Shown here: positions 1-32,782 of the stretch, piece after piece
Layout: the number at the start of each line of letters is the position of its first letter
Position numbering within the stretch: position 1 is the stretch's first letter
Source of the DNA: Bacillota bacterium
GTDB lineage: Bacteria > Bacillota > Limnochordia > Darwinibacteriales > DTU012
Reading direction: 5' to 3'
Length of the DNA: 32,782 bases
Assembly (NCBI GenBank): GCA_012837335.1
Contig: DURM01000003.1
Location: forward strand, 1 to 32,782
The notes under the pieces: generated by a model
Told to the model about the DNA's origin: nothing
Databases searched by the model: none
The model's input: the letters and a program-made list of their open reading frames with translations, nothing else
Made by a program: the position numbers and the translations under genes

Positions 1-81
1 CGGTCTTTTGCATCAATACTACGAAGTATGACTGAGGTCTATCAGGAGCGGTATACGCGGTCCGTACGTACCGTTCTGTGA
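1..81 (+). CDS. 3' end of an unidentified gene (partial)
   Basis: Frame 1 is open from the first base to a TGA at 79-81, giving 26 residues that end in ...RYTRSVRTVL. The other two plus frames hit stops within about 35 bases. A perfect 10-bp hairpin starts seven bases after the stop, which fits the end of a transcribed gene converging on murB. The fragment is too short for me to name a family. It could also be a chance open stretch. Confidence 0.4.
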   Translation, partial: RSFASILRSMTEVYQERYTRSVRTVL

Positions 82-87
82 GAGGAA

Positions 88-114
88 AACCGCTAGGCTG
101 ATCACCTAGCGGTT
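88..114 (-). terminator. Hairpin between murB and the upstream convergent gene
   Basis: Arms 88-97 and 105-114 are perfect reverse complements (10 bp, 7-nt loop). The murB stop codon lies inside the outer arm. Read on the minus strand the stem is followed by TTTTCCTCTC, a short T tract, so it best fits a murB terminator. On the plus strand there is no T run, so it would work poorly in that direction. Confidence 0.5.
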
Positions 115-985
115 ACCTACTCGATTCCTCACCGATGATGCGCAGTTCCGGCTGGAGATCAACATTGTATTTAGCTTTAATAGTCTTTTGAATATAGGCG
201 ATCAAGTCGAGCACATCCTGAGCGGTGGCTCCGCCCGTGTTGACTATGAAGCCCGCATGTTTTGTTGAGATCTGCGCTCCGCCGATGCTGTACCCTTTTA
301 GATTTGCCTCTTCGATCAGCGGTCCCACATAATACCCCGGTGGGCGTTTAAAGGTACTGCCAGCGCTGGGCATGTCTAAAGGCTGCCGCGCTCTGCGCCG
401 CGCCTGCAGTTCCTTCATTTTATTGAGAATTTCCTGCTGATTTCCCGGTTCAAGCTTGATAACAGCTTCGGCCACTATCACTCCATCTGTCTGCACTCGA
501 CTGTGGCGGTATGAATAAGTAAACTCTGTTTTATCCCAGACGCCGATTTCATCGGCTGTTACCCAGGTTACTTCTTCAATCAGGGGTCCGATTTCGCCAT
601 CGTAAGCGCCGGCGTTCATAAAGACTGCGCCACCGAAGCTCCCCGGAATGCCTACAGCAAATTCTAAGCCTGTCAGGCTGTGTTTAGCAGCCAATTTGCT
701 GACTGAGCTGAATAGACAGCCCGCTGTAGCTGTAATCCTAGTGCCTTCAACCCAAGCCTTGGCAAAATTGTCCGCCAGCTGGATAACCAGACCGCGGATT
801 CCTTTATCGGTAACCAATAGATTTGAACCATATCCGATTACGGTAACCGGCAGGTTGTTTTCCCGCGCATATCTGAGGGCTTCCTGTATTTCTGCAGTGG
901 TGCGTGGTTTGCATAGATAATCTGCTGGTCCACCTACACCTAGTGATGTTAGGTGCGCCATGGGATAGTCCTTAATCAGTTCCAT
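113..985 (-). CDS. murB: UDP-N-acetylenolpyruvoylglucosamine reductase MurB
   Basis: MurB is a cytoplasmic flavoenzyme that reduces UDP-GlcNAc-enolpyruvate to UDP-MurNAc with NADPH, the second committed step of peptidoglycan precursor synthesis. The 290-residue product has the usual length. The N-terminal FAD-binding part carries YGSNLLV near residue 52 and GIPGSFGGAVFMNAGAY near residue 112. The C-terminal part has AGSTFKRP near residue 206, with the catalytic Ser, and a terminal PELRIIG. The start is ATG at 983-985, with GAGGAG about ten bases upstream on the minus strand. It lies downstream of the M23 peptidase gene on the same strand, but a terminator and a candidate promoter separate them. 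The identification is secure. Confidence 0.97.
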   Translation of the reverse strand: MELIKDYPMAHLTSLGVGGPADYLCKPRTTAEIQEALRYARENNLPVTVIGYGSNLLVTDKGIRGLVIQLADNFAKAWVEGTRITATAGCLFSSVSKLAAKHSLTGLEFAVGIPGSFGGAVFMNAGAYDGEIGPLIEEVTWVTADEIGVWDKTEFTYSYRHSRVQTDGVIVAEAVIKLEPGNQQEILNKMKELQARRRARQPLDMPSAGSTFKRPPGYYVGPLIEEANLKGYSIGGAQISTKHAGFIVNTGGATAQDVLDLIAYIQKTIKAKYNVDLQPELRIIGEESSR

Positions 986-1018
986 TGGAAGCAGCTCCTC
1001 TCATTCCTTATCCTATTT

Positions 1019-1048
1019 ATTATACGCGATCTAACGCAAAAAAAGGCA
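1019..1048 (-). promoter_or_regulatory. Candidate murB promoter
   Basis: Read on the minus strand, a perfect TATAAT -10 element occupies 1019-1024, about 34 bases before the murB start. The matching -35 position falls inside the terminator stem of the upstream gene. The best hexamer there is TGCCTT with an 18-bp spacer, which is weak. I am confident of the -10 and uncertain of the -35. Confidence 0.4.
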
Positions 1049-1066
1049 GATTTCTGCCTTTTTTTT
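1038..1066 (-). terminator. Terminator of the M23 peptidase gene
   Basis: The stem has core arms at 1044-1049 and 1054-1059, flanked by a run of A on one side and a run of T on the other, so it can terminate in either direction. It begins about twelve bases past the peptidase stop codon and separates that gene from murB. Confidence 0.85.
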
Positions 1067-1077
1067 GAAGTTCTTTC

Positions 1078-1755
1078 TTATTTTGCCGGCCGATTGCTGT
1101 TGATGAATGCTGATGGATCGGCGTAATACTCGCGCACCTTAGACGCGGGCCAAGCCTGTCCATTAGTCCGGGGCCAGCCATTTTGGGGCTGGTATTTGAG
1201 GCGGATCTCAAAATGGAGATGGGGTGAAAAGGTATTATTGGGTCCGCGGCCGACTGTCCCGATCGGCTGCCTGCGCCACACAATTTCTCCTGCAGAGACC
1301 CAGCGTTCATGGAGATGCGCATACTGGGACCAGACCTTGCGCCCATCGGGAAGATGGTGCTCAATCATGACAATATTCCCCTGAGCACTATTGAATCCGG
1401 AAAAGCGGACGATGCCATTAGCAATGGCATAGACCGGTTTGCCCAAGTCAGCCATTGCTGAGCCGTGCATATTCCAGTCTTCACCTGGATGCCAAGTCTT
1501 GCTGTAATTGCTCCACTCCATGAATCGATATCCAGTTACACCCCAGCCGCTGCCATCCCGGTCGCCGACGGGAAAATCAAAACCATCGGTAAGTGGTACT
1601 GCCGATGATTCGCCGGATGGTTCCAGTTCAGTCTCTGTCTGAGGTTCCCCTCCGATAACTGCCGGTCCCGAGCCCGGCAGCAGCGAAAAACTGCATCCAC
1701 TTAAGACTAGGACTCCGAGTATGATCAGGGCGGTATACAGTGTTTTTTCCTTCAA
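1078..1755 (-). CDS. Lipoprotein M23-family metallopeptidase (cell-wall endopeptidase)
   Basis: This is a predicted zinc peptidase of the LytM/M23 family, which cleaves peptide cross-links in peptidoglycan. Residues 1-21 form a lipoprotein signal with a hydrophobic core and lipobox LSGC, so the enzyme is probably anchored outside the membrane. The metal site is visible as HPGED near residue 90 (HxxxD) and HLHFE near residue 174 (HxH); both are intact. A low-complexity linker follows the lipobox. The start is ATG at 1753-1755, preceded by AGGGGGAT. It has its own promoter and terminator, so it is a single-gene unit. Which bond it cuts, and whether it acts in growth or sporulation, cannot be told from sequence. 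Confidence 0.9.
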   Translation of the reverse strand: MKEKTLYTALIILGVLVLSGCSFSLLPGSGPAVIGGEPQTETELEPSGESSAVPLTDGFDFPVGDRDGSGWGVTGYRFMEWSNYSKTWHPGEDWNMHGSAMADLGKPVYAIANGIVRFSGFNSAQGNIVMIEHHLPDGRKVWSQYAHLHERWVSAGEIVWRRQPIGTVGRGPNNTFSPHLHFEIRLKYQPQNGWPRTNGQAWPASKVREYYADPSAFINSNRPAK

Positions 1756-1768
1756 AACAATCCCCCTA

Positions 1769-1784
1769 ACTAACGTAAGTTAGT
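1769..1784. promoter_or_regulatory. Inverted repeat just downstream of the M23 promoter
   Basis: ACTAAC and GTTAGT are separated by four bases, giving a perfect 6-bp dyad. It sits about 3-18 bases into the predicted transcript, the usual place for a repressor operator. It could instead be a short 5' UTR hairpin just before the ribosome binding site. No regulator is recognisable nearby. Confidence 0.35.
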
Positions 1785-1793
1785 GTTATCTAA

Positions 1794-1822
1794 AATTTAT
1801 CATGAAGGGCAGTGAGTGTCAA
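1794..1822 (-). promoter_or_regulatory. Promoter of the M23 peptidase gene
   Basis: On the minus strand, TTGACA (1817-1822) is followed after 17 bp by TAAATT (1794-1799). This is a consensus -35 with a four-of-six -10, about 40 bases before the start codon. Confidence 0.6.
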
Positions 1823-1902
1823 CAATGGTGTTTCTTGTTAAAAGACAGGAAACAATCATCTGGAAGCGAAATATTTAAAAGGAGAGGAGGCATGGTTGAA
1901 AC

Positions 1903-2721
1903 GTGAGATTCTCGATCAAAAAGTATGGCTTTATCATCGTTATCCTCAGCTTAATAGGGATTAGGGCTTTACCGGCAGCGGCACAAGGAACAGCGCTGAC
2001 AGTAAGTCCGGAGCAGCCGTATTATCAGGAACTCCGCTTAGAGCCTAGCAGCAGCTATCGGGTTGGGTTAAACCTGCGGTCAAGTGTTCCAAATGCAATT
2101 GTATACTTAACGGTTGAGTTGTTTGATGGTCGCGGTGAAAAACTGGGCCTATCCCAGGTGCAGCGAGGCTTAGGGGATCCGGACCGCTGGTATAACATTG
2201 GAATTGAAGTCACAGTTCCGGAAAATTATAAAGCAGCCCGGTTAAGCATCAGCGTCGATCAGCAAGGAGAGTATTGGTGGGATGCCCTCCGCATTACTCA
2301 GCTTGAGACCAGCGTAAGCGCGATCAGAAAGTTTTGGGAGGAGCGGATTCAAACCTACGGTACAATTTATACTGGGTTAGTGATCGACACCCGCGGGCTG
2401 AATGTGGGCAGAGGCATGAGTCCAAGCGTGTGGTCCGAGTCAGGACAGCTGATCTACGGCGGAATTGCTGCCAGCTATGATTTTCTGCAGCAGACGGGAA
2501 TAGTAAGCTACGGAAGTGAGCTCACCCCCGAACTTTATGGGCGAATTGCAGTAGATCCAGATTATCCTCTGGCTGTGCCTCTGATCGTGAAAGCGGTGCA
2601 GGTGATTGAACCAACTCGCACCAGTGTTGTGATCAGCGATGAGGACGCCGAACGGGTGCTTAAGGCACTGGCGGCCTATGATTTTCTCGCCCGATTTGCG
2701 GTAGTTTTTCTGATTGATTAA
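1903..2721 (+). CDS. Secreted protein of unknown function with a TGLVIDTRGL domain
   Basis: The function is not known. The 272-residue product starts with a signal peptide (basic RFSIKKYG, a hydrophobic stretch, then LPAAAQG), so it is probably exported. Residues 30-150 are rich in short beta-type segments and aromatic residues and resemble a beta-sandwich, carbohydrate-binding-like module. The C-terminal half begins YTGLVIDTRGL and contains VPLIVKAV and VVISDEDAERVL before ending AVVFLID. From memory this pattern recurs as a C-terminal domain in other secreted bacterial proteins, some annotated as LPP20-like. The GTG start is chosen because GGAGAGGAGG ends about 12 bases upstream and no in-frame ATG precedes the signal peptide. 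The kinase gene follows after 22 bases, so the two are probably cotranscribed. Confidence 0.75.
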   Translation: MRFSIKKYGFIIVILSLIGIRALPAAAQGTALTVSPEQPYYQELRLEPSSSYRVGLNLRSSVPNAIVYLTVELFDGRGEKLGLSQVQRGLGDPDRWYNIGIEVTVPENYKAARLSISVDQQGEYWWDALRITQLETSVSAIRKFWEERIQTYGTIYTGLVIDTRGLNVGRGMSPSVWSESGQLIYGGIAASYDFLQQTGIVSYGSELTPELYGRIAVDPDYPLAVPLIVKAVQVIEPTRTSVVISDEDAERVLKALAAYDFLARFAVVFLID

Positions 2722-2743
2722 GCCAAGTGGAGGTATGTCAATA

Positions 2744-3886
2744 ATGAAGACCGACCTGCAAACAGCGTTAACGAACCTGATTAAGTTTTTTGAAACCAGT
2801 TCTGAGCTGCCTCGATTTATGATTACCATCGGATTCGACGGATTCGTGGATGAGATCATTGAAGTGGTGGATAAACGCCATTCCGTTTCCTACTATGAGC
2901 CCATAGAAACGATCGCAGATCTCGGTCGGAGGATTTCGAACAGCGCGGGACTGAGCACCAATATTGAGCTGGTGCCCACGCGGGTTAAACTGGGAGGCAA
3001 TGGCCCCAATATGGCCAATGCCTTGGCAGCGGTGAATCAGCGGATCACGTATATCGGCGCACTTGGTGTTCCGGAGATTCATCCGGTTTTTCATGAGATG
3101 GTGTCCGGGTGTGAAAATATAGTTTCGTTTGCCAATCCCGGTCACACTGATGCCCTTGAATTTAATGACGGCAAGATTATGATGGGCAAATTAACTCCCT
3201 TAAATGAGGTAACCTGGGAAAACTTGGCTGCCAAGCTAGAGCCGGAACTGCTCAGAAAAGCTTTTACTGAAGCTGATTTAGTCGCGACTTTAAACTGGAC
3301 TATGCTTCCTTATATGAATGATTTGTGGCATCATCTTTATCAGTTTTTATCCGAGCAGGAGATGGTCAAGCGGCCGTATTTATTTGTTGATTTGTGTGAT
3401 CCGGAGAAGCGGAGCCGGGAAGATCTGCTGGCGGCTGTTGATTATCTGCGCAACTTCTCCCAGTTTTATAATGTCGTCTTGGGTCTGAACCGCAAAGAAG
3501 CGGATGAAGTGGCTAAGGCTTTAGGTTTAAATCATCTTTTGACCGCAGAAGTGCCATTAGGAGAAATTACTCAAGAGCTGGCTGCTGAACTACAGCTCTG
3601 GGGTGTGGCTGTGCACGCAGTCAAATCTTGCGCAGCTGTTTGCGGCGGAGTATTTGCAGAAATCAATGGGCCTTACTGCGCGAAACCTAAGCTGACAACG
3701 GGCGCCGGGGATAACTTTAATGCCGGATTCTGCTTAGGACTCTTATTAAATCTGCCTCTTTCGGAGGTTTTGACGCTGGCTTCCGCTTGGTCTGGATTTT
3801 ACGTGCGTCGAGGCTTTAGCGCAGATTTCGAACAAATGCAGGACTTTTTGGATTGGTGGCTAAATAATACTGATATCAGTTTATAG
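2744..3886 (+). CDS. PfkB/ribokinase-family sugar kinase, substrate unknown
   Basis: This is a predicted cytoplasmic carbohydrate or nucleoside kinase of 380 residues. The family signatures are GGNGPNMANALA near residue 84 (substrate-side glycine motif) and TTGAGDNFNAGF near residue 318, which carries the catalytic Asp and anion hole. Between them is a Rossmann-like core including LFVDLCDPEKRS. The start is ATG at 2744, ten bases after GTGGAGG; an upstream in-frame ATG at 2735 is too close to that site. Substrate cannot be assigned because the PfkB family covers ribose, fructose-phosphate, adenosine and others. It sits between the secreted protein and trpB on one strand, and there is no transporter or sugar pathway gene beside it. 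Confidence 0.8.
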   Translation: MKTDLQTALTNLIKFFETSSELPRFMITIGFDGFVDEIIEVVDKRHSVSYYEPIETIADLGRRISNSAGLSTNIELVPTRVKLGGNGPNMANALAAVNQRITYIGALGVPEIHPVFHEMVSGCENIVSFANPGHTDALEFNDGKIMMGKLTPLNEVTWENLAAKLEPELLRKAFTEADLVATLNWTMLPYMNDLWHHLYQFLSEQEMVKRPYLFVDLCDPEKRSREDLLAAVDYLRNFSQFYNVVLGLNRKEADEVAKALGLNHLLTAEVPLGEITQELAAELQLWGVAVHAVKSCAAVCGGVFAEINGPYCAKPKLTTGAGDNFNAGFCLGLLLNLPLSEVLTLASAWSGFYVRRGFSADFEQMQDFLDWWLNNTDISL

Positions 3887-3910
3887 AATAAAATGATGAG
3901 GAGAGATGAG

Positions 3911-5140
3911 ATGAGTAAAGTGGAGCAGAGCAGAGTCGAGTTGAGTTCTAAACCAGGATTTTTCGGAGATTTCGGGGGTCAGTTTGTACCGGACGCGTTA
4001 AAAGAGGCTTTAGATCATTTAGCAGAAGCATATGCCGAGATTAAAGATGATCCTGAGTTTAAGCAGGAATTAGAATATTATCTCAAGCACTATGTCGGTC
4101 GGCCCAGTCCGTTATACCATGCCCAGCGTTTGAGTGAAACCCTGGGTGGTGCCCAGATTTATCTGAAACGTGAAGATCTAAACCACACCGGAGCGCATAA
4201 AATCAACAATGTAATGGGTCAGGTTCTGCTTGCGAGGCGCATGGGTGTCAAAAGAATTATTGCTGAAACAGGAGCCGGACAGCATGGCGTGGCTACTGCT
4301 ACGGGATGCGCACTATTTGGTTTAGAGTGCGTTGTATATATGGGTGAGGAAGATACTAAGCGGCAGGCTTTAAATGTATTCAGGATGGAACTGCTCGGAG
4401 CGAAGGTAGTCCCGGTTAAAACTGGAGACCGCACCTTGAAAGAAGCGGTAGATGCGGCTTTAGAAGATTATATGCACAACTACCGCGATACCTTCTACAT
4501 GCTCGGATCTGCAGTTGGTCCCCATCCCTATCCGGAAATTGTCCGTGATTTCCAGTCCGTGATCGGTGAGGAGACGAAAGTTCAATCCATGGAGCAGATT
4601 GGACGCTATCCTGACTACCTGATCGCCTGTGTCGGGGGAGGCAGCAATGCGATCGGCTTGTTTGCCCCATTCTTCCATGATAAAGAAGTTAAGTTTATTG
4701 GAGTGGAACCGGGTGGTAGAGGCTGCAGCATTGGTGAGCACGCAGCAGCCATAACTTACGGCCAGCCGGCGGTAATTCACGGTTTCCGCTGCTATTCAGT
4801 TATGGATTCCGATGGCGAACCGGCACCAACCAGTTCAATTGCGGCAGGTCTGGATTATCCCGGTGTTGGTCCGGAGCACAGCTACTACCACGCTGTAAAA
4901 AGGGCAGAGTATGTGACGGTATCGGATCAGGAAGCGTTAAACGCATTTAAAGTTCTTTCCCAGACTGAAGGGATCATTCCGGCGTTAGAAAGCTCTCACG
5001 CAGTTGCCTATGCGCTCAAACGTGCGCCAGCCTTAAGTCCGGAACAAGTAATTGTAGTGAATTTATCTGGTCGCGGTGATAAGGATGCGCTTCAGGTATA
5101 TGAGATGATTAAAAATGGTGAGGAAAACCCCTTTATTTAA
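3911..5140 (+). CDS. trpB: Tryptophan synthase beta chain
   Basis: TrpB is a PLP enzyme that condenses indole with L-serine to give tryptophan. The 409-residue product matches the TrpB1 type. [16 protein letters not shown] contains the PLP lysine at residue 97, GGGSNAIG near residue 241 binds the cofactor phosphate, and ESSHAVAYA and GRGDKD are in the C-terminal part. The start is ATG at 3911, seven bases after GAGGAG; in-frame ATGs at 3893 and 3896 lie before that site. No trpA or other trp gene is in the window, so this is an isolated copy. It may work with TrpA encoded elsewhere or recycle free indole. The gap to the kinase gene is only 24 bases, which leaves no room for a leader-type attenuator. 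Confidence 0.95.
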
Positions 5141-5200
5141 TCAAATAAAAATGATAAACTGTAAATAACAGAGCTTAACGCGGAGAAAGGGGATTTAGCA

Positions 5201-5557
5201 TTGCTCGATCAAGTTTTACGCAGTAAAATCAGTTTAGGTTTACTAGCCGCGCTGGTACTTGTTTCAATCTACTTCTGGTTGTCGATACCGGGAGCACTGG
5301 CAGATGGAGTCTATACTGCGACGGCTGATAGCTTTGGCGGTGAGCTGGAGCTGGCAGTTACAATCGAAGATGGTCAAATGGTTGATATCGAAATCCTCAG
5401 CCATAATGATACAGAGTTTGTTGCAGCAGGGGCGTTTTCTAAATTGATTCCAGCTATTATTGAAGCTCAAAGTCCCGATGTAGACAGCATCAGCGGCGCT
5501 ACCTACACCAGCGATGCGGTTAAAGAAGCGGTCAGGCAGATTCTGGCCGGTAATTAA
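5201..5557 (+). CDS. Membrane-anchored FMN-binding domain protein
   Basis: The 118-residue product has one N-terminal transmembrane segment (about residues 10-30) and an extracytoplasmic FMN-binding domain like those of RnfG/NqrC. DGVYTATADSFGG opens the domain. DSISGAT at residues 95-101 fits the flavinylation motif DxxSGAT, in which an ApbE-type transferase links FMN to the Thr (here Thr101). It is therefore probably a covalent flavoprotein carrying electrons outside the membrane. The start is TTG at 5201, about eight bases after GAGAAAGGGGA. No apbE or Rnf gene is in the window. The genes downstream (a Cys-rich small protein and an RseC-like protein) also suggest redox work. Confidence 0.85.
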   Translation: MLDQVLRSKISLGLLAALVLVSIYFWLSIPGALADGVYTATADSFGGELELAVTIEDGQMVDIEILSHNDTEFVAAGAFSKLIPAIIEAQSPDVDSISGATYTSDAVKEAVRQILAGN

Positions 5558-5575
5558 TTCATTTATTTGGTTAAA

Positions 5576-5597
5576 CTAATCCTAAAATTAGGATTAG
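5576..5597 (+). other. Perfect 9-bp hairpin touching the ribosome binding site of the next gene
   Basis: Arms 5576-5584 and 5589-5597 pair perfectly around a 4-nt AT loop. There is no T run, so it does not look like a terminator. Its 3' end overlaps the first two bases of AGGAGG, which serves the small gene at 5608. It might modulate translation of that gene, but the overlap is slight. Confidence 0.35.
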
Positions 5598-5607
5598 GAG
5601 GGACACT

Positions 5608-5778
5608 GTGCCAAGCAAACAGCAGATGCTGCTAGTAGGTCAGACTTGCAGTGAATATGAGCGCGCAGATGAAAATGCAGAGCGAAGCTGCGAGTCATGC
5701 ATGCACTGGACCGGAGAACAGTCCATGTGCGAGCTGGATATATTTTTGGAGCAGTTGACGAGTTTAGATCAGACATAA
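5608..5778 (+). CDS. Small cysteine-rich protein (56 aa)
   Basis: GTG at 5608 is preceded by AGGAGGGA at ideal spacing, and the frame runs to TAA at 5776-5778, which opens directly into a strong terminator. The product has four cysteines. One is near residue 14; the others form the cluster SCESCMHW...MCELD near residues 28-41, suggesting a zinc or iron-sulfur site. The rest is acidic and probably helical. I do not recognise a named family. Good ribosome binding site, correct placement before a terminator and the clustered Cys pattern support it as real. It lies between the FMN protein and the RseC-like protein on the same strand. Confidence 0.7.
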   Translation: MPSKQQMLLVGQTCSEYERADENAERSCESCMHWTGEQSMCELDIFLEQLTSLDQT

Positions 5779-5803
5779 AAAGCGGTGTCACACCGCTTTT
5801 TAT
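5777..5803 (+). terminator. Intrinsic terminator after the small Cys protein
   Basis: AGCGGTG (5781-5787) and CACCGCT (5791-5797) form a 7-bp GC-rich stem with a 3-nt loop, flanked by A's and followed by TTTTTATTATCTTTT. It separates the small gene from the RseC-like gene, so the latter may depend on read-through or on a weak promoter I could not identify. Confidence 0.85.
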
Positions 5804-5825
5804 TATCTTTTCGAGGGGGGATTTC

Positions 5826-6263
5826 ATGCGGCAGCAGGGTGAAATTATCAAAATTGAAGGCAGCCAAGCTTGGGTGAAGTTTATGAATCCCAGCGCAGCA
5901 TGTGGTAACTGCAAAGGCTGCATTCGCTTAACTCCACGTGAGCAGGAAAAGGAGAAGATTATCAAGCTGGATTTTAATATTAACGCCGCTGTAGGCGATA
6001 CGGTTATGATTGAATATCCAAGCAGAGGAATCTTTCAGGCAATGCTGGTTCTCTATGGCCTGCCTTTCTTAGGATTGTTTTTGGGTTATTTTCTCACCTA
6101 TTCTTTTACAAAAGATGATGCAGTTTCAGCTCTGGCAGCTGTTGTCAGTCTGATTTTGTGTGGCGCATTAGCAAGACCGCTGGCGCGTCGGTTGGATCAG
6201 CGCATCGGCAAGCCTCACATTGTGACTTCACTGTGTCAGACTAAACCACTTGAAATATCATAA
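5826..6263 (+). CDS. RseC/MucC-family (SoxR-reducing) membrane protein
   Basis: The 145-residue product matches the RseC/MucC family: an N-terminal soluble domain with a cysteine cluster CGNCKGC (Cys26, Cys29, Cys32), then two transmembrane segments at about residues 75-98 and 105-122. In Gammaproteobacteria RseC is tied to the Rsx/Rnf electron-transfer complex and to reduction of SoxR. The role in Firmicutes is not established. The start is ATG at 5826, after GAGGGGGGAT. An in-frame extension to 5697 is rejected because it would cross the terminator at 5777-5803. With the FMN-binding protein upstream, a redox function is plausible. Confidence 0.8.
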   Translation: MRQQGEIIKIEGSQAWVKFMNPSAACGNCKGCIRLTPREQEKEKIIKLDFNINAAVGDTVMIEYPSRGIFQAMLVLYGLPFLGLFLGYFLTYSFTKDDAVSALAAVVSLILCGALARPLARRLDQRIGKPHIVTSLCQTKPLEIS

Positions 6264-6278
6264 GGTATTGAAAAATTA

Positions 6279-6309
6279 CAGCCCTGCCGAACACTGTTCG
6301 TCAGGGCTG
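6279..6309. terminator. Bidirectional terminator between the RseC-like gene and aroC
   Basis: CAGCCCTG (6279-6286) pairs with CAGGGCTG (6302-6309), and an inner CGAAC/GTTCG extends the stem. On the minus strand it is followed by TGTAATTTTTC, a proper T tract for aroC. On the plus strand only a short TTTT follows after six bases. Confidence 0.8.
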
Positions 6310-6327
6310 CGCTGTTTTAGGAACATG

Positions 6328-7431
6328 CTAGGAATAATATACTCGTTTAATGTTAGATACTTTAGCTGTCGCTCCAATCAGCAGATAGTCGGCCAGTGTC
6401 AGGGCGGCCATGGCTTCTACCACTACTACTGCGCGGGGAACAATAACCGGATCGTGGCGTCCGCTGATCACCAGCTCAACATTTTCCTGTTCCGAATTAA
6501 TCGTTTGTTGATTAAGACCGATGCTGGGAGTAGGCTTGAAGTACGCCCGCAATTTGATGGGGTAACCATCGCTGATCCCGCCTAGGATGCCGCCGGCATT
6601 ATTGGTCTGCTTGATCACCCTGCCATCGCTGTGGAACCGGTACCAATCATTATGCTCGCTTCCGGTCATGGCTGCCGCCTTAAAACCAGAGCCGATTTCC
6701 ACTGCTTTTACAGCGCCAATGGAAAAAATGGCTTGAGCCAGGACAGCATCGAGTTTTTCAAAAACCGGCTCGCCAACTCCGGGAGGAAGTCCGGAGACAA
6801 TGCATTCTACCACTCCACCGCTGGAGTTGTGGCTGGCCTTGAGTTCATTGAGATAACTGCTGGCTTGTGCTGCAGCTTCCGGATCCGGCATTACCAGCGG
6901 ATGGGCGTGAATCAGATCAGGATCAAAATTATCGGGATTGATCTTAATCGGCCCAATAGCATATGTATACGCAGTGATTTGAACATCCAGTTCTGCCAGC
7001 AGCTGTTTAGCCACAGCTCCTGCGGCTACTCGGGCTGCCGTTTCTCGCCCAGATGCTCGTCCGCCGCCGCGGTAGTCGCGAATACCGTACTTCTGCTGAT
7101 AGGTGAGATCAGCATGACCGGGGCGATATACATCTGCCAGATGGGCGTAATCTTCAGAGCGCTGGTCTTGATTGCGGATCAAGATCGAGATCGGGGTTCC
7201 GGTTGTCTTTCCCTGAAATACTCCAGAAAGGATTTCAACTCGGTCAAGTTCCTGTCTTGACGTGGCATAGGCAGACTGTCCGGGGCGCCGCCGATCCAAA
7301 TCACGCTGAATCAGCTCCGGATTAAGGCTGATACCGGCTGGGCACCCATCAATTACTGCGCCCAGGGCTGGACCATGGGATTCCCCCCAGGTAGTTACTG
7401 TCAATCTTTTTCCAAATGTAGAACCGGCCAT
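6328..7431 (-). CDS. aroC: Chorismate synthase
   Basis: AroC converts 5-enolpyruvylshikimate-3-phosphate to chorismate, the last step of the shikimate pathway, using reduced FMN. The 367-residue product has the family length and signatures: TWGESHGPA near residue 13, RGGGRASGRETAARVA near residue 124, and RHDPVIVPRAVVVVEAM near the C-terminus. The start is ATG at 7429-7431 with AGGAGGT about seven bases upstream; the open frame extends 19 codons further but without a site. It is a single gene on the minus strand with its own promoter and a shared terminator. Its product feeds tryptophan synthesis, and trpB lies 1.2 kb away, but they are not in one operon. Confidence 0.97.
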   Translation of the reverse strand: MAGSTFGKRLTVTTWGESHGPALGAVIDGCPAGISLNPELIQRDLDRRRPGQSAYATSRQELDRVEILSGVFQGKTTGTPISILIRNQDQRSEDYAHLADVYRPGHADLTYQQKYGIRDYRGGGRASGRETAARVAAGAVAKQLLAELDVQITAYTYAIGPIKINPDNFDPDLIHAHPLVMPDPEAAAQASSYLNELKASHNSSGGVVECIVSGLPPGVGEPVFEKLDAVLAQAIFSIGAVKAVEIGSGFKAAAMTGSEHNDWYRFHSDGRVIKQTNNAGGILGGISDGYPIKLRAYFKPTPSIGLNQQTINSEQENVELVISGRHDPVIVPRAVVVVEAMAALTLADYLLIGATAKVSNIKRVYYS

Positions 7432-7459
7432 ATTCTTACCTCCTGAAATTGCTAGTCTT

Positions 7460-7488
7460 ATCCTACAATAAAAACAATTTGAGTTCAA
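7460..7488 (-). promoter_or_regulatory. Promoter of aroC
   Basis: On the minus strand TTGAAC (7483-7488) is followed after 17 bp by TAGGAT (7460-7465), about 29 bases before the start. It lies back to back with the tRNA-Met promoter. Confidence 0.55.
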
Positions 7489-7499
7489 CCAAAAAGCAC

Positions 7500-7528
7500 T
7501 TGACTAAAAATATCACAGTATGTATAAT
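7500..7528 (+). promoter_or_regulatory. Promoter of the tRNA-Met gene
   Basis: TTGACT (7500-7505) and a perfect TATAAT (7523-7528) are separated by exactly 17 bp. The tRNA begins 12 bases after the -10. Confidence 0.85.
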
Positions 7529-7540
7529 AAAGATTGTCAC

Positions 7541-7617
7541 GGCGGCGTAGCTCAGTTGGTCAGAGCATACGGTTCATACCCGTAGTGTCGCTGGTTCAAA
7601 TCCAGCCGCCGCTACCA
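7541..7617 (+). tRNA. tRNA-Met (CAT), elongator
   Basis: This is a complete cloverleaf of 77 nt including an encoded CCA. The acceptor arm is GGCGGCG/CGCCGCT (G1 pairs with U72), the D arm GCTC/GAGC, the anticodon stem TACGG/CCGTA with loop TTCATAC, and the T stem GCTGG/CCAGC. The paired position 1-72 and the absence of three consecutive G-C pairs in the anticodon stem exclude the initiator. The body resembles elongator Met tRNAs more than the lysidine-modified tRNA-Ile(CAT). Confidence 0.95.
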
Positions 7618-7626
7618 TATTTTGCG

Positions 7627-7661
7627 AAAAACCCTAGTATTGTACAGGGTTTTCTTTTTTT
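7627..7661 (+). terminator. Terminator of tRNA-Met
   Basis: AAAACCCT and AGGGTTTT (7628-7635 and 7646-7653) form the stem, followed by C and a run of eight T's. The T run leads straight into the TATAAT at 7662-7667. Confidence 0.85.
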
Positions 7662-7667
7662 TATAAT
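7640..7667 (+). promoter_or_regulatory. Candidate promoter upstream of spoIIE
   Basis: A perfect TATAAT at 7662-7667 follows the tRNA terminator. The best -35 is TTGTAC at 7640-7645 with a 16-bp spacer, a weak match inside the terminator loop. Transcription would start near 7674 and the leader would contain the whole inverted repeat at 7687-7735. A promoter further downstream, for example with a -10 near TATGTT at 7703-7708, is an alternative. Confidence 0.4.
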
Positions 7668-7673
7668 AGAGCA

Positions 7674-7680
7674 ATCGACA
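7674..7680 (-). promoter_or_regulatory. Possible Spo0A box (0A box)
   Basis: On the minus strand these bases read TGTCGAT, six of seven matches to the 0A-box consensus TGTCGAA. spoIIE is a classic Spo0A-activated gene, so the location is sensible. A 7-mer with one mismatch is common by chance, hence the modest score. Confidence 0.35.
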
Positions 7681-7686
7681 GATCTT

Positions 7687-7735
7687 ATCCCCTAGGTGTG
7701 ATATGTTAAACGTAATTATATCACGTCTAGGGGAT
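7687..7735 (+). promoter_or_regulatory. Long inverted repeat covering the spoIIE ribosome binding site
   Basis: Arms 7687-7704 and 7718-7735 are 18 bases each with a 13-base loop. As DNA they match at 16 of 18 positions. As RNA the two exceptions become G-U pairs, so all 18 positions can pair. The right arm contains the Shine-Dalgarno AGGGGAT of spoIIE and the first two bases of an upstream ATG at 7734. It may be a translation-controlling hairpin or a DNA operator, depending on where transcription starts. Confidence 0.6.
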
Positions 7736-7742
7736 GATTGGT

Positions 7743-9818
7743 ATGGAAAGGACCGAACCAAGCGCGCAGAATTATCGGCTGGTACCGCTGGAAGTTAAAC
7801 GGAAGCGCAGAAGCAGGATTCAACCGGTATCATTATCATTGAGAATACCGTGGATGCTGATACTGCTGGGCTTCTTTTTAAGCCGTGCCCTGTTGTTGGA
7901 CGAGCTGCTGCCTTTTGGCGTTGCATTTTTAGCAGCGGTATATCGAGGCCCTCGCCCCCGCTCCTGGTGGGCGCTTGTGAGCGTGGGTTTAGGCTACTGG
8001 TCTCTTGGGCAGGGTTCAGCGCTGTTCCCCTATTACGCTGCATCCCTCTTGGTCTGGTTGGCGGGGCGCAGCCGCAAGCTGAGGCAGAAAAATGGTTATT
8101 GGGTTTTCTGGATTTTTGTCAGTTTTTTAGGCGTTAAGGCACCCTTGGCGATCAGGTACGGTGGTGTCAGCTATCCCATGATCTGGATCACAGCCTTTAG
8201 TGAAGCTTTAATAGCCATCGCAGCTTTCAGTATGTTTTCCACATTTGTCAACAAAAACCGCACTTACGCTTTAGATAGTAGAGAGTTTCAGGCCGGACTG
8301 CTGCTGACAGCGGTATGCTTAGGGATAGACCTTGTCATCGGGCAGATGTCGCTGCGTTTAATGATCATGTTTTACTTGGTTCTGGCAGCAGCCAGGATTG
8401 GGGGAGCAGCTCTGTCCTTCATGATTGGACCGATTTTTGCCATCTTCAGTCAGCTGATCGGCCTGCCGCTGGAAATCGCTGTTTTGATTACAGGAGCAGC
8501 TGTGATTAGCGGGTTGTTGGAAAAGATCCCTTTTGGTTTATTCGCAGCTGGTTTGGCAGCGTATTTTTTGACTTACCGGATTCCGGTTGCTCCGGAAAGT
8601 GTGCAGAACTTGTTCGAACTGCTCTTGGCAGCAGCAGCGGTTTATCTCACTCCCACGCAGCATCTGCGTCAGTTAGGACGTTTAATTCCTGGGACAAGCC
8701 AGTATGTCAGTCGGCAGGCATCTCATGCTGCTCGAGCGCAGCAGATTCTAGAAGAGCGGATCAATCAATTTTCAGAAGTTTTAGATGAGTTGGCTGAAGT
8801 TCTGGAAGGCAGTCGGTTCATTGCGCAGCAGCTGAGGAGTTTAGCGCGAGTAGTAGCGCTGCTGGGAACAGAATTAAGTACTCGGGTCGAGTTTGCCGAG
8901 GCGGTTGAGGAACGGCTGTGGCAGGAAGTAAATTCGCCTGAGCTTAATGAACTGACAGTCCTGCAGACAGATGGCTGTTTTTCGATTGCCGGCCGGCGGC
9001 TCAGCCGCTGTGGCGAGCACTGGTGCGACCAGGTCGCAGCGGCCTGTTCTAATCTATTGGGGTCCAGTTTTGCGGTTGCGGAGCGCAGCTGTTTAACCAC
9101 CGGTGAATGCGGGTTTGACATTTCCAACAAAGCAAGGTATGTTGTAGATGTGAAGACAGCAAAAATCGCCCATGGACAAGTCTCGGGAGATAACAACGCT
9201 ATCTTTAATTTATCCACCAACCGGGTGGGACTTCTGATCAGCGATGGAATGGGTACCGGTGAGCGGGCTGCAAGCGACAGCCTGGCAACGGTGAGGCTTT
9301 TGGAAAAAATGATTAGGGTGGGTTATGATCCGGATTTGGCAGTTAAGGTGATCAATCAAACGCTGCTGGCCCGCAGTACTACCGATTCCTTTGCTACGAT
9401 TGATCTTGTTGTTGCAGATCTGGAGACGGGACAGCTAGAGTTTGTCAAAATTGGCGCGGCACCAAGTTTTATCAAGCGGGATCGCAGTGTTGAGGTCATT
9501 CAAAACCACGCTCTTCCCATCGGTATTCTCAATCACGTTGAGGTGGAACCGGAGCGACGCCTGCTGTATGAAGGTGACTATCTGGTCATGATTACCGACG
9601 GCATGCTGGAATTTCAGCGGGATGTAGTCAACAAGGAGCAGTGGTTATGCAATGTGCTCAGGCGGGTGGAGGATGATTTGAACTGCCAGGAGCTGGCCAG
9701 TTATCTGCTGCTTAAGAGCATCGAAGCAGCTAATGGTGCCATTTCTGATGACATGATGGTGTTGGTTGCCCGCTTACTCCGCAGCGATCCGGAAATCCAT
9801 CCGTACCAAAGGAGTTAG
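7743..9818 (+). CDS. spoIIE: Stage II sporulation protein E (PP2C-type phosphatase)
   Basis: SpoIIE is a polytopic membrane phosphatase at the asymmetric septum. It dephosphorylates SpoIIAA and so activates sigma-F in the forespore. The 691-residue product is somewhat shorter than Bacillus SpoIIE (about 827). Residues 30-320 hold roughly ten hydrophobic segments, followed by a helical regulatory region near 330-410 and a C-terminal PP2C domain. That domain has VGLLISDGMGTG with a metal-binding Asp near residue 499, and SDDMMVLVARL near the end with another. The start is ATG at 7743, nine bases after AGGGG; an ATG at 7734 overlaps the site. tilS follows after five bases, and its ribosome binding site lies inside the end of this gene. 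Confidence 0.95.
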   Translation: MERTEPSAQNYRLVPLEVKRKRRSRIQPVSLSLRIPWMLILLGFFLSRALLLDELLPFGVAFLAAVYRGPRPRSWWALVSVGLGYWSLGQGSALFPYYAASLLVWLAGRSRKLRQKNGYWVFWIFVSFLGVKAPLAIRYGGVSYPMIWITAFSEALIAIAAFSMFSTFVNKNRTYALDSREFQAGLLLTAVCLGIDLVIGQMSLRLMIMFYLVLAAARIGGAALSFMIGPIFAIFSQLIGLPLEIAVLITGAAVISGLLEKIPFGLFAAGLAAYFLTYRIPVAPESVQNLFELLLAAAAVYLTPTQHLRQLGRLIPGTSQYVSRQASHAARAQQILEERINQFSEVLDELAEVLEGSRFIAQQLRSLARVVALLGTELSTRVEFAEAVEERLWQEVNSPELNELTVLQTDGCFSIAGRRLSRCGEHWCDQVAAACSNLLGSSFAVAERSCLTTGECGFDISNKARYVVDVKTAKIAHGQVSGDNNAIFNLSTNRVGLLISDGMGTGERAASDSLATVRLLEKMIRVGYDPDLAVKVINQTLLARSTTDSFATIDLVVADLETGQLEFVKIGAAPSFIKRDRSVEVIQNHALPIGILNHVEVEPERRLLYEGDYLVMITDGMLEFQRDVVNKEQWLCNVLRRVEDDLNCQELASYLLLKSIEAANGAISDDMMVLVARLLRSDPEIHPYQRS

Positions 9819-9823
9819 CTTAA

Positions 9824-11212
9824 GTGAGTTATGATTTGTTCCCTGAGTTTACTGCATATATTCAGGCCCGGCAGCTGCTCAAACCTGGTGACAGGGTTCT
9901 CGTGGCAGTCAGCAGCGGGCCTGATTCTATGGCTTTACTGCATCTGCTCCAGCGCATGTCCGATGTTGAGCTGGGCGTTTTTCATCTTAACCACAAATTG
10001 CGGGCTGAAGCAGATGAAGAAGCGGACTATGTAGCTGCATATGCCGATAAGTTGGGTCTGCCTGTTTTTATCTATGAGCATGATGTCAACCGCTATGCCC
10101 GGGAACACCGTCTGTCGGTGGAAGCAGGTGCCCGAAAGGTGCGCTATCAGCTGATGCGGGAGTGCATGGAGCACAATGGCTACACCAAGACCGCCCTCGG
10201 GCACCATCGGGATGATCAGGCTGAAACTGTGCTGATGCACTTAATACGCGGCACCGGATTGGCAGGCCTGGGGGGGATGAAGCCGGTGAGAGACTGCTAT
10301 ATTCGTCCTCTGCTGCCGTTTGCACGCCGGGAGATTATGGAGTACTGCCATGAATTTGGTATTAAATATTACCATGACCAAACTAACTTCAGCCCTGAAT
10401 ATGGCCGCAATAAGCTGCGCCTCGAATTAATTCCATTAGTTGAAGCTGAATATAATCCCAAGTTTAGAGAACATCTGGCACAGCTGGCGGAGATTGTGCA
10501 GGCAGATGAGGATGTAATGAAGGCTCAGACCGACCGACTGATGCAGCAGCTGACTTTTTACCGCCATGGCGTGCTGATGCTTCCCAGGCGGGAGTTTGCC
10601 CAGCTTTCTTTGGCGTTTCAGCGCCGTTTGCTGCAGACCTGTATTGCTCAAGCTGGGCAGAGTGTGAACTGGATTGCATTTGAGCAGATTGAAAGGCTGC
10701 GCGCCCAAATTTTAAGTGGAAACCACTTTACGTGTGAATTACCCTTAATAACCGTGCTGGGAGAGCCGAATATTATAGTGTTCGGAAGACCGCAGCTTCC
10801 CGCTTGGGAAGAGCAGGAGCTGCCAGTTCCCGGTGAGATTACAGCAGGACAATACCGGATAAAAACTGAAATTTTACCATATCATGAAGACTGCGCGCTA
10901 GGTGAGGAAGGAGAAGATTTTGATCTCGATCAGCTGAGTCTGCCTCTAACTGTTCGCCGGCGCCGACCGGGCGACCGGATGCAGGTTTTCGGGCAGACTG
11001 GTTTAAAGAAAATCAAAGATCTGCTGATCGAGGCCAAGCTTCCGCGCTATCTGCGGGATTATCTTCCCATAATTTGTGATCAGAAGGACGCTATCTGGGT
11101 GTGTGGTGTCAGAAGAAGTGAGAAGGGGCGGATCACTCCGGAAAGCCGGAGGGTTTTACGGATAAAATTAGAGGTTGTGAATGATTGCCATGATGATCGG
11201 CCTATGATATAA
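9824..11212 (+). CDS. tilS: tRNA(Ile)-lysidine synthase
   Basis: TilS converts C34 of tRNA-Ile(CAU) to lysidine with ATP, changing both its codon and amino-acid identity. The 462-residue product has the N-type ATP pyrophosphatase loop as VAVSSGPDSMALLH (residues 27-40; SSGPDS instead of the usual SGGxDS). GHHRDDQAETVLMHLIRGTG follows in the catalytic domain. The C-terminal tRNA-binding domain contains RRRRPGDRM and KKIKDLLIEAKLPRYLRD. The start is GTG at 9824, nine bases after GGAG. In many Firmicutes hpt lies between tilS and ftsH; here it is absent. The stop codon overlaps the -10 element of the ftsH promoter. Confidence 0.96.
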   Translation: MSYDLFPEFTAYIQARQLLKPGDRVLVAVSSGPDSMALLHLLQRMSDVELGVFHLNHKLRAEADEEADYVAAYADKLGLPVFIYEHDVNRYAREHRLSVEAGARKVRYQLMRECMEHNGYTKTALGHHRDDQAETVLMHLIRGTGLAGLGGMKPVRDCYIRPLLPFARREIMEYCHEFGIKYYHDQTNFSPEYGRNKLRLELIPLVEAEYNPKFREHLAQLAEIVQADEDVMKAQTDRLMQQLTFYRHGVLMLPRREFAQLSLAFQRRLLQTCIAQAGQSVNWIAFEQIERLRAQILSGNHFTCELPLITVLGEPNIIVFGRPQLPAWEEQELPVPGEITAGQYRIKTEILPYHEDCALGEEGEDFDLDQLSLPLTVRRRRPGDRMQVFGQTGLKKIKDLLIEAKLPRYLRDYLPIICDQKDAIWVCGVRRSEKGRITPESRRVLRIKLEVVNDCHDDRPMI

Positions 11213-11213
11213 T
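11185..11213 (+). promoter_or_regulatory. Promoter of ftsH, inside the end of tilS
   Basis: TTGCCA (11185-11190) and a perfect TATAAT (11208-11213) are 17 bp apart. The -10 contains the tilS stop codon. It would give a leader of about 70 bases before ftsH. A TTGACA at 11238-11243 has no -10 at the right distance. Confidence 0.6.
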
Positions 11214-11291
11214 AAATAAACATGAGTAGTATCAAAGTTGACACACTTCGAGATGCTGCTGCGGTAGGGACAGTTGGAAGGAGGTCGTATT

Positions 11292-13229
11292 TTGCATAAA
11301 ATATTACGACAGATTAGTCTTTATCTGCTGATTACCATTATTCTTGTGATGGTTATCCAGGGTATGTATCAGTCTGTTGATCCTGTAAGGCAGTTGACTT
11401 ATAGTGAGCTGAACGCCTACATTCGAGGAAATAGTGTATTAAAGGCAGTATTAATCGGTGACCAGAGTATTCAGGGATTACTGAAGGACGGAACAAAATT
11501 CCAGTCGATGGTTCCAGTAGGCAAAATGGCAGAGATCAGCGATCTGCTGATTGAGCAGAATGTAGAGATTGAAGCTCAGGCTCCTCAGGGAACATCCTGG
11601 TGGGTGGCTCTGCTTCCGAACATTATTACCTTAATAGTGTTTATTGGTATCTGGTTGTTTATTCTTAATCAGATGCAGGGCGGCAATAATCGAGCGATGT
11701 CTTTTGGTAAGAGCCGCGCCAGGCTTCATACCGAGGATAAAATCCGGATCACCTTTAACGATGTAGCTGGTGTGGATGAGGCCAAGCAGGAGCTTGTTGA
11801 AATTGTTGAGTTTCTTAAACAGCCGAAGAAGTTTGCTGATTTAGGTGCAAAGATTCCTAAGGGTGTGCTGTTAATTGGACCACCGGGAACCGGAAAAACT
11901 CTGCTGGCAAGAGCAGTAGCAGGTGAAGCAGGGGTACCGTTTTTCAGTATCAGCGGTTCCGAGTTTGTGGAGATGTTCGTGGGTGTGGGAGCCTCCCGTG
12001 TTCGCGACCTATTCGACACAGCTAAGAAAAATGCACCCTGTTTAATCTTTATTGACGAATTAGACGCTGTGGGCAGGCAGCGGGGTGCCGGTCTTGGCGG
12101 CGGCCATGATGAGCGGGAGCAGACCTTGAATCAGCTCTTAGTTGAGATGGATGGATTCGAGACTAACTCCGGGATCATCGTGATGGCAGCAACTAACCGA
12201 GCTGATGTCTTGGATCCGGCTCTGCTGCGTCCGGGACGTTTTGACCGGAAAGTTGTAGTGGATCGCCCAGATCTGGTCGGCCGCGAAGAAATCTTGAAGA
12301 TTCACGCCCGCAACAAACCGCTTCACGGTGTAGATTTGAAAGTTCTAGCCAGACGGACACCCGGGTTTGCCGGTGCCGATCTGGAAAATTTGCTGAATGA
12401 AGCTGCTATTTTGGCAGCCCGCAAAGGCCAGAAAAAGATTACGATGCTTGAGTGTGAAGAAGCGATTGACCGGGTAATTATGGGTCCGGAAAAGAAAAAG
12501 CGTGTGCTTACCGAAGAAGATATGGAAGTATTTGCCTATCATGAAGCAGGACACGCTGTTGTTTCTTACTTCCTGCCCAATTCTGATCCGGTTCATAAAG
12601 TGAGCATTATCGGTCGCGGTCAAGCCGGAGGCTATACGATGTACCTGCCGGAGACTGAGCGCTATGTGATGACCAAGTCCAAGCTTTTAGATGAGCTTAC
12701 TAATATGCTGGGTGGACGCGCGGCTGAAATCCTAGCATTTAATGAGTACAGCACAGGTGCCCAAAATGATTTGGAACGGGTGACAAGGATTGCGCGTAAG
12801 ATGGTAATGGAATGGGGAATGAGTGAAAAACTCGGTCCTCTCACCTTCGGCCATCCAGGCGGTGAAGATCTGGTCTTTTTAGGCCGGGACATTTCCCGCG
12901 ACCGCAACTTCAGTGAAGAAGTAGCGGCAGCAATCGACAGCGAAGTTCGCAGTATTATCGAGAGCTGCTACCAAAGAGCGCTTGACGTACTGACCGAAAA
13001 TCGCGACCGCTTAGATGCAGTCGTTGCAGTGCTTAAAGAAAAAGAAACAATAGACCACGAAGAATTTATGGCAATTATGGAAGGACGCGAGCTTCCTGAA
13101 CCAAAAGCGGAAGCTGATGAAAAACCTGTTCAAAAACAGGTCGCAGCTATTCAGGAGCAGGAAGAGGAAGATAAGAAGCGGGAACCCATCATTAAGACTA
13201 AACAGGAGCCAGTAGTCGGCATCGAGTAA
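11292..13229 (+). CDS. ftsH: ATP-dependent zinc metalloprotease FtsH
   Basis: FtsH is a hexameric membrane AAA+ protease that degrades misfolded membrane proteins and regulatory substrates. The 645-residue product is typical. Two transmembrane segments at about residues 8-25 and 104-124 flank an extracytoplasmic domain. The AAA module carries Walker A GPPGTGKT near residue 196, Walker [12 protein letters not shown], and the second region of homology ending LLRPGRFDR. The zinc site HEAGH lies at about residues 417-421. The C-terminal tail is charged and variable. The start is TTG at 11292, six bases after AAGGAGGT. Its promoter overlaps the tilS stop codon. In Bacillus, FtsH is needed for Spo0A activation, which fits its place next to spoIIE. 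Confidence 0.97.
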
Positions 13230-13234
13230 ATTGA

Positions 13235-13261
13235 TCCTAGTCCTTATAATAAGGACTAGGA
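13235..13261 (+). terminator. 12-bp hairpin after ftsH
   Basis: Arms 13235-13246 and 13250-13261 are perfect complements with a 3-nt loop. The following bases ATTTACATA give only a poor T tract. It may be a weak terminator or an mRNA 3'-end stabiliser between ftsH and folB. Confidence 0.5.
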
Positions 13262-13303
13262 ATTTACATACTAAGTTTGCAGGTCTATTAAGGAGGTAGT
13301 GCA

Positions 13304-13654
13304 GTGTCGGATAAAATTGTATTGAAAAACATGCGCTTTTATGGGTACCATGGTGCTTTTGACGTGGAAAGAGAACTAGGCCAGAAGTTTGCTGTTGATC
13401 TAGAAGTTTACACTGATCTGCGGAATATTCATGACGACACCGAACTATCCTTCAATTATGTAGATGCGTATACAATGATTAAGGATATCGTGGAAGAGCA
13501 GGAATTCAATCTGGTTGAGACTCTGGCTGAGGAAATTGCTGAGCAGATTCTGTCTGCTTACGATGTCGAGAAGGTTGTCGTAAGGGTGCGCAAAAGCCAA
13601 GTACCGGTAGGCGGAAGTGTGGATTACTTGGAAGTTGAAATAACTCGCCCGTAG
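13304..13654 (+). CDS. folB: Dihydroneopterin aldolase
   Basis: FolB cleaves 7,8-dihydroneopterin to 6-hydroxymethyl-dihydropterin and glycolaldehyde in folate synthesis. The 116-residue product has family signatures GYHGAFDVERELGQKF near residue 14, LVETLAEEIA near residue 67, and VRVRKSQVPVGG near residue 94 with the catalytic Lys. The start is GTG at 13304, about six bases after AAGGAGGT. The rest of the folate pathway (folK, folP) is not adjacent, which is unusual because folB and folK are often neighbours. Confidence 0.94.
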   Translation: MSDKIVLKNMRFYGYHGAFDVERELGQKFAVDLEVYTDLRNIHDDTELSFNYVDAYTMIKDIVEEQEFNLVETLAEEIAEQILSAYDVEKVVVRVRKSQVPVGGSVDYLEVEITRP

Positions 13655-13674
13655 TGAGTATAAAAGTATAAAAT

Positions 13675-13710
13675 AAGACCCGAGCTGGAACAATCCAGTC
13701 CGGGTCTTTT
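13675..13710. terminator. Bidirectional terminator between folB and the Na/Pi gene
   Basis: AAGACCCG (13675-13682) pairs with CGGGTCTT (13701-13708), and CTGG/CCAG extends the stem inside. T's follow on the plus strand and an AT-rich ATTTTATACTTTT follows on the minus strand. It serves the convergent folB and cotransporter genes. Confidence 0.85.
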
Positions 13711-13726
13711 CTTGTGTTCTTATTTG

Positions 13727-15346
13727 CTACTCAGTATCGGGCACGAGCAGTGCTCCGGTAACTGCTTCTGCTAAGTTGGTTCCGTGGTCGGCTACCCGCT
13801 CAAGGGTGCTGATGACATCTAAGTAAAGTACTCCTGCCTCCGGATGGCATTTGCCTTCGTTGAGGCGCCTGATGTGAGAATCACGGAATTCTTTTTCCAT
13901 GCGGTCAACTTCATCGTCCTCTGCAATTAGATTCTCAGCGGCTTTAACCTTCTCGGTACGAAGGACTTCAATTGCCCGCGCGTAGATCGATTCTACTTTG
14001 GCAAACATGGTCTGCAGTTCTTCGACAGCAGTGTCGCTTAACTTGACATAGTGCTTGCTTTTGGCCTGTGCCAGCTCCACGATATTTGTGGACAAGTCCG
14101 CTACTCGCTCTACATCATGAGCTGAGTGGATTAAACTGGTAATTTTCTGGTGCTGCTTGGGTGTCCAGGGGTTATCGGCTGCAGCTGTAAGGTAAGATAC
14201 GATTTCTCTTTCCAGCTTATTTATTGTTTCCTCTTTGACCAGCACACTTTCCATCAAGTCCTGATCACCAGTCAGGAACGACTGGAATGATTCGTTCAGC
14301 ATTTCCAAGGATATGTCGCACATTCTTAATGTTTCTCTGGTAGCAGCGATAATTGCTGCTGGAGTGTGTAAAATATTGCGGTCCAAAAACTGGGGTTTGG
14401 TACCTGGACCGTAGTCTTCTCCCGGTATAATTCGCTCAATAAGTGCAACAAATTGATTGATAAACGGGAAGAGCAAAACTGTGTTGGTTACATTAAAGAT
14501 TGTGTGCGCATTCGCAAGCTGGCGAGCAACAGTTGATCCGGTGTGAGCCACAATCGATGCAAATGGCTTAATCAGGACAAGGAACAAAACTGCTCCAAAA
14601 AAGTTAAACATCACATGAGCAACTGCGGCCCGTTTTGCGGTAACACTAGTTCCAATTGATGCCAGCAGTGCGGTAATGCAGGTGCCGATATTAGCGCCAA
14701 GCGTTAGTGCAATACCAGAAGGTAAATCGATTAGTCCCTGCAGACTTAAGGCAATGGCAACACCGGTGGTTGCACTGCTGCTTTGGATGATCAGGGTGAA
14801 AAGAGCTCCAGCCAGAACTCCTAACAATGGATTCTGCCCAAATCTGACGAGCATATTGATGAAAGGTTCATATTCCCTGAGGGGAGCGATACTGCCGCTC
14901 ATGATTTCCATACCGTAGAACAGCATTCCAAATCCAAGAATTCCTAGACCAATGTTCTGCACTGTCTTTCTGCGGCTGAGGAAATTGAGAATTGCCCCGA
15001 TACCTATCAACGGCAGCGCAATATCAGTGATTTTAAATGCAACAATCTGCGCTGTAATCGTAGTACCAATATTGGCTCCCATAATCGTGCCGACTGCCTG
15101 CGTCAGATTCATCAGACCTGCGTTGACGAAACCGACAACCATGACTGTTGTCGAACTGCTGGATTGGACAATCATCGTGGCTAGGGCACCTGTTAGAATA
15201 GCGATAGTTGGACGAGACGTGAATAATTCCAGAATTCGTTTCAGCTTATCGCCTGCAGCGTTCTGCATGCCTTCGGCCATCTTGGCAATTCCAAAAAGAA
15301 AAAGGCCAAGGCCTCCCAGCAGCTGTAATGCGATTGTTATACTCAT
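13727..15346 (-). CDS. Na/Pi cotransporter family protein with C-terminal PhoU domain
   Basis: This is a predicted inner-membrane sodium-dependent phosphate transporter of the PF02690 type, 539 residues. The two inverted membrane repeats each carry the QSSS signature: QSSSSTTVM near residue 62 and QSSSATTG near residue 188. Eight or more hydrophobic segments occupy residues 1-310. The C-terminal 200 residues are helical and PhoU-like, with HDVERVADLSTN and ERVADHGTNLAE. The start is ATG at 15344-15346 behind GAGGTAGG; the frame extends 22 codons further without support. It has its own promoter and terminator. No pst or pho gene is next to it. Direction and substrate are inferred from family only. 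Confidence 0.9.
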   Translation of the reverse strand: MSITIALQLLGGLGLFLFGIAKMAEGMQNAAGDKLKRILELFTSRPTIAILTGALATMIVQSSSSTTVMVVGFVNAGLMNLTQAVGTIMGANIGTTITAQIVAFKITDIALPLIGIGAILNFLSRRKTVQNIGLGILGFGMLFYGMEIMSGSIAPLREYEPFINMLVRFGQNPLLGVLAGALFTLIIQSSSATTGVAIALSLQGLIDLPSGIALTLGANIGTCITALLASIGTSVTAKRAAVAHVMFNFFGAVLFLVLIKPFASIVAHTGSTVARQLANAHTIFNVTNTVLLFPFINQFVALIERIIPGEDYGPGTKPQFLDRNILHTPAAIIAATRETLRMCDISLEMLNESFQSFLTGDQDLMESVLVKEETINKLEREIVSYLTAAADNPWTPKQHQKITSLIHSAHDVERVADLSTNIVELAQAKSKHYVKLSDTAVEELQTMFAKVESIYARAIEVLRTEKVKAAENLIAEDDEVDRMEKEFRDSHIRRLNEGKCHPEAGVLYLDVISTLERVADHGTNLAEAVTGALLVPDTE

Positions 15347-15426
15347 GAACCTACCTCGCTTCCTTAAAAAGTCCACGTGGTAGATTCGGCAACTTATGGT
15401 TAATTCCTGCAAAATATGGTGTCACC

Positions 15427-15456
15427 TTTATAAACTCCCAGAAAAAATTCTGTAAA
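15427..15456 (-). promoter_or_regulatory. Promoter of the Na/Pi gene
   Basis: On the minus strand TTTACA (15451-15456) is followed after 18 bp by TATAAA (15427-15432). CAGAA/TTCTG (15439-15443 and 15448-15452) forms a small dyad that touches the -35, a possible operator. Confidence 0.45.
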
Positions 15457-15472
15457 ATCTTAAGATAAATTA

Positions 15473-15616
15473 TTAATTCACACTCTGAGAATACCTGAGA
15501 TATGCTTCTTTAAGGGTTTTCATGCCCCGCTTTTTGGCTTGCGGATCAAGTTTTGGCTCTTGAGCGATAGCGGTAATTGCCTTTTTGATCATCTCCAGTT
15601 TTTCCTGCTTGGTCAT
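15473..15616 (-). CDS. Small helical protein of unknown function (47 aa)
   Basis: ATG at 15614-15616 is preceded on the minus strand by GGAGG with an 8-base spacer, and the frame runs 47 codons to TAA at 15473-15475. The product begins MTKQEKLEMIKKAITAIAQE. It is rich in Lys, Glu and Ala and looks like two short amphipathic helices, with no signal peptide or membrane segment. I do not recognise a family. It lies 89 bases downstream of spmB on the same strand, so it may be cotranscribed with spmA-spmB. A small charged protein would not be unusual among spore genes. Confidence 0.65.
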   Translation of the reverse strand: MTKQEKLEMIKKAITAIAQEPKLDPQAKKRGMKTLKEAYLRYSQSVN

Positions 15617-15705
15617 TTTTCATACCTCCGCTGTTAATTCTAGTAAAAGTATGTGCGGACAGGCCCGGTTTTATTCCAAATTGTTCCATTTTTATTGCGT
15701 ATTAT

Positions 15706-16242
15706 TTAAGCAGCAAAAACCAAGGTAACGACTAAAGCGGCTGTTAAAAACCCGGCAATATCAGCGGCAATGGCTGCCGGCAGGGCATGGCGAACTTTCC
15801 TGACACCGACCGCTCCGAAGTAGACTGTAGATACATAAAAAGTGGTCTCCATACTGCCCATAATGGTGGAAGCCATCATTCCGATTAAAGAATCCGGTCC
15901 GTAGGTTTCTAGTATTGACGCCAGTATTCCCAGGGCACCGGAGCCGGACAGAGGCCGAATTAGCGCTAATGGAATTACTTCATCGGGAATAAAGAGGCGG
16001 GAAGTTAGGGGTGAAATCAAACGGGTCAGCACACTCATCATACCGGACTGCTGAAAGACCTGGATGGCAACAAACATGGCCACTAGAAACGGGATGATCC
16101 TTACCGCAGCAGCAAATCCTTCTTTGGCACCTTCCACAAAGCTCTCGTATACTTTGACTCCCCGAGCCAGCCCGAGGATCGGGATTCCGAGCAGAAGTAA
16201 GGGCACTGCCCAGGCCGAGATAGTGTTGATTGCGGAAATCAT
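15706..16242 (-). CDS. spmB: Spore maturation protein B
   Basis: SpmB is a membrane protein with a gate-like (nucleoside transporter-type) fold that acts with SpmA in dehydrating the spore core. The 178-residue product is the usual length and is mostly hydrophobic, with GILASILETYGPDS and GSMETTFYVSTVYFGAVG in the C-terminal half. The start is ATG at 16240-16242 behind AAGGGGGG; the longer open frame is an overlap with spmA. Start and stop of the two genes share ATGA, a four-base overlap that suggests translational coupling. Confidence 0.93.
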   Translation of the reverse strand: MISAINTISAWAVPLLLLGIPILGLARGVKVYESFVEGAKEGFAAAVRIIPFLVAMFVAIQVFQQSGMMSVLTRLISPLTSRLFIPDEVIPLALIRPLSGSGALGILASILETYGPDSLIGMMASTIMGSMETTFYVSTVYFGAVGVRKVRHALPAAIAADIAGFLTAALVVTLVFAA

Positions 16243-16817
16243 GTCCTTACCCCCCTTAAGATCCGATCCACAATAATCGCTGCAGCTGTCGATGCAGTAG
16301 TGGCAATGATGGTAGTTCCGACGACAGCCGTCGGATCCGCTGAGCCGGCAGCAGTGCGGAGAGCAATGATCGTAGTGGGAAGGAGAGTGAGACTGGAGGC
16401 GGTAATTGCCACAAAAGTACACATACTATTGCTGGCTGTATCTTTTGAGGCATTCAGTTTCTGCAGTTCTTCCATGGCTTTAATTCCCAGCGGAGTGCAG
16501 GCATTGCCGAGACCGAGGATGTTAGCACTCATGGCCATCACGACTGCTCCGGCAGCAGGATGGTCTGACGGAACCTCAGGGAACAGGATCTTAATTAAAG
16601 GGCGCAGCAGTTTAGCGATTAGTTTCAGTAAACCCGCGTCTTCCGCAATTTTCATCAATCCTGACCAAAAGGAAACGATGCCGATTAATCCGAGGGCAAT
16701 TTTTACCGCTGCCTCCGCTCCTTCGATTGATGCGCGGGTTACCAATTGGATCTCACCTTGCACTGCGGCGGAGGCAATGCCGCAGGCCAGCATGGCAAAC
16801 CAGATAATATTGATCAA
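16239..16817 (-). CDS. spmA: Spore maturation protein A
   Basis: SpmA is the partner of SpmB in spore core dehydration. The 192-residue product is polytopic, with MSANILGLGNACTPLGIKAM in the middle, a conserved segment of the family, and ASSLTLLPTTIIALR after it. The start is read as TTG at 16815-16817, because GGAGG ends eight bases upstream and the product then begins MINIIW like known SpmA proteins; a GTG at 16830-16832 would overlap the site. It is divergent from ctsR across about 200 bases that contain two CtsR-type operators. Confidence 0.92.
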   Translation of the reverse strand: MINIIWFAMLACGIASAAVQGEIQLVTRASIEGAEAAVKIALGLIGIVSFWSGLMKIAEDAGLLKLIAKLLRPLIKILFPEVPSDHPAAGAVVMAMSANILGLGNACTPLGIKAMEELQKLNASKDTASNSMCTFVAITASSLTLLPTTIIALRTAAGSADPTAVVGTTIIATTASTAAAIIVDRILRGVRT

Positions 16818-16908
16818 GGCTGTCACCTCCACTGCTTAATTGATATGCCAAGTAGGGCTAATTCTTGCTTGAATTTGCGATCGAGTGCGAAATCTGACGA
16901 GAAACGGG

Positions 16909-16925
16909 TCTGATTTTGCCTGACC
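16909..16925 (-). promoter_or_regulatory. CtsR-type operator, distal copy
   Basis: Read on the minus strand this is GGTCAGG-CAA-AATCAGA, close to the CtsR direct repeat RGTCAAA-NAN-RGTCAAA. It lies 40 bases upstream of the ctsR -10 and about 90 bases upstream of spmA. It matches less well than the proximal copy. Confidence 0.5.
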
Positions 16926-16940
16926 AACCAAAAATAACAC

Positions 16941-16971
16941 TTGCGTAAAACTTGACAGATAATGTTATAAT
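16941..16971 (+). promoter_or_regulatory. Promoter of the ctsR operon
   Basis: TATAAT lies at 16966-16971. The -35 is uncertain: TTGCGT (16941-16946) would give a 19-bp spacer, and a perfect TTGACA (16952-16957) is only eight bases away. The start would fall near 16978, just before the proximal CtsR operator. Confidence 0.55.
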
Positions 16972-16980
16972 ATAGTTGAA

Positions 16981-16997
16981 GGTCAGGCATAGTCAGA
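16981..16997 (+). promoter_or_regulatory. CtsR operator, proximal copy
   Basis: GGTCAGG-CAT-AGTCAGA fits the CtsR heptad repeat RGTCAAA-NAN-RGTCAAA with the correct three-base spacer. It covers about +3 to +19 of the predicted transcript, a repressing position, directly before the ctsR ribosome binding site. This implies autoregulation. Confidence 0.75.
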
Positions 16998-17012
16998 AAA
17001 AGGAGGCAGAAA

Positions 17013-17489
17013 ATGGCGAGTTTGGCTGATTTAATTGAAAGCTACATTAAGCAGCAGCTCCGCCGCAGTGAAAACCAAGCCATTGCCATCAGCCGCGCCC
17101 AGTTAGCGGAACTGTTCAGCTGTGTTCCGTCCCAGATAAATTATGTATTGACGACACGCTTCACAATGGAGCGGGGATATATGATTGAAAGCCGCCGGGG
17201 AGGCGGAGGCTATATCCGCATTGTGAGGGTGGATAAAAGTGATCGCCCGAGGATGGCAGAACAGCTGCTGTTAGAGATTGGTGATGAAATAAGCGAAAGT
17301 CAAGCAGAGCAGTTCTTAGCAAGTTTTCGCGAACTTGGAGTCCTTTCAGATAAGCAGAAGCGGGTAATCAGAGCCCTGCTGCAGCGGGAGACCGCTCAGA
17401 TTGGCCAGGGGCGGGCGAGGCTGCGGGCAAGTTTGCTGCGGAGCTTAGTGATTTTGATAATGCAGTGCAATAATGAAAACGAGGTGTAG
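17013..17489 (+). CDS. ctsR: Transcriptional repressor CtsR
   Basis: CtsR represses class III heat-shock genes (clp genes) and is released under heat or on arginine phosphorylation or degradation. The 158-residue product has an N-terminal winged helix: LAELFSCVPSQINYVLTTRFT, then the glycine-rich wing ESRRGGGGYIRI near residue 59 whose Arg contacts DNA. A C-terminal dimerisation and McsB-binding helical domain follows. The start is ATG at 17013, about six bases after AAAGGAGG. It is the first gene of an operon with mcsA, mcsB and clpC, and the operators upstream show that it controls itself. Confidence 0.97.
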   Translation: MASLADLIESYIKQQLRRSENQAIAISRAQLAELFSCVPSQINYVLTTRFTMERGYMIESRRGGGGYIRIVRVDKSDRPRMAEQLLLEIGDEISESQAEQFLASFRELGVLSDKQKRVIRALLQRETAQIGQGRARLRASLLRSLVILIMQCNNENEV

Positions 17490-17492
17490 TCG

Positions 17493-17978
17493 ATGCTTTG
17501 TGACAAGTGCCAAAAAGAGACTGCCAGCGTGCATGTCACTAAAATCGTTAATGGGAAGAAAACTGAGATGCACTTATGTCAGGCGTGCGCGCAGGAGCTG
17601 GGTGAGTTCAATCTAAACATTGATCTGCCTAACTTTTTTGCCAGTTTATTTGATCACAGTAAATTTGCGCAGAAGATCACCCAGCCGAAAGCGTGTCCGG
17701 TGTGCCGCTTAACACTGGAGGATTTTCGCCAGATCAATCAGTTCGGCTGCAGTGAATGCTACACCACCTTTAGAAGTGAAATCGAACCGCTGCTGCGCAG
17801 ACTCCACGGCAGCAGCAGCCACGAAGGAAAAATTCCTGCCCGAAGCTACGCCGACTTAAGTGTTGAGCGGCAGATCAAGCTGCTGCGGGAAAAGCTGCAG
17901 CAGATGATTAGTGTTGAAAACTATGAAGAGGCTGCGAGAATCCGGGACCAGATCCGGGCCTTGGAGCACCAGTCTTAA
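17493..17978 (+). CDS. mcsA: McsA, zinc-finger activator of McsB
   Basis: McsA binds and activates the arginine kinase McsB. The 161-residue product has two treble-clef zinc sites: CDKC with CQAC (residues 3-32) and CPVC with CSEC (near residues 69-92). A C-terminal UVR motif, LREKLQQMISVENYEEAARI, mediates protein contacts. It starts three bases after ctsR with GAGGTG just inside the ctsR end, indicating coupling. Confidence 0.95.
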   Translation: MLCDKCQKETASVHVTKIVNGKKTEMHLCQACAQELGEFNLNIDLPNFFASLFDHSKFAQKITQPKACPVCRLTLEDFRQINQFGCSECYTTFRSEIEPLLRRLHGSSSHEGKIPARSYADLSVERQIKLLREKLQQMISVENYEEAARIRDQIRALEHQS

Positions 17979-17996
17979 AGGCGGAGGGGGAGTAAT

Positions 17997-19025
17997 ATGA
18001 GCGAATCATGGATGAAAAAAGACGGTCCTGAAGGGGACATAGTGCTGGGAACCAGGATTCGATTAGCCCGCAATTTTGCTGACATTCCTTTTCCAGCCAT
18101 TGCTAATCGCGATCAGGCGCGGCAGGTGATGCTGCAGGCAAGACAGCTTCCTCACGCCTTGAATCAGTTGGCTGGAGTTGAGCTGTATGAACTCGCTGAA
18201 GTTGAGGAGCTTGAGCGCCAGATCCTGATGGAAAAACATTTGATCAGTCCCGAGCACACTCAGCAGACCAGCTATAAAGGAGTAATTATCTCTGAGCGTG
18301 AGGATATCAGCATTATGATTAATGAGGAAGATCACCTCAGAATTCAGGTGCTGTTTCCCGGACTGCAGCTGAAGGAAGCTTGGGAACTGGCAGATAAAGT
18401 TGATGATTTAATTGAAGCCGAGGTAAAATACGCGTTTGATCCGGAGTTCGGATATTTGACCGCCTGCCCTACGAATGTGGGCACGGGTATGCGGGGTTCA
18501 ATCATGCTGCATCTGCCGGCTTTAGCCCGCATCAATCAGCTTGGCAATGTATTGAGATCGATTTCCCAGTTCGGTCTGGCGGTTAGAGGGCTGTACGGTG
18601 AGGGCAGTGAATCGTTCGGCAATATCTATCAAGTTTCTAACCAAATATCTTTAGGCCACTCGGAGCTGGATATGCTTGAGCATTTGGCTCGAGTTACCGA
18701 GCAGATTATCAACAGTGAGCGCCAAGCCCGCAAATATTTGGTTCAGGAGCAGAACCGCACCGCCAGCGAAGACCAGATTCATCGGGCTTATGGGATTTTA
18801 ACCAATGCGCGCATCATAACTACTAAAGAAGCCTTGAAACTGCTGTCAACGCTTCTGCTCGGAGTAGATTTAGAGTTAATTGTGGATGTTGAGCGATGCT
18901 TAATCAAAGAACTAATGGTAGAGATTAGAGATGCTCATCTGCAGAAAACTATGGGCCAGAGTTTGCCGTCAAATGAGTTGGACAGACTGCGGGCAAGTTT
19001 GATCCGTGAACGATTAAGACGCTAA
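17997..19025 (+). CDS. mcsB: Protein arginine kinase McsB
   Basis: McsB phosphorylates arginines on client proteins, which marks them for ClpC-ClpP degradation; it also inactivates CtsR. The 342-residue product resembles phosphagen kinases. VLGTRIRLARNFADIPFP near residue 17 begins the ATP-guanido kinase fold. CPTNVGTGMRGSIMLHLPAL near residue 159 contains the active-site Cys loop and the nucleotide-binding arginines. SFGNIYQVSNQISLGHSE follows. The start is ATG at 17997 after GGAGGGGG. The operon position between mcsA and clpC is the standard one. Confidence 0.96.
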   Translation: MSESWMKKDGPEGDIVLGTRIRLARNFADIPFPAIANRDQARQVMLQARQLPHALNQLAGVELYELAEVEELERQILMEKHLISPEHTQQTSYKGVIISEREDISIMINEEDHLRIQVLFPGLQLKEAWELADKVDDLIEAEVKYAFDPEFGYLTACPTNVGTGMRGSIMLHLPALARINQLGNVLRSISQFGLAVRGLYGEGSESFGNIYQVSNQISLGHSELDMLEHLARVTEQIINSERQARKYLVQEQNRTASEDQIHRAYGILTNARIITTKEALKLLSTLLLGVDLELIVDVERCLIKELMVEIRDAHLQKTMGQSLPSNELDRLRASLIRERLRR

Positions 19026-19043
19026 ATAGAGAGGATGATGAAG

Positions 19044-21458
19044 GTGTTTGGTAGATTTACAGATCGGGCTCAAAGAGTAATAGTGCTTGCTCAGGAAGAG
19101 GCGCGCCGTTTAGGGCACAATGTGGTGGGAACAGAGCATATTCTGCTGGGACTGATTGCTGAAGGTGAGGGCGTCGGTGCTAAAGCCCTGACTGCAATGG
19201 GCGTCAGCTTAGAAAAAGTTCAGCAGGAAATTGAAAAAGTGATCGGCAGAAGCGATGTTCCGGTTAAGGGCACGATCGGCTTTACGCCCCGGACTAAGCG
19301 GGTGTTTGAACTTGCCATAGATGAAGCACGCCAGTTAGGCCACACATATATCGGCACCGAACATATTCTGTTAGGATTAGTTAGGGAAGGGGAAGGAGTT
19401 GCAGCCCAAATTCTCCGCAACCTCAACATTGACCTCGAGGGCATGCGCAAGCAGGTTATTGATCTGCTCGGCGGCCATGTGCAGCAAGGTGCCGGTGCTG
19501 GAATGCGGCGCACTAAAACTCCGACCCTAGACCAGTTTGGCCGCGATCTTACCGAGATGGCCAGAGAAGGAAAGCTGGACCCGGTTATCGGCAGAGATAA
19601 GGAAATTGAGCGGGTTATTCAGATCTTAAGCCGCCGCACCAAAAATAACCCGGTATTAATTGGAGAGCCGGGAGTTGGTAAAACTGCGATTGCTGAGGGA
19701 TTAGCCACTCAGATTGTCAACAGCGATGTGCCGGAGAACCTTTTGAACAAACGGGTTATTGCCCTTGATATGGGTTCGATGGTAGCCGGTTCAAAATTCC
19801 GCGGTGAGTTTGAAGAGCGGCTTAAAAAAGTGATGGATGAAATTCGGCAGGCCCAGGATGTTATTCTTTTTATCGATGAAATGCACACCATCATCGGGGC
19901 GGGCGCCGCGGAAGGAGCAATCGATGCTTCCAACATTCTTAAACCTGCGCTGGCCAGAGGTGAAATTCAAGCGATTGGCGCTACCACAATTGATGAATAC
20001 CGCAAACATGTGGAAAAAGACGCTGCGCTTGAGCGGAGATTTCAGCCGGTGCTGGTAGATGAGCCTACTGTCGAAGAAACAATCTCGATTCTGAAAGGCT
20101 TAAGAGACCGCTATGAAGCCCATCACCGGGTGCAGATTACAGATGATGCAATCGAAGCTGCCGCGGTTTTATCAAGCCGCTACATCTCTGACCGCTTCCT
20201 GCCGGATAAGGCGATTGATCTTTTGGATGAAGCTGCTTCTAAGGTGAGGCTGCAGGGTTTAGTCGTTCCTCCGGATCTGAAAGAATTGGAAGCGAAAATC
20301 GAAGAAGTGAAGATTGAAAAAGAAGCCGCGATTAAGAATGAAGAATTTGAAAAAGCTGCCTCTCTGCGGGATCAGGAACAGAAACTCAGGGATGAGTTGG
20401 AAGATAGGCGTGCGCAGTGGAAGAACAATCAGGGGCGCCATGAAGCTACTGTTAAGGAGCAGGATATAGCAGATGTGGTGGCAAGCTGGACCGGAATACC
20501 GGTTAACCAGATCGCCCAGGCTGAGTCAGAGCGTCTCCTTAATCTCGAGGAAATTCTCCACAAGCGGGTTGTGGCTCAAGACGAAGCGATCGATGCAATT
20601 TCCCGGGCGATCCGCAGAGCTTTTGCTGGCTTAAAAGACGCGCGGCGTCCGATTGGTTCGTTCGTGTTCCTCGGCCCGACCGGTGTGGGTAAAACAGAAT
20701 TGGCTAAAGCGTTAGCGGAAGCGCTTTTCGGAGACGAAGAAGCGATGGTCCGCATCGATATGTCCGAGTATATGGAGCGCCACAGCGTTTCTCGCCTGGT
20801 TGGAGCCCCTCCTGGATACGTGGGCTATGATGAAGCGGGGCAGCTGACCGAAAGAGTCAGGCGCAAACCATACTCAGTAGTGCTCTTTGATGAGGTTGAA
20901 AAGGCCCATCCAGAAGTATTCAACATTTTGCTGCAGGTTTTGGAGGATGGCCGCTTGACCGATTCTCAGGGCCGCACTGTTGATTTCAGCAACACTGTTG
21001 TGATCATGACCTCTAACGTGGGAGCTCAGCAGATCCAGCGGGAAACCTCGATCGGATTTAAGATCACTGACAGCGATCAGGATAATTATGAAGCGATGAA
21101 AGCAAAGGTAATGGATGAGCTGAAGCGCACCTTCAGGCCTGAGTTTTTGAACAGGATCGATGAGATTATTGTTTTCCATGCTTTAACCAGAAAGCATATC
21201 TCCCACATTATCGATATTATGCTCAGGGATCTAAGCAGACAGCTTGAGGAAAAAGGACTCAGCTTCGAGATTACCGAAGAAGCAAAAGAGCTGGTAGCTG
21301 AATCCGGATACGATCTAGATTTTGGTGCCAGACCCCTGCGCAGGGCAATTCAGCGGTTGATCGAGAATCCCTTAGCGGAGCTGATCCTCCAGGGTAAGTA
21401 TAAGGACGGAGACGCGGTTCGTGTTGATGTCAAAGAAAAGGAATTAGTCTTTTCGTAG
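19044..21458 (+). CDS. clpC: ATP-dependent Clp protease ATPase subunit ClpC
   Basis: ClpC is a hexameric Hsp100 unfoldase that feeds phospho-arginine-marked proteins to ClpP. The product (about 804 residues) has an N-terminal double repeat that binds adaptors and pArg. AAA1 has Walker A GEPGVGKT near residue 207, a UVR motif lies near 430-465, and AAA2 has GPTGVGKT near residue 544. An IGF tripeptide near residue 670 fits the ClpP-docking loop. GTG at 19044 is preferred because the product then begins [10 protein letters not shown] like other ClpC proteins and GAGG ends nine bases upstream; ATG at 19035 or 19038 would add up to three residues but sits against that site. It is the last gene of the CtsR operon. 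Confidence 0.96.
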
Positions 21459-21461
21459 GAC

Positions 21462-21492
21462 AAGTCGGGGCTAATGTCCCGGCTTCCTTTTA
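21462..21492 (+). terminator. Terminator of the CtsR operon
   Basis: AAGTCGGG (21462-21469) pairs with CCCGGCTT (21478-21485), including one G-U pair, with an 8-nt loop and a tail CCTTTTATT. The T tract is modest. Confidence 0.6.
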
Positions 21493-21521
21493 TTGTATCT
21501 GAGGTTGTAAAATGCTATAAT
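21493..21521 (+). promoter_or_regulatory. Promoter of radA
   Basis: TTGTAT (21493-21498) and a perfect TATAAT (21516-21521) are 17 bp apart, 33 bases before the radA start. Confidence 0.6.
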
Positions 21522-21553
21522 TAACTAAGAAACCTAGATTTAGGAGCGGTTGC

Positions 21554-22915
21554 ATGGCTAAGGCGTCGATTCGTTTTGTCTGTCAGAATTGTGGTGCGGA
21601 TTATCCGAAATGGATGGGGAGATGCTCTGATTGCGGGGAATGGAATACTATCGTAGAAGAGCGGACAAGCAGTTCCCGGGCAAAGCATCAGCCTTGGGTT
21701 GAAACGAGCGGTTCCAAGGCTCCGGTTGCGATTACAGAAGTTGTATCCGCAGCGGAATCCCGCTCTACAACGGGGATGGCAGAATTGGATCGGGTCTTAG
21801 GCGGCGGCATAGTACCTGGTTCGCTGGGGCTGCTCGGCGGTGAACCGGGAGTGGGCAAATCAACGCTTTTGATGCAGGTAGCCGCGTACACGGCTGTCCA
21901 TCAAGGAAAGGTACTGTACGTTTCCGGAGAGGAATCCCTAGCGCAGCTTAAACTCAGAGCTCAGCGGCTGGGTCTCTTAACGGATCAGCTGATCGTCCTT
22001 GCTGAATCAGATGCCCATATCATTGGGGAACACATAGAATCGCTGCAGCCAAAGCTGGTTCTGATCGATTCGATTCAAACCATGTATCTGCCGGATTTGA
22101 ATTCGGCTCCCGGCAGTGTAGCGCAGGTTCGGGAAGGAGCTGCTTTTTTCCTGAAACTGGCGAAAGGACTTGGGATTCCCATCATTTTAGTGGGGCATGT
22201 TACTAAAGGCGGATCTTTTGCCGGACCCAAAGTATTAGAACATGCCGTTGATTACGTATTATACTTTGAAGGCGAAAATCAGCAGTCAGTCAGAATTATC
22301 CGCGGTGTAAAAAATAGGTTCGGATCCACCAATGAAGTCGGCATTTTTGACATGACCTCGCAGGGATTGGTGGCGGTAGATAATCCCTCAGGTTTGTTTT
22401 TAGCGGAAAGACCGGTTGACAGTTCCGGTTCAGTGGTTGTGCCCTGCATCGAGGGTACACGGCCTCTGCTGGTTGAGATTCAAGCGTTAGTGGCGCAAAC
22501 ACCGTTCAGCGGTACACCGCGGCGGCAGGCAACCGGAGTGGACTATCAGCGTTTTTCGATCATTCTGGCTGTGTTAGAAAAACGCCAGGGCTATCATCTT
22601 CAAACTCAGGATGTCTTTGTAAATGTAGCCGGCGGCTTTAAGCTGACCGAACCAGGAGTGGATCTGGGCATTGCCTGTGCTGTAGCCTCCAGCTACCGCA
22701 ACCGGGTGATACCGCCTGAGCTGGCAGTCATCGGTGAAGTGGGTTTATCGGGGGAAATCCGCGGTGTTAGTCAGATCGAGGCCCGCCTCAAAGAACTCGC
22801 TAAACTTGGTTTTAAACGGGCTGTCATTCCCGCAGTCGGTGGGAAAGTCAGCTCGGATATCAAGGTAACTCAGGTCAAAACTATCTCTGCGGCTCTGGAG
22901 GTAGTGTTCAGTTAA
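21554..22915 (+). CDS. radA: DNA repair protein RadA
   Basis: RadA is a RecA-like helicase that drives branch migration in recombination. The 453-residue product has an N-terminal C4 zinc finger (Cys10, Cys13, Cys24, Cys27), then a RecA core with GGEPGVGKSTLL near residue 95 and the RadA-specific KNRFG near residue 253. A C-terminal Lon-like domain includes DVFVNVAGGFKL. The start is ATG at 21554 behind TAGGAG. disA follows and is known to interact functionally with RadA, so the pairing is meaningful. Confidence 0.97.
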   Translation: MAKASIRFVCQNCGADYPKWMGRCSDCGEWNTIVEERTSSSRAKHQPWVETSGSKAPVAITEVVSAAESRSTTGMAELDRVLGGGIVPGSLGLLGGEPGVGKSTLLMQVAAYTAVHQGKVLYVSGEESLAQLKLRAQRLGLLTDQLIVLAESDAHIIGEHIESLQPKLVLIDSIQTMYLPDLNSAPGSVAQVREGAAFFLKLAKGLGIPIILVGHVTKGGSFAGPKVLEHAVDYVLYFEGENQQSVRIIRGVKNRFGSTNEVGIFDMTSQGLVAVDNPSGLFLAERPVDSSGSVVVPCIEGTRPLLVEIQALVAQTPFSGTPRRQATGVDYQRFSIILAVLEKRQGYHLQTQDVFVNVAGGFKLTEPGVDLGIACAVASSYRNRVIPPELAVIGEVGLSGEIRGVSQIEARLKELAKLGFKRAVIPAVGGKVSSDIKVTQVKTISAALEVVFS

Positions 22916-22936
22916 TTTGTGGAAGGGGGTTCATGG

Positions 22937-24016
22937 ATGAAAGAAACAGCTGATCAAGAGCAAATGTTTTTAAAGAATTTAAGTCTTGTAGCACCGGGAA
23001 CTCAGTTGTATGATGCTTTAGAGAATGTACTGCGGGCGCGCACCGGCGGCCTGATTGTGGTCGGCGATGATCCGGAAATCATGGCGATGGTGAACGGCGG
23101 CTTTAAGATTGATGCTGAAATGCACCCAGCAGCCCTTTATGAGCTGGCTAAAATGGATGGTGCGATCGTGCTGTCCAGTGATGCTAAAAGAATCTTGTAC
23201 GCAAATGTCCAGCTGACTCCGGATCACATGATTCCCAGCTTTGAAACGGGCACCCGCCACCGCACTGCAGAAAGGGTCGCCAAGCAGACAAATCAGCTGG
23301 TGATTGCCATTTCGCAGCGGCGGAATGTTATTACCATGTATTGGGGAAATAATAAGTATGTGGTGCGCGATGTCAGTGTAATTTTGGCGAAAGCCAACCA
23401 AGCCCTCTCCACTTTGGAAAAGTACAAAAGTGTGATGGAACAGTCCCTGATCAATTTGAGTGCACTGGAATTCGAGAATTTTGTGACCCTCTTTGATGTG
23501 GCGACCGTAATTCAGCGCGGTCAGATGGTGTTTCGGATTGCTCATGAAATTGAACGGTACATAGTGCAGTTAGGTTCGGAAGGCAGGCTGGTTAATATGC
23601 AGCTAGAAGAGCTGATGTCTGATATCGCTGATGAAGGTCTGCTGGTAGCGAAAGACTACTATATTGAACCTGAGAAGACTGTTGAAGAAATCTGGGGAGA
23701 AATGGTTGAGTGGGATTCCGAAGATCTGCTTAATCTGCCTTTAATTGTTCGGGCTTTAGGATATGCAGGAGTGAGCAGCAGCACTTTAGAGCAGTCGGTT
23801 ACTCCCAAAGGATATCGGATTCTCAGCAAAATACCCCGGCTGCCCATGCCGGTAATTGAAAATCTCGTTGACCGGTTTCAGTCGCTGCCAGAAATCTGCG
23901 ATGCTTCCATTGAAGAGCTCGATGATGTCGAGGGTATTGGTGAAGTGCGGGCTAAGGCCATCCAGGATGGACTGCGCCGCATTCGCGAGCAGGTTTTATT
24001 GGATCGGCATCTGTAA
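22937..24016 (+). CDS. disA: DNA integrity scanning protein DisA (diadenylate cyclase)
   Basis: DisA makes c-di-AMP from two ATP and stops doing so when bound to branched DNA, which delays sporulation in Bacillus. The 359-residue product has the DAC domain with MDGAIVLS (Asp74, Gly75, Ala76) and RHRTA starting at Arg107, both catalytic motifs intact. A helical linker follows, then a C-terminal helix-hairpin-helix region with LDDVEGIGEVRAKAI. The start is ATG at 22937, about seven bases after GGGGGT; the longer frame begins at the Shine-Dalgarno. It follows radA after 21 bases. Confidence 0.96.
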   Translation: MKETADQEQMFLKNLSLVAPGTQLYDALENVLRARTGGLIVVGDDPEIMAMVNGGFKIDAEMHPAALYELAKMDGAIVLSSDAKRILYANVQLTPDHMIPSFETGTRHRTAERVAKQTNQLVIAISQRRNVITMYWGNNKYVVRDVSVILAKANQALSTLEKYKSVMEQSLINLSALEFENFVTLFDVATVIQRGQMVFRIAHEIERYIVQLGSEGRLVNMQLEELMSDIADEGLLVAKDYYIEPEKTVEEIWGEMVEWDSEDLLNLPLIVRALGYAGVSSSTLEQSVTPKGYRILSKIPRLPMPVIENLVDRFQSLPEICDASIEELDDVEGIGEVRAKAIQDGLRRIREQVLLDRHL

Positions 24017-24034
24017 AATCAGTTTGGTTTTATT

Positions 24035-24057
24035 TAGTGCGGAATCCGCTATTTTTT
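24035..24057 (+). terminator. Weak terminator after disA
   Basis: A short stem GCGG/CCGC (24039-24042 and 24046-24049) is followed by TATTTTTTG. The stem is only four bases, so this is a tentative call. Its position 20 bases past the disA stop is appropriate. Confidence 0.35.
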
Positions 24058-24087
24058 GCGATAACCGGTGCGGATAATGGATTGTGA

Positions 24088-24116
24088 TTGACTTTTTTCG
24101 CAAAAAGTGGTAAATT
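24088..24116 (+). promoter_or_regulatory. Promoter of carD with a dyad in the spacer
   Basis: TTGACT (24088-24093) and TAAATT (24111-24116) are 17 bp apart. ACTTTTT (24091-24097) and AAAAAGT (24102-24108) form a perfect 7-bp inverted repeat between them, which could be an operator. The leader would be about 60 bases. Confidence 0.45.
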
Positions 24117-24184
24117 TAAACTGATACCTAAATGAAGCCCCAAGGGATCCGAACCAATAAAAGGGCAGATAGGAGGTCCTAAGT

Positions 24185-24661
24185 TTGTATAGTGTCGGGG
24201 ATAAAGTCGTGTACCCCATGCACGGCGCCGGAGTTATCGAGGCCATAGAGGAACGAGAAGTTCTAGGCGAAAAAAGGCAGTATTATATTATGGCTATGCC
24301 CATCGGTGATATGAAAGTGATGATTCCGTTGGACGCCGTAGACGATATTGGACTGCGCGAAGTAATTAATGAGGATGAAGCGAAAGAGGTCATTGAAGTA
24401 CTCAAGGGACAGATGTCAAAAATGTCCTCTAACTGGAATCGGCGTTATCGCGCCAATATGGAAAAAATTAAAAGCGGAGACATTTTTGAAGTAGCTGAAG
24501 TAGTGCGGAATTTGACTATCAGAGATAATGAAAAAGGTTTATCTGCAGGTGAGCGGAAGATGCTGGATGTCGCTCGCCAAATTTTAATCAGCGAACTTGT
24601 CCTGGTCACCGGCTCGACGGAGTCTGAGATTGACGAACTGATTTCTAGTCACTTGGACTAA
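24185..24661 (+). CDS. carD: CarD-family transcriptional regulator
   Basis: CarD proteins bind the beta subunit of RNA polymerase and stabilise the open complex at promoters, especially of rRNA genes. The 158-residue product has the N-terminal Tudor-like RNA polymerase interacting domain (YSVGDKVVYPMHGAGVIEAI at the start) and a helical C-terminal DNA-binding part. The start is TTG at 24185, seven bases after AGGAGGT. It stands between disA and the PIN-TRAM gene, a common arrangement in Clostridia. Confidence 0.95.
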   Translation: MYSVGDKVVYPMHGAGVIEAIEEREVLGEKRQYYIMAMPIGDMKVMIPLDAVDDIGLREVINEDEAKEVIEVLKGQMSKMSSNWNRRYRANMEKIKSGDIFEVAEVVRNLTIRDNEKGLSAGERKMLDVARQILISELVLVTGSTESEIDELISSHLD

Positions 24662-24795
24662 AAGGAAGTGAGCCCGCTGCACTAGCTTTCAGTGTTTCTT
24701 TTTCCCGTAAATTTTCGGATTTATCTGGAATACTTTTCTCTAATTAGCTAATACTAAGTAATAAATCGATGGCGAAAAAGGAGGTGAGAATAAGA

Positions 24796-25839
24796 TTGGG
24801 CGCTTTCTTTCGGATTATTCTTACACTCTTAGGCGGAATTTTAGGATATCAAGGCGCCGGCCATGCTCTCAGCCTTCAGTTTGATTTTCCGATTTCATCG
24901 AACACCTTGTTTGTACTTGGGACGGCACTAGGTGCACTGTTGGGGTTGGCGGTCAGTCCATTGGTTGATCGCATGTTTCGGGGGCTTTTGAAGATCCATC
25001 TGCGTGATATCCTTAGTGGTTTAATCGGGTTGGTAATTGGTATCCTGCTGGCTATACTAATTACGATTCCGCTGCAGGGATTGGCAGTTGCCAATGGTTA
25101 CTTATCTTTAATCGTTACGATGATGCTGGCGGTTTTGGGCTGGTCTTTAGGTGTAAGAAAACGCGATGAAATAATAGGATTGTTTCAGAAATCGGATCTG
25201 AGTTCACCACTGCTTGGCAAAAACCATGGTATAGGTGCTAAAATACTGGATACCAGCGTGATTATTGATGGACGTATAAGCGATATAACGAAAACTGGTT
25301 TTATAGAAGGGTCGTTAATTGTCCCGAGTTTTGTTTTAGATGAGCTGCAGCATATTGCTGATTCTTCCGATGTACTAAAGCGCAATCGAGGCCGCAGAGG
25401 ATTGGATATTCTAAACAAGATCCAAAAAGAACCGTATGTTACCGTTCAGATTTTGGAGCACGACTATGAGGATACACCTGAGGTAGATTCGAAATTGGTG
25501 AAACTGGCCAAAGAGCTGGGAGCAAAAGTTGTTACAAATGATTATAACCTCAATAAGGTCTGTGAACTGCATGGAGTATCTGTTCTAAACATCAATGAAC
25601 TGGCAAATGCGGTAAAACCGATTGTGCTGCCCGGCGAAGAGCTGCGGGTGCATGTAATCAAAGATGGTAAAGAGCAGGGTCAAGGTGTAGCTTATCTGGA
25701 TGATGGAACTATGATTGTAGTAGATGGCGGAAGACGCTATATCGGTGAAACAATAGGAGTTTTAGTGACAAGTGTTCTACAGACTGCGGCTGGGCGGATG
25801 ATATTTGCGAAGCCCAAAGCCATGGAAAAGGCATTATAA
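24796..25839 (+). CDS. PIN-TRAM domain membrane protein (YacL-like)
   Basis: This is a predicted membrane-anchored RNase-like protein. The first 130 residues hold four hydrophobic segments. A PIN domain begins [15 protein letters not shown] (first acidic residue of the nuclease site) and contains [14 protein letters not shown] and [11 protein letters not shown] with further conserved Asp/Asn. A C-terminal TRAM domain ([15 protein letters not shown] onward) probably binds RNA. Length 347, close to Bacillus YacL (366). The start is taken as TTG at 24796 because AAGGAGGTG ends about nine bases upstream; ATG at 24769 would put that site inside the gene. The cellular substrate is unknown. Confidence 0.88.
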
Positions 25840-25847
25840 CAGATGAG

Positions 25848-25880
25848 AAGCCCGGTAAATGCCGGGCTTATTATTTTATT
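25848..25880 (+). terminator. Terminator between the PIN-TRAM gene and ispDF
   Basis: AAGCCCGG (25848-25855) and CCGGGCTT (25862-25869) form an 8-bp stem, followed by ATTATTTTATT. It starts nine bases after the stop codon. ispDF follows at once, so read-through or an unseen promoter must express it. Confidence 0.8.
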
Positions 25881-25893
25881 AAGGGGTGGGATG

Positions 25894-27069
25894 ATGGGAA
25901 AAGCCGGAGTGATTATTGCAGCAGCCGGAAGCGGCACGCGGATGGGACATGAAGTAAACAAAGTGCTGCTGCCCTTAGGCGGAGTACCGGTTTTAATCCG
26001 GAGCATCAAAGCTTTTGCGGACAAGCCCTGGGTAAGGGAGCTGGTTGTGGTTGTCCGCCGTGAAGACTCGGACCAGATTGCGGCATTGGTGGAAAAGTGG
26101 CAGCTTGGCTCAGTTAAGATAGTTGTTGGCGGTAAAAGGCGCCAGGATTCTGTGGCTGCGGGAATTAATGCTTTGTCAAGGGAAATTGATTGGGTGTTTA
26201 TCCATGATGGCGCTCGACCTTTAATCAACGGGCAGACTATTGATACTGCTTATGAAATGGTCAAACAGTATCGGGCGGTCGGTGTTGCGGTGCCGGTTAA
26301 AGACACTATCAAGGTTGTTGATTCGGAGCAGATGATAATCGAAACACCGCCCCGGGAGCAGCTGTGGGCCATGCAGACTCCGCAGGTGTTTAGCCGAGAG
26401 TTAATTGAAGAGGCTTATCGGGAAGCGGAGCGGCAGAATTGGGAAGCAACTGATGACTGCAGTTTGGTGGAGCGGTTAGGAGTGCTGGTGAAGCTGGTTC
26501 CCGGTACATATGCAAATCTTAAGATTACTACTCCGGAGGATCTGACTGCAGCAGCTCAGTATTTGGAGGATGGGGAAGGTGGAAGCAGAATGATGCGGAC
26601 AGGGATAGGATATGATGTTCACCGCTTGACCGCGGATTGCCCCCTGATCTTAGCAGGTGTAAAGGTTGACTATCACTTGGGATTAGCCGGCCATTCTGAT
26701 GCGGATGTGGCCACTCATGCTCTCATGGACGCGCTTTTAGGAGCGGCTGGACTGGGGGATATCGGCAGGCATTTTCCTGATACCGACCCCAGCTATAAAG
26801 ATGCATCGAGTTTAGAGCTTTTGAAAGTGGTGATGCAGAAGCTGAATAAACTTGGTTACCAAGTGAACAATGTAGATTTGGTGATTATGGCAGAGCGCCC
26901 TAAACTAGCACCTTATATGGAACAGATGCATACCATATTGGCTGAGGTCATAAATATCGATCGGGAACAGATCAATATCAAAGCAACAACCACAGAGCAA
27001 TTAGGTTTTGTTGGCCGCGGAGAAGGAATCGCCGCTCTAGCCACCGCCTCGGTTTACAAACTTTATTAA
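25894..27069 (+). CDS. ispDF: Bifunctional IspD-IspF enzyme
   Basis: This is a fusion of MEP cytidylyltransferase (IspD) and MEcPP synthase (IspF), steps three and five of the non-mevalonate isoprenoid pathway. It has 391 residues. Residues 1-225 are IspD, with GVIIAAAGSGTRMG at the start and FIHDGARP near residue 108. IspF begins at Met233 with GIGYDVHRL (Asp241 and His243 bind metal), then GHSDADVATHALMDAL and a terminal TTTEQLGFVGRGEGIAA. The start is ATG at 25894, seven bases after AAGGGG. GGGGAAGGTGG precedes the IspF methionines, so internal initiation is possible. Its stop codon overlaps that of the convergent gene. Confidence 0.95.
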   Translation: MGKAGVIIAAAGSGTRMGHEVNKVLLPLGGVPVLIRSIKAFADKPWVRELVVVVRREDSDQIAALVEKWQLGSVKIVVGGKRRQDSVAAGINALSREIDWVFIHDGARPLINGQTIDTAYEMVKQYRAVGVAVPVKDTIKVVDSEQMIIETPPREQLWAMQTPQVFSRELIEEAYREAERQNWEATDDCSLVERLGVLVKLVPGTYANLKITTPEDLTAAAQYLEDGEGGSRMMRTGIGYDVHRLTADCPLILAGVKVDYHLGLAGHSDADVATHALMDALLGAAGLGDIGRHFPDTDPSYKDASSLELLKVVMQKLNKLGYQVNNVDLVIMAERPKLAPYMEQMHTILAEVINIDREQINIKATTTEQLGFVGRGEGIAALATASVYKLY

Positions 27070-27422
27070 AGACCGGCAACGGCGACAGCGCGAAACTCTC
27101 CGCTCTGAAACAGCTGCAGTTCAATTGGATATCTGCCTTCGATTACTCTGTAAACCTGTTCAGCGCAGGCAGCGGCCAGATCATGCCATTCCGGAGCTGA
27201 AGCTGGCGCTTGAGCTTCGGTGCCGACAAATTCAGTTTGGACGACTATGCGGGTTTCAACCCAAACAGCATTAATAATCTCGAGATTAGGCAGGGGCTGG
27301 TCTATTTCCATCAGCTTGTTCGCTGCTGTTTCCGGAGTGGGCTGCTTAAATTTAGCCGCTCCCCAGGAGATAGCGGTGATAAGTACCGCGGCAATTAAGA
27401 TGAGCAGGGCAATCCTGTTCAT
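27066..27422 (-). CDS. Small membrane-anchored protein of unknown function
   Basis: The 118-residue product has an N-terminal transmembrane segment or uncleaved signal anchor (residues 4-24), then an extracytoplasmic part with no motif I recognise. Its codon usage looks normal, and GGAGGT lies seven bases before ATG at 27420-27422. It ends tail to tail with ispDF; the two stop codons share TTAA at 27066-27069. It is divergent from the T-box promoter. I see no terminator, so its transcript should run antisense into ispDF. Confidence 0.65.
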   Translation of the reverse strand: MNRIALLILIAAVLITAISWGAAKFKQPTPETAANKLMEIDQPLPNLEIINAVWVETRIVVQTEFVGTEAQAPASAPEWHDLAAACAEQVYRVIEGRYPIELQLFQSGEFRAVAVAGL

Positions 27423-27443
27423 TTTTTTACCTCCGTGCTTTGA

Positions 27444-27472
27444 TTGACATGGTTTTACTTAGTGGATATAAT
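27444..27472 (+). promoter_or_regulatory. Consensus promoter of the cysE-cysS operon
   Basis: TTGACA (27444-27449) and TATAAT (27467-27472) match consensus at all twelve positions with a 17-bp spacer. Transcription should start near 27479, at the beginning of the T-box leader. Confidence 0.85.
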
Positions 27473-27478
27473 ATGGAT

Positions 27479-27755
27479 AGCATAACCAAAAAACAGGAAA
27501 GCTAAAAGAGATGATAGGGATCAGTAGGTTTATTGGCGCTCATCCAGAGAATAGGTGCCAGCGGCTGGAAGCACCTTATGGGCAGATAAATCGAAATGCA
27601 CCCTTGATCTGTCAATCCGAACATCATTGTCAGTAGGGTTGGCCGGGTTGTGGACGTTATTACACATTGAAGTGCCTGGACAGCTTGTTACGCTGTTCAG
27701 GAAACAGAGTGGAACCGCGAGCCCTCGTCTCTGTCCAAGAGCTGAGGGCTTTTTG
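27479..27755 (+). promoter_or_regulatory. T-box riboswitch, cysteine specifier
   Basis: This leader of about 280 bases binds uncharged tRNA and then prevents termination. AGAGTGGAACCGCG at 27706-27719 is a near-consensus T-box sequence (usual AGGGUGGNACCGCG). The terminator follows: AGCCCTC (27720-27726) pairs with GAGGGCT (27744-27750), then TTTTTGTTT. A candidate specifier TGC lies at 27597-27599 in the context CGAAA-TGC-A, on the 3' side of the long Stem I. TGC is a cysteine codon, which fits the downstream cysE and cysS. The 368-base gene-free stretch 27423-27791 is thus explained; open frames inside it are not genes. Confidence 0.93.
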
Positions 27756-27791
27756 TTTGGAAGACATTTAGTCTACAAAAGGGGGTAAACA

Positions 27792-28466
27792 ATGTTTAGA
27801 AACATCTGGGATACTCTGCGTAAGGATATTCAAGCGGTTAAAGAGAGGGATCCCGCAGCGCGCAATGTGTTGGAGATTCTCCTTACTTATCCTGGATTTC
27901 ACGCCCTGGAAATACACCGCATTGCCCACTGGCTGCACCGCCATAACTTAAGAATGCTGGCGCGGATTATCAGCCATATAAATCGCTTTCTCACAGGCAT
28001 AGAGATCCATCCCGGAGCCAAGATCGGTAAAGGTGTTTTTATTGATCACGGCATGGGAGTGGTAATCGGCGAAACGGTGGTAATCAAGGATAATGTTACC
28101 CTCTATCAAGGGGTTACGCTGGGGGGGACTGGCAAAGAAAAAGGCAAACGCCATCCAACTATTGAAGAAGGAGCTGTAATTGCCTGCGGCGCGATGGTGT
28201 TGGGATCATTTACAGTTGGCGAGAACGCCAGGGTGGGAGCCGGCGCCGTTGTGCTGAAAAGCGTACCAGCTAATTCCACCGTGGTAGGGGTTCCCGCTAA
28301 AGTGGTCGTTCAGAACGGCCAGCGCGTCAATAAACTGGATCACGCCAATGTTCCGGATCCATGCGCGCAGCAGGTAGCAAAACTGGTTGATCATATTCAG
28401 GCGTTAGAATTGAAAATTAATGAGATGCAGAAACAGCTTGATGAGCAGAAAGTAAATGCATCCTAA
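27792..28466 (+). CDS. cysE: Serine O-acetyltransferase
   Basis: CysE acetylates serine with acetyl-CoA to form O-acetylserine, the precursor of cysteine. The 224-residue product has an N-terminal helical part and a left-handed beta-helix of hexapeptide repeats ([20 protein letters not shown] onward). IDHGMG supplies a catalytic His, and [14 protein letters not shown] is the acetyl-CoA loop region. The C-terminal tail is an extended charged helix. The start is ATG at 27792 behind GGGGGT. It is the first gene after the cysteine T-box, so it should be induced when tRNA-Cys is uncharged. Confidence 0.96.
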
Positions 28467-28480
28467 AAGAAGGTGAGCAG

Positions 28481-29911
28481 ATGACAATTAAGGTTTATAA
28501 CACATTAACGCAGCAGAAAGAAGAACTGCAGAATGATGGCGAGCGGGTCGGGATTTATGTCTGCGGTGTCACCCCTTACAGCGACACTCACCTAGGTCAT
28601 GCCAGACCGAGTGTTGTCTGGGATGTGATTAAGAAGTATTTAAAATATCGAGGTTATGAAACGTTTCATGTGCAGAACTTTACCGATATCGATGATAAAA
28701 TCATCAGCCGATCGCTGGAAACCGGTATTGCTCCACTAGAACTGGCTGCCCATTATGCCCAAGACTATTTGGAAAGCATGGATGCCTTGGGAGTAGAGCG
28801 GGCAGATTTATATCCTAGAGTAAGCGAGCATATGCCTGAGATTATTAATATGATTGAAACTCTGATTGAGCGGGGTCATGCCTATGCCGTCAACGGCAAT
28901 GTATTTTATGATGTAACCAGCTTCCCGGAATACGGTAAGCTTTCTAACCAGAAATTGGATCAGCTTCAAGCCGGTACAAGATTTGAAGTGGATCCTGATA
29001 AAAGGCATCCCCTGGATTTTGCCCTGTGGAAAAAGGCAAAGCCTAATGAGCCGGCCTGGGACAGTCCCTGGGGTAAAGGCCGCCCGGGCTGGCATATTGA
29101 ATGCTCAGCCATGTCCAATAAGTACCTGGGTCCGGAATTTGACTTCCACGGCGGTGGCTGTGATTTGATTTTTCCCCATCATGAGAACGAGATTGCCCAG
29201 TCGGAAGCAGCTACCGGCAGGCCACTGGCTAAATATTGGCTTCACAACGGTATGCTCAATCTAAAAGATGAGAAAATGTCTAAATCCCAGGGGAATTTCA
29301 TCACTGTTAAACAGGTATTAGAGCAGTATCCAAAAGAACTGGTCCGCTTCTTTATTTTATCCAGCCACTACCGCTCAGAGTTGGAATACCACGATCAGAA
29401 GCTGGATGAAGTTGGCCGCGGCTGGCAGCGGTTTAACGACTGCGTCAGCGCCTTGGCTAAAATGGTTGAAGAGCCCACGGAAAAGCTGATTCTTCCGGAG
29501 GAGGAAACAGCGCTTTTAGAAGCAGTATATTTAGCTGAAAAGAAGTTTAAAGACGCAATGGATGATGATTTTAACACTGCCATGGCCATAGGCGTGCTCT
29601 TTGAACTGCTGCATCAAGTTAACGCCTTTATTGCAAAAGGTAAAACAACTCCTGAAGCAAATTTTGTTTTACACCAAGCTTATCAGGTGTTTTCCACTCT
29701 GGCCGGAGATATTTTAGGCATCATCAAATTGGAAGAGGATCAGCTGGCCGGTCTAACCCAGCCTTTAATGGAGCTGATTTTAGAACTAAGAACCGAACTG
29801 CGCAAACAAAAGCAGTACCAGCTGTCTGATTATATTCGCGATCAATTAGCCACATTAAATATAGTGATTGAAGATACTCCGAACGGGCCGAGGTGGAAAT
29901 TTAAATCATGA
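28481..29911 (+). CDS. cysS: Cysteinyl-tRNA synthetase
   Basis: CysS charges tRNA-Cys. The 476-residue class I synthetase has YVCGVTPYSDTHLGHARP, with zinc ligand Cys28 and the HIGH motif as HLGH (37-40). The other zinc ligands are in WHIECSAM and GGGCDLIFPHHENE. KMSKS is at residues 265-269. A C-terminal helical tRNA-binding domain follows. The start is ATG at 28481 behind GAAGGTGAG. It is the second gene of the T-box operon and its stop overlaps the mrnC start (ATGA). Confidence 0.97.
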   Translation: MTIKVYNTLTQQKEELQNDGERVGIYVCGVTPYSDTHLGHARPSVVWDVIKKYLKYRGYETFHVQNFTDIDDKIISRSLETGIAPLELAAHYAQDYLESMDALGVERADLYPRVSEHMPEIINMIETLIERGHAYAVNGNVFYDVTSFPEYGKLSNQKLDQLQAGTRFEVDPDKRHPLDFALWKKAKPNEPAWDSPWGKGRPGWHIECSAMSNKYLGPEFDFHGGGCDLIFPHHENEIAQSEAATGRPLAKYWLHNGMLNLKDEKMSKSQGNFITVKQVLEQYPKELVRFFILSSHYRSELEYHDQKLDEVGRGWQRFNDCVSALAKMVEEPTEKLILPEEETALLEAVYLAEKKFKDAMDDDFNTAMAIGVLFELLHQVNAFIAKGKTTPEANFVLHQAYQVFSTLAGDILGIIKLEEDQLAGLTQPLMELILELRTELRKQKQYQLSDYIRDQLATLNIVIEDTPNGPRWKFKS

Positions 29912-30306
29912 GTGAAATAATAAATCTACAGGAACAGGACTTTGATCCAGAATCGCTTCCACCTTTGGTACTTGCGTATATCGGCGACGCTGTCTTTGAA
30001 CTGTATGTGCGGCTGCGCCTGATAACACAGCTGCAGACCATGAATCAGCTGCATGAGCACGCGGTTAGGCATGTAAAGGCAGCCAGCCAGTCGGAGTTTC
30101 TAGCGATTTTACAGCCTCATCTGACTGAGGACGAGGAGCGGATTATGCGGCGGGGGCGCAACGCGAAAGGAAACGTGCCCCGCCGTGCCAATCCGGTGGA
30201 GTACCGGCGCAGCACAGGGTTTGAAGCGCTGCTTGGTTATCTGTATTTGACCGGGAAGAATCAGCGGTTAAAAGAGCTGCTGGCTTTACTGGAACCGATA
30301 GAGTAG
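29908..30306 (+). CDS. mrnC: Mini-ribonuclease 3
   Basis: MrnC is a dimeric double-strand RNase that lacks the dsRNA-binding domain and matures the ends of 23S rRNA. The 132-residue product has AYIGDAVFELYVR, with a catalytic Asp at residue 27, and RRGRNAKGNVPRRANPVEYR with STGFEALLGYLYL, the second acidic cluster. It overlaps cysS by four bases, which indicates coupling. rlmB follows, another 23S rRNA factor. Confidence 0.95.
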   Translation: MSEIINLQEQDFDPESLPPLVLAYIGDAVFELYVRLRLITQLQTMNQLHEHAVRHVKAASQSEFLAILQPHLTEDEERIMRRGRNAKGNVPRRANPVEYRRSTGFEALLGYLYLTGKNQRLKELLALLEPIE

Positions 30307-30318
30307 AAGGAGTATGCC

Positions 30319-31056
30319 ATGGACAAGCATGAACATTCCGATTTAATTGCAGGGCGCCATCCGGTGCTGGAGCTGTTTAACTCCGGCCGGCCTGTCAATC
30401 AGCTGTATGTGGCTGAAGGCAGCCGCCATGGATCAATGAAGAAAATTATCGCTCTGGCTAAGGCAGAAAACGTGCCAGTTAAGGTGGTGCAGCGAGAGTA
30501 TCTGGACAGTCTCTGCCCGGGTTCGAACCACCAGGGTGTAGCAGCCAGAGTGGCTCCCATCCAATATATGGAGCTGGCCGATTTACTGGCCATGAATAAA
30601 CCCCCTTTTTATTTAGTGCTGGCCGGAATTGAAGATCCCCATAATTTAGGCTCCTTGATCCGCAGCGCAGAAATCTGCGGGGTTAGCGGCGTGATTATCC
30701 CGAAACGGAGGGCTGTTGCGGTAACCCCGACTGTGGTAAAAGCATCGGCAGGGGCCGTTTCTCATATGCCCATTGCCAGAGTCACCAATACTGCTGCAGC
30801 CCTCCAGGAGCTAAAAGATGCCGGATGTTGGGTTGTAGGCGCGGATATGGATGGGGAAGTGTGCTACGAGCAGGATTTGAATATTCCCATTGCGCTTGTG
30901 ATCGGCAGTGAAGGCCGCGGCCTGCCGCGACTGGTCAAAGAGCGCTGCGATCTGTTGGTGCGCATTCCTCAGTATGGATCAATTGATTCCCTTAACGCCG
31001 CGGTGGCCGGGGGTATCTTGATGTACGAAATAACGCGGCAGAAGCATTTGCAGTAG
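30319..31056 (+). CDS. rlmB: 23S rRNA (guanosine-2'-O-)-methyltransferase RlmB
   Basis: RlmB is a SPOUT (TrmH-family) methyltransferase acting on G2251 of 23S rRNA with S-adenosylmethionine. The 245-residue product has an N-terminal L30e-like substrate-binding domain (IAGRHPVLELF). The knotted catalytic domain carries GIEDPHNLGSLIRSAEICG near residue 99, IGSEGRGLPRLV near residue 195, and PQYGSIDSLNAAVAGGIL at the end. The start is ATG at 30319, six bases after AGAAGGAG. An ATG at 30314 is in another frame. In Bacillus rae1 (yacP) lies between rlmB and sigH; it is absent here. The exact methylation site is inferred from family. Confidence 0.93.
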   Translation: MDKHEHSDLIAGRHPVLELFNSGRPVNQLYVAEGSRHGSMKKIIALAKAENVPVKVVQREYLDSLCPGSNHQGVAARVAPIQYMELADLLAMNKPPFYLVLAGIEDPHNLGSLIRSAEICGVSGVIIPKRRAVAVTPTVVKASAGAVSHMPIARVTNTAAALQELKDAGCWVVGADMDGEVCYEQDLNIPIALVIGSEGRGLPRLVKERCDLLVRIPQYGSIDSLNAAVAGGILMYEITRQKHLQ

Positions 31057-31087
31057 ATAATACCAGCGGAAAGACAGCCCGAATAGC

Positions 31088-31116
31088 TTGACGCTTAATT
31101 ACCAATGGTGTATAAT
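31088..31116 (+). promoter_or_regulatory. Promoter of sigH
   Basis: TTGACG (31088-31093) and a perfect TATAAT (31111-31116) are 17 bp apart. The start would be near 31123, giving a leader of about 100 bases. TCTGGA/TCCAGA (31190-31195 and 31205-31210) forms a small hairpin whose 3' arm ends directly before the GGAGG of sigH. Confidence 0.75.
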
Positions 31117-31224
31117 GAGCAATGTAGTGGACAAGTGTGGTAAGAGGCGTAACAGTGGGGCTTTCGGGCATCTTTCTAGCTTGGAACCCTCTGGACCATT
31201 ACAATCCAGATGGAGGCGATGTAG

Positions 31225-31872
31225 TTGGGTGCGAACGCACAGAAGGATTATATTCTAGATTACGATACCATGGACGACGAAGAAATCGTAGAATATGCCC
31301 GTAACAGCAATGATGTTGCGCTTGAATATCTGATAAACAAATACCGCAATTTTGTTAGAGCTAAAGCGCGCTCTTATTTTTTAATCGGGGCAGACCGAGA
31401 AGATATTATTCAAGAAGGAATGATTGGGCTTTATAAAGCTATTCGTGATTTTCGTCCGGATAAATTAGCATCATTTCGAGCCTTCGCTGAATTATGCATT
31501 ACACGCCAAATCATTACCGCAATTAAGACAGCAACAAGACAAAAACACATTCCATTGAACTCATACGTATCTTTAAACCGTCCCATCTACGATGAAGAAT
31601 CGGATCGCACTCTTTTGGATGTAATTTCAGGTTCCAAAGTTACTGACCCGGAAGAGCTGGTAATCAGTAAAGAGGAATTCAATGATATTGAAACTAAGAT
31701 GAGCGAGTTTCTCAGTGATTTGGAATGGAAAGTGCTCATGTTTTACCTCGAGGGTAAAAGCTATCAGGAAATAGCGGACGATTTATCCCGTCACGTTAAG
31801 TCCATCGACAACGCTCTGCAGCGTGTCAAACGCAAGCTGGAGCGATATTTAGAAAAACGGGAACAGGAATAG
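31225..31872 (+). CDS. sigH: RNA polymerase sigma-H factor
   Basis: SigH is the sigma factor of the transition to sporulation, which drives spo0A, spoIIA and ftsZ transcription in Bacillus. The 215-residue product has region 2 with YFLIGADREDIIQEGMIGLY and FRAFAELCITRQIITAIK (core binding and -10 recognition), and region 4 with YQEIADDLSRHVKSIDNALQ. The start is TTG at 31225, eight bases after GGAGG. It has its own promoter and a leader of about 100 bases. The tRNA promoter follows 20 bases after the stop, with no terminator between. Confidence 0.96.
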   Translation: MGANAQKDYILDYDTMDDEEIVEYARNSNDVALEYLINKYRNFVRAKARSYFLIGADREDIIQEGMIGLYKAIRDFRPDKLASFRAFAELCITRQIITAIKTATRQKHIPLNSYVSLNRPIYDEESDRTLLDVISGSKVTDPEELVISKEEFNDIETKMSEFLSDLEWKVLMFYLEGKSYQEIADDLSRHVKSIDNALQRVKRKLERYLEKREQE

Positions 31873-31892
31873 GAAAAAATTTAAAAAAGTAG

Positions 31893-31921
31893 TTGACAAA
31901 TAAAAACAGACATGGTATAGT
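31893..31921 (+). promoter_or_regulatory. Promoter of the tRNA Thr-Tyr-fMet cluster
   Basis: TTGACA (31893-31898) and TATAGT (31916-31921) are 17 bp apart. The first tRNA begins 16 bases later. A run of A's lies upstream of the -35 and may act as an UP element. Confidence 0.85.
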
Positions 31922-31937
31922 AATAAATGTGTTCAGA

Positions 31938-32013
31938 GCCGGTGTAGCTCAATTGGTAGAGCAGCTGACTTGTAATCAGCAGGTTGCGGGTTCGAGTCCC
32001 ATCGCCGGCTCCA
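31938..32013 (+). tRNA. tRNA-Thr (TGT)
   Basis: This is a 76-nt cloverleaf including an encoded CCA. The acceptor is GCCGGTG/CGCCGGC, the anticodon stem GCTGA/TCAGC with loop CTTGTAA, and the T loop TTCGAGT. The T stem GCGGG/CCCAT has one C-A mismatch (positions 50-64) next to a G-U pair. All other arms are sound. Confidence 0.95.
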
Positions 32014-32021
32014 GCATATAT

Positions 32022-32107
32022 GGAGGGGTTCCCGAGTTGGCCAAAGGGGGCAGACTGTAAATCTGCTGGCAGTGCCTTCACAGGTTCGAATCCTGTCCCC
32101 TCCACCA
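32022..32107 (+). tRNA. tRNA-Tyr (GTA)
   Basis: This is an 86-nt class II tRNA with a long variable arm and an encoded CCA. The acceptor GGAGGGG/CCCCTCC is perfectly paired. The anticodon stem CAGA/TCTG encloses CTGTAAA, and the T arm is ACAGG/CCTGT. Confidence 0.96.
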
Positions 32108-32116
32108 TTTAAATAG

Positions 32117-32193
<77 letters not shown>

Positions 32194-32199
32194 ATTTCT

Positions 32200-32224
32200 C
32201 CGATGATTGAACATCGGTTTTTTT
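32200..32224 (+). terminator. Terminator of the tRNA cluster
   Basis: CCGATG (32200-32205) and CATCGG (32212-32217) form a 6-bp stem with a 6-nt loop, followed by seven T's. Confidence 0.88.
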
Positions 32225-32240
32225 GTTATTTGTACGTTTG

Positions 32241-32269
32241 TTGCAATCCACATCCGGCAGGCATATAGT
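32241..32269 (+). promoter_or_regulatory. Promoter of the small membrane protein gene
   Basis: TTGCAA (32241-32246) and TATAGT (32264-32269) are 17 bp apart. Transcription would begin near 32276, at the ribosome binding site itself, so the leader is very short. Confidence 0.5.
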
Positions 32270-32288
32270 GATCCGGGAGGAGATTTGA

Positions 32289-32528
32289 GTGCGCACTGCT
32301 GTTGGTGGATTGTGCATAGGCTGTATTTTAGCTTCGCTGTTAATGCTGTTTATGTCGTTTTTAGCTGCTTGGTCTGCGGTCACTCTTGTGGGAATCGCTG
32401 CCGAGATTCTGACAATACATAAAGGAAGATCAGATGCAGCGGATTCAAGTATTGGGTTTTGGATTATGATCGGGGCAGTGGTTCCGGTCTACAATTGGGT
32501 ATTAAAAGGGTTTGTCGGGGTACTCTAA
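32289..32528 (+). CDS. Small membrane protein of unknown function (79 aa)
   Basis: GTG at 32289 is preceded by GGGAGG with an 8-base spacer. The 79-residue product has two hydrophobic segments (about residues 5-40 and 57-77) joined by a polar loop IHKGRSDAADSS, so it is probably a two-span membrane protein. I do not recognise the family. It stands between the tRNA cluster and tuf with its own promoter. Good initiation signals and consistent hydrophobic design support it as a real gene. Confidence 0.65.
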   Translation: MRTAVGGLCIGCILASLLMLFMSFLAAWSAVTLVGIAAEILTIHKGRSDAADSSIGFWIMIGAVVPVYNWVLKGFVGVL

Positions 32529-32530
32529 TA

Positions 32531-32577
32531 GAGAAAAAATGCCAGTACGCTTAATTGCAAGCAGGATATTTTTTCTC
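32531..32577 (+). other. Stem-loop in the leader between the small membrane gene and tuf
   Basis: GAGAAAAAAT (32531-32540) and ATTTTTTCTC (32568-32577) are perfect complements, and GCTT/AAGC (32549-32552 and 32559-32562) nests inside. The T-rich 3' arm makes it terminator-like for the upstream gene, although the stem is weak in G-C. It may equally be a structured part of the tuf leader. No clear tuf promoter was found between it and 32650. Confidence 0.45.
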
Positions 32578-32649
32578 GGTACCGAATAATCCTGTGAGCC
32601 GTTTAATGGTTGTTGATCAGCTAATAAATATAAGCAAGGGGGACAAACA

Positions 32650-32782
32650 ATGGCAAAGCAAAAGTTTGAAAGAACCAAACCTCACGTTAACGTGGGAACC
32701 ATCGGTCACGTTGACCACGGTAAAACTACTACCACAGCGGCAATTACTATGTATCTTGCCAGTCAAAATAAGGCAGAAGCTA
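32650..32782 (+). CDS. tuf: Elongation factor Tu, 5' part (truncated by window end)
   Basis: EF-Tu delivers aminoacyl-tRNA to the ribosome as a GTPase. Only the first 44 residues are in the window. They include the G1 loop GHVDHGKT at residues 19-26. Residue 28 is Thr (KTTTTAAIT) where most EF-Tu proteins have Leu (KTTLTAAIT). The start is ATG at 32650 behind AAGGGGGA. In Firmicutes the next genes after sigH and tuf are often rpmG, secE and nusG, but they are outside this window. Confidence 0.96.

Follow-up and report, generated by a model that had tools for sequence, protein, structure and literature searches.

Complementarity between the promoter spacer and the Shine-Dalgarno sequence of spoIIE suggests a guard against read-through translation in endospore-forming bacteria

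Immediately upstream of spoIIE in the genome segment analyzed here, a window of 32,782 nucleotides from a Bacillota bacterium, lies an inverted repeat whose left arm is embedded in the promoter of the gene and whose right arm contains its Shine-Dalgarno (SD) sequence. We propose that the resulting hairpin probably serves as a guard against read-through, such that spoIIE would go untranslated until Spo0A fires the gene's own promoter, and comparison of leader sequences indicates that this predicted SD-hiding design recurs more often than expected by chance across the spore-forming phylum. Sporulation has sigma-F as its first compartment-specific sigma factor, which SpoIIE sets off; the silence of spoIIE in growing cells, with an always-on tRNA operon just upstream, is usually credited to the promoter alone. 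A phylum-wide RNA lock within that promoter would, if confirmed, constitute an unsuspected layer of control on a classic developmental gene, one that is testable in Bacillus subtilis; it would also provide a searchable signature, complementarity of a gene's SD to the spacer of its promoter, for genes whose expression by read-through has to be prevented.

The gene (7743-9818; all features of the locus are on the forward strand) codes for a membrane domain and a PP2C phosphatase, and is identified as spoIIE by its SpoIIE_N and SpoIIE phosphatase domains (PF07228 and PF19732) and by a match to TIGR02865 at 1.5e-98 that falls below the curated cut-off of that model; tilS and ftsH follow it. Upstream and co-directional is a tRNA-Met gene (CAT anticodon, 7541-7617; ARAGORN and Rfam), with a promoter, TTGACT-17-TATAAT, at 7500-7528 that matches 11 of 12 consensus positions in a promoter scan and is the probable source of any read-through RNA. 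Between the two genes is an intrinsic terminator (7628-7662) with stem AAAACCCT/AGGGTTTT, a 10-nt loop and a T-run at 7655-7662, recognized from the sequence; it was omitted by the automatic terminator scan, in which loops were limited to 8 nt. The tRNA has the same position next to spoIIE, and the terminator the same layout, in relatives, and the arrangement tRNA-Met, terminator, spoIIE is shared by relatives at genus, family and order level.

The repeat itself is as originally predicted, and a repeat search recovers the same arms: ATCCCCTAGGTGTGATAT at 7687-7704 and ATATCACGTCTAGGGGAT at 7718-7735, each of 18 nt, around a 13-nt loop (7705-7717). The arms are 89% complementary, with 16 of 18 positions forming Watson-Crick pairs and the remaining two, G7696/T7726 and T7697/G7725, being G-U compatible, and every position can thus pair. 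The predicted RNA fold of 7674-7760 has an energy of -34.6 kcal/mol (z -4.5), a stability equalled by none of 200 dinucleotide shuffles. The SD sequence AGGGG (7729-7733; anti-SD duplex -6.9 kcal/mol) lies inside the right arm, also as predicted. The start codon had been described as adjoining that arm, and an in-frame ATG at 7734 does touch it, but comparison with relatives shows that the conserved spoIIE start is the ATG at 7743, nine nucleotides after the SD. The repeat is present once in its 2.4-Mb genome, which rules out a mobile or repeated element, and the right arm is followed by GATTGGTATGG with no U-run, unlike the GC stem and U-run of an intrinsic terminator.

Overlapping the repeat is a promoter of the Spo0A-activated type. 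The box TCGACA (ATCGACA) at 7675-7680 occupies the -35 position and is followed, after a 21-bp spacer (7681-7701), by the -10 element TATGTT at 7702-7707, which was assigned by comparison of leaders from the same order and, with a TG one base upstream, is of the extended kind. It is the spacer that bears the SD-complementary sequence (z -6.9 in this window). Read on the opposite strand, the consensus form of the box, TTCGACA, gives the Spo0A core box TGTCGAA, and in B. subtilis spoIIE is directly targeted by Spo0A (PMC3485338). All 30 leaders of the order contain TCGAC[AG]-N21(22)-extended -10, with the box 21-22 bp from the -10, the -10 element of one of them (L011) being poor. Across the phylum, the looser pattern GAC[AG]-N20..22-TAnnnT is found in 150 of 187 spoIIE leaders, in 133 of them at a spacing of exactly 21, compared with 1 of 27 dnaA leaders and 12 of 30 spoIIGA leaders used as controls.

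From the position of the -10 element, transcription is predicted to begin within the loop, at 7713-7716 and most likely near 7714, with the right arm falling in the first transcribed region. The native mRNA would therefore lack the left arm, which overlaps the -10 element and precedes the predicted start, and the hairpin could not form in it; a cis-acting switch or thermometer would carry both arms in its own transcript. With the left arm inside the promoter, only RNA arriving from upstream contains the two arms together, and the question becomes whether such read-through RNA is closed. The original prediction that the ribosome binding site is shut in the normal spoIIE mRNA thus gives way to a narrower one: with the start placed in the loop by the conserved Spo0A promoter, the native mRNA is predicted to be open and only read-through RNA to be closed. 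Translational control of spoIIE, as first suggested, is still the likeliest role for the repeat, although one limited to read-through RNA.

Whether the complementarity is more than a peculiarity of one locus was addressed with sets of spoIIE leaders: 30 from the order, then 15 from the class and 60 from the phylum, and 80 more that were fetched after the prediction had been written down. The full set comprises 187 leaders from 72 families, with promoter-anchored tests performed on 150. In the 30 order leaders, the duplex energy of each left part (spacer plus -10) was computed against every right part, and cognate pairs are stronger than permuted ones (z -6.1, p<1e-4), a result that also holds in either of the main family groups taken alone (p 0.0005 and 0.002). 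The promoter-anchored swap of spacers and SDs among all 150 leaders gives z -9.9 for cognate against permuted pairs, and two separate phylum sets, the second being the validation subset, give -5.5 and -5.6, alongside the -6.1 of the order; composition-matched shuffling of the spacers gives z -12.4. A second statistic, in which the SD window is compared with upstream positions -115 to -24 using dinucleotide-shuffled controls, has mean z values of -1.44 in the order, -0.95 in the class and -1.23 in the phylum, while 74 further genes from these loci average -0.06. The 80 held-out leaders, for which the prediction had been set beforehand, have a mean z of -0.99 (Wilcoxon p 2e-7), and family averages are negative in 56 of the 72 families (p 8e-8). 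Pairing is individually significant (p<=0.05) in 60 of the 187 leaders, roughly two thirds having none at that level.

The excess is largely a property of spoIIE, whose mean z of -1.27 (n=107) compares with +0.25 for spoIIGA (n=30, p 2e-6), +0.24 for dnaA (n=27, p 7e-6) and -0.70 for spoIIAA (n=30, p 0.047), with a further 19 spoIIAA leaders averaging -0.07. A sliding map locates it as well. For the spacer, complementarity falls on the SD window, positions -21 to -3 (z -1.03), while the coding region scores about zero; for the SD, the strongest match falls in the promoter spacer, and a second, lesser peak is seen immediately 5' of the 0A box. Complementarity thus follows the SD window, bearing out the suggestion that the pairing belongs to the RNA and targets the ribosome binding site. 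We note that the 12 spoIIGA leaders (among L155-L184) with a GACA-N21-TAnnnT promoter have a weakly negative mean z of -0.54.

The proposed sequence of events is as follows. The Spo0A-activated promoter would drive spoIIE from a -10 element located where the left arm meets the loop, with a start in the loop, yielding an mRNA without the left arm, whose ribosome binding site would not be hidden by the hairpin. RNA that originates at the tRNA-Met promoter and passes an imperfect terminator would carry both arms, with the SD paired. Vegetative read-through would in consequence yield no SpoIIE phosphatase, and early switch-on of sigma-F would be avoided; the guard thus probably stops the accidental making of a cell-fate protein. 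The tRNA terminator should, however, already limit read-through, which counts against this interpretation.

Several other explanations deserve consideration. The original prediction offered as its alternative a long operator over the spoIIE start, that is, a dyad-symmetric site on which a repressor would control transcription, and the repeat is indeed nearly perfect as DNA and covers both the -10 element and the start. This is unlikely, because the arms change while complementarity to the cognate SD stays: arm sequences vary between congeners in which the Spo0A box is constant, the register shifts between relatives, and the complementarity is confined to the SD window, whereas a protein operator has no reason to track the SD as its own sequence changes. 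Nor does the genome contain a second copy. The hairpin, a long duplex between two transcription units, could alternatively act in read-through RNA in some other way, as a site for RNase III-type processing or as a roadblock keeping tRNA and spoIIE RNA apart, the SD pairing being incidental; given that the partner profile is centered on the SD rather than elsewhere in the leader, we consider this very unlikely.

The model first put forward, in which the main transcript begins near 7674 and has its ribosome binding site closed until a signal or temperature opens it, draws on a TATAAT at 7662-7667, and RNA from such a start would contain the full hairpin. This TATAAT is unlikely to be the spoIIE promoter: it overlaps the terminator U-run, its first T at 7662 being the last T of that run, it has no -35 partner by scan, and it is missing from the relatives L005-L007, whereas the Spo0A promoter is universal. 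As Rfam also has no match at the repeat site, and so no known switch or thermometer family there, we regard the model as a whole as highly improbable. Chance pairing of pyrimidine-rich spacers with purine-rich SDs, which the two thirds of leaders that are not individually significant might seem to favor, is excluded by the swap test and the composition-matched shuffles and is contradicted by replication of the excess in held-out leaders, so that we give it almost no credence.

The read-through guard also makes contact with predictions at the RNA level. A promoter was called in 46 of the significant leaders, and in 41 of these the left arm stops 5' of the last base of the -10 and would therefore be absent from the native RNA. 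Predicted SD openness in the 150 leaders falls from 0.386 in the native to 0.263 in the read-through RNA, with a drop in 113 of them, although it also falls somewhat in the dnaA and spoIIAA controls; the values are 0.45 and 0.03 for this window and 0.80 and 0.11 for the Bacillus-type leader L095. The two G-U-compatible mismatches had been taken to favor an RNA role, and across leaders the ratio of G-U to A-C mismatches is 36:16, against 14:9 in permuted pairs, a weak excess that is suggestive only. Fixed-register covariation in a seven-sequence family alignment is no better than with shuffled letters, because the helix is re-made in a shifted register between relatives while the complementarity is kept; the RNAalifold consensus from the family alignment is weak. 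A transcription start downstream of 7704, together with arms that neither covary nor are conserved, had been named as what would speak against the original prediction, and the outcome is divided: the inferred start is indeed downstream of 7704, yet arm complementarity is conserved.

If read-through is the reason for the pairing, leaders whose upstream neighbor lies on the opposite strand should lack it. The first set was in line with this expectation (20 opposite cases, p 0.013), and the pre-specified validation (13 opposite cases) had the same direction without replicating that result (p 0.19), neighbor calling being crude; we therefore make no claim for upstream gene direction as a predictor.

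The closest counterparts are the phage T4 genes I-TevI, I-TevII, I-TevIII, segB, soc and e, and mobE of phage Aeh1, in which hairpins hide the ribosome binding site in long upstream transcripts only; late RNA, owing to the position of the late promoter, does not include the arm that hides the site, and translation proceeds only from the gene's own late promoter (PMC2988022). Here, similarly, the ribosome binding site is predicted to be paired in a long transcript, and the predicted start would place the spoIIE promoter such that native RNA lacks the 5' arm; the candidate for an upstream promoter reading into the gene would be that of tRNA-Met, albeit with a terminator in between. Unlike the T4 examples, which are phage genes under a phage late promoter, spoIIE is a chromosomal cell-fate gene timed by Spo0A, and its hiding arm is embedded in the promoter spacer and recurs across the phylum with changing sequence. 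In Tn10/IS10, where fold-back inhibits transposase read-through, RNA coming in from outside has its SD sequestered by an inverted repeat close to the unit's end. The sequestering of the SD in incoming RNA is shared, but there a mobile element shields itself from outside promoters, with no developmental activator. The long undecoded transcript isoforms (LUTI) of yeast, 5'-extended transcripts of the same gene that are untranslated, depend on upstream ORFs and chromatin rather than on SD pairing.

The spoIIE gene of B. subtilis has a Spo0A-activated sigma-A promoter with 21-bp spacing. The promoter in this window resembles it in its 0A-type box at -35, long spacer and -10, a grammar that the Bacillus-type L095 fits, and differs in the proposed translational layer, none being described for B. 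subtilis in the literature searched. That literature, which leaves out most subscription papers, contained no paper linking spoIIE with read-through or with sequestration of the ribosome binding site. More tentatively, and as a possibility against which we lean slightly, endospore formers across the phylum may have repeatedly re-evolved an anti-SD segment in the spoIIE promoter spacer, a single piece of DNA then being both a Spo0A promoter and, when transcription comes from outside, an RNA lock; spoIIE expression would thereby require, as in an AND gate, that promoter and RNA end both be correct, and spoIIAA of one family (L204, L205) suggests that such insulation could be general for cell-fate genes.

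Some individual leaders depart from the common layout. In several families (L101, L102, L132, L134 and L140) the complement of the spoIIE SD lies just upstream of the 0A box and not in the spacer. In L009, the spoIIE leader of genome G007, about 40 nt are inserted between the -10 and the SD, yet pairing of the SD with the spacer ACATCCCTGCGATGTGT persists (z -2.2). In the two spoIIAA leaders L204 and L205 (genomes G132 and G087), the SD is complementary to a C-rich segment just upstream, TATCCCCTC and CGTCCCCTCCTT respectively (z -3.4 and -4.7), within an apparent sigma-H promoter spacer, the same design at the sigma-F operon.

Elsewhere in the window, Rfam identifies a T-box leader at 27502-27735 (110.5 bits), upstream of an ORF at 27792, and a weak group II intron match at 44-125 (42.1 bits, against a cut-off of 40), at the window edge and adjoining murB. 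The repeat search found three perfect hairpins of 13-14 bp with loops of 1-2 nt, at 5775-5803, 13235-13261 and 1038-1065, the last of which has A7/T7 flanks and looks like a bidirectional terminator.
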